Part shown: positions 1 to 64,000 of the stretch, in pieces
Numbering within the stretch: the stretch's first letter is position 1
Layout of the letters: the number at the start of each line of letters is the position of its first letter
Made by a program: the position numbers and the translations under genes
Assembly (NCBI RefSeq): GCF_003050785.1
Contig: NZ_QAOH01000002.1
Coordinates: 1 to 64,000, forward strand
Origin: Celeribacter persicus
GTDB lineage: Bacteria > Pseudomonadota > Alphaproteobacteria > Rhodobacterales > Rhodobacteraceae
DNA: 64,000 nucleotides
Direction of reading: 5' to 3'
Notes under the pieces: model-generated
Seen by the model: the letters and a program-made list of their open reading frames with translations, nothing else
Told to the model about the DNA's origin: nothing
Database searches by the model: none

Positions 1-1
1 T

Positions 2-70
2 ATCATCGGCGCAATCTTTTGCCTGACCGGCATGGCGATCATCTTGGTCGCCCCTATGCTTCAGAAGTAA
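2..70 (+). CDS. C-terminal fragment of a small membrane protein, possibly UPF0060/YnfA family
   Basis: Only the last 22 codons lie in the window, ending at TAA 68-70. They encode a strongly hydrophobic helix with the pattern G-A-x-x-C-L-x-G-x-A-I-I-L, then a short polar tail. This resembles the last transmembrane helix of UPF0060 (YnfA-like) proteins, which end in a similar GAALCLAGAAIIL-type segment. The family assignment is inference from a short piece; another small transporter would also fit. The stop lies 29 bases before the first CRISPR repeat, so this gene is the left neighbour of the CRISPR locus. Confidence 0.5.
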   Translation: MIGAIFCLTGMAIILVAPMLQK

Positions 71-99
71 CCTGCGGTCTCAATCGGGCGGTTACTCTT
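71..99 (+). other. 29-base gap before the CRISPR array; the only candidate leader on the crRNA 5' side
   Basis: This segment separates the stop codon of the upstream gene from repeat 1. If crRNAs are read on the plus strand, as pairing with the tracrRNA implies, the leader should be here. It is very short and shows no clear -35/-10 pair. Any leader function would have to extend into the 3' end of the flanking gene. Confidence 0.4.
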
Positions 100-1388
100 G
101 TTGCGGCTGGACCTCGAATTCTGAACTGCTAATCTGCTCTTTCCGCCTTGTGTTGCTCCGCATAGTTGCGGCTGGACCTCGAATTCTGAACTGCTAATCT
201 TCGCACACCGCTAAGCCGCCCAAAGGATTAGTTGCGGCTGGACCTCGAATTCTGAACTGCTAATCTATTTTTCGTCAGGTGTCGCGCACCCTCGGTGTTG
301 CGGCTGGACCTCGAATTCTGAACTGCTAATCTGCGAATTATGAAAAGCTGTCGCCTGTCGTCGTTGCGGCTGGACCTCGAATTCTGAACTGCTAATCTAT
401 AACCGAGGTCGATCATCGCGCCATGCGCGTTGCGGCTGGACCTCGAATTCTGAACTGCTAATCTGTGAGGACACCGAAGTCGTTCCGACGTTCAGTTGCG
501 GCTGGACCTCGAATTCTGAACTGCTAATCTTGTGACCTTCACCGAGGGTATGAGCGAGGAGTTGCGGCTGGACCTCGAATTCTGAACTGCTAATCTACTT
601 TCAATACGGCTAAGTGCTTCTCCATAGTTGCGGCTGGACCTCGAATTCTGAACTGCTAATCTTGCGCTCAAGTGCCTCTGTATCATCTGACAGTTGCGGC
701 TGGACCTCGAATTCTGAACTGCTAATCTAAAGTGGGAGATCATTCAGGCCGCAGAGGTGTTGCGGCTGGACCTCGAATTCTGAACTGCTAATCTGTTTGG
801 CGGCCTTGATCGGCTTCGAGGACTGTTGCGGCTGGACCTCGAATTCTGAACTGCTAATCTTTACTACGGCAAAGAAGCGACGGATCATGAGTTGCGGCTG
901 GACCTCGAATTCTGAACTGCTAATCTTCATGCCATAACAAGCGGCAATCACTTTCTGTTGCGGCTGGACCTCGAATTCTGAACTGCTAATCTACTGCCCA
1001 TCACGGCCCGCTACGATCACGGGTTGCGGCTGGACCTCGAATTCTGAACTGCTAATCTTATCGCCAAAACCGTCCATCGTGACAGGGTGTTGCGGCTGGA
1101 CCTCGAATTCTGAACTGCTAATCTCTCCAGTGGCCACTGAACGAAACTACGCTAGTTGCGGCTGGACCTCGAATTCTGAACTGCTAATCTGCCAAACGCG
1201 CGCGCATGTTCTGAACCCATGTTGCGGCTGGACCTCGAATTCTGAACTGCTAATCTGACGGTCACAATGATGATACCGCCGATGTTGTTGCGGCTGGACC
1301 TCGAATTCTGAACTGCTAATCTTCTCAAACCACTGTCGCAGCGCTTCCTCAGGTTGCGGCTGGACCTCGAATTCTGAACTGCTAATCT
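100..1388 (+). CRISPR. Type II-C CRISPR array, 20 repeats and 19 spacers
   Basis: Twenty copies of a 36-base repeat (starting GTTGCGGCTGGACC and ending GAACTGCTAATCT) begin at 100, 165, 231 and then every 66 bases to 1353. All copies read as identical, including both terminal ones. Spacers are 30 bases, except the first (136-164), which is 29. No spacer repeats another. The plus-strand repeat pairs with the anti-repeat at 6097-6126, so mature crRNAs are plus-strand, opposite to cas9-cas1-cas2. Each repeat ends in TGC-TAATCT, an extended -10-like element, as in the Neisseria II-C systems where every repeat starts its own crRNA. Uniform repeats suggest a recently active array. Spacer targets cannot be identified from this window. 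Confidence 0.98.
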
Positions 1389-1397
1389 CGATCTCCG

Positions 1398-1427
1398 CTC
1401 AAGGCCTTGTAAATGCAAGGTTTTGAG
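1398..1427. other. Hairpin between the array and cas2, where the two transcripts converge
   Basis: The arms 1398-1409 (CTCAAGGCCTTG) and 1416-1427 (CAAGGTTTTGAG) form a 12-pair stem with two adjacent G-U wobbles and a 6-base loop. The structure lies 9 bases after the last repeat and 35 bases beyond the cas2 stop. It may end or stabilise either transcript. No T-tract follows on either strand, so it is not a classical intrinsic terminator. Confidence 0.5.
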
Positions 1428-1461
1428 TGGGGGCGAGACGCGCATTTCCAAGCATATTCCA

Positions 1462-1806
1462 TCAAAACAGCACCAATTGTTCCGGGTTTTTTCTGGCAGC
1501 CCTGCGGCCCTGATCCGAGAAATGAACGATATCACGGTATTGGCGGTCGGTAAAATTCAGAATCTGGATGTCGCCTTTTTCGGGCAAATTGCGCTCGATT
1601 CGGTTGATCCGGGTCTGAAATGCGTCCTTGCCGTTGACGAAACGCGCGTACACGGAAAACTGACTGCGCTCGAATCCTTCATCGAGCAGAAAGTTGCGAA
1701 ACTCCGTGGCGGCTTTGCGCTGAGGTTTGGTGTCAGTGGGCAGGTCGAACATTACGAGTATCCACATGATCCGGTATCCTGAAAGATGGGCAGGGCGATC
1801 CGTCAT
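1462..1806 (-). CDS. cas2: CRISPR-associated endoribonuclease Cas2
   Basis: This 114-residue protein has the Cas2 ferredoxin-like core. It begins near residue 14 with M-W-I-L-V-M-F-D-L-P-T, where D21 is the conserved metal-site aspartate of the first beta strand, and it continues with the family's F-L-L-D-E-G-F and Q-x-S-V-Y motifs. Cas2 bridges two Cas1 dimers in the spacer integration complex. The start at 1806 overlaps the cas1 stop in an ATGA, indicating translational coupling. Met14 is a possible alternative start that would give a more typical N terminus. It is the last gene of the cas operon, and no csn2 or cas4 follows, as expected for subtype II-C. Confidence 0.95.
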   Translation of the reverse strand: MTDRPAHLSGYRIMWILVMFDLPTDTKPQRKAATEFRNFLLDEGFERSQFSVYARFVNGKDAFQTRINRIERNLPEKGDIQILNFTDRQYRDIVHFSDQGRRAARKNPEQLVLF

Positions 1807-2714
1807 GATCCAAGCCCCGCGAGTGTGAGAGGATCGGGCGGCGTGGGCAGGGCGAGTGACAGTTTCCCGGTCTCGAAACTCTGACCCAGAGAGGTGGCGA
1901 GTTTGCCCAGCGCCACGGAAACCGGTGATTGCCCGTCCCCCAAAGGCAGATCGAGTGCGATCAGGCGGGCAAGAGCCTGTTTTGCCTCGCTGTTTACTTC
2001 CGTGCCGTTGCGCTCAGCGAGGCCACGCACGGCACAATCGACCAGAGGGCGAAAGGGCTCCATGAGATCGTCGGCGAGGGCGAAGGCATTGCCGCGATTG
2101 GAATGATGCAGACCGATTGTCGGATGAAGACCGGCGGCGACAATGGCACGGGCCGTCGCGGCGCGCAGGACGGTGTAGCCATAATTCAGAAGTGCATTTA
2201 TATCCGGCGCGTCACGGTCCCGGCGGAAATCCTCTCCCAACATCCGGGGCCAGTAATAGCGGGCGGCCTGAGCTTCGAGATTGGTGCTGTCGCCGCTGGT
2301 GACCTGTCTGGCCATCATGTCGAGCGGGGCAGGCGCCGCCGCATGGGCGTCCAAGGCTGCGGCCTGCATCCTGATCTTGGCGACGATCACCTGTTTCCAG
2401 GCTTGTTTCATGAACGGCGCTTTCGCCTGCCATTGTGCCCGCAGGCGTGCGCCTTGGGCATGGTGCCCTTCGAGTGGCATGAGGACCGAACGCGGAGCGT
2501 GGTTGGGGCTGCAAAAGACCACGGGCGCGCCACGATCCGCCAGTTCCGCAAGGAGTGAGGCCGAACAGGTCGTGCCATGTGCATGGACAATGACCGCGGT
2601 GATTTCGTCAAGCGGGATACGACCGACTTCCGTCCCCTGTTCGGACACTTTCAGAAAGCCACGTTCCCGTGACAAATGCCGCCCGTCGCTGGAAATATCA
2701 ATAATACGATCCAA
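1803..2714 (-). CDS. cas1: CRISPR-associated integrase Cas1
   Basis: This 303-residue protein matches type II Cas1. The likely active-site residues are E147 (in the N-L-E-A-Q-A-A-R-Y-Y-W helix), H203 and D216; the last two keep the 13-residue spacing known from other Cas1 proteins. Cas1 catalyses insertion of new spacers together with Cas2. The start is probably TTG at 2714: an in-frame TGA lies two codons upstream and a GGAG ribosome site lies 8 bases before the TTG, while the nearby ATG is in another frame and closes after a few codons. The gene lies 58 bases after cas9 and overlaps cas2 by 4 bases. Confidence 0.95.
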   Translation of the reverse strand: MDRIIDISSDGRHLSRERGFLKVSEQGTEVGRIPLDEITAVIVHAHGTTCSASLLAELADRGAPVVFCSPNHAPRSVLMPLEGHHAQGARLRAQWQAKAPFMKQAWKQVIVAKIRMQAAALDAHAAAPAPLDMMARQVTSGDSTNLEAQAARYYWPRMLGEDFRRDRDAPDINALLNYGYTVLRAATARAIVAAGLHPTIGLHHSNRGNAFALADDLMEPFRPLVDCAVRGLAERNGTEVNSEAKQALARLIALDLPLGDGQSPVSVALGKLATSLGQSFETGKLSLALPTPPDPLTLAGLGS

Positions 2715-2772
2715 TACTCATACTCCACACCCTTGGAAGTATGTCATAAATTCGTGATTCGCGCGAGATCGC

Positions 2773-5700
2773 TTAAACTTTCGGTGGACCGGGGTCACGA
2801 ACGCGGCCGATTTCATCAACGAGGATGCGGCGTAGATTGGCTTTGACCATTGGGCTGGCTCCAATTTGAATGAAGCGAAACTGATCATTCTTGTCTCGAT
2901 TGCGCGCATCGGCGTTGGCTTCCTGATGAGGTGCAATATACAGACCGTTGCTCACATGCATGGATTGCACATAGCCAATGATTGTTTGCCCATCTCGCTC
3001 CAGCACCACCATATCCTTTTTAAAAATGCGCAGAAGCCGTTTGGCGGCAGGGTGAGGGCGTTTCTCGATCCCGGCATGGGCCTCAAAAGTTGTCACCACT
3101 TGAGGTTTGACCTTTCCATCAGGTAGCTTCCACAGCTCATAGCAATGATTGCTGTCGCCCTTATAGGCCTTGAGCGGTGTGCCTTTCTCCGTTTGTCCGA
3201 CCTCCACCCGGGCCGAGCGTTGCAAGGTTTCGACAAGACGCACACGGCGGATGCCCTGATAGGGGCCTTCCTTGGCTGCGAATTGGCGCAAGGCCTCCTC
3301 GAACGCCTTTCCTTCCTTATCTTTGGTCGCGACGGAGAGAGCTTTTTGCAATTGCGGATCGCGGATGTTCTTTCCCTTGGTCGTGACTTCGATGTCGGAG
3401 GGTTTCAACGACATGAGAGGTGTGCGACTGACAACGGTCATATCGTCGACGATCCCGTAAGCGGTATCGTTGTGGAGCTGTCCCGCCGTGCTGTCACGCC
3501 CGGATTTTCGCCCTTCGATGTCGATCCGACCGTGGTCGGCGCGGTGGCTGACGACGATTTTCTCCAGTTGGATGGCAATGTCCGAGCGAAAATGCTCCCA
3601 GGGCTCGGGCGTGTCGCGCGCGATTAGTTCGGCGGATTGCGCGGCTTTCTCGCCAAGGCCTGCGGCTTTGCTGATCCGGTTGATCAGGCTGCGGTCGGTG
3701 GCGGCGACCACGGCGGCGTCAATCGCGTGGTGGCGATGGTCGGTGCGGTTCTTCGCCTTCACCGCGCCTCGGTCCTTGTCGCTCAGAAGTGAATTCAGCC
3801 CCCAGTGCCGCCGCAGCATTTCGGTCATGCGACCGGGCACGACCCAGACATGGCCGCCTTCGGTATAGAGCGTGTCGAGATAGGCGCGCGAAATGCGCGA
3901 GAGGTATTGCGTGTCGACCAGAGCGCGGTCGAGGAAATCACTCTCGCCCTCGAACCGTTCCATCGCATCGGGGCCGAAGCGCCATTTCTTATTGTCTGAG
4001 AGGTTCTTGAGGTTGGCCTCGATCTTTGCCCAACGTCCGGCGTTGTCGCCCCAGGCCTCGTAAGGCGTCTGGTCGCGTTTCTCGCGATTGGCTTCTTTCA
4101 GGCAGAGTGTGCGGTTAGCGAAACTGTCATCCAAAGTGCGCGAATAGGGCAGGATATGGTCGATGTCACACTCTCCGTTGAGCACCATCGTCGCCGTAAT
4201 CACCTCGCCCGTATAGGGGCAACAGCGCGGACCTATCGCAGGACCGAGTTCTTCAAACAGGCGCAGCAGCATCCGGTTGTGGCCGGTGTCTTTCACGCCA
4301 TGTTCGCGCAGGGTCTCACTCCGGCGGATCGCATCCGCCGTGGTGTTGCGGATGCGCGTCATCGCCTCGCGTTTCTGAGCATCCGATTGCTTCAATTCCC
4401 GCGCCAGTTCCACCACGATCTGATCGGGTTTGCCGTAGACCTCGATGATCTTGTTCACCAGCCGACGCAACTGGTTCAACCCGATATGCACGGTCGGATT
4501 GGTGATCCGGCCATAGCGGGTGATCTCGTCGTCCTTCTCGTCGTAAGTGCCGGGAATGACATGACGGTCGAGCACTTCGCCGTAATAGGGCAGGGTGTCG
4601 AGACATTCCCCCGTGCGCTGATCCGAATGGTGCCAGCCACAGGCCGCAACCGCCTCCGCATAGGTCACGACACCGGCTTTGAGCCGATCCAGAATGCGTT
4701 GCGTCGCGGTCAGCCCGAGGCGGCCATAGCCTTCCGGCAGGTGCGCGTTCGCGGTCTTTTGGGCGTGCTCCGCATCAAGACCATATCGCTCCATGAGCCA
4801 GCTCACGAGATCGGCAAACTCATCTTCGCTCTGCACCTTGCGAATGCGCGAAATCACCTCCCACTGCGCCTGCCAGTCGAGTTTCGACCAGTTGGGGCCA
4901 AAAGCCTCGGGATGGATCATCACGGAGCGCACGGGGTCGCAGGCGATGGCATCGCGCACACCGGTCTCAAGGGTAAACCGCTCCCCATCACGCAGCTTCA
5001 ACACTTTGCCCAAGGCTGTGAGCGAGAGTTTCATGGAGCTCAGCGATTTGGCGGGTTTCTTGTTGTCGATCGCATGGATGATCCGATCGCGTTCTTCCAG
5101 CGTCAAAGGCCGCGTTTCCCGGCCGTCCGCTGTGACCCGCAATTGATTGACAGTTTCGTACAGCACACGACGCTGGGTGAGGGGATGGGCTTTCGGCAAA
5201 CGCTCTTCGGCGGTGAAGAGGCACAGTCCCACTTTCGGCTCCTTCAAAGGCCGCTGGTAGAAAATCTTCTCGAACACCAGATCGCGCAGATCGTCGGTCA
5301 GAACATCCGGGTGATAAGCGGACTGCGTTTCCCAAAGCTCGTGAAATTCTTCCTCAAGATGCCGACGATCCGGGTAGAAATCGTACCCCGATTCCTCTTT
5401 CGCATCCGGCCCGCCACGTGCGGCGACCGAAAGCCGGGTGCGCACCGTCGGCACATGGCGCGGGTCACTGGCACGCTGCCGCCGCATATGCAGGAATTCG
5501 CCGTAGGTCCGCGCTCTGGCGTCATGAAGCGCATCGTCCAGCCGACGTGTCGCATCCTTGATCTTGCCGCTTTCATTGTCGCCCCGGTCCGTCTTGCGGT
5601 TCGATTTGAACCCGCGCCGTTGATTGAGATGAAAGAGCGCTCGACCGAAGTGTGTGAGCGGCAGCGCCTCGTCCAGCCCCTTGGCGCGCAACGTGTAGGG

Positions 5701-5997
5701 ATCGAGCAATTCGAGTGCTTTGGCCTCTGTGGGGTCGGCTGGCATCAGGCCGGATTTGGCCAGCACTTTCATCAAGGTGGCGCGGCGGCGCAGATAACGA
5801 TCCCGGCGCCGCCGCATCGCCCGTGCGGCGCGACGATCTACCGCAAGAGAGGCTTTGGATTTTGGGTCGCGCCCGTCGGAGAAAATCCGAACGCCACCGT
5901 CAATGACGCCAATGATGCGCGCGGACGCGCCCTGGCCGTCGGTTTCATAAAGCCACCAGCCAATCGAATTCGTGCCAATATCCAGACCAAGACGCAT
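2773..5997 (-). CDS. cas9: CRISPR-associated endonuclease Cas9, type II-C
   Basis: The 1074-residue effector cuts both strands of target DNA under crRNA:tracrRNA guidance. The RuvC-I motif (L-D-I-G-T-N-S-I-G-W, D6) opens the protein, followed by an arginine-rich bridge helix around residues 53-78, RuvC-II (V-V-E-L-A-R-E, E530), the HNH motif (C-D-I-D-H-I-L-P, H614) and RuvC-III (H-H-A-I-D-A, H757 and D760). All expected catalytic residues are present. The length fits compact II-C enzymes, and the sequence resembles roseobacter Cas9 proteins such as that of Dinoroseobacter shibae (recalled, not searched). I chose ATG 5997, after AGGGGGTAAG; an upstream in-frame extension to 6051 has no ribosome site and would precede the RuvC-I strand. 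Confidence 0.98.
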   Translation of the reverse strand: MRLGLDIGTNSIGWWLYETDGQGASARIIGVIDGGVRIFSDGRDPKSKASLAVDRRAARAMRRRRDRYLRRRATLMKVLAKSGLMPADPTEAKALELLDPYTLRAKGLDEALPLTHFGRALFHLNQRRGFKSNRKTDRGDNESGKIKDATRRLDDALHDARARTYGEFLHMRRQRASDPRHVPTVRTRLSVAARGGPDAKEESGYDFYPDRRHLEEEFHELWETQSAYHPDVLTDDLRDLVFEKIFYQRPLKEPKVGLCLFTAEERLPKAHPLTQRRVLYETVNQLRVTADGRETRPLTLEERDRIIHAIDNKKPAKSLSSMKLSLTALGKVLKLRDGERFTLETGVRDAIACDPVRSVMIHPEAFGPNWSKLDWQAQWEVISRIRKVQSEDEFADLVSWLMERYGLDAEHAQKTANAHLPEGYGRLGLTATQRILDRLKAGVVTYAEAVAACGWHHSDQRTGECLDTLPYYGEVLDRHVIPGTYDEKDDEITRYGRITNPTVHIGLNQLRRLVNKIIEVYGKPDQIVVELARELKQSDAQKREAMTRIRNTTADAIRRSETLREHGVKDTGHNRMLLRLFEELGPAIGPRCCPYTGEVITATMVLNGECDIDHILPYSRTLDDSFANRTLCLKEANREKRDQTPYEAWGDNAGRWAKIEANLKNLSDNKKWRFGPDAMERFEGESDFLDRALVDTQYLSRISRAYLDTLYTEGGHVWVVPGRMTEMLRRHWGLNSLLSDKDRGAVKAKNRTDHRHHAIDAAVVAATDRSLINRISKAAGLGEKAAQSAELIARDTPEPWEHFRSDIAIQLEKIVVSHRADHGRIDIEGRKSGRDSTAGQLHNDTAYGIVDDMTVVSRTPLMSLKPSDIEVTTKGKNIRDPQLQKALSVATKDKEGKAFEEALRQFAAKEGPYQGIRRVRLVETLQRSARVEVGQTEKGTPLKAYKGDSNHCYELWKLPDGKVKPQVVTTFEAHAGIEKRPHPAAKRLLRIFKKDMVVLERDGQTIIGYVQSMHVSNGLYIAPHQEANADARNRDKNDQFRFIQIGASPMVKANLRRILVDEIGRVRDPGPPKV

Positions 5998-6027
5998 CTT
6001 ACCCCCTAAAAGTGTAAAAGTTAATGA

Positions 6028-6055
6028 CGGATAGTTTTCAGCGGAACTCAATCAA
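6028..6055 (-). promoter_or_regulatory. cas9: Candidate cas9-cas1-cas2 promoter
   Basis: On the minus strand a TTGATT -35-like hexamer (6055-6050) is followed after 16 bases by TATCCG (6033-6028). It lies 31 bases upstream of the cas9 start and nearly back to back with the tracrRNA -35 element. The -10 match is only moderate, so this is a prediction. Confidence 0.4.
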
Positions 6056-6062
6056 TTGCAAC

Positions 6063-6091
6063 TTGAATTCAAAAGGCGGCTGTGGAATAAT
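6063..6091 (+). promoter_or_regulatory. Candidate tracrRNA promoter
   Basis: TTGAAT (6063-6068) and AATAAT (6086-6091) are separated by exactly 17 bases, and the predicted start falls at about 6097-6099, right where the anti-repeat begins. The spacing and position make this a convincing sigma-70-type promoter. Confidence 0.65.
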
Positions 6092-6096
6092 TTTTC

Positions 6097-6180
6097 CAGT
6101 TCAGAATTCGCGGTCGAGCCGTTAACAAGCTCGAAGTAGCACCACATTAAAACGCGTCCTACGGGGCGCGTTTTGTTTTT
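6097..6180 (+). ncRNA. tracrRNA (trans-activating CRISPR RNA)
   Basis: Bases 6097-6126 are an anti-repeat. They match the reverse complement of the CRISPR repeat over 14 uninterrupted bases (6097-6110) and then with two single mismatches and one small bulge through GGTC, AGCCG and AAC. The guide-binding duplex can therefore cover about 29 of 36 repeat bases. The anti-repeat is followed by a short single-stranded or weakly folded segment (6127-6148) and a strong terminator hairpin with a T-tract. The gene diverges from cas9. At about 84 nt the RNA is short compared with many II-C tracrRNAs. The 5' and 3' ends are inferred from the promoter and terminator. Confidence 0.9.
6149..6180 (+). terminator. 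Intrinsic terminator of the tracrRNA gene
   Basis: AAAACGCGTCC (6149-6159) pairs with GGGGCGCGTTTT (6163-6174), and a T-rich run to 6180 follows. The lower stem is perfect, with one U-G pair higher up. It probably also forms the 3' hairpin of the tracrRNA bound by Cas9. Confidence 0.85.
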
Positions 6181-6990
6181 GAATTATGGCCTGTTTCTAC
6201 CCCCGTATGTCTTCTCCATGTGACTCCATGTGACCGGGTTCTTTGACAAAGCCTTGCGTTCACCATTTTCCGGCAGGGTCACTGTCTGACTTCTGCGTGA
6301 TGTGATTCGCCGCGCTGTTTTGCATTGTTCCCGCTTTTGCGCAAATTGGGATTTCTGTCCGTGATTGGTTCTCCCGGTTGATGAGTGCCTTGTTTTTGAC
6401 ATATTTGGGCGCAGTCCGTTCAGGTCATCGTCCGTAATGCCTTCCTTTAGGTCAATTGCACTGGAAAATACCCTGTGAGGTTTCGGTGAATTCTTCTTAA
6501 CTTATTCATAAAAATGGTAATTATTTTCATTGCGTAGGAGGGCTGTCCTCCGGGGATGTGCTTAAATTCTGATCGCTCTGAGGTATTTGCGCCATCCCAA
6601 CGCCATATTTGAGCACATTTTCGCCATTTTCCCTGTTGCTTGACCATGGTTTTGACATATCCAGAAAGAGCCCAACTGGGGGGCACAAAGGCCACGGGGG
6701 CGGCCGCGTAAAGATGTCCGATGGTGAAGGATGTCGATCAGCGTGACCGATGTGGAAAATAGGTCGGGTCTCCGATCTGCTGCTGCTTGAGGTGATGAAA
6801 CGCCGATGACCATGGTGCTGCGCCGTGGAGTCGGGGATTTCTGGTCGTGTCTTTCCCATCATGGATGGCCCGTCAGGGCCTGTTCGCGTGTGCGGACTTT
6901 TGATTTTGGATGGTTACGGTGCGCCCGATCCCATCCTGTGTGTGACGAGGATGCCCGTTCCCGGTGAGCGGTTGCGCAAGGAGAGAGACG
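6181..6990. other. 810-base region without a convincing gene
   Basis: This stretch lies between the tracrRNA terminator and the RTX gene. Short open frames exist on both strands (for example minus strand 6184-6402 and 6447-6695), but none has a family resemblance, a good ribosome site or alphaproteobacterial codon bias. The base composition is mixed and locally AT-rich near 6470-6530. The promoter of the RTX gene should lie towards its right end. It may be decayed or imported DNA bordering the CRISPR locus. Confidence 0.5.
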
Positions 6991-9900
6991 ATGACGAAAC
7001 GGGTATACGATGATCGCTGCGATCCGGCTGATCCGAACCCTGAGACTCCCACGACCGATGGGATTGTCGAAGGTACATCGGGAAACGACTATATCGACAC
7101 CGCTTACACTGGCGATCCAGAAGGCGACATGATCGACGCGGGCGACAACGCAGACGGTAATGATGACGATATCGTTATTGCCGGCGGGGGTGACGATACG
7201 GTTCTGGCCGGTGAAGGCGACGATGTCGTTTATGGCGACAGCGGGGAAGACTCTCCCTATGCGGCACAGGACGCGGACCCGCTGGTGCTGTCCTACAGCA
7301 ATTATATCACAGGAAGTGAAACTGCATCTGGCAGCAATAATGCGCACGCCGGTGACAGTGCCGAGTACAGCAACGTTACCACTCTGGAAGACGGTACTGT
7401 CGTCAATGCCCGGCTGGTTCTTGTTTCGACTTCCGATCCAGCGCTCGATGTCGATCTGGCATACAAATCCGGCGCTGAAATCCTGCTGAACGGCAACAAT
7501 TCTGTTAGCCAGGGTGGCATGACTGCAACCTTCCGTCTTGAATTCTACAATGCGGAAACCGGTGAACCGATTTCGATCAACTCCACCGCGACTTTCAACG
7601 ACATCGACAGCACGCGCAACGACGGCCTTGATCCCGAAGTTGTCACGGTGGATGCTTCGTCCTTCACCGCCTTCGGTGTCAGCGGCGACAGTTCCCTGCT
7701 TATCGAGAATGCCGATGGTACGGTGACGGCATCGGGGACGGAACCCAACAGCCCGAGCGATCAGGACGCCTGGTTCTCTGCAGCTTTCGAAGGCCAGAGT
7801 TCCATCACCTTCACCCTGACGGCCCGCGATGTGAACTCCGGCTATTCGATGAACGGTGATCTGATTGACGATGCCGTTGTGACCCCCATTGCGCCGGGCA
7901 ACGATTATCTCGACGGCGGCGCCGGTAACGACACTCTCTACGGCGAGGGGGGAGACGACACGCTGCTGGGCGGTGCCGATAACGACACCCTCTATGGCGG
8001 GGAAGGTGATGATACGTTGCAGGGCGGCATAGGCGCCGACGTGCTTTATGGCGATCAGGGGGAAAGTACGGAAGAGAGCGGGCGTCAAGCCACGATCACC
8101 ATCGACAGTCAGGCCGGGGCTTACGACGGCATGCTGGTTCTGAAAACTGTTGCCGAAGATGGTTCTGAGCGGTTTTTTGTTCTTGCGAAAAGCTATGACG
8201 ATTCAATCGGCAACACATACACTGTCAATCTTGAGGAAGGTGAAACCGTCTATGTCGGAATCACCAGCCCGGAAGGCACATTTTACTCCGATAGCGAGAA
8301 TGCTCAGAGCACAAACAATGATGACGGTTCGGTAACTTATAATTTCGAAGACATCGCAGGTCTTGGCGACCAGGATTTCAAAGATGTTGTCGTCACAGTC
8401 TCAGTTCAGGAGCCTGAGGACGCAAGTACTGCTGGCGGTGACGATCATCTCGACGGCGGCGCCGGTAACGACACCCTCTACGGCGAGGGGGGAGACGATA
8501 CACTGGTGGGTGGCACTGGCACCAACTATCTCCACGGCGGTGCTGGTGACGACACCTTTATCGGTGGCGACGGTGCGGATACGTTCCAAGGGGGCGCGGG
8601 TCAGGACAATATCGACTATTCGGGTTCTGATGAAGCCGTATATGTCAATCTCTCTACGAGCACACTGTCCGGCGGCGATGCCGACAATGACACGATTCAA
8701 GGCGGTATCGACGGGGTGATCGGCTCCGAATATGACGACACGCTGATCGGTTTCGATCATCAGGGCACCACGGAAGAAGACACCTATACCAACGAATTCT
8801 GGGGCATGGGCGGCGATGACACCATCTCCGGTCGTGGTGGCGACGACTATCTCGATGGTGGCGACGGAAACGACGTTATCAAGGGCGGTGCCGGTGACGA
8901 TGTGATCATCGGCGGCGCGGATGGTACGCCGGATCGCGGCTACGGTCCCTATCTCGCCGACGATGCCGAGCCGGACAATGACAAGGACACGCTCTACGGC
9001 GGTGCGGGCAACGACACCATCTATGGTGGTGACGATGCCGACTATATCGACGGCGGCGCGGATGACGATTACATCGACGGCGGTTTCGACGACGATACGA
9101 TCCTCGGCGGCACTGGTGACGACACGATTATCGGTGGCGAAGGTTCCGATACGATTGACGGTGGTGACGGCGACGACACCATTTATGGCGGTCTCGATCC
9201 CGCCTACCCGGACAGCCTGAACGTCCCGGACGACGAAAACGATTACGAAGTCGAAAACGGCAAGGACGTAATCGACGGCGGCGCCGGCAACGACACGATC
9301 TACGGTCAGGACGATGACGACCTGATCTATGGCGGAGATGGCGACGATTACATCGACGGCGGCATCGACGACGATACGATTTACGCGGGCGCGGGCACTG
9401 ACACGGTCCATGGCGGCGAAGACGAGGATACGATCTACGGCGGCGGCGACAATGACGTACTCGACGGTGGCGACGATCAGGATACGATCTACGTCACTTT
9501 CACCGACGTGACCTCTGGCGTCTACAACACCACCGTGCATGGTGGCGACGGCGGCGTCGATTGGGATACGCTCGACCTGACCGCGCTTCTGGACGATGGT
9601 TGGGTGATCACCGATCATGTGCAGAACACCGACAGCGACGGCAACGGGTTCGATGGCGAGATTCAACTCTTCAACGCCGCAACCAATGAGCATGCCAACA
9701 TCAACTACACCAATATCGAGGAAATCATCCCCTGCTTTACCCCCGGCACGCTGATCGCGACGCCGAAGGGAGAGGTGAAGGTGGAAGAGCTGAAGATCGG
9801 CGACCGGGTCATCACCCGCGACAACGGTATTCAGCAAATCCGCTGGATCGGGACGAAGACCCTCTCCGGTGCCGACCTCTCGGCGCGTTCCGAACTGAAT

Positions 9901-10314
9901 CCGGTGCTGATCCGTCAGGGCGCGCTTGGGGCCGGTCTGCCGGAACGTGATATGATGGTGTCGCCGAACCACCGGATGCTGGTGTCGAACGAAAAGGCCG
10001 CGCTGCTCTTTGACGAGCACGAGGTTCTGGTTGCGGCCAAACACCTGACCCGGATGGAAGGTGTGGATGTGATCGAGGCCTCCGGCCTGACCTATATCCA
10101 CGTGATGTTCGACCGTCATGAGGTGGTTCTGTCGGACGGCACCTGGTCGGAAAGCTTCCAGCCCGGCGATTACACGCTCTCCGGCATTGGTGACGAGGCC
10201 CGCGAAGAACTCTTCGCGCTCTTCCCGGAGCTGGCCGAGGTGTCGACCCGAGGTGGTTTCTCCGCCGCGCGCCGCATCCTGCGCAAACACGAGGCGGAGC
10301 TTCTGGTTTCCTGA
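6991..10314 (+). CDS. RTX (haemolysin-type calcium-binding) protein with C-terminal Hint domain
   Basis: The 1107-residue acidic protein carries blocks of GGxGxDxLx-type calcium-binding nonapeptides at about residues 20-88, 302-356, 482-540 and 600-850. Two non-RTX inserts (about 88-302 and 357-481) look beta-rich and of unknown fold. A Hint (hedgehog/intein-like) domain starts at Cys915 in the C-F-T-P-G-T motif and runs to about 1060. Such proteins are normally exported by type I secretion and bind calcium outside the cell; the Hint domain may cleave or modify the chain. There is no N-terminal signal peptide and no type I secretion gene nearby. The ATG at 6991 follows AAGGAG by 7 bases, which favours it over the in-frame start at 6964. 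Confidence 0.9.
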   Translation: MTKRVYDDRCDPADPNPETPTTDGIVEGTSGNDYIDTAYTGDPEGDMIDAGDNADGNDDDIVIAGGGDDTVLAGEGDDVVYGDSGEDSPYAAQDADPLVLSYSNYITGSETASGSNNAHAGDSAEYSNVTTLEDGTVVNARLVLVSTSDPALDVDLAYKSGAEILLNGNNSVSQGGMTATFRLEFYNAETGEPISINSTATFNDIDSTRNDGLDPEVVTVDASSFTAFGVSGDSSLLIENADGTVTASGTEPNSPSDQDAWFSAAFEGQSSITFTLTARDVNSGYSMNGDLIDDAVVTPIAPGNDYLDGGAGNDTLYGEGGDDTLLGGADNDTLYGGEGDDTLQGGIGADVLYGDQGESTEESGRQATITIDSQAGAYDGMLVLKTVAEDGSERFFVLAKSYDDSIGNTYTVNLEEGETVYVGITSPEGTFYSDSENAQSTNNDDGSVTYNFEDIAGLGDQDFKDVVVTVSVQEPEDASTAGGDDHLDGGAGNDTLYGEGGDDTLVGGTGTNYLHGGAGDDTFIGGDGADTFQGGAGQDNIDYSGSDEAVYVNLSTSTLSGGDADNDTIQGGIDGVIGSEYDDTLIGFDHQGTTEEDTYTNEFWGMGGDDTISGRGGDDYLDGGDGNDVIKGGAGDDVIIGGADGTPDRGYGPYLADDAEPDNDKDTLYGGAGNDTIYGGDDADYIDGGADDDYIDGGFDDDTILGGTGDDTIIGGEGSDTIDGGDGDDTIYGGLDPAYPDSLNVPDDENDYEVENGKDVIDGGAGNDTIYGQDDDDLIYGGDGDDYIDGGIDDDTIYAGAGTDTVHGGEDEDTIYGGGDNDVLDGGDDQDTIYVTFTDVTSGVYNTTVHGGDGGVDWDTLDLTALLDDGWVITDHVQNTDSDGNGFDGEIQLFNAATNEHANINYTNIEEIIPCFTPGTLIATPKGEVKVEELKIGDRVITRDNGIQQIRWIGTKTLSGADLSARSELNPVLIRQGALGAGLPERDMMVSPNHRMLVSNEKAALLFDEHEVLVAAKHLTRMEGVDVIEASGLTYIHVMFDRHEVVLSDGTWSESFQPGDYTLSGIGDEAREELFALFPELAEVSTRGGFSAARRILRKHEAELLVS

Positions 10315-10373
10315 TCTCACTCGGGTGATCTCACGCTGGCCGAGGCCGCCGGAATTCCGGCGCGGGGTCCGTA

Positions 10374-10412
10374 ACCGCCCCCCTCGGGTGCATCCCGGGG
10401 GAGGCGGTTTTC
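10374..10412 (+). terminator. Terminator after the RTX gene
   Basis: A long GC-rich inverted repeat (ACCGCC...GGCGGT outer arms, CGGG...CCCG inner arms) ends in TTTTCTT. It lies 60 bases past the RTX stop and before the convergent MobA-like gene. Confidence 0.7.
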
Positions 10413-10468
10413 TTCGTTTCGGGCACTTTGATGCCGATGCGTTGTCCCCGTGGGTCGCGTGAGGTGTG

Positions 10469-11083
10469 TTACATTTGCCGCCAGTCTTCGGGAGTGTTCA
10501 CATGCAAACAAGGTGCCTCGGAGGGCATCTCCATCCGTTTCACCCCATGCCGTTGCAGCAGGCTTTGCATCCCTTCGTCTCCTGACAGGTCCTCAAACTC
10601 CGGCAGGATGATGGCGGGAAAGATCACCGGATAGCCTTCGCCCCCGCTCTGACATTGCGCCCGCACGATGCGGCTTTCGCCGAAGGTTTCGAACAGGTTC
10701 ACCAGCGTCTCCAGATGGCTCGCGGTGATGAAGGGCATATCGGCCATCAGGATCGCCAGTCCGTCGACTTCTCGTTCCAACGCATAACGGGCGAGCGCCT
10801 TGAACGTGTCGGAGAGGTCCGCCTCAGTATCCCCGGCCACAAGAAACGGATCATGCGACCGTAGCAGGTCGCGGCGGGCACGGTGATATGGATGGTTTTC
10901 CGAGGGCAGGGCCACGATGAAGGGGTGGCCATGGGCGGCGGAAACAGCGCGGCGCAGAAGCGTGTCCGGGGAGTGCAGCGAAGGTGGGGTCGAAAGCTTG
11001 TCGAACCCCATGCGGCGCGATTGGCCGGCGGCACAGATTCCAACGAGAAGTTTCAAAGTCCTGCTCTCATGTTGAGACCTCAT
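10469..11083 (-). CDS. MobA-like NTP transferase (MocA/molybdenum cofactor cytidylyl- or guanylyltransferase type)
   Basis: The 204-residue protein starts with the nucleotide-binding signature G-I-C-A-A-G-Q-S-R-R-M-G-F-D-K-L of the NTP_transf_3 family and has the metal-site motif I-L-M-A-D-M-P-F at about two thirds of the helix-strand core. Relatives attach CMP or GMP to the molybdenum cofactor for enzymes such as xanthine or CO dehydrogenase. No molybdoenzyme or other mo-cofactor gene is visible nearby, so substrate and partner are not known. It stands alone between a terminator and the liv operon. The exact start is uncertain because no strong ribosome site is visible. Confidence 0.75.
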   Translation of the reverse strand: MRSQHESRTLKLLVGICAAGQSRRMGFDKLSTPPSLHSPDTLLRRAVSAAHGHPFIVALPSENHPYHRARRDLLRSHDPFLVAGDTEADLSDTFKALARYALEREVDGLAILMADMPFITASHLETLVNLFETFGESRIVRAQCQSGGEGYPVIFPAIILPEFEDLSGDEGMQSLLQRHGVKRMEMPSEAPCLHVNTPEDWRQM

Positions 11084-11200
11084 GTTGGGGCAAACACGCC
11101 CGTGAAACCGGAGATACTGTCACATGATAGGTGGGGATGGGGCGATGCGGAAAAGAAATTTCAGCAAAGCCCCATCGCAGGTTTTCGCGTTCGGACGCTT

Positions 11201-11272
11201 ATTTTTCGGGCAAGCGCCCGCATTTTACTTTTCGGGCAGAAGCCCGCTTTACTATTTTTCGGGCAGAAGCCC
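11201..11272 (-). repeat. Three tandem hairpin units at the 3' end of livM
   Basis: Three near-copies of TTTTTCGGGCAGAAGCCCG occur in about 72 bases. The hairpins are 11207-11220, 11233-11246 (each a 5-pair CGGGC/GCCCG stem with a 4-base loop) and 11261-11272 (4 pairs). The last lies inside the end of livM and encodes its final residues L-L-P-E-K; the other two follow the stop. It seems that the 3' end of the gene was duplicated twice downstream. The array may act in mRNA 3'-end stability or termination. Confidence 0.75.
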
Positions 11273-12580
11273 TCGGGGCGAAAAGCGGAGCACGACCAGA
11301 AGAATGATCCCCATGGTCAGGTAGCGCATGTAAGCCACCCGCTCGATCAGACCGGATTTCAGCGCCCCGTCCTCCATGCCGGAGGTTAGGAGCCCGACGA
11401 TCCACGCGCCGATCGGCTCGACTTCGACCCACAAAAACCAGATCAGCATCCCGCCCAGAACCGCGCCCCAGTTGTTGCCCGATCCGCCAACGATCACCAT
11501 GACCCAGACAAGGAAAGTGTAACGCAGCGGTTGGTAGGTGGTGGGCGTCAATTGCCCGTCCAGCGTGGTCATCATCGCGCCGGCAAAGCCGATGATCGCG
11601 GCGCCCAGCACGAAGATTTGCAGGTGGCGCCCGGTGACATCCTTGCCCATGGCTTCGGCGGCCACCTCGTTGTCGCGGATCGCGCGCATCATCCGGCCCC
11701 AAGGGCTTTTGAGCGCCAGTTCCATCGCTGTGACGATGATGACGATCACGGCCAGGAAGAACCCCGCATAGAGCAGCTTGACGAAAACCGACGAGCCGGT
11801 GACCGGGTCCATGCCGATCCTGTGCATCAGGCTCAGGAACCATTCCGCCTGTTGCAGGTTGATCTCATAGGGCACCGGACGCGGCAGGCCGTTGACGTTC
11901 TTCACGCCGCGCGACAGCCAGTCCTCATTCTTCATCATGGCAACGATGATCTCGGCAATTCCGAGTGTCGCAATGGCGAGATAATCTGAGCGCAGCCCAA
12001 GGGCGGTTTTTGCCACGAGCCATGCAGCCCCTGCGGCCAGAAGCGCACCCACAGGCCAGGCCAGAATGACCGGAAGGCCAAGCCCGCCGAGATAGCCGCT
12101 GACCGCTGGGTTCACGGCTTCGATGGCCGCCACCGCCGGATCGAACAGGGTGCGGAAGGCCCAGAGCCCGACGATCAGGATTGCTGCAATCACCAGCCCC
12201 CGGATGCGGCCTTTCGGCAGGCGGGGATAGGCGAGGGCGGCGGCAACAATGGCAATGACCCCGACCGCGAGCGCGAGGATCACACGGCCCCCTCCGGCGG
12301 CCCAGGCGGCAGGCACGGGCGGCATGGAAGTCAGCACCACGGCCAGCCCGCCAAGCGCGACAAAGCCCATGACGCCGGTGTTAAAGAGCCCGGCATAGCC
12401 CCATTGCAGGTTCACCCCCAAAGCCATGATAGCCGAGATCAGCCCCATGTTGAGGATGGAGAGCGCCGAGTTCCACGACTGAAGAAAGCCGACGGCCAGA
12501 ATGAGGGCAGCCATGGCGGCGAAATAAAGCGGTGTGCGGGGCAGGGGCTTGCCCCCTGTCTGTGTGGCGGCATGGGTCAT
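11252..12580 (-). CDS. livM: Branched-chain amino acid ABC transporter permease LivM
   Basis: The 442-residue inner-membrane permease has the many hydrophobic segments of the LivM family, including the conserved G-Y-A-G-L-F-N-T-G-V-M-G-F and S-D-Y-L-A-I-A-T-L-G-I-A-E-I motifs and the EAA-like loop S-P-W-G-R-M-M-R-A-I-R-D-N-E. With LivH it forms the membrane channel for leucine, isoleucine, valine or related substrates. The start overlaps the livH stop by 4 bases (ATGA). It is longer than E. coli LivM's core because of an extra membrane region in the first third. It is the last gene of the operon and carries tandem hairpins at its 3' end. Confidence 0.93.
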   Translation of the reverse strand: MTHAATQTGGKPLPRTPLYFAAMAALILAVGFLQSWNSALSILNMGLISAIMALGVNLQWGYAGLFNTGVMGFVALGGLAVVLTSMPPVPAAWAAGGGRVILALAVGVIAIVAAALAYPRLPKGRIRGLVIAAILIVGLWAFRTLFDPAVAAIEAVNPAVSGYLGGLGLPVILAWPVGALLAAGAAWLVAKTALGLRSDYLAIATLGIAEIIVAMMKNEDWLSRGVKNVNGLPRPVPYEINLQQAEWFLSLMHRIGMDPVTGSSVFVKLLYAGFFLAVIVIIVTAMELALKSPWGRMMRAIRDNEVAAEAMGKDVTGRHLQIFVLGAAIIGFAGAMMTTLDGQLTPTTYQPLRYTFLVWVMVIVGGSGNNWGAVLGGMLIWFLWVEVEPIGAWIVGLLTSGMEDGALKSGLIERVAYMRYLTMGIILLVVLRFSPRGLLPEK

Positions 12581-13587
12581 ATGTTTTGCCCCTTGAACAG
12601 GCCGGTCGGCTTGAAGATCAGCACGATGATCAGGATCGCGAAGGACACGGCGTATTTGTAATCGGTGGACAGAAGCTGCACCAACCCGTCGGGCGACCAG
12701 CTGTCGGGCCCGAGATAGGTCACGACCTTTTTGAAGGCATAGGTGAGCGTGACTTCGGAGAAGGCAATGACGAATCCGCCCGCGATAGCGCCCAGCGGAT
12801 TGCCGATGCCACCGACGATGGCGGCGGCGAAAACCGGCAGGAGAAGCTGTTGGAAGATGAAGGGTTTGAAGGATTTATCAAGCCCGTAGAGTGCCCCCGC
12901 GATGGTTGCCAAAGCCCCGACCAGAATCCATGTGATCGTCACCACACGTTCCGGGTTGATCCCCGACAGGAGCGCCAGATCCTCGTTGTCCGAATAGGCA
13001 CGCATGGATTTGCCGGTGCGGGTCTTGTTCAGAAACCAGAACAGCGCCGCCACGGTGATCAAAGCCACGACCACGGTGATCACCTGCGTTGTCTTGATCG
13101 CGAGGCCTTCTTCGAGACCGGACCAGGCCTTGAACTCGCGGGCATTGATCACGAAGCGTGCCCCGTCGGCGAACCGGCGGTCATCGGTGCCGACGACCAT
13201 GCGCACCAGCCCGTTCATCACGAACATGACGCCGGTGGAGACGATCACCAGCATTACCGGCGCGGCCTTAACTTTGCGATAGAACTTGTAGACCACCTTA
13301 TCGGTCGCCAGAAGCAGAAGCGCCGTGGCGAGGATGCCGAAGGGCAGGGCGAGAAGCGCCGTGGGCAGGACGCCGAGCGAGATGCCCCAACTCTTGAACA
13401 GCCCGGTGACCAGCACCACGACCATCGCCCCGAAGGACATGGTCTCGCCATGGGCAAAGTTGGAAAAGCGCAAAACGCCGTAGATCAGGGTGACGCCCAA
13501 AGCGCCAAGCGCCAATTGCGCGCCATAGGCCGTGGCCGGGACCACGACGAAATTGGTGAACGCGACCAGCGCGTTGAGAATATCCAT
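12577..13587 (-). CDS. livH: Branched-chain amino acid ABC transporter permease LivH
   Basis: The 336-residue integral membrane protein shows the LivH hallmark G-A-L-G-V-T-L-I-Y-G-V-L-R-F-S-N-F-A-H-G near the N terminus and the loop K-T-R-T-G-K-S-M-R-A-Y-S-D-N-E-D-L-A. It pairs with LivM and is powered by LivG and LivF. Its start overlaps the stop of the upstream unknown gene by one base (TGATG), and its stop overlaps livM by 4 bases, so all three are translationally coupled. The substrate is inferred from the family; amides or other amino acids are possible. Confidence 0.93.
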   Translation of the reverse strand: MDILNALVAFTNFVVVPATAYGAQLALGALGVTLIYGVLRFSNFAHGETMSFGAMVVVLVTGLFKSWGISLGVLPTALLALPFGILATALLLLATDKVVYKFYRKVKAAPVMLVIVSTGVMFVMNGLVRMVVGTDDRRFADGARFVINAREFKAWSGLEEGLAIKTTQVITVVVALITVAALFWFLNKTRTGKSMRAYSDNEDLALLSGINPERVVTITWILVGALATIAGALYGLDKSFKPFIFQQLLLPVFAAAIVGGIGNPLGAIAGGFVIAFSEVTLTYAFKKVVTYLGPDSWSPDGLVQLLSTDYKYAVSFAILIIVLIFKPTGLFKGQNI

Positions 13588-13961
13588 CAGACAACCTCCT
13601 GACAGATGCCGCCGAAGGGGAGCATGTCGACCCCCGGCGTCGGGTCTTCGGTGATCACATCGACATAGCCGGTCATCAGACCGTCATCGCGCAGGTCCCA
13701 AAAGCCCTTGCTGTCGCTGTGTTGATAGCGGTGTGTGTTCGGCGCCTCGGCGGTGGTCTCGAAAAGACAGGTGGCATCGTGAGCCCCTTCCTCACGCAGA
13801 TAGCGCGTGCAGCTCACCCCGTCGCCCTCTTCAAGGGAAAACCGCCAGGGCGCACCGCCGCCTTGCACGATGACCGAACAAGTCTCCAACGCGAGGGCGG
13901 GCAGGGGCAGGGCGGCGATAAGAAGCGCGGCAAGGGCCTTCTTCTTGGGGGAAATACTCAT
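13587..13961 (-). CDS. Small exported protein of unknown function inside the liv operon
   Basis: I do not recognise this 124-residue protein. It has a typical signal peptide (basic start S-P-K-K-K-A, hydrophobic A-L-L-I-A-A-L-P-L-P, cleavage near A-L-A). The mature part is about 100 residues, rich in acidic residues and glycine, with four cysteines that could form disulphides (C-S-V, C-T-R-Y, C-L-F, C-Q-E near the end). It lies 2 bases after livF and overlaps livH by one base, so it is translated with the transporter. A periplasmic accessory role is inference only. Confidence 0.8.
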   Translation of the reverse strand: MSISPKKKALAALLIAALPLPALALETCSVIVQGGGAPWRFSLEEGDGVSCTRYLREEGAHDATCLFETTAEAPNTHRYQHSDSKGFWDLRDDGLMTGYVDVITEDPTPGVDMLPFGGICQEVV

Positions 13962-13963
13962 AA

Positions 13964-14671
13964 TCAGCCCCCCAGAAAGGTGCGTCGCACCTCGGGGTCG
14001 GCCAGAAGGTTCGCGCCCGTATCGGTGTAGGCATTCGCACCCTGCACGAGCACATAGCCCTTGTCCGCGATCTCAAGCGCCTGACGGGCGTTCTGTTCCA
14101 CCATCAGGATGGAAATCCCGGTCTTGGCGACCTCGATGATCCGGTCGAACAACTCATCCATCACGATAGGCGACACGCCCGCGGTCGGCTCATCCAGCAT
14201 CAGAAGCTTTGGCTTGGTCATCAGGGCGCGCCCCACGGCCACCTGTTGCCGTTGCCCGCCGGACAATTCGCCCGCGTTCTGGTGACGTTTTTCATAGACT
14301 GCCGGAAACAGTTCGTAGACCTGTTCGATGGTCTCCTCGTAATCGTCTTCACGAATGAAGGCGCCCATCTCAAGGTTCTCGCGCACGCTCATCGTCGGGA
14401 AGATGTTATGGGTCTGGGGCACGAAGCCCATGCCCTTGCGGACCCGCTCCTGTGGACTGAGACCTGTGATGTCCTCGCCGTCGAGATTCACATGCCCCTC
14501 GCGCAGGTTGAGCATGCCGAACACCGCCTTCATCGCGGTCGATTTGCCGGCACCGTTCGGCCCGACGATCACCGCGATCTCGCCCTTTTGCACCGTGAGC
14601 GTGCATCCGTGGAGAATATCCGCGCCGTTGCCATAGCCGCCGCGCATTTCATTGGCATGGAGGAAGGTCAT
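13964..14671 (-). CDS. livF: Branched-chain amino acid ABC transporter ATPase LivF
   Basis: The 235-residue ATPase has Walker A G-P-N-G-A-G-K-S-T, signature L-S-G-G-Q-R-Q-Q-V-A, Walker B L-L-M-L-D-E-P and an H-loop-region change typical of LivF (I-L-M-V-E-Q-N-A). Its length fits LivF rather than LivG. It supplies energy for the LivHM channel at the cytoplasmic face. Its start overlaps the livG stop by 4 bases. Confidence 0.95.
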   Translation of the reverse strand: MTFLHANEMRGGYGNGADILHGCTLTVQKGEIAVIVGPNGAGKSTAMKAVFGMLNLREGHVNLDGEDITGLSPQERVRKGMGFVPQTHNIFPTMSVRENLEMGAFIREDDYEETIEQVYELFPAVYEKRHQNAGELSGGQRQQVAVGRALMTKPKLLMLDEPTAGVSPIVMDELFDRIIEVAKTGISILMVEQNARQALEIADKGYVLVQGANAYTDTGANLLADPEVRRTFLGG

Positions 14672-15459
14672 TCGGCGTCCTCCGTCTCGGTCTTCTTGTT
14701 CTTCACGCCTGTGCCGAGATAGGCCTCGATCACCGCTTCGTTCTGCATGATCTCTTCGGCGGTGCCGGTGGCCATGACCTGACCCTGCGCCATGACGATC
14801 ACGGGGTCGCAGAGCTGTTTGATGAACTCCATGTCGTGCTCGATCATGCAGAATGTATAGCCGCGCTCGGTGTTCAACCGCTTGATCGCATCGCCGATGG
14901 TGTACAAGAGCGTGCGGTTCACCCCCGCGCCCACCTCGTCGAGGAACACAATCTTGGCGTCCACCATCATGGTGCGGCCAAGCTCAAGGAGTTTCTTCTG
15001 CCCGCCGGAAATTTCGCCCGCTTTCAGGTCCGCAATATGGGAGATCGTCAGGAATTCGAGCACCTCATCGGCCTTGGCTCTGAGCGCGCGCTCCTCGTCG
15101 GCGATGCGTTTGCGCCCGAACCATGTGTTCCAGAGCGTCTCCCCCGATTGCCCCGCAGGTACCATCATCAGGTTCTCGCGACAGGTCATCGAGCCGAATT
15201 CATGTGCGATCTGGAAGGTGCGCAGGATGCCCTTGTGAAACAGCTCATGCGGTTTCAGTCCGGTGATGTCCTCACCGTTGAAAAGCACCTGCCCGGAGGT
15301 CGGTGTGAGCACCCCGGCAATACAGTTGAAAAGCGACGTTTTCCCCGCGCCATTGGGGCCGATCAGCCCCGTGATGGACCCTTGCTCAAGTCTGAGCGAA
15401 GCTCCGTCCACCGCGCGAAAACCGCCGAAATGCATGTGCAGATCACGCACTTCGATCAT
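14668..15459 (-). CDS. livG: Branched-chain amino acid ABC transporter ATPase LivG
   Basis: The ATPase has Walker A G-P-N-G-A-G-K-T-S, the LivG-type insertion with F-Q-I-A-H-E-F, signature I-S-G-G-Q-K-K-L-L-E and Walker B I-V-F-L-D-E-V-G-A-G-V-N. It is 263 residues from the chosen Met (M-I-E-V-R-D-L), which aligns with the usual start of the ABC fold; an in-frame ATG at 15492 would add 11 residues, and neither start has a strong ribosome site. The C-terminal 20 residues are charged (K-N-K-K-T-E-T-E-D). It is coupled to livF by a 4-base overlap. Confidence 0.92.
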   Translation of the reverse strand: MIEVRDLHMHFGGFRAVDGASLRLEQGSITGLIGPNGAGKTSLFNCIAGVLTPTSGQVLFNGEDITGLKPHELFHKGILRTFQIAHEFGSMTCRENLMMVPAGQSGETLWNTWFGRKRIADEERALRAKADEVLEFLTISHIADLKAGEISGGQKKLLELGRTMMVDAKIVFLDEVGAGVNRTLLYTIGDAIKRLNTERGYTFCMIEHDMEFIKQLCDPVIVMAQGQVMATGTAEEIMQNEAVIEAYLGTGVKNKKTETEDAE

Positions 15460-15518
15460 GTGTTTCGTGTCCCGTATCAGTTCCGACCTCATTTGCCGCG
15501 GGCCGGATAAGAAAGTCA

Positions 15519-15546
15519 GCCCGGGACGTCAAGTGCGCCCCGGGCC
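15519..15546 (-). other. Stem-loop between livK and livG
   Basis: GCCCGGG near 15519-15525 faces CCCGGGC near 15539-15545 in the 111-base gap after the binding-protein gene. A stable intercistronic stem of this kind can protect the livK part of the mRNA and raise its yield above that of the permease genes. No T-tract follows, so read-through into livG is expected. Confidence 0.5.
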
Positions 15547-15570
15547 GGATATCGTGGCTTACGCCGTGTT

Positions 15571-16746
15571 TTAGCGGATGTCCACCGTCTCGAACGCACC
15601 GTCAGTCACGGTGTAGTAGCGATAGGTGCCCGCCGCTTCGCCCGGTCCGATCAGTTCCACATTGGTCGCGCCGACATAGTCAATGTCCCCACCGGCGGCG
15701 AGAATTTCGAGCGCTTTGTCCAGCTCGCCCGGCAGGATCGGCTCACCCGGCGCGTTCGCAACGTCGAGCACGTTGGCCGCCACGGCTTCTTTCGTTGCTT
15801 CGCCACCTTTGGCCATGGCAAGCGCGATCAAAGCCGCCGCGTCATAGCTTTCGCGGGTGTAGGCAGAGGCGACATTGATGCCGGCGGCTTCGCCAAGCGC
15901 GTTGAACGCGTCGGTGCCTTCGCCCTCGGCCCATGGCACGATGCCCATGGAGCCCTCGACCACGTCGCCCAGATCGGCAATCAGGCTGTCACCATACATG
16001 CCGTCCCCCATCAGGTAGGTGTCGAACGCGCCGGTGTCGGCGGAAGCCTGAATGATGCCCTTGCCACCCTGATCGACGTAGCCCAGAACGACGAGTACGT
16101 CGCCACCGGCGGAAGCCAGCGCCGCGATCTCGGCGGAATAGTCGGCCTTGCCGTCTTCATGCGAGGCGTTGATGGTGATTTCACCGTCATAGGCGGCAGC
16201 GAACGCATCCGACAGGCCCTTGCCGTAGTCGGAGTTGGTGTAGGTCACGGCCACCGATGTGATGCCTTTTTCCTCAAGCACATCGGCGAGGATTTCGCCC
16301 TGACGCGCGTCCGACGGCGAGGTGCGGAAGAACAACCCGTTGTCTTCGACGGTCGAGAGACCCGGCGAGGTGGCCGAGGGCGAGATCATCACGACACCGT
16401 TCGGCACGGCGACGTTCGACAGGATCGCACCGGTCACCCCGGAGCAGTCCGCGCCCATGATCGCGACGACGCCATCGGCGGTGATCAGACGCTCGGCGGC
16501 GGCAGAGGCCGCGGCGGCGTCGATACAGGTGCTGTCCGCACGCATCGGCGTGATGGTGGAGCCACCGAGGAAAGCACCGGTGTCGGACACTTCCTTGAAC
16601 GCCAGCTCCGAACTGGCCGCCATGTCCGGGGTCAGCGATTCAATCGGGCCGGTGAAGCCGAGGATGATGCCGACCTTGACCTCTTCGGCGAAGGCCGCAC
16701 CGGTCAAAAGCGTGGCGGCGGTGGTCGCCAGAAGCAGCTTTTTCAT
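15571..16746 (-). CDS. livK: Branched-chain amino acid ABC transporter substrate-binding protein LivK
   Basis: The 391-residue periplasmic protein has a clear signal peptide (K-K-L-L-L-A-T-T-A-A, cleavage after A-F-A) and the two-lobed Peripla_BP_6 pattern, beginning V-K-V-G-I-I-L-G-F-T-G-P. It captures the substrate for LivHMGF and is the first gene of the operon. The ligand-contact region with S-A-T-S-P and the hinge motifs are in place. The substrate is assigned by family; Roseobacter genomes carry many paralogues with different amino acid or amide ligands. The promoter should lie in 16747-16900, where nothing definite is seen. Confidence 0.93.
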   Translation of the reverse strand: MKKLLLATTAATLLTGAAFAEEVKVGIILGFTGPIESLTPDMAASSELAFKEVSDTGAFLGGSTITPMRADSTCIDAAAASAAAERLITADGVVAIMGADCSGVTGAILSNVAVPNGVVMISPSATSPGLSTVEDNGLFFRTSPSDARQGEILADVLEEKGITSVAVTYTNSDYGKGLSDAFAAAYDGEITINASHEDGKADYSAEIAALASAGGDVLVVLGYVDQGGKGIIQASADTGAFDTYLMGDGMYGDSLIADLGDVVEGSMGIVPWAEGEGTDAFNALGEAAGINVASAYTRESYDAAALIALAMAKGGEATKEAVAANVLDVANAPGEPILPGELDKALEILAAGGDIDYVGATNVELIGPGEAAGTYRYYTVTDGAFETVDIR

Positions 16747-17038
16747 ATGAGAGTTCTCCCTGTTTGGATCTTGTCCTGCGGCCAGGGACTAGACGGGCTT
16801 TGACCGGATGGAAAGATATGCCGTTCCGTTCCTTGACCGGATCGTGCCCGGATTTGGGGCATTTGCTCAAAATCTGTGAGCCTTGCGGGATTTGGCGGCG
16901 GGACTTTCGTGTTTTGCGTGTGTTTCCCTGGCATGAATATGCCCCGACTCACGGTGTCAGAGGACGTGCAGGTGGGGCGGGATTGAACGCCTGCGTCTGC
17001 GCGCTAGCTCAGTTACTACAGATATGTAGAGGTGCCGC

Positions 17039-18124
17039 ATGATCCGTTTTCTGGTCAGTCTGATGATTTTTATCCTGCCGGTTCCGGCCATGACCGCCGA
17101 GCGCATGGCGGGAGGACGCGCGGTCGAGGTGACCCCGATCGTTACGGGGTTGGATGCGCCATGGGCGATCGGATTTCTGCCGGATGGCGGCGTGCTGATC
17201 ACAGAGGTGGACGGGCGGTTGCTTTTGCTTGAGGATGAGAAGGTGCGCGAGGTGCCGGGTGTGCCGAAGGTCTGGGACAGCGGGCAGGGCGGATTGCTCG
17301 ACGTCATGGTCCCGCGAGATTTCGCCACGAGTCGGGAGATTTTCCTGAGCTATTCCAAACCGATGACGGGCGGCGCGGGCACGGCGCTTGGGGTCGGGCG
17401 GCTGGTCGACGGGCGGCTTGAGGGCTTTCGCGACCTTTTTGTGATGGGAAACGGCAGCCGCAAGGGCCAGCATTTCGGTTCCCGCATCGTCGAAGCCCCG
17501 GACGGCACAATTTTCCTCACCGTCGGCGAACGCGGCGAGGGCGCGCTGGCGCAGGACCTCTCGCGCGCCAACGGATCGGTGATCCGCATCAACCGCGACG
17601 GCAGCATTCCCGCCGACAATCCCTTCCTTGACCAACCGGGCGCTTTGCATGCGATCTGGTCCTATGGCCATCGCAACCCGCAAGGCGCGGCGCTGGACGG
17701 GCAGGGGCGGCTTTGGATCAATGAACATGGGCCGCAGGGCGGCGACGAGATCAACCTTGTGAAAAAGGGCGCGAATTACGGCTGGCCGCTCACAACCTAT
17801 GGCGAGAATTACGGCGGGGGTCGCTTTGCGCCCACGACGCTGGACGGCACCGAGCCGCCCGCGCATCAATGGACACCGTCGATTGCGCCCTCGGGCTATA
17901 CGATCCACTCGGGAAAGTTGTTCCCGGAGTTGAAAGATGCGCACCTGATCGGCTCTCTGAAGTTCGATTACATCGCCGTCATGGCCCCCGATTTGAGCCG
18001 GGAAACCCGCTGGCAATGGCCCGAAACGGGGCGGGTGCGCGATGTGGTCGAGGCCCCGGATGGGGCGATCTGGTTCCTGTCGGTGATCGACGGGGCGGCT
18101 TATCGGGTGACGCCAGGCCCCTGA
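17039..18124 (+). CDS. PQQ-dependent aldose sugar dehydrogenase, exported
   Basis: The 361-residue protein has a signal peptide (I-R-F-L-V-S-L-M-I-F-I-L-P, cleavage near M-T-A-E) and the GSDH/YliI six-bladed propeller features: G-L-D-A-P-W-A-I-G-F-L-P-D-G, a H-F-G-S-R-I and a Y-G-H-R-N-P-Q-G-A motif, N-E-H-G-P-Q-G-G-D-E and Y-G-W-P-L. These match PQQ-binding soluble aldose dehydrogenases that oxidise sugars to lactones in the periplasm. No PQQ synthesis genes are in the window, so cofactor supply is unknown. It is a single gene transcribed divergently from livK. Confidence 0.85.
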   Translation: MIRFLVSLMIFILPVPAMTAERMAGGRAVEVTPIVTGLDAPWAIGFLPDGGVLITEVDGRLLLLEDEKVREVPGVPKVWDSGQGGLLDVMVPRDFATSREIFLSYSKPMTGGAGTALGVGRLVDGRLEGFRDLFVMGNGSRKGQHFGSRIVEAPDGTIFLTVGERGEGALAQDLSRANGSVIRINRDGSIPADNPFLDQPGALHAIWSYGHRNPQGAALDGQGRLWINEHGPQGGDEINLVKKGANYGWPLTTYGENYGGGRFAPTTLDGTEPPAHQWTPSIAPSGYTIHSGKLFPELKDAHLIGSLKFDYIAVMAPDLSRETRWQWPETGRVRDVVEAPDGAIWFLSVIDGAAYRVTPGP

Positions 18125-18302
18125 TCGCACAGGCAAACGCACAGGAAATGGGCTTTTGCGACGGATTTGCGCGCCGTTTTACGTCTGTTTTGGGTTTTCT
18201 CAGGCCCCCGCACTCTCTATAACGCCTCAGACCACCTGTGCGCGCTAACGCTAACAGCCGACAGGACGGGAGGAGAATATTAACCGTTTTGGAGTGAAGA
18301 CG

Positions 18303-19673
18303 ATGACGGATTGGGTGAAAACCGCATGGCGCAACAAACCGCGTGTGCAGATGCCCGACTATACGGACGAGGCCGCGCTGAATGCCGTTGAGGCACAGCT
18401 TGCCAAATATCCGCCGCTCGTCTTTGCGGGCGAGGCGCGCAAGCTCAAACGCGATCTGGCGAAAGCCTCGCGTGGCGAAGCCTTCCTGTTGCAAGGCGGC
18501 GATTGCGCCGAGAGCTTTGCCGAATTCGGCGCGGACCAGATCCGCGACACGTTCAAGGTCATGCTGCAAATGGCCATGGTGCTGACCTTCGGGGCGAAAG
18601 TGCCGGTGATCAAGGTCGGGCGCATGGCCGGTCAGTTCGCAAAACCGCGCTCGGCCCCGACCGAGACCATGGGTGGCGTGGAACTGCCCAGCTACCGCGG
18701 TGACATCATCAACGGCTTCGATTTCACCGCCGATGCGCGCATCCCCGATCCGAACCGCATGTTGCAGGCTTACACCCAGGCCGCCGCGTCGCTGAACCTG
18801 CTGCGCGCTTTCTCGAAAGGTGGCTTTGCCGACATCCACCGGGTTCATGCCTGGACGCTCGGTTTCACCGAATCCGACGAGGCGGAGAAATACCGCGACA
18901 TGGCGAACCGCATTCAGGATGCGCTCGATTTCATGAAGGCGGCGGGGATGACCTCCGAGAACAATCACGAACTGGCGACGGTGGATTTCTACACTTCGCA
19001 CGAGGCACTTTTGCTGGAATACGAAGAGGCGCTCTGTCGCGTCGACAGCACCACCGGCGCAACGATTGCGGGGTCTGGGCACATGATCTGGATCGGCGAC
19101 CGCACCCGTCAGCCGGACGGCGCGCATGTGGAATTCTGCCGCGGCGTGCAGAACCCGATCGGTCTGAAATGCGGTCCCTCGACCACCGCCGAGGACCTCA
19201 AGGTGCTGATGGAGAAACTGAACCCGGAGAACGAGGCCGGTCGTCTGACGCTGATCGCGCGGTTCGGGGCGGGCAAGGTGGCCGATCATCTGCCGCGCCT
19301 CATTGAGACGGTGACATCCGAGGGCGCGAATGTGGTCTGGTCCTGCGACCCTATGCATGGCAACACGATCAAATCGGACAGCGGTTACAAAACCCGGCCG
19401 TTTGAGCAGGTACTTTCCGAGGTGCAGGAATTCTTCGCCGTGCACCGCGATCAGGGCACCATTCCGGGCGGCGTGCATTTCGAAATGACCGGTCAGGATG
19501 TGACCGAATGCACCGGGGGCCTGCGCGCCGTGTCGGACGAGAACCTCGCCGACCGCTACCACACCGCCTGCGATCCGCGTCTCAATGCTTCGCAATCGCT
19601 GGAACTGGCTTTCCTCGTGGCTGAGGAACTGCAAAAAGGCCAGACGCCGGAGCATATTGCCGCGTCTGCGTAA
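18303..19673 (+). CDS. Class II 3-deoxy-7-phosphoheptulonate (DAHP) synthase
   Basis: The 456-residue enzyme catalyses the first step of the shikimate pathway, joining phosphoenolpyruvate and erythrose 4-phosphate. Class II (plant/Mycobacterium AroG type) is shown by [10 protein letters not shown], the [17 protein letters not shown] segment, W-I-G-D-R-T-R, K-C-G-P-S and D-P-M-H-G-N-T. The length is normal for the class. The ATG at 18303 follows GGAG by 8 bases; an in-frame GTG at 18294 is less likely. Regulation by aromatic amino acids cannot be judged from the sequence. Confidence 0.95.
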
Positions 19674-19700
19674 ACGCTTTGCGATCTCAAGATGTTGAAA

Positions 19701-19723
19701 GCCGGGCCTCGTGCCCGGCTTTT
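19701..19723 (+). terminator. Terminator of the DAHP synthase gene
   Basis: GCCGGGC (19701-19707) and GCCCGGC (19713-19719) form a perfect 7-pair stem with a 5-base loop followed by TTTT. It starts 27 bases after the stop. Confidence 0.9.
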
Positions 19724-19724
19724 G

Positions 19725-20129
19725 TCATTCTCCCCGGTGGAAGATGAAGCAATTCCCGGCTTTCTCATAGCCCGCCGCCTCGTAAAAGCTCATCGCGCCG
19801 GGTGCGGAGAGCAGCAAGTGAGTCCTGACCTCCGGCACAGCCTTGACGGTTTCTCGCAGCAGAGCCTTGCCGATGCCACGACCCTGATAGCGCCGATCCA
19901 CCGCCAGATCGGAGCAGTAAAGACAATAGGCGAAATCGGTGACGGACCGCGCCACCCCCACCAGATGCCCCACCGCATCGCGGGCCGTGACGATCAGATC
20001 GGAGCCCGCCAGCATCTTGGCGATCCGCTGCGGCTGGTCGACGGGGCGGCGTTCGGCCAGCGTCGAAGCGGCGAGCAGGGCGAGGAATTCATTGGCGGAA
20101 AGGTCCGGCTCGATGGCGTAGGTGATCAT
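19725..20129 (-). CDS. GNAT-family N-acetyltransferase
   Basis: This 134-residue single-domain protein has the acetyl-CoA binding motif V-D-R-R-Y-Q-G-R-G-I-G-K-A-L-L in its second half and the late-strand F-Y-E-A-A-G-Y-E-K motif common to the fold. It transfers an acetyl group to an amine substrate that cannot be predicted. It is convergent with the DAHP synthase gene and appears monocistronic; the shared terminator lies between them. Confidence 0.88.
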   Translation of the reverse strand: MITYAIEPDLSANEFLALLAASTLAERRPVDQPQRIAKMLAGSDLIVTARDAVGHLVGVARSVTDFAYCLYCSDLAVDRRYQGRGIGKALLRETVKAVPEVRTHLLLSAPGAMSFYEAAGYEKAGNCFIFHRGE

Positions 20130-20190
20130 GTGAGACTCCCGTTTCCATACATAAGGAGCACGGGCGTGCGGAATTGCAAAGTGAAAAGGA

Positions 20191-20922
20191 TCAGTCGTCG
20201 CTTTTCACCAGACGCAGCAGCGGTTTGCCATGCGGGCGCAGCAGTTCCTGTTTCGGAATGGATGTGGTCCGTGGTGTCTCGGTGTTGGCATCCTCATAGG
20301 CGCGCTTGGCCTCGGCAAAACCGGCGGGGACCGGGGTGCCTTTCCCGGTGGTGTCAAAGCTCTGCTCGGTCGGGTTGCCCAGAAGCGGGCGGGACTGGAC
20401 CTCGGCCATCTCGAAACGGCGTGGCTGACGCCCGATTTCACCTTTCGACTGGAGACAGCCGAGGATGCGGTTCACATCGCCCAGATCGGATTTCAGCGGG
20501 CAGAGCAGCAATTGCGCCTCCATCTCGCCACGCCCGATGCCGCGTTCGGCCTTGAGCGTGATCGTGGTGATCTGCGGGGTTTCGAAAACGGCCTCCAACA
20601 CTTCCGACAGTTTCGCGCGGCTTTCCGGTACGAACATCGCGGTCAGTGGCATACCACGCACCTCCATGCCCATGAGATCGCTCAGATGCATGCCTGCAAG
20701 ACGGAACCTTGCCACGCCGGGAGCGATACGTTCGAGGATGAAGGCGTATTCCAGCGCCGATTGCATGCCGCGCGGGTCGACCTCGGAGCGCGCCGGGACC
20801 GGGCGACCATTGCGCAGGCCCTCCCAATAGGCCTCCACGGTTTTCAGCGCAGGAAAATGCGTCCCCCCACGACGGGGCATGAGGGATACGACATTTGAAC
20901 CGCTGACATATTCAATCTTCAT
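20191..20922 (-). CDS. PAS-domain protein of the roseobacter PAS_5-like type
   Basis: The 243-residue cytoplasmic protein has a PAS-like N-terminal half (about residues 20-165). It contains the F-P-A-L-K-T-V-E-A-Y-W motif and the R-S-E-V-D-P-R-G-M stretch that mark a PAS family widespread in Rhodobacterales. The C-terminal 75 residues are low in predicted structure, and no output domain is visible. It may sense a small molecule and act through a partner. Its ribosome site is AGGTGACG just before ATG, and its 5' leader contains a 15-base direct repeat (20934-20966). Confidence 0.7.
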   Translation of the reverse strand: MKIEYVSGSNVVSLMPRRGGTHFPALKTVEAYWEGLRNGRPVPARSEVDPRGMQSALEYAFILERIAPGVARFRLAGMHLSDLMGMEVRGMPLTAMFVPESRAKLSEVLEAVFETPQITTITLKAERGIGRGEMEAQLLLCPLKSDLGDVNRILGCLQSKGEIGRQPRRFEMAEVQSRPLLGNPTEQSFDTTGKGTPVPAGFAEAKRAYEDANTETPRTTSIPKQELLRPHGKPLLRLVKSDD

Positions 20923-21549
20923 CTCGTCACCTGTACTTTTACTTTTGCCACTACTTTTACTTTTGCTGCCGGGCCAAGAGGCTGTCCCCTCTGGCTGTGC
21001 GTTTTGAGGCGGGCGGCCCTTCTCTATGCTGGCCCGGTGCTTCCCGGTCGATCCCGCTGGTTCGTTTCTTCGGTCCGAGACCGGTTTTGGCCTGACCGCT
21101 GTGTTGACCTGAATATGCCACGAACTTGCCCGATTTGGTGGAAAAACCTAACCAGTGGTTAACATGCGGAGAATTATTCGTTGAAATGGTAATGAATTTC
21201 TTAAGGTTTCGTTCGGCATTATGCCCGCGTTAATGATGTAGATTGATTGAAAACAATAGGTTGGATAAATCCTCTTATCTTGCGTTAACAGATTTTGTGA
21301 TCTGGAAATCTCTCCGCACAAAAGGATAAAATTTTAAATGTCGGGCCGCCTTGTCCTGAACTCTGATGGAGCGGATCTAAACCCGCGCCGCAAGTGAGTC
21401 CTTTTCCGAAAATTCCACCACATTCCGGTCACATTTTGCCCCGGCATGTTCCTCCCTCTCAGTCAGCCCCGCGCGGCGCTGTGCGCTTTTCAAGCCAGAA
21501 ACAGACTGCTAAGGACAAGGCCAAGACCGCCTCAGGGGAGATTTTGCAC
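20923..21549. other. 627-base region between the divergent PAS and gmk genes
   Basis: It contains the direct repeat upstream of the PAS gene and an AT-rich section at about 21130-21350 with several T- and A-tracts that may hold promoters for both neighbours. An open frame precedes gmk in frame from 21394, but it is proline- and serine-rich without family resemblance. I see no gene here. The usual gmk neighbour yicC is absent. Confidence 0.5.
20934..20966 (-). repeat. Two 15-base direct repeats in the 5' leader of the PAS gene
   Basis: TACTTTTACTTTTGC occurs at 20934-20948 and 20952-20966, an 18-base period. On the coding strand this gives two GCAAAAGTAAAAGTA units 12-44 bases before the start codon. 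It could be a binding site for a regulator or small RNA, or a simple slippage product. Confidence 0.75.
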
Positions 21550-22209
21550 ATGACCATGGACCGGACAGCGGATCGGCGCGGCCTTCTCATCATCCTTTCC
21601 TCGCCTTCGGGGGCGGGCAAGTCGACGCTGGCGCGCAAGCTGATGCAATGGGACGAGAGCCTGAGCTTTTCCGTCTCCGCCACCACCCGCGCGCCGCGCG
21701 CAGGCGAGGAGGATGGCGTACATTACCATTTTGTCGATGTGCCGACATTCAAACATATGGTGGACGAAGGCGAGATGCTCGAACACGCCAATGTCTTCGG
21801 CAATTTCTACGGCTCACCCGCCGGTCCGGTGCGCAAGGCGATCGAGGCGGGGCGCGATGTGCTTTTCGATGTGGACTGGCAGGGGGCGCAGCAAATCTCG
21901 AACTCGGTGCTGCGCGATCACGTCCTGTCGATTTTCATTCTGCCGCCCTCGATCACCGAGCTGCGCCGCCGACTTGAAAGCCGGGGTGTCGATGCGCCGG
22001 AGGTGATTGCCAAACGGATGGAGCAGAGCTGGGACGAGATCAGCCATTGGGACGGCTATCACTATGTGCTGGTGAACGACGATCTGGACGTGACTTTCGA
22101 GCGGTTGAAGACCATCGTATCGGCGGAGCGCCTGAAACGCGCGCAGCAACCGGGGCTGATGGACTTCGTGCGCGGGCTGAGGGCGGAATTCGAGGAGGTC
22201 GAGGGATGA
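21550..22209 (+). CDS. gmk: Guanylate kinase
   Basis: The 219-residue enzyme phosphorylates GMP to GDP with ATP. It has the P-loop [10 protein letters not shown] near residue 17, the GMP-binding S-A-T-T-R-A-P-R segment and [12 protein letters not shown] 21550 lies 9 bases after GGGGAG and directly precedes the conserved domain. It overlaps the carbonic anhydrase-like gene by 4 bases (ATGA), so the pair is coupled. Confidence 0.96.
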
Positions 22210-22736
22210 CACTTTACACGCTGGACAATCACGCACCGGTTCTGCCGGAGAATGGCGATTACTGGGTGGCCCCCGACGCCAATGTCATCGGCAAGGTGGT
22301 TCTGGAAGAGGGCGTGAGCATCTGGTTCGGCGCGACTTTGCGCGGAGACAATGAGGTGATCCTCGTCGGCGAGGGCACGAATATTCAGGAAAACACCGTC
22401 TGTCATACCGATATGGGATTCCCTCTGACCATCGGCGCGGACTGCACCATCGGGCATAAGGCGATTCTGCACGGCTGCACCATCGGCGAGAATTCCCTGA
22501 TCGGCATGGGGGCGACGGTGCTTAATGGCGCGAAGATCGGCAAGAACTGTCTGATCGGGGCCTGCGCCCTGATCACTGAGGGCAAGGAAATCCCCGACGG
22601 CTCACTGGTGATGGGCAGTCCGGGCAAGGTGGTGCGGCCACTGACGGAGGCGGAGATCGCCCGGCTGAAAGGCTCGGCCCTGCATTACCAGCAGAACGCG
22701 CAGCGCTATCGCGACGGATTGCAGAAGATCACATGA
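22206..22736 (+). CDS. Gamma-carbonic anhydrase family protein (left-handed beta-helix hexapeptide)
   Basis: This 176-residue protein consists of hexapeptide repeats (I-G-K-V-V-L-E..., [10 protein letters not shown]) that form a left-handed beta helix and trimerise. The metal-ligand histidines expected of the family are seen in V-C-H-T-D, I-G-H-K-A and L-H-G-C. Relatives are YrdA/CaiE-like; many bind zinc or iron but have no proven carbonic anhydrase activity. It is coupled to gmk and followed by a terminator. Confidence 0.88.
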
Positions 22737-22741
22737 GAAGA

Positions 22742-22762
22742 GGGGCCACAGGGCCCCTTTTT
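22742..22762 (+). terminator. Terminator of the gmk operon
   Basis: GGGGCC (22742-22747) pairs with GGCCCC (22752-22757), with a T5 run behind. It starts 6 bases after the stop codon of the hexapeptide protein. Confidence 0.85.
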
Positions 22763-22791
22763 CGTCATGGTATCTTTCGTCGCGGCGTTGT

Positions 22792-23223
22792 TCAGTGCAG
22801 CGAAGCCAGAACCCGCACGGGTTCAGGCTGCAACATGTCGAAATCCAGTTCCGGATAAAAGCTGCGCAATTCGTTGCGGATGATCTCCGGGCGGGGCAGG
22901 CCGCGCGCGACGACGCGATAGGCGCCCTTGTAACGCGCGGCACTCAGGAATTCCGCAAGATCGAGACAGTCGAACTGACTTGAGATGGCCGGAGAAATCA
23001 CACTGTCGGGACAAATGCTGTGCAGAATTTCCGGGGTGAGATCGCCGAATTCGATGAAAAACACGCCAGTGCGTTCGGGAAAGTGCTTTTTCAGTGTCTG
23101 CATGCGCTGAGGTTCCCCGACCATCAGGATCATGCCGCCCGCATCCGGCTGTGTGCCGTGCCGGCTCGCAACGAACTCTCCGAAAGCGGTTTGTCTTACG
23201 GTTCCCATCGGCTGGGTCCCCAT
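22792..23223 (-). CDS. Conserved hypothetical protein, 143 residues
   Basis: I do not recognise this protein. It is soluble by sequence, has no signal peptide or membrane segment, and shows alternating hydrophobic strands and helices (G-G-M-I-L-M-V-G-E-P-Q-R; G-V-F-F-I-E-F-G-D-L-T-P; Y-R-V-V-A-R-G-L-P-R-P) suggestive of a Rossmann- or receiver-like fold. It is convergent with gmk and divergent from phoR. The start at 23223 is the first in-frame ATG. Confidence 0.75.
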   Translation of the reverse strand: MGTQPMGTVRQTAFGEFVASRHGTQPDAGGMILMVGEPQRMQTLKKHFPERTGVFFIEFGDLTPEILHSICPDSVISPAISSQFDCLDLAEFLSAARYKGAYRVVARGLPRPEIIRNELRSFYPELDFDMLQPEPVRVLASLH

Positions 23224-23371
23224 CTATTTCTGCCTCTTTGCATCTGAGGAAACGGGCAAAGTATCGAAAATGCAACAATATTTTTGCTTAATACGCAAAA
23301 ATTCGCAAATTGAAAAAATGATGACACTGTTTCGGGCAGAGGCAGGTGGAACTGGGCCAGGATGACAAAAG

Positions 23372-23389
23372 CTGTCATGAAAGGGTTAC
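23372..23389 (+). promoter_or_regulatory. phoR: Candidate Pho box upstream of phoR
   Basis: CTGTCAT-GAAA-GGGTTAC matches the pstS Pho box at 24664 in its first half and at 5 of 7 bases in its second half, with the usual 11-base period. It lies 38 bases before the phoR start, which suggests autoregulation by PhoB. Confidence 0.55.
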
Positions 23390-23426
23390 ATTTGCCTTAT
23401 ACGCAGGCCTGCAATCAGGATCTCCC

Positions 23427-24494
23427 ATGCAATACAGCTTCAAATCCTCTTCCCGTGACAGCGAAATGGTCAGCGCCATGGCCGATGCCATGCCCTTGCC
23501 TGTGGTGGTGATCGGGCGGGATGAGCGGGTGATGGCGGCCAATGCCCCGGCGCGCGCGCTGTTCAACGAACAGATGGTCGGGCGGCATTACATCACCGTG
23601 CTGCGTCAGCCGATGCTGCTCGATGCAATCGAGAACGTGCTGCGCCTGTCGCAACCGGCCGAGGCGGTCTACCGGATCACCGAAAGCCAGCGTGAACTGG
23701 TGTATGACGTGGTATTACGCCCGGTGATCGTGGGAGATTTTGCCTGTGTCACGGTTGCCTTCGAGGACAAGACAGAGGTCTATGAGGCAGGGCAGATGCG
23801 ACGTGATTTCGTCGCCAATGTCAGTCACGAACTGCGTACGCCGCTGACCGCTGTTTTGGGCTTCATCGAAACGCTGCTGGGGCCTGCCGCCGAAGACTCG
23901 GCGGCACGGGAGCGCTTTCTCGGCATCATGGATCGCGAGGCCAAACGGATGAACCGCATCGTCGGCGATCTTCTCTCTCTCAGCCGCGTGGAGGCGGAGC
24001 GGCGGGTGCGCCCGACCGATCAGGTCGATGTCTCGGCGATCCTGCGCTCCGTGGCGCTCAATCTGCAACCGCTTGCCGAAGCGCAGGATGTGACGCTGAT
24101 CATTGAGGGTGTCGAGGGCCGCGAAGAGGTGCCCGGAGATCACGACCAGCTCATTCAGGTTTTCACCAACCTGATCGAGAATGCGATCAAATATGGCGGG
24201 CGTGGCAAGGAGGTGCGGGTCTGTCTGACTTCGCATACCGAAGAGCCGACGATACGCTCACAGGCCGTCCGGGTGGACGTGTCCGACCAGGGCGAGGGAA
24301 TCCCAGCTCAGCATATTCCGCGCCTCACCGAGCGCTTCTACCGCGTCGATTCACATCGCTCGCGCGAGATGGGCGGCACCGGCCTTGGACTTGCCATCGT
24401 GAAGCATATCCTGAATCGCCACCGCGGACGTCTGCGGATCGAAAGTCACGCGGGGCAGGGCAGCTGTTTTTCCGTCATCCTGCCTTATGAATGA
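23427..24494 (+). CDS. phoR: Phosphate regulon sensor histidine kinase PhoR
   Basis: The 355-residue kinase has a PAS-like domain (about residues 17-110), the phosphoacceptor segment V-S-H-E-L-R-T-P-L-T with His134, and a HATPase domain with N-x-x-x-N-A-I-K-Y-G-G, D-Q-G-E-G-I-P and G-G-T-G-L-G-L-A. It phosphorylates PhoB when phosphate is low. No transmembrane segment is present, unlike E. coli PhoR, so it presumably senses through PstSCAB-PhoU. ATG 23427 is preceded by CAGGA; upstream in-frame sequence to 23346 contains the Pho box and is therefore not coding. Confidence 0.93.
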   Translation: MQYSFKSSSRDSEMVSAMADAMPLPVVVIGRDERVMAANAPARALFNEQMVGRHYITVLRQPMLLDAIENVLRLSQPAEAVYRITESQRELVYDVVLRPVIVGDFACVTVAFEDKTEVYEAGQMRRDFVANVSHELRTPLTAVLGFIETLLGPAAEDSAARERFLGIMDREAKRMNRIVGDLLSLSRVEAERRVRPTDQVDVSAILRSVALNLQPLAEAQDVTLIIEGVEGREEVPGDHDQLIQVFTNLIENAIKYGGRGKEVRVCLTSHTEEPTIRSQAVRVDVSDQGEGIPAQHIPRLTERFYRVDSHRSREMGGTGLGLAIVKHILNRHRGRLRIESHAGQGSCFSVILPYE

Positions 24495-24560
24495 TGTGTC
24501 ATAAATGCTGCCCGAGAACGAGTTCTGACGGTTTTTTCGCCGGACACGTTGGTTAATTTT

Positions 24561-24578
24561 CTGTCACAGAGCTTAACC
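24561..24578 (+). promoter_or_regulatory. Weak second Pho-box-like site upstream of pstS
   Basis: CTGTCAC-AGAG-CTTAACC keeps the first half-site and the 11-base period, but the second half is poor. It lies 86 bases upstream of the better site at 24664. Confidence 0.3.
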
Positions 24579-24663
24579 GAATGTCATGAAAGGTGGCGAA
24601 AACCCCCTGATTTTCTCCATTTTTCTCGACTAATTCAGAAGATGTCGAGGAAATTCACACGAT

Positions 24664-24681
24664 CTGTCATTAAACTGTTAC
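24664..24681 (+). promoter_or_regulatory. pstS: Pho box upstream of pstS
   Basis: CTGTCAT (24664-24670), TAAA and CTGTTAC (24675-24681) form two direct half-sites 11 bases apart, close to the PhoB consensus. It is 92 bases before the pstS start codon, where a PhoB activation site is expected. Confidence 0.85.
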
Positions 24682-24773
24682 ATTAGTTTCACAAAAGCAT
24701 TGCACGCCGACCCTAAACCGCCCCACGAGAGAGCAATACCGCTCTCGGACATAGAGCAAATCAGGAGCATACG

Positions 24774-25805
24774 ATGTCCTTTGTGAAACTGACCGCCTCC
24801 GCGATCGCGATCGCAGCCGTCTCCGCCACCGCCGCGAGCGCCCGTGATCAGGTGCAGGTCGCCGGCTCTTCCACCGTTCTGCCCTACGCCTCCATCGTGG
24901 CGGAAGCCTTCGGTGAAAACTTCGACTTCCCGACCCCGGTCGTGGAATCCGGCGGCTCCTCCGCTGGTCTCAAGCGCTTCTGCGAAGGCGTGGGCGAAAA
25001 CACCATCGACGTGGCCAACGCCTCCCGCAAAATCAAAGACAAAGAGATCGCCGCCTGCGCCGAAGCCGGCGTGACCGACATCATCGAAGTGCGCATCGGC
25101 TACGATGGCATCGTGTTCGCCTCCCAGTTGAACGGCCCGGCCTTCACCGCGTTCGAGCCCGCTGACATCTTCAATGCTCTGGCCGAGAAAGTCCTGAAAG
25201 ACGGCGAGATCGTTGCCAACCCCTACACCCAGTGGGCCGATTTCAACGCCGACCTGCCGGCCGCCGACATCATGGCCTTCATCCCGGGCACCAAGCACGG
25301 CACCCGTGAAGTCTTCGAGGAAAAAGTGCTTCTGGCCGGTTGTGAAGCCACCGGCGCGATGGAAGCCATGGTCGCTTCGGGCATGTCCGAAGACGACGCC
25401 GAAGGCGCCTGCATGGCTGTCCGTACCGATGGCAAATCCGTGGACATCGACGGCGACTACACCGAGACGCTCGCTTCCATCGACGCCAACCCGAACGGCA
25501 TCGGCGTGTTCGGTCTCGCCTTCTACGAAAACAACACCGACAAGCTGAAAACCGCGACCATGTCCGGTGTTGAGGCGACCACCGAGTCCATCGCCTCCGG
25601 CGACTACCCGGTTTCCCGCCCGCTCTACTTCTACATCAAGAAAGCCCACATCGGCGTGATCCCGGGCCTGAAAGAATACGCTGAGTTCTTCATCTCCGAC
25701 GATATGGCTGGCCCGGACGGCCCGCTTGCCGAGTACGGCCTCGTGTCCGACCCGGAACTGGCTGCCACCCAGGCTGCCGTTGCCGCTGAAGAAACCATGC
25801 AGTAA
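24774..25805 (+). CDS. pstS: Phosphate ABC transporter substrate-binding protein PstS
   Basis: The 343-residue periplasmic protein has a signal peptide (T-A-S-A-I-A-I-A-A-V-S-A-T-A-A-S-A) and the phosphate-binding motif V-A-G-S-S-T-V-L-P, plus G-G-S-S-A-G and T-K-H-G-T-R-E, which supply the other ligands. It delivers phosphate to PstCA. Codons are strongly biased, consistent with high expression on phosphate limitation. It opens the pst operon after a Pho box and is followed by a stem-loop. Confidence 0.96.
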   Translation: MSFVKLTASAIAIAAVSATAASARDQVQVAGSSTVLPYASIVAEAFGENFDFPTPVVESGGSSAGLKRFCEGVGENTIDVANASRKIKDKEIAACAEAGVTDIIEVRIGYDGIVFASQLNGPAFTAFEPADIFNALAEKVLKDGEIVANPYTQWADFNADLPAADIMAFIPGTKHGTREVFEEKVLLAGCEATGAMEAMVASGMSEDDAEGACMAVRTDGKSVDIDGDYTETLASIDANPNGIGVFGLAFYENNTDKLKTATMSGVEATTESIASGDYPVSRPLYFYIKKAHIGVIPGLKEYAEFFISDDMAGPDGPLAEYGLVSDPELAATQAAVAAEETMQ

Positions 25806-25834
25806 GCCACTGACGGCTTGCAAGAATACCGAGG

Positions 25835-25856
25835 CGGCGCGGGGGATCTCGCGCCG
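25835..25856 (+). other. Stem-loop between pstS and pstC
   Basis: CGGCGCG (25835-25841) and CGCGCCG (25850-25856) make a perfect 7-pair stem with an 8-base loop, followed by TTTC. It lies in the 155-base gap after pstS and may attenuate or stabilise the message so that PstS is made in excess. Confidence 0.55.
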
Positions 25857-25960
25857 TTTCCCGCCGGAAAGCCCCGCCGAAACCTCCGACAGGTCGCTTT
25901 CCGAAACCCCTGCACCGGACCGGTCCATTTCTCCCCAAGGTCCCGCATAGGAGCAGCTCA

Positions 25961-27427
25961 ATGCCCGTTTTGTGGCTTTTCATCCTCGTTCTGGCCCTTG
26001 GCCTCATCGGATTTGTTCTCGGGCGCGCACGTGCGCTCAAAGATGCGCAGGGCGACATTCGCCTGCTTCATTCTTTGCCAAGTTATTACGGGTCGAACGT
26101 GCTTCTGGCCACGCTGATCCCCGGTTTTGCGGTTCTCGTGCTCTGGCTGATCGTTCAGCCGATGGTGATCCACGGCCAGGTGGCCGGAATGATCCCGGAG
26201 CGCGGTCTGAGCGATTACGGTTCCCTCAACCTTGCCATGTCCGATGTGCGGCGTGTGGCCGAAGGTCTCGACATTGCGGTGGAGCAGGGCGCCCTGAGCG
26301 CGGAACAGGCGCGCGACATCCGTACCGAGTTCACCGACATTCGCGGCCGCCTCGGAGAGGTCGGTGTCGCCCTCGGCTCCAACGTACAGCCCTACGTGCT
26401 GCAAGCGGCGCAGAAATACCGCGCGATGAACGCGACCGGCCATTGGCTGATGAGCGCCGCCGTGATCGCCGCCGCCATCGCGGGCTTTGCCATCGCCTAT
26501 ATGCGGACCGGCAAGGATATGCGCGCGCGCAATTCCGTCGAGCGCGTGATCCTGATCCTGCTGCTGTCGGCGGCCTCCATCGCGATCCTGACCACGATCG
26601 GCATCGTGTTATCGCTGATCTTCAACACCATCGAATTCTTCAAGCTCTACCCGGCCACGGATTTCTTTTTCGGCACCACATGGTCGCCCTCCTTCGGTGG
26701 CGGGTCCGAGCTTGGCATCCTGCCGTTGTTCTGGGGCACCTTCTATGTGTCGATCATCGCACTGATCGTCGCGGTGCCGATCGGGTTGTTCGCCGCGGTC
26801 TATCTCTCGGAATATGCCGGGCCGAAAGTGCGCGCAATTGCCAAGCCGCTTCTCGAAGTGCTCGCGGGGATCCCGACCATCGTCTACGGTCTCTTCGCGC
26901 TTCTGACCGTCGGGCCGCTCCTGATGTCCATCTTCGGACAGGACGGCGGCCTCGGCTGGATGCAGGGCGGGCGTTCGGTGATGACCGCCGGTCTGGTGAT
27001 GGGGGTGATGCTCATCCCCTTCGTCTCCTCGCTCTCCGACGACATCATCAACGCGGTGCCGCAGGCGATGCGCGACGGCTCTCTGGGCCTCGGGGCGACG
27101 AAATCCGAGACCGTGAAACAGGTGGTTCTGCCCGCAGCCCTTCCGGGCATCGTCGGGGCTATCCTTCTGGCCGCCTCGCGCGCCATCGGCGAGACCATGA
27201 TCGTGGTCTTGGGGGCCGGTGCCGCCGCCAAGCTCGATCTCAACCCGTTCGAGGCGATGACCACCGTGACGACGCGGATCGTCTCCCAGCTCACCGGCGA
27301 TGCGGATTTCTCCTCGCCCGAAGCGCTGGTCGCCTTTGCCCTTGGGATGACGCTTTTCGTCATCACCCTCGCGCTCAACATCTTCGCGCTCTATATCGTG
27401 CGCAAATACCGGGAGCAGTATGACTGA
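25961..27427 (+). CDS. pstC: Phosphate ABC transporter permease PstC
   Basis: The 488-residue permease has a long N-terminal region with two membrane segments (around residues 5-20 and 42-65) and a periplasmic stretch, then a standard PstC core with the G-I-P-T-I-V-Y-G-L-F-A-L loop and A-I-G-E-T-M-I-V. The extension is normal in alphaproteobacteria. With PstA it forms the phosphate channel. Its TGA overlaps the pstA ATG by one base. Confidence 0.94.
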   Translation: MPVLWLFILVLALGLIGFVLGRARALKDAQGDIRLLHSLPSYYGSNVLLATLIPGFAVLVLWLIVQPMVIHGQVAGMIPERGLSDYGSLNLAMSDVRRVAEGLDIAVEQGALSAEQARDIRTEFTDIRGRLGEVGVALGSNVQPYVLQAAQKYRAMNATGHWLMSAAVIAAAIAGFAIAYMRTGKDMRARNSVERVILILLLSAASIAILTTIGIVLSLIFNTIEFFKLYPATDFFFGTTWSPSFGGGSELGILPLFWGTFYVSIIALIVAVPIGLFAAVYLSEYAGPKVRAIAKPLLEVLAGIPTIVYGLFALLTVGPLLMSIFGQDGGLGWMQGGRSVMTAGLVMGVMLIPFVSSLSDDIINAVPQAMRDGSLGLGATKSETVKQVVLPAALPGIVGAILLAASRAIGETMIVVLGAGAAAKLDLNPFEAMTTVTTRIVSQLTGDADFSSPEALVAFALGMTLFVITLALNIFALYIVRKYREQYD

Positions 27428-28785
27428 TGTCCGACTTTACCGCTGATAACGGCCCCACCAACGGGACGGCCAAAACCTCGCTCTTCACGCAAACCGCGCG
27501 GACCAAACGCCGGAACGCAGCTGAGACCCGGTTCAAGGTCTATGGCATCGGCGCCATCGCGCTCGGGCTGTTCTTCCTCGTGGCCCTTCTGTTCTCGATC
27601 GTCGCGAACGGAATTCCGGCCTTCAAGCAGACCTTCGTCACCATCCCGGTGGAACTGACCGAGGCCAAGCTCGACAAGAACGGCAACCGCGACCCGGCCG
27701 ATCTCGCCAAGGTCACGACCTTCGGCTACAAGCCGCTGGTGACCAGTGCGCTGATTGTGGCGCTGAAAGAGCAGGGGATCGAGATCCCCTTCGCCAAGGA
27801 AAAGGATGTCGAGGACATCCTGTCCTCCTCGGTCGCCGCGCAGGTGCGGGATACGGTTCTGGCCAATCCCGATCTGATCGGACAGACGGTCGACTTCCGG
27901 TTGCTGGCCTCCTCCCGTGTCGACGGTTATTTCAAGGGCCGCGTGACCCGGGAAAGCCTCGTACGCGACAAGAACCTCGATGCCGAGCACCTCGATGTCG
28001 CCGACGCGATGGTTGACGCCGGTCTGATGAAGACCTCGTTCAACCCGGCCTTCATCTTTGGCTCCGACGCCTCCGAGAGCCGCCCGGAACAGGCCGGGAT
28101 CGGGGTGTCCATGATCGGCTCCTTCTTCATGATGATCGTGGTGCTGTTCCTCGCGCTTCCGATCGGCGTGGCCGCCTCAATCTATCTTGAGGAATTCGCG
28201 CCACAGAACAAATGGACCGACCTGATCGAGGTGAACATTTCGAACCTTGCCGCCGTACCGTCGATTGTCTTCGGTATCCTGGGCCTCGCGGTGTTCATCC
28301 AGTTCGCCCACCTGCCGCAATCCGCGCCGCTCGTCGGTGGTCTGGTGCTGACGCTGATGACGCTGCCGACCATCATCATCTCGACGCGGGCGTCTCTGAA
28401 GGCCGTGCCGCCTTCGATCCGGGACGCGGCTCTGGGGGTGGGGGCGTCCAAGATGCAGTCGGTGTTCCACCACGTCCTGCCGCTCGCGATGCCGGGCATC
28501 CTGACCGGGACCATCATCGGTCTGGCACAGGCTTTGGGTGAGACCGCGCCGCTTTTGCTGATCGGGATGGTGGGTTTCATCGCGTCCAACATGCCCGACG
28601 GGATCACGGCAGGTTTCCTGTCGCCGAACTCCGCCATGCCGGCCCAGATTTACGAATGGGCCAAACGTGCCGACCCGGCCTATTATGAACGGGCCTGGGG
28701 CGGGATCATCATCCTGCTTGTATTCCTGATGACGATGAACATCATCGCCGTCATCCTGCGCCGCCGCTTCGAGCGCCGCTGGTAA
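27427..28785 (+). CDS. pstA: Phosphate ABC transporter permease PstA
   Basis: The 452-residue permease has a charged N terminus, one membrane segment near residue 45, a periplasmic domain of about 150 residues and then the conserved PstA core (A-A-V-P-S-I-V-F-G-I-L-G-L and A-L-G-E-T-A-P-L). It is larger than E. coli PstA because of the periplasmic domain, as is common in this group. It is translationally coupled to pstC. Confidence 0.94.
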   Translation: MSDFTADNGPTNGTAKTSLFTQTARTKRRNAAETRFKVYGIGAIALGLFFLVALLFSIVANGIPAFKQTFVTIPVELTEAKLDKNGNRDPADLAKVTTFGYKPLVTSALIVALKEQGIEIPFAKEKDVEDILSSSVAAQVRDTVLANPDLIGQTVDFRLLASSRVDGYFKGRVTRESLVRDKNLDAEHLDVADAMVDAGLMKTSFNPAFIFGSDASESRPEQAGIGVSMIGSFFMMIVVLFLALPIGVAASIYLEEFAPQNKWTDLIEVNISNLAAVPSIVFGILGLAVFIQFAHLPQSAPLVGGLVLTLMTLPTIIISTRASLKAVPPSIRDAALGVGASKMQSVFHHVLPLAMPGILTGTIIGLAQALGETAPLLLIGMVGFIASNMPDGITAGFLSPNSAMPAQIYEWAKRADPAYYERAWGGIIILLVFLMTMNIIAVILRRRFERRW

Positions 28786-28806
28786 AGAGATCAAAGGTTT
28801 AGACCC

Positions 28807-29604
28807 ATGAACGATATGCGAATTGTGAGAAAAGACGTGGATATGAACGACACCAAAATCTCGGCCAAAGGCGTACAGGTTTACTACGGCGATACCCACG
28901 CGATTAAGGACGTGGATGTGGAGATCAAGGACAAGACCGTGACCGCCTTCATCGGCCCGTCCGGATGCGGCAAGTCCACCTTTCTGCGCTGCCTGAACCG
29001 GATGAACGACACGATCGACATCTGCCGTGTCGAGGGAAAGATCGAACTTGATGGCGAGGACATCTACGACAAGCGCGTTGATCCGGTGCAGTTGCGTGCC
29101 AAGGTCGGTATGGTGTTCCAGAAACCGAACCCTTTCCCGAAGTCGATTTATGACAACATCGCTTATGGGCCGCGCATTCACGGTCTGGCGAAAAACAAGG
29201 CCGATCTCGATGAAATCGTCGAGAAATCCTTGCGCCGCGGTGCGATTTGGGACGAGGTGAAAGACCGCCTGCATGCGCCGGGTACAGGGCTTTCGGGCGG
29301 TCAGCAACAGCGTCTGTGCATTGCGCGCGCTGTGGCGACCGAACCGGAAGTGCTCCTGATGGACGAGCCGTGCTCCGCGCTCGACCCGATCGCGACACTT
29401 CAGGTCGAAGAACTGATCGACGAGCTGCGCGAAAACTTCTCCGTTGTCATCGTGACCCACTCGATGCAACAGGCCGCCCGCGTGAGCCAGAAAACCGCTT
29501 TTTTCCACCTCGGTAACCTCGTGGAATATGGCGACACCGAACAGATTTTCACCAACCCGAAAGATGAGCGCACCGAGAGCTACATCACCGGCCGGATCGG
29601 CTAA
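28807..29604 (+). CDS. pstB: Phosphate ABC transporter ATPase PstB
   Basis: The 265-residue ATPase has Walker [10 protein letters not shown], a PstB-type [10 protein letters not shown] stretch, signature L-S-G-G-Q-Q-Q-R and Walker [13 protein letters not shown]. It energises PstCA. The start at 28807 has AAAGG upstream; an internal ATG at 28843 would also precede the domain. It is followed 14 bases later by phoU. Confidence 0.96.
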
Positions 29605-29618
29605 GGGAGAGAGACGTC

Positions 29619-30341
29619 ATGCATAACGACAGCAAACATATCGCCTCGGCGTTCGACCGCGACCTCGAAGCCATTCAGGCGATGATCATGAAGATGGGCG
29701 GGCTCGTCGAAGCCGCCATCAAGGACGCCGCTCAGGCGCTCGAAGAGCGCGACGTGGAACTGGCCGAAAAGGTGCGCGAGGCGGACAAGGCCATCGACCA
29801 GCTCGAAGAGGATGTCAACGAGGAGGCCGCACGCCTCATTGCGCTACGTTCTCCGACCGCTTCCGATCTGCGCACGGTTTTGACCGTGATGAAGATCTCG
29901 ACCAACCTCGAACGCTGCGGCGATTACGCCAAGAATCTCGCGAAACGCACCGGCGTGCTCGTGAACATGCGCCCCATCGAAGGCGCCGCCCCCTCGATCC
30001 GTCGCATGGCGCGCGAGGTGGAGGAGATGCTGAAACTGGCGCTCGACGCCTATATCCAGCGCGATGTTTCCATGGCCAACGAGGTGCGTCACCGCGATCT
30101 CGACGTCGACCAGATGTATAATGCCCTGTTCCGCGAATTTCTCACCTACATGATGGAAGACCCGCGCAACATCACCGCCTGTATGCACCTGCATTTCATC
30201 GCCAAGAACATCGAGCGCATGGGGGATCATGCCACTTCGATTGCCGAGCAGGTGATCTATCTCACCACCGGAGAATTGCCGGAAGACGCCCGTCCGAAAG
30301 GTGATCTCACCTCGCAGGCCGCGGGTGCGGAGGATCTCTGA
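29619..30341 (+). CDS. phoU: Phosphate-specific transport system regulator PhoU
   Basis: The 240-residue all-helical protein has the tandem PhoU repeats with the metal-binding signatures E-R-C-G-D-Y-A-K-N and I-E-R-M-G-D-H-A-T-S. It links the transporter to PhoR and represses the Pho response in phosphate excess. It is an operon member between pstB and phoB; its stop overlaps the phoB start (TGATG). Confidence 0.96.
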   Translation: MHNDSKHIASAFDRDLEAIQAMIMKMGGLVEAAIKDAAQALEERDVELAEKVREADKAIDQLEEDVNEEAARLIALRSPTASDLRTVLTVMKISTNLERCGDYAKNLAKRTGVLVNMRPIEGAAPSIRRMAREVEEMLKLALDAYIQRDVSMANEVRHRDLDVDQMYNALFREFLTYMMEDPRNITACMHLHFIAKNIERMGDHATSIAEQVIYLTTGELPEDARPKGDLTSQAAGAEDL

Positions 30342-31030
30342 TGTCCGCAGACCAGCCCCGTGTTCTTGTCGTCGAGGATGAACCCGCCCAGCGGGAGGTG
30401 CTCGCCTACAACCTCGAGGCCGAAGGCTTCGCCGTCTCCAAGGCGGAGAACGGCGACGACGCGCTTCTCTATGTGGACGAGGACAATCCCGACATCATTG
30501 TGCTCGACTGGATGCTTCCGGGGGTCTCTGGGATCGAGATATGTCGTCGCCTGAAGACCCGCCCCGACACCCGTGAGATTCCGATCATCATGCTTTCGGC
30601 CCGCTCCGAGGAGGTGGATCGGGTGCGCGGGCTTGAGACCGGCGCCGACGATTATGTGGTAAAGCCCTATTCGGTGATCGAACTGATGGCCCGCGTGCGC
30701 ACCCAATTGCGCCGCGTCCGTCCGGCGGCCACCGGGCAGGTTCTGGAATACGAGGATATCCGCCTCGATTCCGAGACCCACCGCGTCACCCGTGGCGCCG
30801 ATCAACTCAAACTCGGCCCGACCGAGTTCCGGCTTTTGTCCACCTTCATGGAAAAACCGGGCCGTGTCTGGTCGCGTGAACAGCTTCTGGATCGGGTCTG
30901 GGGCCGGGACATCTATGTCGACACCCGCACCGTGGACGTCCATATCGGTCGCCTGCGCAAGGCGCTGTGTCAGCATGGGGGAGAGGACCCGGTGCGCACG
31001 GTTCGTGGCGCGGGCTACGCGCTCGGCTGA
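30341..31030 (+). CDS. phoB: Phosphate regulon response regulator PhoB
   Basis: The 229-residue regulator has a receiver domain with acidic pocket E-D-E-P and phospho-acceptor D56 in V-L-D-W-M-L-P-G, the switch residues M-L-S-A-R and K-P-Y, and a winged-helix OmpR-type domain from about residue 130 (G-P-T-E-F-R-L-L). It should bind the Pho boxes upstream of phoR and pstS. It is the last gene of the operon, ahead of a terminator. Confidence 0.96.
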   Translation: MSADQPRVLVVEDEPAQREVLAYNLEAEGFAVSKAENGDDALLYVDEDNPDIIVLDWMLPGVSGIEICRRLKTRPDTREIPIIMLSARSEEVDRVRGLETGADDYVVKPYSVIELMARVRTQLRRVRPAATGQVLEYEDIRLDSETHRVTRGADQLKLGPTEFRLLSTFMEKPGRVWSREQLLDRVWGRDIYVDTRTVDVHIGRLRKALCQHGGEDPVRTVRGAGYALG

Positions 31031-31070
31031 GCTCCCAATCGGATATAGCGTGTAAAAAATGATCAAATCC

Positions 31071-31100
31071 GCACTGGCCTTTCGCAGGCCGGTGCTTTTT
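31071..31100 (+). terminator. Terminator of the pst-pho operon
   Basis: GCACTGGCC (31071-31079) pairs with GGCCGGTGC (31087-31095) through one U-G pair, and TTTTT follows. Confidence 0.9.
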
Positions 31101-31198
31101 CGCACTGAAAACGCGATCAAAAATGCGGATCGCTTGCCGAGGCCCGTCCATCTGTGTTCAGATGATTTGAGCAAATTTCGATACGATCAGGGCCGGGC

Positions 31199-31864
31199 AT
31201 GACAGATCTCTATTTCAAGGAACCCGCACATTTGCGGACCTATCGCGGCATTCGCGAGTTGATTCTGTCCGGCGATCTTGTACCCGGCGAACCTGTCACG
31301 ATTCAGGGGCTGACCGACCGTCTCGGGGCGGGGATGACACCCGTGCGCGAGGCAATCCGGCGGCTTACCTCGGAAGGCGCGCTGATTTTTCATGGCAACC
31401 GCCGTGTTACCGTGCCCGAACTGACGCTCTCCGAGGTGGACGATCTGATTTTCGCCCGTTTGGCGCTGGAACCCGAGCTTGCGCGACGGGGCGCGGAGCG
31501 GATGACAGAACAGGGCATCGAAGATCTTATTGCCGTGGATGGCGAGATTGACATGGCGATGAGTCAGGGCGACATGCGCGGTTACATGATTTCCAACCAT
31601 CGCTTTCACATGCAGCTCTACGCGCCGGGATGGAGTGAGGTGATCAGCCCGATCATCGACACGCTCTGGCTGCGCTGTGGTCCGGCGCTTCGGGTGATGT
31701 GTACGCGGTTCGGCAATCAGAACCTGCCGGACATGCATCAGGTGGCAATTGAGGCTCTGAGACGCCATGACCCGCAAGGTGTCGCGGAGGCGGTGCGGCG
31801 CGATATTCTTCAGGGGATGGAGAACATACGCGCCATTGTTGCGGAGACTTCCGAATTCACGTGA
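31199..31864 (+). CDS. GntR-family transcriptional regulator (FCD type)
   Basis: The 221-residue protein has an N-terminal winged helix (I-R-E-L-I-L-S-G-D-L-V-P-G-E-P-V-T-I, then M-T-P-V-R-E-A-I-R-R-L) and a helical FCD effector domain with the metal-site pattern H-R-F-H-M in its middle. It converges on the amine-catabolic genes to its right and is a likely local regulator; the ligand is unknown. The ALDH gene ends 10 bases beyond its stop. Confidence 0.88.
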   Translation: MTDLYFKEPAHLRTYRGIRELILSGDLVPGEPVTIQGLTDRLGAGMTPVREAIRRLTSEGALIFHGNRRVTVPELTLSEVDDLIFARLALEPELARRGAERMTEQGIEDLIAVDGEIDMAMSQGDMRGYMISNHRFHMQLYAPGWSEVISPIIDTLWLRCGPALRVMCTRFGNQNLPDMHQVAIEALRRHDPQGVAEAVRRDILQGMENIRAIVAETSEFT

Positions 31865-31873
31865 TGCGTGATA

Positions 31874-33313
31874 TTAGGTGGATATTACCTTGATTTCGCA
31901 GAAATCTTCGATGCCGTAGATGCCGCCTTCGCGACCGTTCCCCGAAAGCTTGTAACCGCCGAAGGGCGAGCCGTAGGAAATATCCGAGCCGTTGAGATGC
32001 ACCATGCCGGCGCGAATGTCGTGTGCCATGGCAAGGCCACGCGCCTGGCTTTCCTCCGAGGCGCCGGTCTGGATATAGGCGGCCAGACCGTAAGGCGTAT
32101 CGTTGGCGATCCGAACCGCGTCCTCGTCATCCTCGTAGGCGATCATCACAAGAACCGGACCGAACACCTCTTCCTGCGCGATCCGCATGTCGTTGGTCAC
32201 ATCACCGAACACCGTCGGGCGGCAGAAATAGCCGCGGTTGAAGCCCTCGGGGCGTCCGAGCCCCCCCGCGACCAGCCGCGCGCCGTCTTCGATGCCGGCC
32301 TGAATGAGGCTCTGCACCCGGTCGTATTGCATTTGCGACACCAGCGGCCCGATGTGATTGCCGGGCTGAGACGGTAGGCCGATTTGCGTCGCTTCCGCCA
32401 CTTCTTTGGCAATGTCCATGGCTGTCTCGTAATGGCTCTGCGGGATCAGCATCCGCGTCGGCGCGTTGCAGGACTGGCCGGTGTTCTGGAAACAATGGCG
32501 CACGCCGCGCTTTACCGCCTCTTCGAAATCGCAATCGTCCAGCAGGATGTTCGGGCTTTTGCCGCCCAGTTCCAGCGTTACGCGTTTCACGGTCGAGGCG
32601 GCGGCTTTGGAAATCTCCACGCCCGCGCGGGTCGAGCCGGTGAAGGACACCATGGCAATATCGGGATGCGAAGAGATCGCGGCGCCGACCGTCGGCCCGT
32701 CACCGTTCACAAGGTTGAACACCCCTTTCGGCACACCGGCTTCTTCGAGAATTTCGGCATAGAGAAACGCGCTCATCGGGGTAAGTTCCGAGGGTTTCAA
32801 AATCATGGTGCAACCGGCGGCCAGCGCGGGGATGACTTTCAACGCGATCTGGTTGATCGGCCAGTTCCACGGCGTGATGAAGCCGCAGATGCCGATCGGT
32901 TCATGCACGATCAGATCGCCGGACCCGTTGCGATGTTCGAACTCGAACGCTTCCAGAGCTTTCACAACACCGTCCAGATGACCGATGCCAACGGCGGCCT
33001 GCGCCCGGTCGGAGAGCGAGATGGGCGCGCCCATTTCTTCGGTGATCGCGGCGGACATTTCGTCATAGCGGCTTTGATAGACCTCACGGATGGAGGCCAA
33101 AAGGTCAAGGCGCTCGGCTTTGGTCGTTTTAGAGAAGGACGGGAAGGCGGCTTTCGCAGCCGCCACGGCGGCATCCACATCGGCGGCCGTGCCCATGGCA
33201 ACCTCGGCGAAAACCTCTTCGGTCGCCGGGTTGATCACATCCATCATCAAGCCGCCCAGAGGTTTGACCCAAGCCCCGTTGATATAGAACCGGTCGGTTT
33301 TCAACTCTGTCAT
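31874..33313 (-). CDS. NAD(P)-dependent aldehyde dehydrogenase
   Basis: The 479-residue enzyme has the ALDH Rossmann motif G-F-T-G-S-T-type segment (V-S-F-T-G-S-T), general-base Glu in L-E-L-G-G-K-S-P-N and the nucleophilic Cys in F-Q-N-T-G-Q-S-C-N. It oxidises an aldehyde to its acid. In context with the class III aminotransferase and FAD oxidase it probably acts on an amino-aldehyde from putrescine or a related diamine. It is the last gene of a minus-strand operon. Confidence 0.9.
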   Translation of the reverse strand: MTELKTDRFYINGAWVKPLGGLMMDVINPATEEVFAEVAMGTAADVDAAVAAAKAAFPSFSKTTKAERLDLLASIREVYQSRYDEMSAAITEEMGAPISLSDRAQAAVGIGHLDGVVKALEAFEFEHRNGSGDLIVHEPIGICGFITPWNWPINQIALKVIPALAAGCTMILKPSELTPMSAFLYAEILEEAGVPKGVFNLVNGDGPTVGAAISSHPDIAMVSFTGSTRAGVEISKAAASTVKRVTLELGGKSPNILLDDCDFEEAVKRGVRHCFQNTGQSCNAPTRMLIPQSHYETAMDIAKEVAEATQIGLPSQPGNHIGPLVSQMQYDRVQSLIQAGIEDGARLVAGGLGRPEGFNRGYFCRPTVFGDVTNDMRIAQEEVFGPVLVMIAYEDDEDAVRIANDTPYGLAAYIQTGASEESQARGLAMAHDIRAGMVHLNGSDISYGSPFGGYKLSGNGREGGIYGIEDFCEIKVIST

Positions 33314-33337
33314 TTTCGCCTCTTATCCTGTTGTATT

Positions 33338-34639
33338 TTATATTTTGTCGCGCAAAGCATACCACGTCATCGCCAGAGCCAGAAGCGGCGTCCGAAGGCT
33401 CGGCCCGCCGGGAAAACGCGGGCTCGGCAGCGATTGCATCAGATCGAACCGCGCCGCCTGACCCTCGACCGCCTCCGCAGCGATCTGGCCCGCGAGCGTT
33501 GCAAGCGCGACGCCCTGACCGGAGAACCCGGCGATGGACATGGAGGACGGCCCGAGACGCGCGAAATGCGGCAGGCGGGACATGGTAATGCCCAAAGTGC
33601 CGCCCCAGGCGTAGTCGAGTTTCGTGTTTTTCAGTTCCGGGAAGACGCCAAGCATCGGGGCGCGCACCTTGGCGCGAATGTCGGCGGAGAATTTATAGCC
33701 ATAACTTTCACCGCCGCCGAAAATCATCCGATTGTCGGGGGACATGCGGTAGTAATTGATCACGAACCGGCTGTCAGCGACGGCGTGCCGGTTCGGGATC
33801 AGCTTTGCGGCAAGATCGGCGGGCAGGGGTTCGGTGACCGCGATGAAATTGTTGATCGGCATGACGTGATGCGCGACGTCATGATCGAGATTGTTGTGAT
33901 AGCCGTTGAGCGCGAGGATCAGGTGATCGGCCTCAACTACAGCCTTGTCCGTATGGATGCGCGGCTTGCCTTTGGTCTCAATGCGCGTGACCCGTGACAG
34001 CTCATGAATGCGCGCGCCTGCCGCCTCGGCCAGACGGGCGATGGCGAAGGCATAGCGCAGCGGGTGGAGATGGCCGGAGCCCATATCCAAAGTGCCGGAA
34101 TGGTAATCCTCTGAGCCGACCTCATGCCGCACCTCGTCGCGGTCGAGGTAACGGATTTTGTCATAGCCGTAGACCTTCTGCATGTGCTCGACATGCTGTT
34201 GCGAATGGTGCGAGAACCGCGCCCGGTGATTGGCGTGGATGACACCATCGCGCCAGTCGCAGTCATCGCCGCTTTCCCGGAGGATCGTCTTGACCCGGTC
34301 GACCGCCTCGGCGCCCAGATCCCAGAGCATCCGCGCGTCATCCATGCTGACGTGGGTTTCAAGCTCGTCCTGTTCGAGCCTCTGCCCCATGGAAACCTGA
34401 CCACCATTGCGTCCGGAGGCCCCCGAGCCGACGCGGGAGGCTTCCAGAAGCACCACGTCCAGCCCGCGGCTTGCCATATGGAGCGCTGCCGACAGCCCCG
34501 CATAGCCGCCGCCGACGACGCAGACATCGGCTTTCACCCTGCCTTCCGCAGCCGGGTAGGGGCCGGGGGCGTCAGCCGTTGCGGCATACCATGACTGCGG
34601 ATGTTCTCCGGGCCGGTCGTTGATGGTCAGAATGTCCAT
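33338..34639 (-). CDS. FAD-dependent amine/amino acid oxidoreductase (DAO family)
   Basis: The 433-residue flavoprotein has a dinucleotide-binding motif V-C-V-V-G-G-G-Y-A-G-L-S-A-A around residue 35 with E-A-S after the second strand, and a C-terminal D-Y-A-W-G-G-T region followed by G-F-S-G-Q-G-V, typical of DAO/PuuB-like oxidases. It resembles gamma-glutamylputrescine oxidases, but no glutamylputrescine synthetase is present, so the substrate remains open. It lies between aminotransferase and ALDH, with spacings of 7 and 24 bases. Confidence 0.85.
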   Translation of the reverse strand: MDILTINDRPGEHPQSWYAATADAPGPYPAAEGRVKADVCVVGGGYAGLSAALHMASRGLDVVLLEASRVGSGASGRNGGQVSMGQRLEQDELETHVSMDDARMLWDLGAEAVDRVKTILRESGDDCDWRDGVIHANHRARFSHHSQQHVEHMQKVYGYDKIRYLDRDEVRHEVGSEDYHSGTLDMGSGHLHPLRYAFAIARLAEAAGARIHELSRVTRIETKGKPRIHTDKAVVEADHLILALNGYHNNLDHDVAHHVMPINNFIAVTEPLPADLAAKLIPNRHAVADSRFVINYYRMSPDNRMIFGGGESYGYKFSADIRAKVRAPMLGVFPELKNTKLDYAWGGTLGITMSRLPHFARLGPSSMSIAGFSGQGVALATLAGQIAAEAVEGQAARFDLMQSLPSPRFPGGPSLRTPLLALAMTWYALRDKI

Positions 34640-34646
34640 AAGGAAA

Positions 34647-36032
34647 TCAGGCGTTCAGCCCCTCCGCATTGATCCGCTCCAGCGTCTCGTCGAGAGATTT
34701 GCGCGCGCGCTCAATGAGAATGTCGACCTCGGCTTTCGTGATCGTCAGCGGCGGCGAGATGATCATGCGATCACCGACATGGCGCATCACCAGATTGTTG
34801 GCGAAACAGCGCTCGCGGCAGATGTAGCCGACCGTGCCGCCGGGAGCCTTGAACTTCGCCCGCGTCGCCTTGTTCGGCGTGAGCGCGATGGAGCCCATCA
34901 GACCGACGATCCTGGCCTCGCCGACCAGCGGGTGATCTACCAGCGCTTCCCATTTTTCCTTGAGATAGGGTGCGATTTCCTTGCCCGCGCGCTCGACAAT
35001 GCCTTCCTCTTCGAGAAGACGAATGTTTTCGAGTGCCACGGCACAGGCGACCGGATGGCCCGAATAGGTGTAACCATGGGCGAATTCGTCGCCCTCGTCG
35101 ATCACCTTGGCGATCTTGTCGGAGACGATGGAAGCCCCCAAGGGGATATAACCCGAGGTGATGCCCTTGGCGCAGGTCATGATGTCCGGCGTGATGCCCA
35201 TGGTCTCGGAGCCGAACCAGTTGCCGGTGCGGCCAAAGCCGGTGATGACCTCGTCGACGATCAGAAGGATGTCGTATTTTTTCACGATGCGCTGAATTTC
35301 CGGCCAATAGGTTGCGGGCGGCACGATCACGCCCCCGGCGCCTTGCACCGGCTCGGCGATGAAGGCCGCGACGGTCTCCGGACCCAGTTCGAGGATTTTT
35401 TCCTCAAGCTGTTGCGCACGGGCAAGTCCGAAGTCCTCGGGGCTCATGTCGCCGCCTTCGGACCACCAGTCGGGCTGGTCGATGTGGTGAATGCCGGGGA
35501 TCGGCAGGCCGCCTTGGGCGTGAATGCCCTTCATCCCGCCAAGCGAGCCGCCGCCCATGGTGGAGCCGTGATAGCCGTTCCAGCGCGAAATCACGTTGAA
35601 GCGCTCCGGCTGGCCCTTGAGATCCCAGTAATGCCGCACCATGCGCAGGTTGGTGTCATTGGAATCCGATCCGGAGCCGTTGAAGAACACGTGGTTCAGA
35701 TCGCCCGGCGCGATTTCGGCAAGTTTCTTCGCCAGCATAATCGCGGGAACATGCGAGGTCTGAAAGAAGGTGTTGTAGAACGGCAGTTGCTTCATCTGCC
35801 GCGCCGCCACCTCGGCCAGTTCCTCACGCCCGTAACCGACGTTGACGCACCACAGCCCGGCCATCGCATCGAGAATCTCCTCGCCCTCGCTGTCGGTCAG
35901 CCAGACGCCCTTGGCCCTTGTGATGATCCGTGCGCCTTTCTCGGCCAGTTCAGCCCCGAAGGTGAACGGGTGCATGTGGTGGGCGGCATCGAGCGCTTGC
36001 AACTCGGCGGTGGGCAGGTGGTTGTCTTGCAT
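34647..36032 (-). CDS. Class III aminotransferase, putrescine/omega-amine:pyruvate type
   Basis: The 461-residue PLP enzyme has the Schiff-base lysine in C-A-K-G-I-T-S-G-Y-I-P-L-G-A, the cofactor aspartate in L-L-I-V-D-E-V-I-T-G-F-G-R-T-G and the N-G-S-G-S-D-S-N-D-T phosphate contact. It resembles SpuC-like putrescine:pyruvate aminotransferases and taurine- or beta-alanine-acting relatives. ATG 36032 follows AAAGGA; an upstream in-frame extension to 36152 lacks a ribosome site and family similarity. It is the first gene of the amine operon. Confidence 0.9.
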   Translation of the reverse strand: MQDNHLPTAELQALDAAHHMHPFTFGAELAEKGARIITRAKGVWLTDSEGEEILDAMAGLWCVNVGYGREELAEVAARQMKQLPFYNTFFQTSHVPAIMLAKKLAEIAPGDLNHVFFNGSGSDSNDTNLRMVRHYWDLKGQPERFNVISRWNGYHGSTMGGGSLGGMKGIHAQGGLPIPGIHHIDQPDWWSEGGDMSPEDFGLARAQQLEEKILELGPETVAAFIAEPVQGAGGVIVPPATYWPEIQRIVKKYDILLIVDEVITGFGRTGNWFGSETMGITPDIMTCAKGITSGYIPLGASIVSDKIAKVIDEGDEFAHGYTYSGHPVACAVALENIRLLEEEGIVERAGKEIAPYLKEKWEALVDHPLVGEARIVGLMGSIALTPNKATRAKFKAPGGTVGYICRERCFANNLVMRHVGDRMIISPPLTITKAEVDILIERARKSLDETLERINAEGLNA

Positions 36033-36325
36033 GGTCTTTATCCTTTGTCGCCAGACCGTCAGGGTATCGCCGCAGCGCGGGGCCGGGGCGAGGAAGCGGG
36101 TCTGAAGCAGGCCGGGGATCTTTTTGATCCGTCTCAGGAAAAATATGATCAAATTTTTGAGCGGTCAAGCAGGAGCCGCTGTGCACCCGCTCTCAGGGGG
36201 CTGTGTAAGGCCGCTGTGCCGAAGGATTGGGCAGCCTATCACGGAGCCAGCCGGATACAGGTCTTTGACATTTAGGAAAACCCAGATTACCTGAATTTAT
36301 CAAACAAACCAACGGGGCAGAGGCC

Positions 36326-38083
36326 ATGCAGCAGACGCAGATGAACATAGCCCCCCGTTTGCGGAGCCGGGTCTGGGCGCATCGCCGGATGATCGCGGTT
36401 TTGCTGTTGTGCCAACTCGGGCAGGTCTCCGCCTCGCTCCTACTGCCGGGTTTCAGCGCCGATGTGATCGACCGCGGAATCCTCGCTAGGGCGCCCGAAG
36501 TGATCTGGCAATTCGGGGGGCTGATGGGGCTTGCCTCCCTCGTGCAACTGCTTTTGAGCGTCGTCGCCGTGATGCTCGGGGCAAGAATTGCTTTTCAGAT
36601 CGGGCGCGACCTGCGCGCCGACGTATTCGACAAGGTCCATGGGCTTGCTCTGTCGCAAGTGCAGGGTTTCAGCGTCGGCTCGCTCATCACGCGCTGCACC
36701 AATGATGTGTTGCAGGTTCAGACCATGGTGATCATGGCGCTCACGATGATCGTCATCGCGCCGATCATGGGGGTGGGCGGTGCGATCATGGCGATCCGTC
36801 AGGACGTGAAACTTTCGGGATTGTTGCTTGTGGCGGTGCCGGTTCTGGCACTGATCATCGGCAATCTGACGCTGCGCGCGACGCCGCTGTTTCAGATCAT
36901 GCAGGGCCAGCTCGACCGGGTGAACGCCGTGCTGCGCGAACAGATCGAGGGCATCCGGGTGATCCGTGCCTTTCTGCAAAAGGACCGCGAGGCGGTGCGG
37001 TTCGCCCGTGCCAACACCGATCTGACCCGCACCGCCATCCATGCCGGACGGCTGATGTCGATGACCATGCCCTCGGTCTCGGCGGTGATGCAGATGGCTT
37101 CCGTGGCGCTGATCCGGCTGGGGGCGGATCGGGTGAGATCCGGCGAACTCGAAGTGGGCGCGCTGATCGCCTTTCTCTCCTATGTCTCGCTCATCCTGAT
37201 TGCGGTGATGATGATGGGGATGCTCGTCGTGATGTTGCCGCGCGCGCTCGTCAGTGCCCGGCGGATCGACGATCTGCTAACCAGCCCCTTGCAGGTCGGT
37301 CCGCCCGCGCACCCCGTCGCATTACCCGCGAAAGGGCCGGGACTGCATCTCCGCTTCGAAGATGTCGGTTTCGGCTATCCCGGTGCACAGAACCGGGTTT
37401 TGGAAGAGATTACCTTCGATCTCGGTCCCGGCGAGGTTCTGGGCATCATCGGACCGACGGGTTCCGGAAAATCCACCATCGTCAATCTGATCGCCCGGCT
37501 GAACGACCCGAGCGAGGGACGCGTGACATTGGGCGGCGTCGATCTGCGCGACATTGCGCCAGAGGCTCTGGCCAGCCACCTCGGCTATGTGCCACAGAAG
37601 GCCTATCTGTTTTCCGGCACGGTGCGCGAGACCCTGAAGCTTGGTGCGCCCGAGGCTGACGATGCGATGCTCTGGCACGCGCTGGAGGTGGCGCAGGCGG
37701 CGGATTTCATTCGCGCCTTGCCCGATGGTCTGGACGCGCCGGTCGCACAGGGCGGCACGAATTTCTCAGGCGGTCAGCGCCAGCGTCTCGCCATCGCACG
37801 GGCGCTGGTGTGCGATGCCGACCTCTATCTCTTCGACGACAGTTTCTCCGCCCTCGATCAGGCCACCGATGCACGATTGCGCGCGGCCTTGCGTGCGGAG
37901 GTCGCCCATGCCGCCACCGTCATTGTCAGCCAGCGGGTGCTGTCGATCCGCGAGGCCGACCGCATTCTGGTGATCGAGCACGGACGGGTGGCGGGCTTTG
38001 CCCCGCATGAGGAGTTGCTGCGCGATTGCCCGGTCTATGCCGAGATCGTGCGCTCGCAGACGGGTGCGGAGGCGGCGGCATGA
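36326..38083 (+). CDS. ABC exporter half-transporter with a degenerate ATPase site
   Basis: The 585-residue protein fuses a six-helix ABC exporter membrane domain (about residues 20-310) to an ATPase domain with Walker A G-P-T-G-S-G-K-S-T and signature F-S-G-G-Q-R-Q-R. Walker B reads L-Y-L-F-D-D-S-F, with Asp in place of the catalytic Glu, and the switch histidine position reads V-S-Q-R, with Gln. Such changes mark the degenerate-site partner of heterodimeric exporters (TM287/288, LmrCD). The downstream half-transporter overlaps by 4 bases. The substrate is unknown. Confidence 0.9.
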   Translation: MQQTQMNIAPRLRSRVWAHRRMIAVLLLCQLGQVSASLLLPGFSADVIDRGILARAPEVIWQFGGLMGLASLVQLLLSVVAVMLGARIAFQIGRDLRADVFDKVHGLALSQVQGFSVGSLITRCTNDVLQVQTMVIMALTMIVIAPIMGVGGAIMAIRQDVKLSGLLLVAVPVLALIIGNLTLRATPLFQIMQGQLDRVNAVLREQIEGIRVIRAFLQKDREAVRFARANTDLTRTAIHAGRLMSMTMPSVSAVMQMASVALIRLGADRVRSGELEVGALIAFLSYVSLILIAVMMMGMLVVMLPRALVSARRIDDLLTSPLQVGPPAHPVALPAKGPGLHLRFEDVGFGYPGAQNRVLEEITFDLGPGEVLGIIGPTGSGKSTIVNLIARLNDPSEGRVTLGGVDLRDIAPEALASHLGYVPQKAYLFSGTVRETLKLGAPEADDAMLWHALEVAQAADFIRALPDGLDAPVAQGGTNFSGGQRQRLAIARALVCDADLYLFDDSFSALDQATDARLRAALRAEVAHAATVIVSQRVLSIREADRILVIEHGRVAGFAPHEELLRDCPVYAEIVRSQTGAEAAA

Positions 38084-39900
38084 GCACGCGTGATCGAAAT
38101 CTCGAACAGGTCGAACGCCCGGAAAATCAGAGCCCGCGACGCGGTCCCGGTGCCGGTCTCGGCGGTGCGAAACCGAAGGACGCGCGCCATGCGCTTGTGC
38201 GGGTGTGGCAGGCCTTCGGCCGGCGGCGTCCGGCGCTGGTCGCCACCATGTTCCTGAGCCTCGGCAGCGTTCTGGGCAGCACGATCGGTCCGTGGCAACT
38301 GGGCCTTGCGACGGATATTCTGGTGGGTGCGGACTATACCCACGCGGCCTTGCTGCGTCAGCTTGCGCTGGTTGCGGTGATCTATCTGGCAGCGGCAGGG
38401 CTGAACCTGTTGCAGGCTTGGCTGATCAACGACCTGGTGCAGAGCATGGGGCAGGGGCTCCGGGCCGAGGCGCAGGCGAAACTCGCGCGTGTGCCGCTCA
38501 AATGGTACGACGCCCAGCCGCGTGGCGAGGTGCTGTCGCGCTTCACCAATGACATCGACAACATGATCCAGAATCTCCAGCATGTCTCCAGTCAGGTCGT
38601 GCTGATGAGCATGACCATCGTGGGTGTTCTGGCGATGATGGCCTTTCTCTCGCCACCGCTGGCAGGCGTCGCCGTGATCGCAATCCTGATTTCGCTCGGG
38701 CTGACCCGGTTGATCGCGCGGGCGGCCAAGCCGCAATTCGCCGCGCAATGGCGCGAGACCGGGCATCTCAATGCCACGGTGGAGGAGAGCTTCACCGGCC
38801 AGACCTTGATCCGCGTTTTCGGTGCGCGTGAACGGGTCGATGCGCAATTCGCGGAACAGAACGACGCGCTGACACGGGCGGCGATGCGGGCGCAAATCCT
38901 CGCAGGCCTGATCCAGCCATTGAGCATGTTCGTCACCAACCTCGCTTATATCGCCGTGGTTCTGGTGGGGGCCTTCCGGGTGCTTGTGGGGAACCTGAGC
39001 CTTGGGGAGTTGCAAGCCTTCATCCAGTACATCCGCCAGATCGGCCAGCCGGTATCGCAGCTTGGCAGTATGGCGGCACAGATCCAGTCGGCGCTGGCCT
39101 CCGCCGAGCGGGTCTTCGAATTGCTGGACGCGCCGGAGATGTCGGCGGATGCGACAGGGGCGCACGCCGGGAAGGTTCGGGGGCATGTGGAATTCGATCG
39201 TGTGGGCTTTCGCTACCTGCCGGATCAGCCGCTGTTCGAAGACGTCAGCCTTGAGGCGCAACCCGGCCAGATGCTCGCCATCGTCGGGCCGACGGGGGCG
39301 GGCAAGACGACGCTGGTCAACCTGCTGATGCGGTTCTACGAAATCGACAGCGGCGCGATCCGGCTCGATGGGCGGGATATTCGCGATCTGTCGCGCGCGG
39401 AATTGCGCCGAGCGATGGCGATGGTCTTGCAGGACACATGGCTCTTCACCGGCACGATCCATGACAACATCGCCTATGGCCGTCCGGACGCCAGCCGCGA
39501 AGAGGTGATCGCGGCCGCACGTCGCTGTCACGTCGACGATTTCGTCCGCACCCTGCCCGAAGGTTATGACACGGTGCTCGACAATGGTGGCGCGGCGCTG
39601 TCGCAGGGACAACGGCAGTTGATCACCATCGCCCGGGCTTTTCTGCTCGATGCGCCGATCCTGATCCTTGATGAGGCGACGAGTTCTGTGGACACCCGCA
39701 CGGAAATGCTCATTCAACGGGCCATGGCGGAACTGCGCGAGGGCCGCACGAGCTTTGTCATCGCGCACCGGCTCTCCACCATCCGGGACGCCGGTCTGAT
39801 CGTCTATATGGAGGCGGGCAGCGTGCGGGAAACCGGCACACATGAGGCGCTCATGGCACTCAAAGGCGGGTATTGTCGGTTGCAGGGGCAGCCGGACTGA
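38080..39900 (+). CDS. ABC exporter half-transporter with a consensus Walker B, partner of the upstream gene
   Basis: The 606-residue protein has a charged 35-residue N terminus, an exporter membrane domain and an ATPase domain with Walker A G-P-T-G-A-G-K-T-T, signature L-S-Q-G-Q-R-Q-L, intact Walker B L-I-L-D-E-A-T-S and switch His in I-A-H-R-L-S. The signature has Gln for the first Gly. Paired with the upstream protein this gives one consensus and one degenerate ATP site. ATG 38080 overlaps the previous stop. Multidrug or lipid export is likely but unproven. Confidence 0.9.
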   Translation: MSTRDRNLEQVERPENQSPRRGPGAGLGGAKPKDARHALVRVWQAFGRRRPALVATMFLSLGSVLGSTIGPWQLGLATDILVGADYTHAALLRQLALVAVIYLAAAGLNLLQAWLINDLVQSMGQGLRAEAQAKLARVPLKWYDAQPRGEVLSRFTNDIDNMIQNLQHVSSQVVLMSMTIVGVLAMMAFLSPPLAGVAVIAILISLGLTRLIARAAKPQFAAQWRETGHLNATVEESFTGQTLIRVFGARERVDAQFAEQNDALTRAAMRAQILAGLIQPLSMFVTNLAYIAVVLVGAFRVLVGNLSLGELQAFIQYIRQIGQPVSQLGSMAAQIQSALASAERVFELLDAPEMSADATGAHAGKVRGHVEFDRVGFRYLPDQPLFEDVSLEAQPGQMLAIVGPTGAGKTTLVNLLMRFYEIDSGAIRLDGRDIRDLSRAELRRAMAMVLQDTWLFTGTIHDNIAYGRPDASREEVIAAARRCHVDDFVRTLPEGYDTVLDNGGAALSQGQRQLITIARAFLLDAPILILDEATSSVDTRTEMLIQRAMAELREGRTSFVIAHRLSTIRDAGLIVYMEAGSVRETGTHEALMALKGGYCRLQGQPD

Positions 39901-39961
39901 GGTTGCCCAAAGCGTTCTGTCGTGAGGGCGTAAACTTGCCCGCTTCCCCTGAATTGCTCAT

Positions 39962-41401
39962 TTACACTTCCCCCTCGAACCGGAACAGGGCGAGGCTGCG
40001 TTCGCGTTCGTTGATCGCGAGTTTGCGGTTGATCGGGGCCTGAGCGCGTGAGGCGCAGTTCCGGCGTTCACAAAGGTAGCAGTTCAGTCCGATGTCCGTC
40101 GGTTCAGTTGTCCCGAGATCAAGCCCGTCGGCATACACCAGACGGGCCGCATAGGAGAGATCGCAGCCAAGCCCGATCGCATGTTTCTGTGCCGGCGCAT
40201 TATACGTGCCGCCGACACGGGTTACGGTGCGGGCAATCGACAGATAGCTTGCGCCCTCCGGCATCCGAATGACCTGTGTCTGAACCTGCTCCGGGGTCTC
40301 GAAGGCGCCATGGATGTTCCAGAGCGGGCAGGTGCCGCCAAAGCGCGAAAACGGAAAGCGCCCGGCGCTGAAGCGTTTCGACACGTTTCCCGCCCGGTCG
40401 ATCCGGACGAAGAAGAACGGTACGCCGCGCGCTTCCGGGCGTTGCAACGTGGACATGCGGTGTGCCACTTGTTCATAGCTCGCGCCGAAGCGGTGGCCGA
40501 TGAGTTCGACATCGTAGCGCTCCTGTTCGCAGGCGGTCAGAAAGCGTTTGTAAGGCATGAGCAGGGCGGCGGCGAAATAATTGGCGAGGCTGACACGGGC
40601 GAGACTCTGGCTTTCGTCACCGTCAAACCCCGCGTCGGTCATTACCTCTTCGATCAGCGTCTCGTGTTCGAGCCGGGCAATGAGTACGCCCATCTGAAAG
40701 CGGCGGCTGTGTTGAGCCAGAAGCTCGGAAAGCATCAACTCCTTGCGGTGAGGGTCATAGCGGCGCAAGGCACCGCTCATCACGCTGGCGGGGAGGATGC
40801 GTACCCGGATGCCATGGTGTCTCAGCCGTTCTGTGAGGGCGACGTGCGGCTCCTCGCGATGCAAGCCCATGTCATTGGCTTGCGCTTCGGCGGCTTCGTC
40901 GATTGGCGCGATATAATTGCGATTGGTATAGAACCAGTCACGCACACGCTCCACCGGGCGGGCGATCTGGCCCAGCACTTCGACCTTGTTACGATCCGTG
41001 AGCGGGTTCTCGTCGGTCTGGCTGCGCATCATCGCATCGGTGTGCTTGCCTTGCAGGCGCACCAGAGCCGCGGCGATCCGGGGCGAGGCTTGCAGCACAG
41101 CGTCGATCTCGCTTTGCGGCAGGCGCGGCAGTTCGAGCGCCGGATCTTTCAGCACCGCTTCGAAATCCGCCGTGAGCTGCGTGTCGATTTCGGGCGCAAG
41201 CTCGGAGATGTTCATGTCGTAGACTTGCGCGAGCTTCATCAGAAGTTTCGCGGAGGCCGGACGCTGATCGGTCTCGATCAGGGTGATGTAGCTGGCGGAG
41301 ACGTCGAGCTGTGCCGCCATTTGTGCCTGTGTCAGTCCCAGAGACTTTCGCAGCACCCTGAGCCGGTTGCCGATGTTCAGTTTTGCGCCGCGCTGGCTCA
41401 T
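39962..41401 (-). CDS. ScfR/RamB-type regulator (XRE helix-turn-helix, IrrE-like and DUF2083 domains)
   Basis: The 479-residue regulator has an N-terminal helix-turn-helix (G-L-T-Q-A-Q-M-A-A-Q-L-D-V-S-A-S-Y-I-T-L-I-E, split by context), a central IrrE-like helical region (about 150-290) and a C-terminal C-Y-L-C-E-R-R-N-C cysteine cluster that may bind metal. Relatives (RamB, ScfR) control acetate, short-chain fatty acid and glyoxylate-shunt genes. It is divergent from aceB, and the gap holds four TTACAA half-sites, so it probably controls aceB-aceA and itself. Confidence 0.85.
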   Translation of the reverse strand: MSQRGAKLNIGNRLRVLRKSLGLTQAQMAAQLDVSASYITLIETDQRPASAKLLMKLAQVYDMNISELAPEIDTQLTADFEAVLKDPALELPRLPQSEIDAVLQASPRIAAALVRLQGKHTDAMMRSQTDENPLTDRNKVEVLGQIARPVERVRDWFYTNRNYIAPIDEAAEAQANDMGLHREEPHVALTERLRHHGIRVRILPASVMSGALRRYDPHRKELMLSELLAQHSRRFQMGVLIARLEHETLIEEVMTDAGFDGDESQSLARVSLANYFAAALLMPYKRFLTACEQERYDVELIGHRFGASYEQVAHRMSTLQRPEARGVPFFFVRIDRAGNVSKRFSAGRFPFSRFGGTCPLWNIHGAFETPEQVQTQVIRMPEGASYLSIARTVTRVGGTYNAPAQKHAIGLGCDLSYAARLVYADGLDLGTTEPTDIGLNCYLCERRNCASRAQAPINRKLAINERERSLALFRFEGEV

Positions 41402-41439
41402 GCCTCATTCCTCCCATGCGCCACAGCCATGTGACAACC

Positions 41440-41497
41440 TTACAAACCGCTTCGGATAAAAGTTACAATAATTACAATATAACCATTTAATTACAAA
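41440..41497. promoter_or_regulatory. Four TTACAA half-sites between the ScfR-like gene and aceB
   Basis: TTACAAA (41440-41446), TTACAAT (41463-41469), TTACAAT (41472-41478) and TTACAAA (41491-41497) lie in an AT-rich intergenic section. All share one orientation. Their density and position between a regulator and its likely target make them candidate operators. Confidence 0.5.
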
Positions 41498-41592
41498 TAG
41501 ATAATGAAATTTAAAATGACATTACTAATCTGACTACAGGAATCGCATGCCGATGCATACAGAAATTTGAAACTCATATGAAGGAGGGGGCA

Positions 41593-43209
41593 ATGGCTCT
41601 GGATCTGACACACTCGAAGGCGCTGGTGCTGCGCGATGTTGCGGGGGCGGAGCGTGTACTGACGCCGGAGGCGCTGGACTTTCTCGTTGTGCTGAATGCC
41701 GAATTCGCCACGCCACTGCGCGCGTTGCTGGCGGCCCGCGTCTCGCGTCAGCATGGCTATGACACGGGCCATCTGCCGGAATATCTCCCCGAGACGCAGG
41801 ACATCCGGCGCGGTGACTGGCAGGCGGCGGGGGTGCCCGAGGCGTTGCAGGACCGCCGGGTGGAGATCACCGGCCCGGTGGATCGCAAGATGATGATCAA
41901 CGCGCTGAACTCAGGAGCGAAGGTTTTCATGGCGGATTTCGAAGATGCCTCCGCGCCGCGCTTCGATGTGATGATCGCCGGGCAGGTGAACCTGATGGAT
42001 TACCGCGACGGAGGCCTCAGTTTCGATGATCCGGCCACCGGCAAGGCGTATCGGACGGGGGAGCAGACGGCTACGCTCATCGTGCGTCCGCGTGGACTGC
42101 ATCTCGAAGAGGCCAATGTGCTGATCGACGGTCAGCCGATGCCTGCGGCGCTTTTCGACTTCGGTCTGCATGTCTTTCACAATGCCCATGAGCTGCATCG
42201 CAGCGGGCGGGGGCCGTTCTACTACCTGCCGAAACTGGAAAACCACCGTGAAGCACGGCTCTGGAATGCGATTTTTGTCTGGGCGCAGGAGCGGATCGGT
42301 CTGCCACAGGGCACGATCAAGGCGACGGTTCTGATCGAAACCCTGCGTGCGGCTTTCGAGATGGATGAGATCATCTGGGAACTGCGCGATCATATCGCCG
42401 GGCTGAACTGTGGTCGCTGGGACTACATCTTCAGCTATATCAAGACCCTGCGCGCCCATCCCGAGTACACGCTGCCGGACCGGGCGCAGGTGACGATGGA
42501 CAAGGCCTTTCTGGCCACCTATGCGGCGCGGCTTGTGAAAGTTTGTCACCGTCGCGGCATTCACGCCATGGGCGGCATGGCGGCGCAAATCCCGGTGAAA
42601 GGCGACGCGGCGGCCAATGAGGCGGCTTTCGAGAAGGTCCGGGCCGACAAGCTGCGCGAGGTGCAACTGGGCCATGATGGCACATGGGTGGCGCATCCCG
42701 ACCTTGTGCCCGTCGCGATGGAGGTCTTCGACTGCCACATGCCGGAAGCCAATCAGATCAAGCGCCCTCGGCAATATTACCGGATTGAGGAGCACAAACT
42801 TCTGGAGCCGCACAAAGGCACGATCACCGAGGCGGGAGTGCGGATGAATATCTCCGTGGCTCTGGAGTACCTGTCGCAATGGCTGTCGGGCCGGGGCGCC
42901 GTGCCGATCCACAACCTGATGGAAGACGCCGCCACCGCTGAGATCAGCCGCGCCCAGCTCTGGCAATGGATGCGGCATGGGGCCGAGGTGACGCTTGAGG
43001 ATGGCGGTACGCGGGTGATGAGTGCGGATTGGTTCGGCAAGCTGTTGCAGGCCGAGGTTTCCGATATTCTCGACCGCATCGGCCCGGCGGAATTCCACCG
43101 GGGCCATTACGCCTCGGCGCTCCGGCTTCTGCATGAGGCGGTGACGGCGCGCGAGATGCCCGATTTCATCACGGTCCCGGCCTATGACGTATTGAACGCT
43201 TTCGACTGA
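41593..43209 (+). CDS. aceB: Malate synthase A
   Basis: The 538-residue enzyme joins glyoxylate and acetyl-CoA to malate. It has the family catalytic motif K-V-F-M-A-D-F-E-D-A-S-A-P and the V-L-I-E-T-L-R-A-A-F-E-M-D-E segment, with Y-I-F-S-Y-I-K-T-L following. The length is that of the A isoform, not the 720-residue G isoform. ATG 41593 follows GGAGGGGG; the upstream in-frame ATG at 41578 lies before this ribosome site. It forms the glyoxylate shunt with the next gene. Confidence 0.95.
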   Translation: MALDLTHSKALVLRDVAGAERVLTPEALDFLVVLNAEFATPLRALLAARVSRQHGYDTGHLPEYLPETQDIRRGDWQAAGVPEALQDRRVEITGPVDRKMMINALNSGAKVFMADFEDASAPRFDVMIAGQVNLMDYRDGGLSFDDPATGKAYRTGEQTATLIVRPRGLHLEEANVLIDGQPMPAALFDFGLHVFHNAHELHRSGRGPFYYLPKLENHREARLWNAIFVWAQERIGLPQGTIKATVLIETLRAAFEMDEIIWELRDHIAGLNCGRWDYIFSYIKTLRAHPEYTLPDRAQVTMDKAFLATYAARLVKVCHRRGIHAMGGMAAQIPVKGDAAANEAAFEKVRADKLREVQLGHDGTWVAHPDLVPVAMEVFDCHMPEANQIKRPRQYYRIEEHKLLEPHKGTITEAGVRMNISVALEYLSQWLSGRGAVPIHNLMEDAATAEISRAQLWQWMRHGAEVTLEDGGTRVMSADWFGKLLQAEVSDILDRIGPAEFHRGHYASALRLLHEAVTAREMPDFITVPAYDVLNAFD

Positions 43210-43301
43210 TGGACCCGATCACGCAATTTTCTCCCTTCGGCGGGCCGCTGACCAAGCCCTTGCCCGCCTGTCTGCTCAAACTGCCACAGAGAGGATATAT
43301 C

Positions 43302-44912
43302 ATGGCACAGCACAAAACCTATGCCGAACTGCGCAAGGAACTTGAAGCCCGTTACCCGAGCGGCCAGACCCCGGGCGGCGTCACCGTGGACGACATCATC
43401 CAGCTCAGGATCCAGAACACCTATGACACCCATCTGGACATTGCCCGCGACATGGCGACGGTGATGCGCGTCGATATGGCCGCCTATGATGCCGATGCAA
43501 CGAAATTCACCCAATCCCTTGGGTGCTGGTCCGGTTTTCACGCCCAGCAGATGATCAAATCCGTGAAGCGCCTGAACGGCACGTCCAAGCGCACCTATGT
43601 CTATCTCTCCGGCTGGATGGTCGCCGGTCTGCGCAACACCTGGGGGCATCTGCCGGATCAGTCCATGCATGAGAAAACTGCGGTGGCCGACCTTATTCGC
43701 GAGATTTACACCTCGCTGCGTCAGGCTGACGAAGTGGCTCTGAACGATCTGTTCAAGGAGTTGAAGCTGGCCACTACGGAGGAGGCACGTAAGGCGGTGA
43801 TCGAAAAGATCGACACGTTCGAGAGCCATGTCGTGCCGATCATCGCCGACATCGACGCAGGTTTTGGCAATGAGCATGCCACCTACCTTCTGGCGAAGGA
43901 ACTGATCAAGGCCGGTGCCTGCTGTCTCCAGATCGAGAACCAGGTTTCGGATGCCAAGCAATGCGGTCATCAGGACGGCAAGGTCACGGTCCCGCGCGAG
44001 GATTTCATCGAGAAACTCCGTGCCTGTCGTCTGGCCTTCGAGGAGCTTGGCGTCGATGATGGTGTCATCGTGGCGCGTACCGACAGTCTCGGGGCCGGTC
44101 TGACGCAGAAAGTGCCCGTGTCGTTGGCTCCGGGCGATCTGGCCTCCGACTATATCAAGTGGCTCGACACCGAACAGATCACGGAAGAAAACCCGATCTC
44201 AGAAGGCGATCTGGCGCTCTATCAGGGCGGCGCGTTCGTGCGTCCGCGTCGCCTGCCCAACGGTCTTTTCCCATTCAAACCGAACACCGGGCGCGCCCGT
44301 GTGGTCGAGGATTGCATTGCCTCCCTGACACAGGGCGGGGCCGATCTTCTGTGGATCGAAACCGACACGCCGAATGTTGATGAGATCGCCGGTATGGTGA
44401 ATGAAATCCGCAAGAAGGTGCCGAATGCGAAGCTCACCTACAACAATTCGCCGTCGTTCAACTGGACACTCAACCTGCGCAAACAGGTGCGTGCGCAATG
44501 GCTGGCCGAAGGCAAGATCACCGAGGCCGATTATCCGACAGGTAATGAGCTTATGAAAGCCGATTTCGATGAAACCGAACTGGGGCAGGAGGCGGATGCC
44601 CGTCTGCGCAATTTCCAGACCGATATTTCGACGAAAGCGGGTGTGTTCCACAACCTGATCACGCTGCCGACCTTCCACCTCACGGCGAAGGCGATGGATG
44701 AACTGAGCCATGGTTATTTCGGGGAGGACAAGATGCTGGCCTATGTCGCGACCGTGCAGCGTCAGGAAATCCGTCGCGGCATTTCGGCGGTCAAACATCA
44801 GCACGAGGTCGGTTCCGATCTCGGCGATGCCTTCAAGGAAATGGTCGGGGGCGAACGCGCGCTGAAAGCGGGCGGGGCGGCCAACACTATGAATCAGTTC
44901 GCGGCGGAATAA
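43302..44912 (+). CDS. aceA: Isocitrate lyase
   Basis: The 536-residue enzyme cleaves isocitrate to succinate and glyoxylate. The catalytic motif reads D-A-K-Q-C-G-H with Cys221; the K-Q-C-G-H form and the length fit the long bacterial class seen in Pseudomonas. P-S-F-N-W and metal-binding D-I-D-A-G-F-G-N are present. ATG 43302 lies after AGAGAGGATATATC; an open extension to 43209 is unlikely. It is read with aceB and followed by a terminator-like hairpin. Confidence 0.95.
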   Translation: MAQHKTYAELRKELEARYPSGQTPGGVTVDDIIQLRIQNTYDTHLDIARDMATVMRVDMAAYDADATKFTQSLGCWSGFHAQQMIKSVKRLNGTSKRTYVYLSGWMVAGLRNTWGHLPDQSMHEKTAVADLIREIYTSLRQADEVALNDLFKELKLATTEEARKAVIEKIDTFESHVVPIIADIDAGFGNEHATYLLAKELIKAGACCLQIENQVSDAKQCGHQDGKVTVPREDFIEKLRACRLAFEELGVDDGVIVARTDSLGAGLTQKVPVSLAPGDLASDYIKWLDTEQITEENPISEGDLALYQGGAFVRPRRLPNGLFPFKPNTGRARVVEDCIASLTQGGADLLWIETDTPNVDEIAGMVNEIRKKVPNAKLTYNNSPSFNWTLNLRKQVRAQWLAEGKITEADYPTGNELMKADFDETELGQEADARLRNFQTDISTKAGVFHNLITLPTFHLTAKAMDELSHGYFGEDKMLAYVATVQRQEIRRGISAVKHQHEVGSDLGDAFKEMVGGERALKAGGAANTMNQFAAE

Positions 44913-44988
44913 ACCTGCATAGCCCGCCTTTGGGGGCAACAGCCAAGGCCGCCGGGGCGATTGAGGGGTCTTTCCCCCGGCATCCTCC

Positions 44989-45018
44989 GCGCCGCTCCGG
45001 TCCTCGGGGCGGCGCATT
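44989..45018 (+). terminator. Terminator-like hairpin after aceA
   Basis: GCGCCGC (44989-44995) pairs with GCGGCGC (45009-45015), followed by only a short ATTT. It lies between the convergent aceA and sitD genes and may serve both. Confidence 0.5.
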
Positions 45019-45022
45019 TCGT

Positions 45023-45856
45023 TCAGTCCGTCACGGCAGCCCGTTTGACTCGGTAGGTTTTGTAGGGGAGGGCGATGAGGAAGATTGCGGTCAGGAGCAG
45101 GATGATCGTCGGTGCAGGGGCGCTGTCGAGCCAGAAGCTGAGATAGGTGCCGCCCAGCATGGAGGTGAGGCAGATCACCACCGCCAGCCCGAGCATCCGG
45201 CCGAAACGGCGGGTGAGCAGAAAGGCAATGGCACCCGGTGCGATCAGAAGTCCGACCGCGAGGATCAGCCCGGTGGCGGTCAGTGTCGCCACAATGGTCA
45301 GTGAGATTGCGGTCAGCAGCCCGTAATGCAACAGCCCGACAGGAAGCCCCGAAGCGCGTGCCTGCGCCGGATCGAAAGCGTGCAACATCAGGTCCTTCCA
45401 CTTGAGCAGCAGGGCGGCGGAGACGACAAGCGCGATGGAACCGGCGGTCCAGAGATCCTGCGATCCGACGCCCAGCATATTGCCGTAAAGGATGTGATCG
45501 AGATGCACCTCCGAGGGGGTTGCCACGAACAAGACGATGCCAAGCCCGAACATGCCGGAGAAGACGACGCCCATGACTGTGTCCTGTTTGACGCGGCTGT
45601 TCTGCGCCAGATAGCCGGTAGAGAGTGCTGTGACCATGCCGGCTGCGAAGGCGCCTAAGATCAGCGGCAGGCCGAGGATATAGGCCAGCACCACACCCGG
45701 CAGGATCGCATGGCTGATCGCATCGCCCATGAGTGCCCAGCCCTTGAGCACCAGAAAACAGGACAGAAGTGCGGTCGGGATCGCCACGATCGCCGAGATC
45801 AGGAAGGCGTTCTGCATGAAACCGAACTGGAAAGGCATGAGCAGCGTGTCGATCAT
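45023..45856 (-). CDS. sitD: Manganese/iron ABC transporter permease SitD
   Basis: The 277-residue permease belongs to the ABC-3 family, with eight or so membrane segments and the conserved W-A-L-M-G-D-A-I-S-H-A-I-L-P-G-V motif. It forms the metal channel with SitC. Its start is the ATGA overlap with sitC at 45853-45856. It is the last gene of the operon. Confidence 0.93.
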   Translation of the reverse strand: MIDTLLMPFQFGFMQNAFLISAIVAIPTALLSCFLVLKGWALMGDAISHAILPGVVLAYILGLPLILGAFAAGMVTALSTGYLAQNSRVKQDTVMGVVFSGMFGLGIVLFVATPSEVHLDHILYGNMLGVGSQDLWTAGSIALVVSAALLLKWKDLMLHAFDPAQARASGLPVGLLHYGLLTAISLTIVATLTATGLILAVGLLIAPGAIAFLLTRRFGRMLGLAVVICLTSMLGGTYLSFWLDSAPAPTIILLLTAIFLIALPYKTYRVKRAAVTD

Positions 45857-46722
45857 TGGCTGTCCTCCACCGCATTCGGGGCAAGCGCTGCGCGGGCCTT
45901 GGCTCTGGCGGCCAGAATCCCGTGTTTTGGGGCAAGGACAAAGGCCGTAAGGAAGATCAGCGTTTGCAGACAGACGATGATCCCGCCGGTTGCTCCGTCG
46001 AGGAAATAGCTGAGATAAGCCCCGAGGAAGCTTGTCATCGTGCCGATCAGAACGGAGGTCACAATCAGGCGGGGGAAGCGGTCGCACAGAAGATAGGCCG
46101 TAGCCCCCGGCGTCACCACCATGGCAACGACGAGAAAGGCTCCGACGGTCTGCATCGCCGCCACCACGGAGGCGGACAAGAGCACGAAGAACACGGCTTT
46201 CAACAGGCCCGGACGCAGGCCGATGGAGCGGGCGTGGTTTTCGTCGAAAAACACCACCATCAGATCCTTCCATTTCATCAGAAGGACGGCGAGGGACACG
46301 ACCCCGATCAACGCCAGTTGCAATGTGTCCTCGGGGGTGATGGCTAGAATATTGCCCATGGTGATGCTCTGCACTGAAATGGCCATGGGGTTGAGAGAGA
46401 CCATGAACAGGCCGAGACCGAAGAAGGAAGTGAAGATCAGCCCGATCACCACGTCGATCTTGAGGCCGGAGCGTTCCGACAGGAATAGCATGGCGGCGGC
46501 GGCCAGCCCGCCGGAAAGAAACGCGCCCAAGGCGAAGGGCAGGCCGAGCATATAGGCTCCGGCCACGCCGGGGACGACGGAATGCGACAGCGCATCGCCG
46601 ATCAGAGACCAGCCCTTGAGCATCAGGTAGGCGGAGAGAAAGGCGCAGACCCCGCCAACGAGGGCGGACACCCACATGGCGTTGGTCATGTAGCCATAGC
46701 TGAAAGGCTCCAGCAGGCTCAT
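45853..46722 (-). CDS. sitC: Manganese/iron ABC transporter permease SitC
   Basis: The 289-residue ABC-3 permease carries [14 protein letters not shown] and the E-N-H-A-R-S-I-G-L loop. It is homologous to SitD and makes a heterodimeric channel with it. It overlaps sitB and sitD by 4 bases on each side, so all three cytoplasmic-side genes are coupled. Confidence 0.93.
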
Positions 46723-47666
46723 TCTTGTGCCTCCTGAGTTTTCTCGCCTTGTGTTTTTTCTTCCTGCGCCGGATCGCTCAGAACATGGGTCTTGTTGCCG
46801 TAACGGACCAGAGGCCGCTCGTCATCGGTCAGGATGGTGACATGGCGCGGGTCATCGTCATCATGCAGATCGGCACCGCCGAGGGTGAACTGCCGCAGCA
46901 CGCCCCCGAAAGCCTGTTCGAGGTTTTCGCGGGTGAATGTCGTCTCGGTCGGGCCATAGCCCAGCACCGTGCCCTTGACCAACACCGTGCGGTCGCAGAA
47001 CTCCGGCACGGAGCCGAGGTTGTGCGTGGAAACCAGCATCACCCGACCTTCGTCCCTGAGTTCCCGCAAAAGGGCAACGATCTGTTCCTCGGTCTTGACA
47101 TCGACCCCGGTGAAGGGTTCGTCCAGCAGGATCACCTGACCTTCCTGCGCCAGCGCCCGGGCGAGGAACACGCGCTTTTTCTGCCCGCCCGACAGCTCAC
47201 CGATCTGACGATGCCGGAACTCCAGCATGTTGACCCGTGACAGCGCCGCCTCGACGGCTGCGTGATCGGCTCTGGACGGGCGGCGCAGGAAGCCCATATG
47301 TCCATAGCGCCCCATCATCACCACATCCTCGACCAGCACCGGAAAGGACCAGTCGACTTCCTCGGATTGCGGCACATAGGCGACGAGGTTGCGGCGCAGA
47401 GCCTCGCGCACGGACAGGCCGAGAAGGCGAATGTCGCCCTGTGCCACCGGCACAAAGCCCATGATCGCCTTGAACAGGGTCGATTTTCCGGCCCCGTTCA
47501 CGCCGACAAGTGCCGTGACCGTGCCGCGCGGAATCTCGAAGGACGCATGGCGCAGGGCGGTATGGCCGTTGCGATAGGTCACCGTCACGTCGCGGGCTGT
47601 GATGCCGCCGCCCGGGCCCGCCTGAACAGGGGGGGAGAGGGGGGCTGTCACGTTGCTTTCGGTCAT
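46719..47666 (-). CDS. sitB: Manganese/iron ABC transporter ATPase SitB
   Basis: The 315-residue ATPase has Walker [10 protein letters not shown], signature L-S-G-G-Q-K-K-R and Walker [12 protein letters not shown]-terminal tail of about 80 residues is acidic with a D-D-D-D-P-R-H stretch that might contact metal. ATG 47666 leads directly into the domain; the in-frame extension to 47816 crosses the sitA-sitB stem-loop and is not coding. Confidence 0.92.
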
Positions 47667-47712
47667 CACAGGTCTTTCTGCCGGAAGGGTCGGCGGCCCA
47701 AAACGTGTAAGA

Positions 47713-47768
47713 CCTGCCCCGCGGAAACAGCCAGAAACGCACAGCCGGAGGCGTGGTCGCGGGGCAGG
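47713..47768 (-). other. Stem-loop between sitA and sitB
   Basis: An 11-base perfect inverted repeat, CCTGCCCCGCG (47713-47723) and CGCGGGGCAGG (47758-47768), encloses 34 bases. It fills the 124-base gap after sitA. The stem is strong enough to block exonucleases or slow transcription, which would favour SitA over the channel genes. Confidence 0.65.
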
Positions 47769-47790
47769 TAGTATCGTCAACAGGTTGCGC

Positions 47791-48696
47791 TTAGTCTGAA
47801 CCGGCTGCAAGCCCATTGGCCACCGTTTCCGAGGTGACGCGCAACAGATCGAGATAGCTCGGCACCGGCCCGTCCGGCTCGGACAGGCTGTCGACGTACA
47901 GCACGCCGCCGTAGCGCACGCCGGTCTCGCGGGCGACCTGTTCGGCGGGGGCAGTGTTGACCGTGCTCTCGCAGAACACCACCGGGATGTTGTGTTCCCT
48001 GACCCCGTCGATCACTGCGCGCACCTGTTGCGGCGTGCCCGTCTGGTCCGCGTTCATCGGCCAGAGATAGAGCTCCTTCATGCCGAAATCGCGCGCGAGA
48101 TAGGAAAACGCGCCTTCGCATGTCACCAGCCAGCGCTGATCCTCCGGCAGTTTGGCAATCTTTTCACGCAGGGGCTCAAGCGTGGCGCGCAACTCGTCCT
48201 TGTAGGCGCTCGCATTTGCCGCATAGATCGCGGCATTGTCGGGGTCGCGTTCGGCAAAGGCCTTCTCGATATTGTCGATGTAGATCAATGCATTGTCGAG
48301 CCCCATCCAGGCGTGCGGGTTGGGTTTGTCCTCATAGGCGCCCGAAGTGATGGAGATCGGGTCGATGCCTTCGGACAGCGTCGCTGAGGGCACGTCCTTG
48401 AGGTTCGACAGAAATTGCTCGAACCACAGTTCGAGGTTCATGCCGTTCCACAGGATGAGATCGGCATCCTGAGCGCGCACGATGTCGCGCGGCGTTGGCT
48501 CATAGCCGTGAATCTCTGCGCCCGGTTTGGTGATCGACACCACATCGGCGGTGTCCCCGGCCACATGACGGGCCATGTCGGCCAGAACGGTGAAAGTCGT
48601 CACGACCTTCATGCGGTCTTCATCGGCCATGGCCGGGGTGCCCAGAAGAGCGGCCAAGCTGACGGCCCCAAAAAGGCGGGAAAGGGAGGAAGTCAT
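47791..48696 (-). CDS. sitA: Manganese/iron-binding periplasmic protein SitA
   Basis: The 301-residue protein has a signal peptide ([19 protein letters not shown]) and the cluster 9 metal-binding ligands: His in E-I-H-G-Y-E-P, His in N-P-H-A-W-M-G, Glu in T-C-E-G-A-F-S-Y and Asp in L-Y-V-D-S-L-S. The His-His-Glu-Asp set is that of Mn/Fe-specific rather than Zn-specific members. It heads the sit operon downstream of three Fur/Mur-like boxes. Confidence 0.94.
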
Positions 48697-48727
48697 CGGC
48701 GGTCCTTTTGTCTTTCCAGTTCAGGTT

Positions 48728-48807
48728 AATGATAGTCATTCGCAAAAATATGTAAATGATAATTATTCGCAATAGTCAACAGTAATGAGAATGATTATCA
48801 TCTTATT
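48728..48807. promoter_or_regulatory. Three Fur/Mur-like operator boxes between sitA and mur
   Basis: An 18-base element (AATGATAGTCATTCGCAA at 48728-48745 and AATGATAATTATTCGCAA at 48755-48772) occurs twice, 27 bases apart with two differences. A third, palindromic Fur-box-like site (GAGAATGATTATCATC core) spans about 48784-48807. They lie between sitA and the divergent regulator and should bind it in a metal-dependent way. Confidence 0.8.
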
Positions 48808-48868
48808 GTCAAAACAGGGCATCCCGGTTTAGAAGAAGAAAGACTGGAATGATCGGAAGGGCGGATCA

Positions 48869-49285
48869 ATGTGTGCTGAAGTAACGGAGTTTGCGCGCGC
48901 TCTGAAGGATGCGGGATTGCGGGTCACGCAGCAACGCATGACCGTGATGTCCATCCTGATGGACGCGCAGGATCATCCGAATGCAGACGAACTTCTGTCC
49001 CGCACCAGGGCGGTCGATGATTCAATTTCACTGGCGACGGTCTACCGCACACTTTCGGTTCTCGAAGAAGCGGGGCTGATCCAGAAGCTCGCTCTGGAAA
49101 ACGAACCCGCGCGCTACGAGATCACCCCGACAGCAGAGCATGACCATATCGTCGATGTCGAGACAGGTGAGGTCATTGAAATCTCGAATGAAGAGATCAA
49201 TCGTCTGCGTCGTGCGATGGTCGAAGAACTGGGCTACGAGATCGTCAGCCAGCACACGCTGATCCGGGCGCGAAAGGTCAAATAG
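48869..49285 (+). CDS. mur: Fur-family regulator, probably manganese-responsive Mur
   Basis: The 138-residue protein has the Fur winged helix (L-R-V-T-Q-Q-R-M-T-V, then L-A-T-V-Y-R-T-L-S-V-L-E) and the regulatory-site motif E-H-D-H-I-V-D. The structural CxxC motifs of Zn-containing Fur proteins are missing (D-V-E-T-G-E-V replaces C-x-x-C-G). Alphaproteobacterial Mur proteins lack them too. Position opposite sitABCD with shared operators supports Mur rather than Fur or Zur. Confidence 0.85.
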   Translation: MCAEVTEFARALKDAGLRVTQQRMTVMSILMDAQDHPNADELLSRTRAVDDSISLATVYRTLSVLEEAGLIQKLALENEPARYEITPTAEHDHIVDVETGEVIEISNEEINRLRRAMVEELGYEIVSQHTLIRARKVK

Positions 49286-49498
49286 CTTTTCAATCGCCGG
49301 AGCAGAGGCGCGAAACGCAGGCAAAATGTCAAACCAGCGTTAAGGGGATGATCAAAATATCCAAAACTGGTGCGACGCAGGTTTGAGAGGGCCAGTCCGT
49401 CAATAATGTTCTTTTATCTGATAATCGGTATTATGTATATAATATATTAAATATAGATATACATATTGAATCATAACCTATTATAATTAAATGAATAT
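49286..49498. other. AT-rich gap between convergent genes
   Basis: The second half (about 49405-49498) is almost pure A and T, with TATATA-type runs in a GC-rich genome. It separates the convergent mur and cupin-regulator genes. No terminator hairpin or gene is seen. Confidence 0.5.
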
Positions 49499-50068
49499 TT
49501 AGAAACTTGGCGGTGTCGCCGCGCTTACCACTTCGCAGGGTTCCGGCCCCACCTGGCGAAACCGGTGCGGTGTGCGGCTTTCGAAATAATACGCGTCTCC
49601 CGGCCCAAGGATTTTGCGCTGATCGCCCACGGTGACCTCGACGCGTCCCGAAATCACGATGCCGGCTTCTTCGCCTTCATGGCCGTACATCACACGTCCC
49701 GTGTCCGCGCCGATCTCATAGCGTTCACGCAGCATCATCATCGCGCGTCCGAACAGCGATTGCCCGACCTGTTTGAGCGAGACCTTGCCCTTGCCGATCT
49801 CGGTCAGCTCTTCGGCGGCGTAAAAAATCTGTTGTTCGGCCACGGGTTCGATGGCGAAGAATTCCGACAGGCCGATTGGCACGCCCGCGAGGATCTTGTG
49901 CAGCGCGCCGACAGATGGGTTCATCTTGCCACTTTCAATGAGTGAGATCGTCGAGTTCGGCACGCCGACTTTTTTGGCCAGAGTGCGTTGCGACAGACCG
50001 GCGCGTTCGCGCACAACACGCAGCCTGTGACCGAGGGCCAGATCGTCGGAAGTGTTCAGGGTGTTCAT
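49499..50068 (-). CDS. PuuR-like transcriptional regulator (XRE helix-turn-helix plus cupin)
   Basis: The 189-residue protein has an N-terminal helix-turn-helix (G-L-S-Q-R-T-L-A-K-K-V-G-V-P-N-S-T-I-S-L-I-E-S-G, residues about 20-50) and a C-terminal cupin barrel (Y-G-H-E-G-E-E-A-G-I-V; Y-Y-F-E-S-R-T-P-H-R-F). Such proteins, like E. coli PuuR, repress putrescine and GABA catabolism. It diverges from gabT, and a wide inverted repeat covers its start. Confidence 0.9.
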   Translation of the reverse strand: MNTLNTSDDLALGHRLRVVRERAGLSQRTLAKKVGVPNSTISLIESGKMNPSVGALHKILAGVPIGLSEFFAIEPVAEQQIFYAAEELTEIGKGKVSLKQVGQSLFGRAMMMLRERYEIGADTGRVMYGHEGEEAGIVISGRVEVTVGDQRKILGPGDAYYFESRTPHRFRQVGPEPCEVVSAATPPSF

Positions 50069-50101
50069 TATAGAGCAAACAGATGTTAGTTTTCTCTATA
50101 A
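50068..50101. promoter_or_regulatory. Inverted repeat at the PuuR-like gene start, candidate operator
   Basis: TTATAGAG (50068-50075) and CTCTATAA (50094-50101) are perfect 8-base arms around 18 bases. The left arm reaches the regulator's start codon and the right arm contains the TATAAT (50097-50102) of a possible gabT promoter. Binding here would repress both genes. Confidence 0.55.
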
Positions 50102-50212
50102 TACAATGGTTTGCGAAAATAAAGAAACAGACTTTTTGAAAATAATAAAACCCCTAATCTCGGGAGTAAGAAAAAGAACATCGCGCCGTATCGGCGCCTG
50201 AAAGGACAGATC

Positions 50213-51499
50213 ATGTTGAAATCGACTGCAAACAGCGAAATCGAAGCGCGCCGCAAGGCCGCGCTGGCCCGTGGCGTGGGGGTGCTCACCGACCATTACG
50301 CGGTAAAAGCGGAAAACGCGGAAATCTGGGACGAAGACGGCAATCGTCTGATCGACTTCGCCTCCGGGATCGCCGTGCTGAACACCGGCCACCGCCACCC
50401 GAAAGTCATCGCGGCAGTCGAGAAACAACTGGCTTCCTTCACCCACACCTGTCACCAGGTCGTGCCTTATGAAAACTACGTCCGTCTCGCCGAGCGTCTG
50501 AACGCCCTGGCTCCGGGCGATTTCGCCAAGAAATCCCTCTTTGTCACGACTGGCGCAGAAGCCCTTGAAAACGCCGTGAAAATCGCGCGAGCGGCCACCG
50601 GTCGCTCGGCGGTAATCACCTTCAACGGCGGCTTCCATGGCCGGACCTTCATGACCATGTCGATGACCGGCAAGGTGGTGCCCTACAAGGTCGGCTTCGG
50701 CCCGATGGCCGCCGACGTGTTCCACGCGCCCTACCCCAACGCGCTTCATGGTATTTCCGTTGACGACAGCCTGAACGCCATCGAACACCTGTTCAAGGCC
50801 GATGTCGACCCGGCGCGCGTCGCCGCCATCGTGTTCGAACCGGTTCAAGGCGAAGGCGGGTTCAACCCGGCTCCGAAAGAGTTCGTCGAACGCATTCGCA
50901 AACTCTGTGACGACAAGGGCATCGTGATGGTCGCCGACGAGGTGCAGACCGGTTTTGCCCGCACCGGCACGGTCTTCGCAATGGAGGCCTACGGTGTCGC
51001 ACCCGACCTCACCACCATGGCGAAAAGCCTCGGCGGCGGCTTCCCGATCTCTGCTGTCGTCGGCAAGGCGGAAATCATGGATGCGGCCGCGCCGGGCGGT
51101 TTGGGCGGCACCTATGGCGGCAACCCGCTGGCGATTGCGGCGGCGAACGCCGTTCTCGACGTGATCGAGGAAGAAAAACTCTGCGACCGCGCCAATATGC
51201 TCGGGGGCAAACTCAAAGCCCGTGTCGAAGCGTTGAAAGCCGATGTGCCGGAAATCGTCGAGGTGCGTGGACCGGGTTTCATGGTCGCAGCCGAATTCTG
51301 CCACGCGGATGGCACCCCTGCCCCGGAACTGGCAAATGCGATCCGTGTCGAGGCCTTGAACCGTGGGCTGCTTCTGCTGACCTGTGGCGTCTACGGGAAC
51401 GTGATCCGCTTCCTTGCACCGATCACCATTCAGGATGAAGTGTTTGCAGAAGCGCTCGATATCCTTGAAAAAGCAGCCAAAGCGGCAAAAGGACTCTGA
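50213..51499 (+). CDS. gabT: 4-aminobutyrate (GABA) aminotransferase
   Basis: The 428-residue class III enzyme moves the amino group of GABA to 2-oxoglutarate, giving succinate semialdehyde. It has the cofactor-pocket T-G-A-E-A-L-E-N-A-V-K, D-E-V-Q-T-G-F-A-R-T-G, the PLP lysine in T-M-A-K-S-L-G-G-G-F-P and the G-T-Y-G-G-N-P-L loop. It starts 113 bases after the likely promoter and is followed after one base by gabD. Confidence 0.94.
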   Translation: MLKSTANSEIEARRKAALARGVGVLTDHYAVKAENAEIWDEDGNRLIDFASGIAVLNTGHRHPKVIAAVEKQLASFTHTCHQVVPYENYVRLAERLNALAPGDFAKKSLFVTTGAEALENAVKIARAATGRSAVITFNGGFHGRTFMTMSMTGKVVPYKVGFGPMAADVFHAPYPNALHGISVDDSLNAIEHLFKADVDPARVAAIVFEPVQGEGGFNPAPKEFVERIRKLCDDKGIVMVADEVQTGFARTGTVFAMEAYGVAPDLTTMAKSLGGGFPISAVVGKAEIMDAAAPGGLGGTYGGNPLAIAAANAVLDVIEEEKLCDRANMLGGKLKARVEALKADVPEIVEVRGPGFMVAAEFCHADGTPAPELANAIRVEALNRGLLLLTCGVYGNVIRFLAPITIQDEVFAEALDILEKAAKAAKGL

Positions 51500-51500
51500 G

Positions 51501-52955
51501 ATGCGTGAGTTGAAAGACAAATCTTTGCTGGAAACCCGCGCCTATGTGAACGGCGTTTGGGTCGAAGGCAAAAAGACCTTCCCGGTGGACAATCCCGCCA
51601 CCGGCGAGGTGATCGCCCATGTCGCCGATCTCACGGCGGAAGACGTGGCCATGGCGATCGACGCGGCCTATGAGGCGAAAAAGGGCTGGGCTGCAACCAG
51701 CGTCAAGGAACGCTCCGCAATCCTGCGCAAGCTCTTCGATCTCATGGTTGAGAATGCCGACGATCTGGCGACGATTCTCACCGCCGAGATGGGCAAACCC
51801 TGGGCCGAGGCCCGTGGTGAAATCCTCTACGGTGCGTCCTATGTCGAATGGTTCGCGGAAGAGGCCAAGCGGATTTATGGCGACATGATCCCCGGCCCCT
51901 CGACCGACAAGCGCATGGTGATCGTCAAGCAACCCGTGGGTGTTGTTGGGTCCATCACGCCGTGGAACTTCCCGAACGCCATGCTGGCGCGCAAAATGGC
52001 CCCGGCCTTGGCTGCCGGTTGCACCATGGTGGCGCGTCCCTCCGAGTTCACGCCGCTCTCCGCCATCGCTCTTGCGGTTCTCGCGGAACGCGCTGGCGTG
52101 CCTGCGGGCGTGTTCAACGTGCTCACCGGGCTGGATGCCTCCGGCATGGGTCAGGAGCTGTGCGCCAACGAGAAAGTGGCGAAGATCACCTTTACCGGCT
52201 CGACACGCGTGGGGAAAATCCTGCTCGCACAAGGGGCTGGCACGGTCAAGAAAATGTCCATGGAACTGGGCGGCAACGCGCCCTTCGTGGTGTTCGACGA
52301 CGCCGATGTCGATGCGGCGGTCGAGGGCTGCATGATCGCGAAATTCCGCAACAACGGTCAGACCTGTGTCTGTGCCAACCGCATCTATGTGCAGTCGGGC
52401 ATTTACGATGCGTTTGCGGCCAAACTCGCCACGGCTCTGGGCGCGCTCAAACTGGGCGACGGCTTTGCCGAAGGCGTCAACACCGGTCCGCTGATCAACG
52501 CCGCCGCCGTGGCGAAGGTCGAAGATCACATTGCGGATGCGGTTGGAAAAGGCGCGGAAGTGGTCACGGGCGGCAATCGCTCGAATCTTGGCCAGACCTT
52601 CTTTGAGCCGACCCTTCTGAAGGGCGTGACACAGCAGATGAAAGTCGCCCGTGAGGAAACCTTCGGCCCGCTCGCACCCTTGGTCAAATTCGAGACCGAG
52701 GAAGAGGCGCTGTCTTACGCCAACGCCACGGAATTCGGGCTGGCCTCCTATTTCTACACCTCCGATCTCAATCGCGCCTGGCGCGTGGGCGAGGCTCTGG
52801 AGAGCGGCATGGTCGGCATCAACACCGGAGCGATTTCCACGGAAATGGCGCCGTTCGGCGGCGTCAAACAGTCTGGCATGGGCCGCGAAGGCTCGAAATA
52901 CGGGCTGGACGATTATCTTGAGATCAAGAACCTCTGCTTCGGCGGACTGTCCTGA
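51501..52955 (+). CDS. gabD: Succinate-semialdehyde dehydrogenase
   Basis: The 484-residue ALDH-family enzyme oxidises succinate semialdehyde to succinate, completing GABA breakdown to the TCA cycle. Catalytic Cys is in N-N-G-Q-T-C-V-C-A-N and Glu in M-E-L-G-G-N-A-P. The second Cys two residues on is a known redox-control feature of some GabD enzymes. ATG 51501 directly follows the gabT stop; the earlier in-frame start at 51414 lies inside gabT. Confidence 0.94.
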   Translation: MRELKDKSLLETRAYVNGVWVEGKKTFPVDNPATGEVIAHVADLTAEDVAMAIDAAYEAKKGWAATSVKERSAILRKLFDLMVENADDLATILTAEMGKPWAEARGEILYGASYVEWFAEEAKRIYGDMIPGPSTDKRMVIVKQPVGVVGSITPWNFPNAMLARKMAPALAAGCTMVARPSEFTPLSAIALAVLAERAGVPAGVFNVLTGLDASGMGQELCANEKVAKITFTGSTRVGKILLAQGAGTVKKMSMELGGNAPFVVFDDADVDAAVEGCMIAKFRNNGQTCVCANRIYVQSGIYDAFAAKLATALGALKLGDGFAEGVNTGPLINAAAVAKVEDHIADAVGKGAEVVTGGNRSNLGQTFFEPTLLKGVTQQMKVAREETFGPLAPLVKFETEEEALSYANATEFGLASYFYTSDLNRAWRVGEALESGMVGINTGAISTEMAPFGGVKQSGMGREGSKYGLDDYLEIKNLCFGGLS

Positions 52956-53009
52956 TCCGACACACACGGGGGTGGCCATGGAGGACCTGAGGCCGCCCTT
53001 TTCACATCC

Positions 53010-54443
53010 ATGACGGATTTTACGGAGCGTTTCATGACCGCCAGCCACGGGTTTCTCGCCGATGTCACCAATATGTTCAACGATGCAGCCGAAATCCTGT
53101 CGCTCGAAGAGGGTCTGGCCGAGAAAATCTCGGTTTGCAACACCACGCTGACGACCCGTTTCGGTGTGCGCCTGCGCGGCAAGATGTACACGTTCGAGGG
53201 CTGGCGTTCCGTTCATTCCAACCATCCGAGCCCGGCCAAGGGCGGCATTCGTTTTGCCCCCTATGCCAATCTTCAGGAGGTCGAGGCGCTCGCCGCGCTG
53301 ATGTCCTATAAATGTGCGCTGATGGATTTGCCGTTCGGCGGTTCCAAGGGTGCCTTGAAAATCGACCCGAGCGAATGGGCGCCCCATGAGCTTGAGCGCA
53401 TCACACGCCGTTTCGCCCAGGAACTGGCCCGCCACGATTTCCTCAGCCCCTCGCAAAACGTCCCTGCCCCCGATGTCGGCACCAATGAGAAGACAATGAT
53501 CTGGATCGCCGACGAATACCGGCGGATGAAATCCAATGACATCAACGCCAATGCCTGTGTCACCGGCAAACCTCTGGCCATGGGAGGTATCGAGGGCCGG
53601 ATCGAGGCCACCGGGCGCGGTGTGCAATATGCCATCGAATCCTTTTTTCAGACGCCTGAGGATGTTGCGAAAACCGGCCTGCCGGAACATCTTGAGGGCC
53701 GCACCGTCGTCGTTCAGGGCCTCGGCAATGTCGGCTATCACGCAGCGAAATTCCTCAGCGAAGAAAACGGCTGCAAAATCGTCGCGGTCGTGGAGCGCGA
53801 CGGTTCCGTGCGCAATCCCGCCGGGCTGAACATCGAGGCGCTGCGGGCACATATGAGCGAGACCGGCGGCGTGAACGGCTTTGCGGGCGGCGAGTATGAC
53901 AGCGGATCGGCACTAAGTGATGCTTGCGACATCCTGATCCCGGCTGCGCTTGAGAGCGCGATCCATGACGGCAATGTCCATGAGATCAAGGCAAAGCTGA
54001 TCGTAGAAGCCGCCAATGGACCGATCACCTATGCCGCCAACGAGATTCTGCGCGAGCGCGGGGTGATCATCATCCCCGATCTCTATGCCAACGCCGGCGG
54101 CGTCACCGTGAGCTATTTCGAATGGGTCAAGAACCTGACCCATATCCCTTTCGGCCTGATGGAACGCCGCCGCGATGAACAGGGCAGCCGGATGCTTGCC
54201 CGCCAGATCGAAAGCATGACCGGCTGCAATTTCCCGCAGGACGGCGCCGATGCATTCCTCTCCGGCGCGCGCGAGATCGACCTTGTGCGTTCGGGGCTCG
54301 ATGAGAAAATGCGCTCGGCCTATGGCGAGATGTCCCGACTCTGGAACACCTCGGAGGACATCCCCGACCTGCGCACCGCTGCCTATATCATCGCCGTGCG
54401 GCGCCTTGCCGATATTTACAAGGCGCTCGGCATCGGCGGCTGA
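53010..54443 (+). CDS. Glu/Leu/Phe/Val dehydrogenase family protein (probably glutamate dehydrogenase)
   Basis: The 477-residue enzyme deaminates an amino acid with NAD(P). It has the catalytic lysine segment M-D-L-P-F-G-G-S-K-G, the P-A-P-D-V-G-T-N motif and a Rossmann fold G-L-G-N-V-G. It fits glutamate dehydrogenase and would return glutamate from GabT to 2-oxoglutarate. It starts 54 bases after gabD and may belong to its transcript. The coenzyme is not certain. Confidence 0.92.
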   Translation: MTDFTERFMTASHGFLADVTNMFNDAAEILSLEEGLAEKISVCNTTLTTRFGVRLRGKMYTFEGWRSVHSNHPSPAKGGIRFAPYANLQEVEALAALMSYKCALMDLPFGGSKGALKIDPSEWAPHELERITRRFAQELARHDFLSPSQNVPAPDVGTNEKTMIWIADEYRRMKSNDINANACVTGKPLAMGGIEGRIEATGRGVQYAIESFFQTPEDVAKTGLPEHLEGRTVVVQGLGNVGYHAAKFLSEENGCKIVAVVERDGSVRNPAGLNIEALRAHMSETGGVNGFAGGEYDSGSALSDACDILIPAALESAIHDGNVHEIKAKLIVEAANGPITYAANEILRERGVIIIPDLYANAGGVTVSYFEWVKNLTHIPFGLMERRRDEQGSRMLARQIESMTGCNFPQDGADAFLSGAREIDLVRSGLDEKMRSAYGEMSRLWNTSEDIPDLRTAAYIIAVRRLADIYKALGIGG

Positions 54444-54456
54444 CGGCACAAGCCGT

Positions 54457-55524
54457 TCAGCCCGCCGACCGTTGAAGCATGCCGAACAGATCGCGCGGAT
54501 CGTCCGGGTCTGCGAGCATGTCGAGATTCTCCGCGAAATCCGTATTTTGAACGAGATTTCTCACGTAACGTAGCGCGGAAAAATCCTCGGTCGCGAAGCC
54601 CACGCTGTCGAACAGCGTGAGCTGCGCCTCATTGCGACGCCCCTCAGCCTCGCCACGCATCACCTGCCAAAGCTCGGTGACCGGATGATCGTCGGCGAGT
54701 TGCTGAATCTCGCCCTCGATCCGCGTCTGTTCCGGGTATTCCACGAAAATATCGGCGCGCAAAAGGATGTCGCGGTGCAACTCCGTCTTGCCGGGACAGT
54801 CGCCGCCGATGGCGTTGATATGCTGGCCGCGCCCCACCATGTTGTCGGTCAGGATCGTCGCATATTGCTTGTCGGCTGTGCAGGTGGTGATCACCTGCGC
54901 CCCTTCGACGGCATCCTGAGCGCTGGAACAAGTCGTGATTTCAAATCCTTGCACTTCGAGGTTGCGTTTTGCCTTGAGCGTGGCCGAAGGGTCGATGTCA
55001 TAAAGGCGCAGCCGGTTGATGCCACAGAGCGCGCGGAAGGCCATGGCCTGAAACTCGCATTGCGCACCATTGCCGATCATCGCCATGACCTCCGCCCCTT
55101 TCGGCGCGAGATATTTGCCCACCAGCGCCGAGGTCGCCGCGGTGCGCAGCGCCGTCAGCACCGTCATCTCCGTGAGCAAGACCGGATAACCCGTGGAAAC
55201 CTCTGATAAAACACCAAAGGCCGTGACCGTCTGATGACCGGTTCTCGTATTCTTCGGATGGCCGTTCACATATTTGAACCCGTAAAGCCGATCATCCGCC
55301 GTCGGCATCAGCTCGATCACCCCGCCAGGCACATGCGAGGCCACGCGCGGGGTCTTGTCGAACTCCGGCCAGCGCTTGAAGTCCTCTTCGATATGGGCGG
55401 CCAGATCGGTTAGAAATCTTTCAATACCAATGTGATGCACGAGGCGCATCATGTTGGCCACTGACACGAAAGGCACATAGGCCAGATGCGAGGGAGCGAG
55501 TTGGGAGAGTGTTTCTGCGTTCAT
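54457..55524 (-). CDS. ocd: Ornithine cyclodeaminase
   Basis: The 355-residue enzyme converts ornithine to proline and ammonia with bound NAD. It has the family's E-M-T-V-L-T-A-L-R-T-A-A-T-S segment, nucleotide-binding I-G-N-G-A-Q-C-E-F and I-N-A-I-G-G-D-C-P-G. ATG 55524 overlaps the arginase stop by one base (TAATG), so the two are coupled; the in-frame extension to 55590 lies inside arginase. Confidence 0.93.
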   Translation of the reverse strand: MNAETLSQLAPSHLAYVPFVSVANMMRLVHHIGIERFLTDLAAHIEEDFKRWPEFDKTPRVASHVPGGVIELMPTADDRLYGFKYVNGHPKNTRTGHQTVTAFGVLSEVSTGYPVLLTEMTVLTALRTAATSALVGKYLAPKGAEVMAMIGNGAQCEFQAMAFRALCGINRLRLYDIDPSATLKAKRNLEVQGFEITTCSSAQDAVEGAQVITTCTADKQYATILTDNMVGRGQHINAIGGDCPGKTELHRDILLRADIFVEYPEQTRIEGEIQQLADDHPVTELWQVMRGEAEGRRNEAQLTLFDSVGFATEDFSALRYVRNLVQNTDFAENLDMLADPDDPRDLFGMLQRSAG

Positions 55525-56453
55525 TATCCAAAACTCCGGGTCATACGGTCGAGAACGCGGCGCCCGAACAGGCTTGCGGTCAGGTCGCACAGCAGTTTCG
55601 CTGTGCGCCCGCGTTCATCGAGAAAAGGATTGAGTTCCACCAGATCGAGCGAGCCGACGAGCCCGCTGTCACATAGTGTTTCCATGATCAGGTGTGCCTC
55701 GCGGAAGGTCGCACCACCCGGCACTGTGGTGCCCACGGCGGGAGCAATACCGGGATCGAGAAAATCGACATCGAAACTCACGTGCAGACGTCCGTTGGCC
55801 GCCCGCACCCGCTCAAGAAAGGCGCGCAGAGGCACCAGAACGCCGGTTTCGTCAATCGCCCGCATGTCCTGTACGTCCATCTCGAACCGTTGAATCCGGT
55901 CTTGTTCCGCCGGGTCGACGGAACGGATGCCGATGAAACACATATGCTCGGGGGCAACGGCGTTGGTCAGCGCAGGATAGGCCTCAAACCCCGCCTGCCC
56001 TGTGAAATAGGCAACCGGCGTACCATGCAGGTTGCCGCTTTCCGTCGTGTCCAGCGTGTGGAGGTCCGGGTGCGCGTCAAGCCACAGGACGAAGAGCGGA
56101 CGGCCTTCCTCGGCGGCGCGACGGGCGACACCGGGCACCGTGCCCGCCGACATGGAATGATCGCCCCCCATGAACACCGGCAAATCGCTGTCCCTTGCCG
56201 CGGCATAGGCGGCGGGTTCCAGCGCTTCGATCCAGGCGCGGGTCTCTGACAGGTTATGCACCGCTGGATTGGCATGGGCTGTGATCTCCTGCGGTGCGAT
56301 TTGCACATCGCCGCGATCCTCGACCGACCAGCCGAGCGCGCTCAGCGTTTGCGGCAGTCCGGCGGTGCGCAGGCTTGCGGGTCCCATGAGACAACCGCGT
56401 TGCGACGCGCCGGTCTCGACCGGGACGCCAAAGAGGACGGTGGATTTCATCAT
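55524..56453 (-). CDS. rocF: Arginase
   Basis: The 309-residue enzyme hydrolyses arginine to ornithine and urea. All manganese motifs are present: G-G-D-H-S-M-S, D-A-H-P-D-L-H-T and S-F-D-V-D-F-L-D-P. The start is the first of two adjacent ATGs at 56453, 10 bases after AAAGG; in-frame sequence further upstream lies in the promoter region. With ocd it converts arginine to proline. It diverges from an Lrp-type gene. Confidence 0.93.
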   Translation of the reverse strand: MMKSTVLFGVPVETGASQRGCLMGPASLRTAGLPQTLSALGWSVEDRGDVQIAPQEITAHANPAVHNLSETRAWIEALEPAAYAAARDSDLPVFMGGDHSMSAGTVPGVARRAAEEGRPLFVLWLDAHPDLHTLDTTESGNLHGTPVAYFTGQAGFEAYPALTNAVAPEHMCFIGIRSVDPAEQDRIQRFEMDVQDMRAIDETGVLVPLRAFLERVRAANGRLHVSFDVDFLDPGIAPAVGTTVPGGATFREAHLIMETLCDSGLVGSLDLVELNPFLDERGRTAKLLCDLTASLFGRRVLDRMTRSFG

Positions 56454-56548
56454 CTGCTGAATGCCTTTGTGACGGGATGTGCGTTTTCCGCAGTATGTGC
56501 CAATCGGTTGAAAATTGTGACTTATAATCTGCACATTTTGGCATTAGT

Positions 56549-56558
56549 TTTGCGCAAA
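56549..56558. promoter_or_regulatory. Palindrome TTTGCGCAAA between arginase and the Lrp-type gene
   Basis: This perfect 10-base palindrome lies 22 bases before the Lrp-type start and 95 bases upstream of arginase. It is a plausible site for that regulator. A TATAAT hexamer at 56523-56528 is nearby. Confidence 0.35.
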
Positions 56559-56579
56559 GTGATCAATTGAGAGATCAAA

Positions 56580-57014
56580 ATGAATACCCCAACCTTGACC
56601 GAAAGCGACCGCGCCATTCTTAATGCGCTCAGGCGCAATGCAAGAATGTCGATCACCGAACTGGCGCAGGACACTGGCCTGTCACGTAGCACGGCGCGCA
56701 GCCGCCTCGACGCTTTGGTGGCCAACGGGCACATCCGTCGTTTCACGATCGAGACCGATGTGGATGTCGAGGGCGAGGTCCGGGCGATCACTCTGGTGGC
56801 GCTTCAGGGCAAGATGTCGCGTCAGGTGATCCGCACCCTGACCCGCATTCCGGGCGTTTCCACGGTCTTCGCCACCAATGGCGCCTGGGATCTGGTCGTG
56901 GACATCCGCACCGACAGTTTGGTGAGTTTCGACCGCATCCTGCGTGAAATCCGGGAAATTCCCGGTGTCGTAAACTCCGAAAGCTGTTTGCTCTTGGCTC
57001 ATGTCGTGGGCTGA
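56580..57014 (+). CDS. Lrp/AsnC-family transcriptional regulator
   Basis: The 144-residue protein has an N-terminal helix-turn-helix (M-S-I-T-E-L-A-Q-D-T-G-L-S-R-S-T-A-R-S-R, residues 20-45) and a RAM domain ending G-V-V-N-S-E-S-C-L-L. Position opposite arginase-ocd suggests that it activates them in response to arginine or ornithine, as known for alphaproteobacterial arginase regulators. Confidence 0.9.
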   Translation: MNTPTLTESDRAILNALRRNARMSITELAQDTGLSRSTARSRLDALVANGHIRRFTIETDVDVEGEVRAITLVALQGKMSRQVIRTLTRIPGVSTVFATNGAWDLVVDIRTDSLVSFDRILREIREIPGVVNSESCLLLAHVVG

Positions 57015-57110
57015 GGCAGCCTGCGCATGCTTCGCTGTGCAAAAACAAAGCCTATGGTTGACCTCGCGGGACGTCTTGCACGGTTTGAAATTTCTACCTA
57101 ATTTCACCGC

Positions 57111-57860
57111 ATGGGGGACATAAGCATTCACAAACAGGTTCAGAGAATCCTCTACGCGACGACGGTGCAGGAGGTTTGGGAGCCTTTGCTGAACCGGCTT
57201 AAATCGGTCGGGTTTCATCATGTACTCTACGGATTTACCCGCTTTCACACCGACTCCGGTTTCGGCGATGACAATGACCACCTTTTTCTGACCAATTTCT
57301 GCCCGGAGTATATGAAGGGCTATTTCCTTGAGGGCCGTTATCGCCATGGCCCGATGGTGCGTTGGGCGGTGGAGAATTCGGGAGCCTGTTCCTGGAGCTG
57401 GATCGCGGAGAACCATGCGCATCTCAACGACAAGGAACGTGAGGTGGTTGCTTTCAACCAGACCTCCGGCGTTACTGCGGGCTATACGGTTGCCTTCCCG
57501 CACTCCCTGAAACGGGCCAAGGGGGCGATTGGCATGTCGCTTGAGCCGTTCAAGGGAACACAAGAGGAAGCCGATGCGATCTGGTCTGAGCATGGCGACG
57601 AGATCGAGGTCCTGTGCGGTGTGGCACATCTGAAACTGATCAGCATGCCGCTGCCGAAGCGGATGCTGACCAAACGCCAGCGTGAGGTGCTCGAATGGAT
57701 CAGTGACGGCAAGACCGTCGCCGATACGGCCCAAATTCTGGGCCTCAACAAAGCCACAGTCGAAAAGCATCTTCGGCTCGCCCGCGAGGCTCTGGGCGTC
57801 GAAACCACAACCCAGGCAGTGCTAAAGGCTTCTTTGCATAATCAAATTTTCACCTTCTGA
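57111..57860 (+). CDS. LuxR-type regulator with autoinducer-binding-like domain
   Basis: The 249-residue protein has an autoinducer-binding-type N-terminal half (about 15-165) and a LuxR helix-turn-helix (L-T-K-R-Q-R-E-V-L-E-W-I, then N-K-A-T-V-E-K-H-L-R-L-A). The Trp of the binding pocket (P-M-V-R-W) is kept, but the usual Asp-Pro pair before it reads H-G. No luxI-type synthase lies near, so it is a solo regulator that may bind no acyl-homoserine lactone or a different ligand. Confidence 0.85.
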   Translation: MGDISIHKQVQRILYATTVQEVWEPLLNRLKSVGFHHVLYGFTRFHTDSGFGDDNDHLFLTNFCPEYMKGYFLEGRYRHGPMVRWAVENSGACSWSWIAENHAHLNDKEREVVAFNQTSGVTAGYTVAFPHSLKRAKGAIGMSLEPFKGTQEEADAIWSEHGDEIEVLCGVAHLKLISMPLPKRMLTKRQREVLEWISDGKTVADTAQILGLNKATVEKHLRLAREALGVETTTQAVLKASLHNQIFTF

Positions 57861-58026
57861 GCACTTTCCCAAAACTCTGCGGAAAATCAATCAAAAGGTA
57901 TGGAATTGCGTACTTTCGTTCTGGTCCCAGACCAAACAAAATATGGGTGTTCCGGCTTTCAAGGCTTAGCCTTTGGGACGGGGGGTGCGGGATCGCCAGG
58001 GTCATTCGGCTTACCATGCTTCCGCG

Positions 58027-58066
58027 AAGGACCGCAGGTCTATACTCGACCACGCGGTCCTTTTTG
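58027..58066 (+). terminator. Strong terminator downstream of the luxR-type gene
   Basis: AAGGACCGC (58027-58035) pairs with GCGGTCCTT (58054-58062), and an inner GGTC/GACC stem extends the hairpin. TTTTTG follows. It lies 167 bases after the luxR-type stop. Confidence 0.85.
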
Positions 58067-58114
58067 TTTGGTTTGTATGAGTACGGGACGCCCCTCATCC
58101 AAAGTGTGTCCCAT

Positions 58115-58153
58115 CGGGGGCGGTTCTGAAAGCGGACTGCCCCCGTTTCTTTT
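58115..58153 (+). terminator. Second plus-strand terminator in the luxR-tsf gap
   Basis: CGGGGGC (58115-58121) pairs with GCCCCCG (58139-58145), followed by TTTCTTTT. Since the previous hairpin should already end the luxR-type transcript, this one suggests a separate short transcript. Confidence 0.65.
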
Positions 58154-58170
58154 GTCGCCTTCAGCATATG

Positions 58171-58199
58171 AAAAGGGCCGCCCCCAAAGGAGACGGCCC
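58171..58199 (-). terminator. Terminator of rpsB-tsf
   Basis: On the minus strand GGGCCG and CGGCCC arms with an inner TCC/GGG stem are followed by TTTT (58174-58171). It begins 24 bases after the tsf stop. Confidence 0.85.
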
Positions 58200-58222
58200 A
58201 GACAAAAACTCCGAAGATCGGA

Positions 58223-59098
58223 TCAGCCTTGCATCGCTTTCGCAACTTCGGCGGCGAAATCTTCTTCGGCTTTCTCGATGCCTTCACCGACTTCAAGACG
58301 CACGAAACCGGTGATCTCGGCACCTGCTTCTTTCGCGGCTTTCTCGACGGTAAGGTCCGGGTTCACCACGAAGGCCTGACCGAGCAAAGTGGATTCGGCG
58401 ATGAATTTCGCCATCCGGCCTTTGATCATGTTCTCGATGATGTTTTCCGGCTTACCGGATTCGCGGGCGATCTCGATCTGGATCTGACGCTCTTTTTCCA
58501 CCATCGCCGGGTCCAGATCGGCTTCGCCGAGGCCCTGCGGGTTGGCGGCAGCAATGTGCATTGCAACCTGTTTGCCGAAAGCTTCGTTGCCGCCTTTCAG
58601 ACCGACGAGCACACCGATTTTGCCCATGCCGTCCGCCGCCGCGTTGTGCACGTAGGTCACAACGGTATCAGATTCGAGCTTGGCCATGCGGCGCAGACCC
58701 ATGTTCTCGCCGATCTTGGCGATCTTGTCGGTGATCAGTTCGGAGACCGGCTTGCCAGCCACATCGGCGGAAGCCAGTTCTTCGACATTGGAAACACCCA
58801 GAGCGGCGGTGGCGATGTCTTTCACCATGGTCTGGAATTCAGCGTTTTTCGCAACGAAGTCGGTCTCGGAGTTCACCTCAACGGCAACGCCCACACCGCC
58901 GTTCACGGCGACGGCTACGAGGCCCTCGGCAGCGGTACGACCGGATTTTTTCGCGGCTTTCGCCAGACCTTTGGTGCGTAGCCAGTCGATTGCGGCTTCC
59001 ATGTCGCCATCGGTTTCGACCAGCGCTTTTTTCGCGTCCATCATGCCCGCGCCAGTGGTTTCGCGCAGTTCTTTCACCTGAGCAGCAGTGATTGCCAT
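58223..59098 (-). CDS. tsf: Translation elongation factor Ts
   Basis: The 291-residue factor recycles EF-Tu by exchanging GDP for GTP. It has the N-terminal UBA-like helix region ([19 protein letters not shown]) and the EF-Tu-contact motif [12 protein letters not shown] 59098 begins the conserved M-A-I-T-A-A sequence. It follows rpsB as in most bacteria. Confidence 0.97.
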
Positions 59099-59203
59099 AT
59101 CGGCTCTCCTCGAATTCTGGGATGTGCTTGCGGGGGCGGGATTACCCTGCCCCCGTATCAATTTTGTAACGACCGGCCCCATATTCAGGCCCGGTTGCGA
59201 AGA

Positions 59204-59971
59204 TTACTCTTCGGCGGCCTCGGCCACGACTTCTTCGACCGGCAGCTCTTCGAAAGCACCGACGTCAACGCCGGCGGCGTCCATCTGAGCGGTCATGCCG
59301 TCAAGCGCCGCGCGGGCCACGAGATCGGTGTAGAGCGAGATCGCACGAGCAGCGTCGTCGTTGCCCGGGATGATGTAATCCACACCTTCCGGCGAGCAGT
59401 TGGTGTCGACGACGGCCACGACCGGGATGCCCAGTTTCTTGGCTTCGAGGATCGCGAGGTCTTCTTTCTTCACGTCGATGACGAAGAGAAGATCCGGCAG
59501 GCCGCCCATTTCACGGATGCCGCCGAGGGAGGCCTGAAGTTTGGCCTGATCGCGTTCCATGTTCAGGCGCTCTTTCTTGGTGAGGCCTTCGGCGCCCGAG
59601 GAGAGCGTTTCGTCGATGGCTGCCAGACGCTGGATCGACTGGGACACGGTTTTCCAGTTGGTGAGCGTGCCGCCCAGCCAGCGGTGGTTCATGTAGTATT
59701 GCGCGCATTTCTCGGCGGCTTCGGCAACCGGGCCAGCGGCCTGACGTTTGGTGCCGACGAAGAGAATGCGACCACCTTTAGCGGCGGTGTCGCGCACGGC
59801 CTGCAGAGCCTGGTCCAGCATCGGGACGGTCTGGGTCAGGTCGAAGATGTGAATGCCGTTGCGCTCACCGTAGATGAACTCCGCCATACGCGGGTTCCAA
59901 CGCTGAGTCTGGTGGCCAAAGTGAACGCCAGCTTCCAAGAGCTGACGCATGGAGAAATCGGGAAGCGCCAT
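59204..59971 (-). CDS. rpsB: 30S ribosomal protein S2
   Basis: The 255-residue protein has the S2 opening [15 protein letters not shown] and the P-D-L-L-F-V-I-D-V signature, with an acidic tail ([11 protein letters not shown]). It binds 16S rRNA late in 30S assembly. ATG 59971 follows AAAGGAACGAAC. Confidence 0.97.
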
Positions 59972-60222
59972 GTTCGTTCCTTTCCGGTTTAACGCCTTGG
60001 CGGAGGTTTCGAAGCATCTGCTCCAACCGGTGGACCGTTCAGGGATGTCTCCCCCGAGAGCCCGCCTCCGCCTGTGAAGTGCTCGCGCATATAGAGAGGA
60101 ATTCGGGGATTGGCAACCCCTGCCCTGTTTTTGAGTATTTTCCGCACAAAGGAGACAGGGAGCGGTACCGGGGCTGCACGCCATCTCTTGCCATCCGGTC
60201 AAAATCCGGCGCAAGTGGGGTT

Positions 60223-61128
60223 ATGGACAAGACACATGACATTCTGTGCATCGGTTCGGTGCTTTGGGACGTGATCGGGCGGACGGATCGTTCGATGCGC
60301 GTCGGATCGGATGTGCCGGGGCGCATCGTGCGCGTGCCGGGCGGTGTGGCAATGAATATCGCCATGGCGCTTGCCCGCCTCGGCATGAAGCCCGACCTTC
60401 TGACCGCCATTGGACGCGATCCGGCGGGGGCCGAGTTGATGGAGGCGGCGAAAGTGCGCGGCATCGGTACGGATCACGTCTATCTCTCCGAGGACCTGCC
60501 GACCGACAGCTATATGGCGGTCGAAGGCGCCAACGGTCTGATTGCCGCCATTGCGGACGCACATTCGCTGGAGCGCGCGGGCGACAAGGTCCTGCGCCCT
60601 TTGGCGGATGGGCGTCTGGGGACGGTGAATGCCCCCTATGCGGGGCCTGTCGCGCTCGACGGCAACCTGACCACAGCGCTGTTGCGCGAGATTGCTCATT
60701 CGCCGCTCTTTGCCAAGGCCGATCTGCGCATCGCCCCCGCGTCCCCCGGCAAGGCCGAGCGCCTTCTGCCGCTTCTGGATCACCCGCGCGCCACGTTCTA
60801 CGTTAATCTCGAAGAGGCGGGACTATTGGCGCAAACCGTTTTCGACAGTTCTGCCGAGGCCGCAAGAGCGCTTGTCGACAAGGGCGCGCATCGGGTTCTG
60901 GTGACCAATGGCGGCAAGGGCGCGTCCCTTGCACAATCCGGTTCCCATGAGACCGATGTTCTCACCCAAACCCCGCCCGAAGTGCTGGTCGCCCGTGTGA
61001 CCGGTGCGGGCGATACGTTCATGGCGGCGCATATTGCCGCTGAGATGCGCGGAGCCGATGCCGCCAGCGCCCTTACCGCCGCCCTCGAAGCCGCCGCCCT
61101 CTATGTTTCCGGAGATACCCCCCTATGA
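60223..61128 (+). CDS. psuK: PfkB-family sugar kinase, probably pseudouridine kinase
   Basis: The 301-residue kinase has the ribokinase N-terminal motif C-I-G-S-V-L-W-D-V-I-G, the P-G-G-V-A-M-N-I-A di-glycine region and the C-terminal T-G-A-G-D-T-F anion-hole signature with the catalytic Asp. Its stop overlaps psuG (ATGA), which points to phosphorylation of pseudouridine. The ATG at 60223 opens the conserved domain. Activity on another nucleoside cannot be excluded. Confidence 0.85.
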   Translation: MDKTHDILCIGSVLWDVIGRTDRSMRVGSDVPGRIVRVPGGVAMNIAMALARLGMKPDLLTAIGRDPAGAELMEAAKVRGIGTDHVYLSEDLPTDSYMAVEGANGLIAAIADAHSLERAGDKVLRPLADGRLGTVNAPYAGPVALDGNLTTALLREIAHSPLFAKADLRIAPASPGKAERLLPLLDHPRATFYVNLEEAGLLAQTVFDSSAEAARALVDKGAHRVLVTNGGKGASLAQSGSHETDVLTQTPPEVLVARVTGAGDTFMAAHIAAEMRGADAASALTAALEAAALYVSGDTPL

Positions 61129-62036
61129 CCGACCTGCCGATGATGTATGCCCCCGAAGTCGCCGATGCGCTGAAGGCGGGCCGTCCCGTTGTTGCGCTCG
61201 AATCGACGATCATCACCCATGGCATGCCCTGGCCGCAAAATGTCGAAACCGCACGGATGGTCGAGGGCGACGTGCGCGCAAGCGGCGCTACGCCCGCAAC
61301 CATCGCCGTGCTCGATGGCGTCTTGCATATCGGGTTGACCGAGACCCAGCTCACCGCGCTCGGGCAGGCCACAGGCGTGATGAAAGTGTCGCGCGCCGAT
61401 ATGCCCGTCTGCATCGCCCGTGGTGCGACCGGGGCGACCACGGTGGCCGCCACGATGATCGGCGCGGCGCTTGCCGGCATCCGGGTCTTTGCCACCGGCG
61501 GCATCGGGGGCGTGCATCGCGGCGCCGAAGAGAGTTTCGATATTTCCGCCGATCTTCTGGAACTGGGCGAAACCGCCGTGACCGTGGTGGCTGCGGGGCC
61601 AAAAGCCATTCTCGACATTCCGAAAACGCTTGAGGTGCTGGAAACTCATGGTGTGCCGGTCATCGCCTATGGTCAGGACGAAATCCCGGCCTTCTGGTCG
61701 CGATCTTCCGGTCTCGATGCGCCCCTGCGCATGGACAGTGCCGCCGAGATCGCCCGCGCCATGGAGATGCGCGCCGCGATGGGGATCAAGGGCGGGCAGC
61801 TCATCGCCAACCCGATCCCCGAAGCGGATGAAATTCCCCGCGACGTGATCATGCCTTTCGTCGAGACCGCTCTGAAGGAGGCCGACGAGAAAAGCATCCA
61901 CGCCAAGGACGTCACCCCCTTCCTGTTGCAGCGGATTTTCGAACTGACCGGGGGGGCGTCTCTTACCGCCAATATCGCACTGGTACGCAACAATGCGCGC
62001 CTGGCGGCGGAGATCGCCAAAGCCCTCACGACATAA
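61125..62036 (+). CDS. psuG: Pseudouridine-5'-phosphate glycosidase
   Basis: The 303-residue enzyme splits pseudouridine 5'-phosphate into uracil and ribose 5-phosphate. The family pattern V-A-L-E-S-T-I-I-T-H-G-M-P-W-P, G-A-T-G-A-T-T-V-A-A-T and G-G-I-G-G-V-H-R is clear, with the catalytic lysine region M-K-V-S-R-A-D. The pair psuK-psuG salvages pseudouridine from RNA turnover. Confidence 0.95.
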   Translation: MTDLPMMYAPEVADALKAGRPVVALESTIITHGMPWPQNVETARMVEGDVRASGATPATIAVLDGVLHIGLTETQLTALGQATGVMKVSRADMPVCIARGATGATTVAATMIGAALAGIRVFATGGIGGVHRGAEESFDISADLLELGETAVTVVAAGPKAILDIPKTLEVLETHGVPVIAYGQDEIPAFWSRSSGLDAPLRMDSAAEIARAMEMRAAMGIKGGQLIANPIPEADEIPRDVIMPFVETALKEADEKSIHAKDVTPFLLQRIFELTGGASLTANIALVRNNARLAAEIAKALTT

Positions 62037-62207
62037 GATAAGAGCCGAGCAAATAAGCGTCAGAGCCGTGGCGGATCGACCATTGTGAAAAATAAACGCG
62101 GAAGCGGCCCGAAACCTGCGGGCTGCTGACTTGTCTCTTAACCTGTGCACGCCTAAGTTCACCGCAAACAGGGCGCTTTTGCCCGCAAGCACACGGTCCG
62201 CACCTCC

Positions 62208-62954
62208 ATGAACAACCCGTTCGAAGACGAAACCCACCCACCGAAACCACGCCGCCCCGGGCTTTTCGCGCATTTGCGTGCGGCGTTCCTGACGGGGCTG
62301 GTGGTGGTCGCGCCGATCGGGCTCACGGCCTATGTGATCTGGACCGTGATAGGCTGGGTCGATGGCTGGGTGCTGACCTTCGTGCCCATGAGTTACCACC
62401 CGGACGCGCTGATCAATCGTTTCCTCGGCTACACTGACCCGGCGGATCAGATTCACATCAACCTGCGCGGCGCGGGCGTGATCATTTTCCTGATCTTCAC
62501 CGTGGTTGTGGGCTGGATTGCCAAGGGGCTGGTCGGGCGTTCTCTCATCCGTTGGGCCGAAAGTCTTGTCGACCGCACCCCCATCGTGCGTTCGATTTAC
62601 AACGGCGTGAAACAGATCGCGGAGACGATTTTCTCACAAGCGGAAACCTCTTTCGATCGGGCCTGTCTGGTGGAATATCCGCGGCACGGTATCTGGGCGA
62701 TCGGCTTCGTCTCCACCAACGCCAAGGGCGAGGTGGCCCGCCGCACGCCGCAGGACGTGAAATACCTCTCCGTTTTTGTGCCGACGACACCAAACCCGAC
62801 CTCGGGCTTTCTGCTGTTCTTTCCGGAGCAGGACGTGATCCTGCTGGATATGACGGTCGAGGATGCCGCGAAACTGGTGATCTCCGCTGGCCTCGTCTAT
62901 CCGAATGCCAAGGACCCGACGCAGCCGCCGAAGCCGGAGAAAACACTGTCCTGA
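62208..62954 (+). CDS. DUF502 membrane protein
   Basis: The 248-residue protein has two N-terminal membrane helices (about residues 25-50 and 85-110) and a soluble C-terminal part with V-D-R-T-P-I-V-R-S-I-Y-N-G-V-K-Q and T-P-N-P-T-S-G-F-L-L, the hallmark of DUF502. The function is not established; plant relatives (COV1) act in vascular patterning. It stands alone. Confidence 0.9.
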   Translation: MNNPFEDETHPPKPRRPGLFAHLRAAFLTGLVVVAPIGLTAYVIWTVIGWVDGWVLTFVPMSYHPDALINRFLGYTDPADQIHINLRGAGVIIFLIFTVVVGWIAKGLVGRSLIRWAESLVDRTPIVRSIYNGVKQIAETIFSQAETSFDRACLVEYPRHGIWAIGFVSTNAKGEVARRTPQDVKYLSVFVPTTPNPTSGFLLFFPEQDVILLDMTVEDAAKLVISAGLVYPNAKDPTQPPKPEKTLS

Positions 62955-63058
62955 CGCCGTTTCGGCACGCGTCTCCCCATATCTGATGCTCAAGGGAAGG
63001 GATTGGTGACTTCCCCACGCAGTTTTTTAAAAGCCGCCTGTATCCGGGCGGCTTTTCC

Positions 63059-64000
63059 TCAGGCAAACATCGCCTTGAGATCGACGCTTGCGCGCTTTCC
63101 CAGATCGTCGAAATGCGCTTCAAGGAACCGGTCGCAAGCCGCCCTGCCCGCCTCTTTCATCCGCGACAGCAACAAGGGCGAGGGCACCAGTTTCGTGCGT
63201 GCAGACAAATCCTGCATCAGATCGTCATCGGCGATCATATGGATCAGTACATCCTTCATCGACCCGGCAGGCAGACGTTTTTCGGCAATCAGATTGCGCA
63301 CGAACTGGATCGCCCGCAATTCCCGCAACATGGAGGAATTGAACGAAATCTCGTTGATCCGGTTCTGGATTTCTTCCGGTGTCTTCGGCGTGCCAGGGCG
63401 TTCCAGCGGGTTGATGTTGACGATCACCACATCCTGCGGAAATTCCGGCTCAAAAAGGGGGAACAGCGCCGGGTTGCCGGTATAGCCACCGTCCCAGTAG
63501 GGATCGGTCACACCGGTCACCGGGTCCTCGATCTCCACCGCCTGAAACAGTTCCGGCAGACAGGCGGAGGCCAGAATGACATCGGTCGTCACCTCAGCGC
63601 CGGAGAACACCCGGATCTTGCCCGTGCGCACATTCGTCGTCGAGATGAACAGCGCCGGACCCTTCTTGGAGGCAATATCGGGACAATTCAGCGCCTCCAC
63701 CACGTCGCTCAGCGGGTTCTCATAGAACGCGCCATAGACATAGGGGCTGGTGAAGGTGGCAATCGAATCGAGGAAGGCGAAGGGAACACTCGCCTGAAGC
63801 ATTCGGGTGACCATCTCGGTGGTCGGCCCGAATTGCGACAGCCAGGCATCGAGCCGGACGTCGGAGACCGCTCCCATCTCTTCCCACAGGCCGTCGAGCG
63901 CCTCCTTCGCCCCCGCGCGCCCATTGCGCACCAGCCCGGATTTGAGCGCCGCGCCGTTCAGAGCCCCCGCAGAGGTGCCCGAGATTGCGGCGATCTCCAC
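63059..64000 (-). CDS. Patatin-like phospholipase, N terminus beyond the window
   Basis: The 313 visible residues contain the nucleophile elbow G-T-S-A-G-A-L-N and the aspartate motif W-D-G-G-Y-T-G-N of patatin-type serine hydrolases. The first visible codon is an internal GTG; the oxyanion-hole region G-G-G-x-R-G/A lies upstream of 64000. These enzymes cleave acyl chains from lipids, and some act as effectors or in storage-granule turnover. It converges on DUF502. Confidence 0.9.
   Translation of the reverse strand: MEIAAISGTSAGALNGAALKSGLVRNGRAGAKEALDGLWEEMGAVSDVRLDAWLSQFGPTTEMVTRMLQASVPFAFLDSIATFTSPYVYGAFYENPLSDVVEALNCPDIASKKGPALFISTTNVRTGKIRVFSGAEVTTDVILASACLPELFQAVEIEDPVTGVTDPYWDGGYTGNPALFPLFEPEFPQDVVIVNINPLERPGTPKTPEEIQNRINEISFNSSMLRELRAIQFVRNLIAEKRLPAGSMKDVLIHMIADDDLMQDLSARTKLVPSPLLLSRMKEAGRAACDRFLEAHFDDLGKRASVDLKAMFA

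Follow-up and report, generated by a model that had tools for sequence, protein, structure and literature searches.

The start of the window (the whole 64,000-nt stretch of Celeribacter persicus DNA that was analysed) carries a type II-C CRISPR-Cas9 locus whose parts and orientation signals indicate that its crRNAs are read against the cas operon. In the best explanation, which as a whole we hold with high confidence, the native array comprises 47 repeats, with an IS66-type element sitting within one spacer. Behind the last repeat is a conserved stem-loop, which most likely stops repeat-driven transcription before it can run antisense into cas2. As a II-C system the locus is otherwise ordinary and apparently intact, in an alphaproteobacterial host.

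Components of the locus

100–1388, plus strand: CRISPR array, leader-proximal part, with 20 identical repeats and 19 spacers
1462–1806, minus strand: cas2, 114 aa (PF09827 9e-16; PADLOC Cas2_II 5e-43)
1803–2714, minus strand: cas1, 303 aa, TTG start (PF01867 4e-35; PADLOC Cas1_II 1e-101)
2773–5997, minus strand: cas9, 1074 aa, with HNH_4, RuvC_III and Cas9_a domains (PADLOC Cas9 7e-90) and conserved catalytic residues
6063–6091, plus strand: promoter-like TTGAAT-17-AATAAT with TG before the tracrRNA gene, 9/12 consensus positions
6096–6180, plus strand: tracrRNA gene, with anti-repeat 6097–6126 and a terminator-like hairpin 6148–6175, then TTTTT (to 6180)

The first-pass annotation had reported a Cas9 of 1074 residues with intact nuclease motifs, accompanied by cas1 and cas2, and these statements stand. 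The RuvC and HNH nuclease residues are found by Pfam, PADLOC and alignment (D6, E530, D613, H614, N637, H757 and D760 are invariant in all 18 aligned sequences), while both Pfam and PADLOC match Cas1 and Cas2. The Cas9 start is the ATG at 5997; an upstream TTG would lengthen the protein to 1092 residues. Both adaptation genes are in an operon with cas9, with no csn2 or cas4 beside it: only ORFs of 72–111 aa were found between the tracrRNA gene and a large ORF starting at 6964. The further claim that nothing required was missing is right for the list of parts and wrong for the array, which is split by the IS66-type element and has 27 of its 47 repeats outside the window, on another contig of the same genome (C16).

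Direction of transcription

The window's part of the array consists of 20 perfect copies of the 36-nt repeat GTTGCGGCTGGACCTCGAATTCTGAACTGCTAATCT, separated by 18 spacers of 30 nt and one of 29 nt. Every window repeat ends in TAATCT with TGC before it, i.e., an extended −10-like box. The consensus repeat also ends in TAnnnT, with variable middle bases, in 29/29 close arrays, all of which are opposed to cas9. Among 48 parsed distant arrays, the 3′ end is TAnnnT in 45 and TAnnnC in three (with one base trimmed in four).

These counts cover related loci with a parsed array. The close set is 29 arrays out of 31, including two copies (L051 of L009 and L056 of L011) and excluding L072 and L052; the latter is not a copy of L008, and its first repeat is three mismatches off while its last is perfect. 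The distant set came from 60 fetched loci, a selection of the search matches, from which nine loci without an array and three with spurious or partial repeats (L090, L101 and L139) were dropped.

A plus-strand tracrRNA gene, as annotated at first pass, is upheld by its anti-repeat and its promoter- and terminator-like signals. Across 6.4 kb, promoter-like matches are at chance level (2 vs 2.1 in shuffles) and terminator-like hairpins number 6 vs 6.8 in shuffles, the tracrRNA hairpin having the most pairs of the six. The annotation had also stated that the anti-repeat pairs only with plus-strand repeat RNA. The plus/plus duplex is indeed the strongest (−45.6 kcal/mol, vs −17.5 and −19.6 for mixed strands), but the minus/minus duplex reaches −40.4 kcal/mol, so pairing does not fix the strand. 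We therefore take the strand of the array to be set by the signals flanking the tracrRNA and by the −10-like repeat ends, pairing alone being insufficient. These signals (TAnnnT ends and plus-strand tracrRNA signals) agree with an array read opposite to the cas operon from repeat promoters. A type II-C locus with crRNAs read against cas9-cas1-cas2 has good support; such a layout is shared by II-C systems in general, described as usual for the type (PMC3936727; PMC12080349), rather than a special feature. No Rfam family reached its gathering score in the window; at a relaxed E-value there was one weak match, rnk_pseudo over the tracrRNA gene, whose 23 bits fall short of that family's gathering score (55) and which we took as chance.

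Promoter use, crRNA processing and DNA cleavage are steps that we infer as follows. A −10 promoter element at the 3′ end of each repeat would start a crRNA in the next spacer, on the plus strand. The tracrRNA, transcribed divergently from cas9, would pair with the repeat, RNase III together with tracrRNA would yield the crRNA 3′ end, and Cas9 would then cut DNA.

A conserved stem-loop in the leader

1389–1461, plus strand: leader, from the last repeat to the cas2 stop; the spacer-adding side
1393–1432, plus strand: leader stem-loop, 18 pairs and a 4-nt loop (−31.8 kcal/mol, z −5.3)

We assign the leader, and thus the acquisition end, to the cas2-proximal side because 9/29 close arrays have a first repeat that differs from the consensus and none has such a last repeat, so new spacers would enter at repeat 1353–1388. 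This agrees with the II-C acquisition end as described in published work (PMC12080349; PMC6008519). The leader motif nGATC is present in 15/29 close loci and is not nearly invariant.

The stem-loop follows the last repeat directly, at the acquisition end, in the window and in 28/28 aligned relatives; L052 and L072, outside the counts, carry it too. In the alignment, 78.5% of 522 cells are paired, compared with 59.7% (sd 1.3) in shuffles, double-changed cells number 122 vs 42, and covariation is 0.565 vs 0.221 (0.09–0.26 for slid structures). None of 500 shuffles reached any of these three values. A further measure, which counts the pairs where both sides show any change, gave 14 vs 12.7 and was not above shuffles, being reached in 124 of 500, and the lowest score among close loci (8, in L060) equals the shuffle maximum. 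A model built on the stem-loop found 9/66 other loci at E < 0.01, always at the leader.

The window's stem-loop is a stable GC-rich hairpin with no U-run directly after it (its sole UUUU is inside the 3′ arm), which sets it apart from canonical intrinsic terminators, and a simple terminator scan of the window did not list it. A strict terminator rule is passed by 3/29 close loci. Applied to distant II-C leaders, the same rule detects canonical terminators in 17/48 loci for the crRNA strand and in 1/48 for the other strand. We found no description of a conserved RNA hairpin at the II-C acquisition end in the literature searched.

What the stem-loop may do

In the function that we favour, the stem-loop after the last repeat would terminate or block transcripts that begin within the repeats, so that they do not extend antisense through cas2-cas1-cas9. 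It is quite possible, if still tentative, that II-C loci widely share an undescribed structured RNA element behind the last repeat which insulates the cas operon from such antisense transcription. Since the last repeat would at all times be a new promoter facing cas2, a II-C system could hardly work well without a guard of this kind. On this reading, the element would be a plain intrinsic terminator in approximately a third of the sampled distant II-C loci, and in the window's branch a long covarying stem would have taken the place of the U-run. Another mode would therefore be needed there (e.g., RNase III cleavage, Rho or some part in integrating spacers).

Alternatively, the stem-loop could act as DNA, giving Cas1-Cas2 a signal for docking or bending where the array grows, with termination incidental. 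Its position fits this, since it starts at most 8 nt from the integration repeat in 29/29 close loci, as does its persistence next to the single-repeat remnants L018 and L081. Nor is a terminator universal: 31/48 distant leaders exceed the best of 20 shuffles and 17/48 do not, eight of the 48 scoring at most 5 (L089, L094, L108, L122, L131, L136, L137 and L138). However, pairing is kept while the stem sequence varies freely, unlike a protein-binding site, and many distant leaders have a stem and then a U-run on the crRNA strand only. Where the model listed both strands (eight loci, E up to 1), the crRNA strand scored higher in seven, the opposite strand scoring slightly higher in L116. We consider a DNA-level role unlikely, if worth keeping in mind.

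A place in the cas mRNA, as a minus-strand 3′-end stabiliser or terminator of cas9-cas1-cas2, is less probable again. The stem-loop is approximately 30 nt past the cas2 stop on the minus strand and can fold on both strands, but strict minus-strand terminators occur in 0/29 close and 1/48 distant loci, and the crRNA strand gives the more stable fold in 27/29 and 38/48. Within the stem, G.T exceeds A.C on the crRNA strand by 41 to 7, which points to RNA on that strand; this bias is partly base composition (413 to 172 with swapped arms), with an excess beyond the swapped arms at Fisher p 0.03.

Spacer targets and PAM

531–560: spacer 7, exact target
597–626: spacer 8, weak target candidate
729–758: spacer 10, exact target

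It had been stated that neither the targets nor the PAM could be derived. For targets this was too pessimistic, because two spacers match genus genomes exactly and another has a weak candidate; for the PAM it holds, two exact protospacers being too few. Spacer 10 exactly matches a GTA_TIM/phage-tail gene (prophage) in one of 20 genus genomes and is exact in two IMG/VR contigs with the same flank as the genus match. Spacer 7 exactly matches a HepT-like gene in another genus genome. These matches suggest past encounters of the system with phage and with other DNA, mobile or accessory, from within its genus. The PAM sides of the two protospacers are GGAG and TGAT, with G at +2 and not at +3, which gives first, weak constraints on the PAM.

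Spacer 8 may target a TraG-like gene in L195 (5 mismatches, E 0.18). We kept it as a weak candidate because the match is within the genus, in a conjugation gene and identical at 9/10 residues in the gene's frame. The margin is small, as seven other whole-spacer alignments have 7–8 of 9–10 identical residues in the best of six frames.

Searches of phage records gave nothing credible for the window's 19 spacers or the C16 array stretch. With 101 spacers of seven close relatives, 100 phage records were matched; 36 of the 40 matches listed involve one L009 spacer and T7-like phages, mostly in the DNA polymerase gene, and were left out of the PAM reading. Against plasmids, 55 records matched for the window spacers, and the 40 listed showed only repeats and the element end; the relatives' spacers gave one weak record. 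In 394 family genomes, the best E outside the locus's own array was 3.9e-4 among the matches listed. Seven of 29 fetched loci span the whole spacer with 5–6 mismatches, which we took as chance, and their +2 bases (G, G, C, C, T, A and T) yield no G rule. The IMG/VR scan used exact pieces of 6/19 window spacers: those of spacers 19, 12, 18 and 5 matched nothing, and a 16-mer of spacer 2 matched 14 stretches, none of which stayed close along the full spacer. For the 26 intact older spacers (on C16), no target was found in the 20 genus genomes: six matches at E 0.02–0.06 in five genomes were rejected, none having 6 or fewer mismatches over the whole spacer in the loci checked. Counting the weak candidate, 3/19 younger vs 0/26 older spacers have targets (p 0.07), and we claim no difference.

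An array split by an IS66-type element

1–95, plus strand: right end of an IS66-type element with its ynfA passenger gene (ynfA end at ~69–70; terminus ...GGGCGGTTAC)
96–103: 8-bp target-site duplication TCTTGTTG (4 nt from the end of the broken spacer and 4 nt from the start of the repeat)

The first-pass annotation had described a complete array of 20 repeats, which is not borne out: the window starts where its contig starts, its first 95 bp are the end of an element, and 27 more repeats, identical to the window's, are at C16:130–1877. The same 95 bp open contigs C2, C33 and C49 of this genome. A close copy of the element end is on the Thioclava nitratireducens plasmid NZ_CP019438.1, beside annotated IS66 genes and YnfA. 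The opposite end, GTAAGCGCCCGATTGATGCCGCC, was located on C16, directly preceded by TCTTGTTG. Members of the IS66 family duplicate 8 bp of their target. The element here has terminal inverted repeats GTAAGCGCCCGATTGATGCCGC and GTAACCGCCCGATTGAGACCGC (the latter read by hand from window 74–95) and TCTTGTTG on both sides. Transposase genes are annotated in the NZ_CP019438.1 copy, and the C. persicus copy is broken by contig ends. The C16/C2 junction depends on the draft assembly.

Insertion into one spacer would have divided an array of 47 repeats, with the 27 older ones on one side and the 20 younger ones on the other. With promoters in the repeats themselves, both halves should remain active and yield crRNAs, with the single broken spacer as the only loss.

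The locus may instead be inactive by now, having lost adaptation or interference: an element sits inside its array, and Cas9 is uncommon in the genus (2/20 genomes). Yet every gene is open with catalytic residues kept, 47/47 repeats are identical and, within the younger part, two spacers match genus targets exactly, which makes decay improbable. That C16 instead holds a separate second array, next to a complete 20-repeat array beside an old element, is very improbable: the contigs are unjoined in the assembly, but both stretches face ends of one element type with a common TCTTGTTG, the broken spacer totals exactly 30 nt (26 + 4), the repeats are the same and no cas-like gene was seen by eye among ORFs of at least 110 aa in C16:1700–9000.

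Relation to characterised systems

The window's Cas9 is only 26% identical to that of L134, whose repeat we take to be Neisseria-type, and its array differs from those of Campylobacter jejuni and Neisseria in being split by an IS element. Shared with those systems, as described, are a promoter in the repeat 3′ end, an array opposed to the cas operon and crRNA 3′ ends made via tracrRNA and RNase III (PMC3656092; PMC3936727). EHCas9 is a characterised II-C enzyme from a metagenomic system, placed in II-C clade IX, with alphaproteobacterial nearest homologues and the PAM NGG (best NGGDTNN) (PMC10281378). According to its description, the EH system resembles ours in the order cas9-cas1-cas2, the 36-bp repeats, the Cas9 length (1070 aa), a divergent tracrRNA gene that lies upstream of cas9 and has a promoter and a terminator, and an array whose inferred reading direction is that of the tracrRNA (PMC10281378). 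Unlike its NGG, the exact protospacers here (GGAG and TGAT) lack G at +3. The window's Cas9 may belong to the same clade.

Upstream terminators and guide hairpins of II-C arrays are described as acting against extraneous crRNA (PMC12080349). They are, as we propose for our stem-loop, RNA hairpins at an array border that limit unwanted transcription, but they are upstream of the first, oldest repeat, whereas ours is downstream of the last. In Riemerella anatipestifer II-C, a long palindrome has been noted in the leader, which there separates cas2 from the array; the account given of it concerns one species, without covariation, strand or termination analysis (PMC5006608).

Implications

By splitting the array, the IS element has set up a natural experiment on repeat promoters: a single leader promoter would leave the older 27 repeats cut off, whereas repeat promoters should cost one spacer. 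The stem-loop offers a concrete test case for how II-C systems prevent their many repeat promoters from driving transcription antisense to the cas genes, and it may also bear on what marks the acquisition end.

The locus and its components

The window carries a sound but ordinary type II-C CRISPR-Cas locus, with its array, genes and tracrRNA gene sited as the first-pass annotation had stated. With the leader stem-loop added, its parts are:

100-1388, plus strand: CRISPR repeats, 20 identical copies of 36 nt
1393-1432, plus strand: leader stem-loop, directly behind the last repeat
Minus strand: Cas2, 114 aa (Pfam and PADLOC matches well beyond chance)
Minus strand: Cas1, 303 aa, TTG start (Pfam and PADLOC matches well beyond chance)
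Minus strand, ATG at 5997: Cas9, 1074 aa (Pfam and PADLOC family matches far above chance)
6063-6091, plus strand: tracrRNA promoter-like TTGAAT-17-AATAAT (consensus match)
6097-6126, plus strand: tracrRNA anti-repeat, between the promoter-like and terminator-like signals
6148-6180, plus strand: tracrRNA terminator-like strong hairpin with TTTTT (sequence scan)

The window array has 19 spacers, one of 29 nt and eighteen of 30 nt. The nuclease residues of Cas9 (D6, E530, D613, H614, N637, H757 and D760) are intact, as annotated, and identical in 18/18 aligned sequences (window Cas9 plus 17 relatives); among solved structures, the best match is the Cas9 structure 9ar4_A (1.5e-56). Cas9 matches occur in 2/20 genus genomes and, at E 1e-50, in 29/394 family genomes. 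Two family genomes have two matches each, G233 (L065, L066) and G258 (L050, L073), and the pair in G258 are 78% and 35% identical to the window Cas9. A large ORF adjoining the locus (6964-10314) in part matches Hint domain proteins of Sulfitobacter plasmids, and its aspartate- and glycine-rich repeats are RTX-like.

Direction of transcription

The tracrRNA is probably a plus-strand transcript. Promoter-like and terminator-like matches in the locus stretch are at chance level in number (2 vs 2.1 and 6 vs 6.8 expected), so the tracrRNA signals count as evidence because of their placement around the anti-repeat. It had been claimed that the anti-repeat pairs only with plus-strand repeat RNA. Plus-strand repeat RNA and plus-strand tracrRNA do form a duplex of -45.6 kcal/mol and mixed-strand pairs bind poorly, but the minus/minus pair also binds (-40.4 kcal/mol), so pairing alone does not decide the strand.

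The consensus repeat ends in TAnnnT, with varying middle bases, in all 29 arrays of the close set (the window and 28 relatives), which fits the -10 box from which crRNAs are started within II-C repeats (PMC3656092). Together with the tracrRNA signals and the opposed orientation of all 29 close arrays to cas9, this agrees with the annotated opposition of array and cas9-cas1-cas2. If the crRNA strand is the one whose repeats end in TAnnnT or TAnnnC, the 48 distant II-C loci with a parsable array are also all opposed (48/48). The opposed layout is therefore the II-C rule, as described (PMC3936727), and no peculiarity of the window.

An array split by an IS66-type element

Position 1 of the window is the first base of contig C2 in a 94-contig draft assembly. 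Its bases 1-95, also found at the starts of contigs C33 (L244) and C49 (L245), form one terminus of an IS66-type element that carries ynfA as a passenger. The Thioclava nitratireducens plasmid NZ_CP019438.1 has a near copy, accompanied by annotated IS66 genes and YnfA. Several copies of such elements are present in the C. persicus genome and break its assembly.

Contig C16 of the same genome has 27 further perfect repeats. Behind the last one stand 26 nt of spacer, then the 8-bp target-site duplication TCTTGTTG, then the opposite end of the element. The C2 side shows the element end with TCTTGTTG next to it, and the repeat at 100 begins with the final four bases of this duplication; the broken spacer sums to exactly 30 nt across the two contigs. 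Judged from these junctions, the native array is an IS-split array of 47 repeats, which corrects the "complete" 20-repeat array of the first-pass annotation. There is a tRNA-Leu gene close to its old end. The loss would be limited to the broken spacer, because every repeat would have its own promoter element.

Loci of this kind are interrupted by IS elements outside C. persicus too. The array has matches in at least 37 listed plasmid records of Pseudosulfitobacter; in the one inspected (L308, CP070878.2), cas9 is annotated, the repeats are degenerate and IS66 genes separate two cas1-matching stretches. In this decayed plasmid-borne II-C locus, a tracrRNA-like sequence can still be seen, as can a hairpin-like stretch in the leader. 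In L106, a distant II-C locus, a stretch of other DNA, about 1.4 kb long (8573-9974, cas9 strand as plus), lies inside a repeat and divides the array. Three other loci (L070, L019 and L009) have the same spacer repeated within one array, five times for one spacer of L070, which suggests duplication inside arrays.

Spacer targets and PAM

The annotation held that neither targets nor PAM could be derived. Targets can in part: spacer 10 matches exactly in 1/20 genus genomes (G005), in a gene encoding GTA_TIM and Phage-tail_3 domains, and in two IMG/VR contigs with the same flank. Spacer 7 has an exact match in a second genus genome, G013, within a HepT-like ORF that adjoins a nucleotidyltransferase ORF. 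Spacer 8 has a weak candidate target in a TraG_N gene of G013 (5 mismatches, E 0.18); read backwards, it codes YGEALSRIES, and the gene codes FGEALSRIES.

For the PAM, the claim stands. On the PAM side, the exact targets have GGAGCTTG and TGATTTCC, the weak spacer 8 candidate has GGTTTTGG, and a 3-mismatch target of one spacer from the 82% identical L019 system has AGGCGGAC. All four flanks have G at +2, as does the NGG PAM given for EHCas9 (PMC10281378), whereas the G at +3 of EHCas9 is not common to all four. With two exact sites, G at +2 gives a hint and does not define a PAM. The C-terminal 250 residues of Cas9, the expected place of the PAM-interacting domain, are 69% identical to L019.

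A conserved stem-loop behind the last repeat

In the close set, where contig ends cut several arrays, the first repeat is off consensus in 9/29 arrays and the last in 0/29 (p 0.002). Degenerate first and perfect last repeats place the young end at cas2, the side described for II-C acquisition (PMC12080349; PMC6008519). Each of the 29 close loci has a stem-loop immediately after its last repeat. The strand-neutral score of this stem-loop averages 11.5 (minimum 8) vs 5.1 for shuffles, which reach at most 8; the mean is 5.6 farther downstream and, for the 23 arrays readable there, 5.2 in the 5' flank. The window stem-loop folds at -31.8 kcal/mol (z -5.3).

In alignment A2 of the leaders (the stretches between last repeat and cas2), 78.5% of 522 cells are paired vs 59.7 (sd 1.3) in shuffles, 122 cells are double-changed vs 42, and the covariation score is 0.565 vs 0.221; 0/500 shuffles reached any of these values. 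Sliding the partner by 1-3 columns lowers covariation to 0.09-0.26. Pairs showing any double change number 14, which does not stand out from shuffles (12.7).

A covariance model from the 29 leaders was searched in the window and 66 other loci. At E < 0.01 it gave 14 matches, every one at a leader. Ten were on the crRNA strand (window, L018, L080, L081, L085, L096, L099, L113, L116, L117) and four were reverse readings (window, L080, L081, L116), the reverse scoring slightly higher in L116. Most of the 66 other loci had no match at this threshold. L018 and L081 are single-repeat remnants in which the stem-loop is still there, and it is also present in L052 and L072, outside the 29-array counts. 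Close leaders also share a consensus nGATC right behind the integration repeat, which may be a leader anchoring motif; 15/29 have it exactly, and its G and its T are each conserved in at least 90%.

Possible function of the stem-loop

We applied a strict terminator rule (a stem with at least 4 G-C pairs, then a U-run) to 48 distant and 29 close leaders. Distant leaders pass in 17/48 cases on the crRNA strand and 1/48 on the other (shuffles: 0.6% and 0%); the 48 include L134, which has a Neisseria-type repeat. In the close set 3/29 pass. The window leader fails, as its UUUU lies within the 3' arm, so its stem-loop is not a canonical terminator; place and likeness nevertheless suggest terminator ancestry. 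The hairpin score beats the best of 20 shuffles in 31/48 distant leaders and not in 17/48, and is 5 or less in 8/48.

The crRNA strand has the more stable fold in 27/29 close and 38/48 distant leaders. G.T exceeds A.C on this strand by 41 to 7 in the close set and 23 to 4 in distant stems, an excess partly due to base composition; with swapped arms, the close set gives 413 to 172 (p 0.03).

Hairpins and terminators are known upstream of II-C arrays (PMC12080349), and a palindrome has been noted in the Riemerella leader (PMC5006608). In the literature on II-C leaders and terminators, including few subscription papers, we found neither a conserved stem-loop nor a terminator described for the position after the last repeat, and a word search of Gasiunas 2020 (PMC7606464) gave no match; this does not establish novelty.

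RNA from a promoter in the last repeat would begin at the stem base and run antisense into cas2, so stopping this repeat-started RNA would be the simplest function of the stem-loop. The main rival is a role in spacer integration. The leader stem-loop is the part of this locus worth following.
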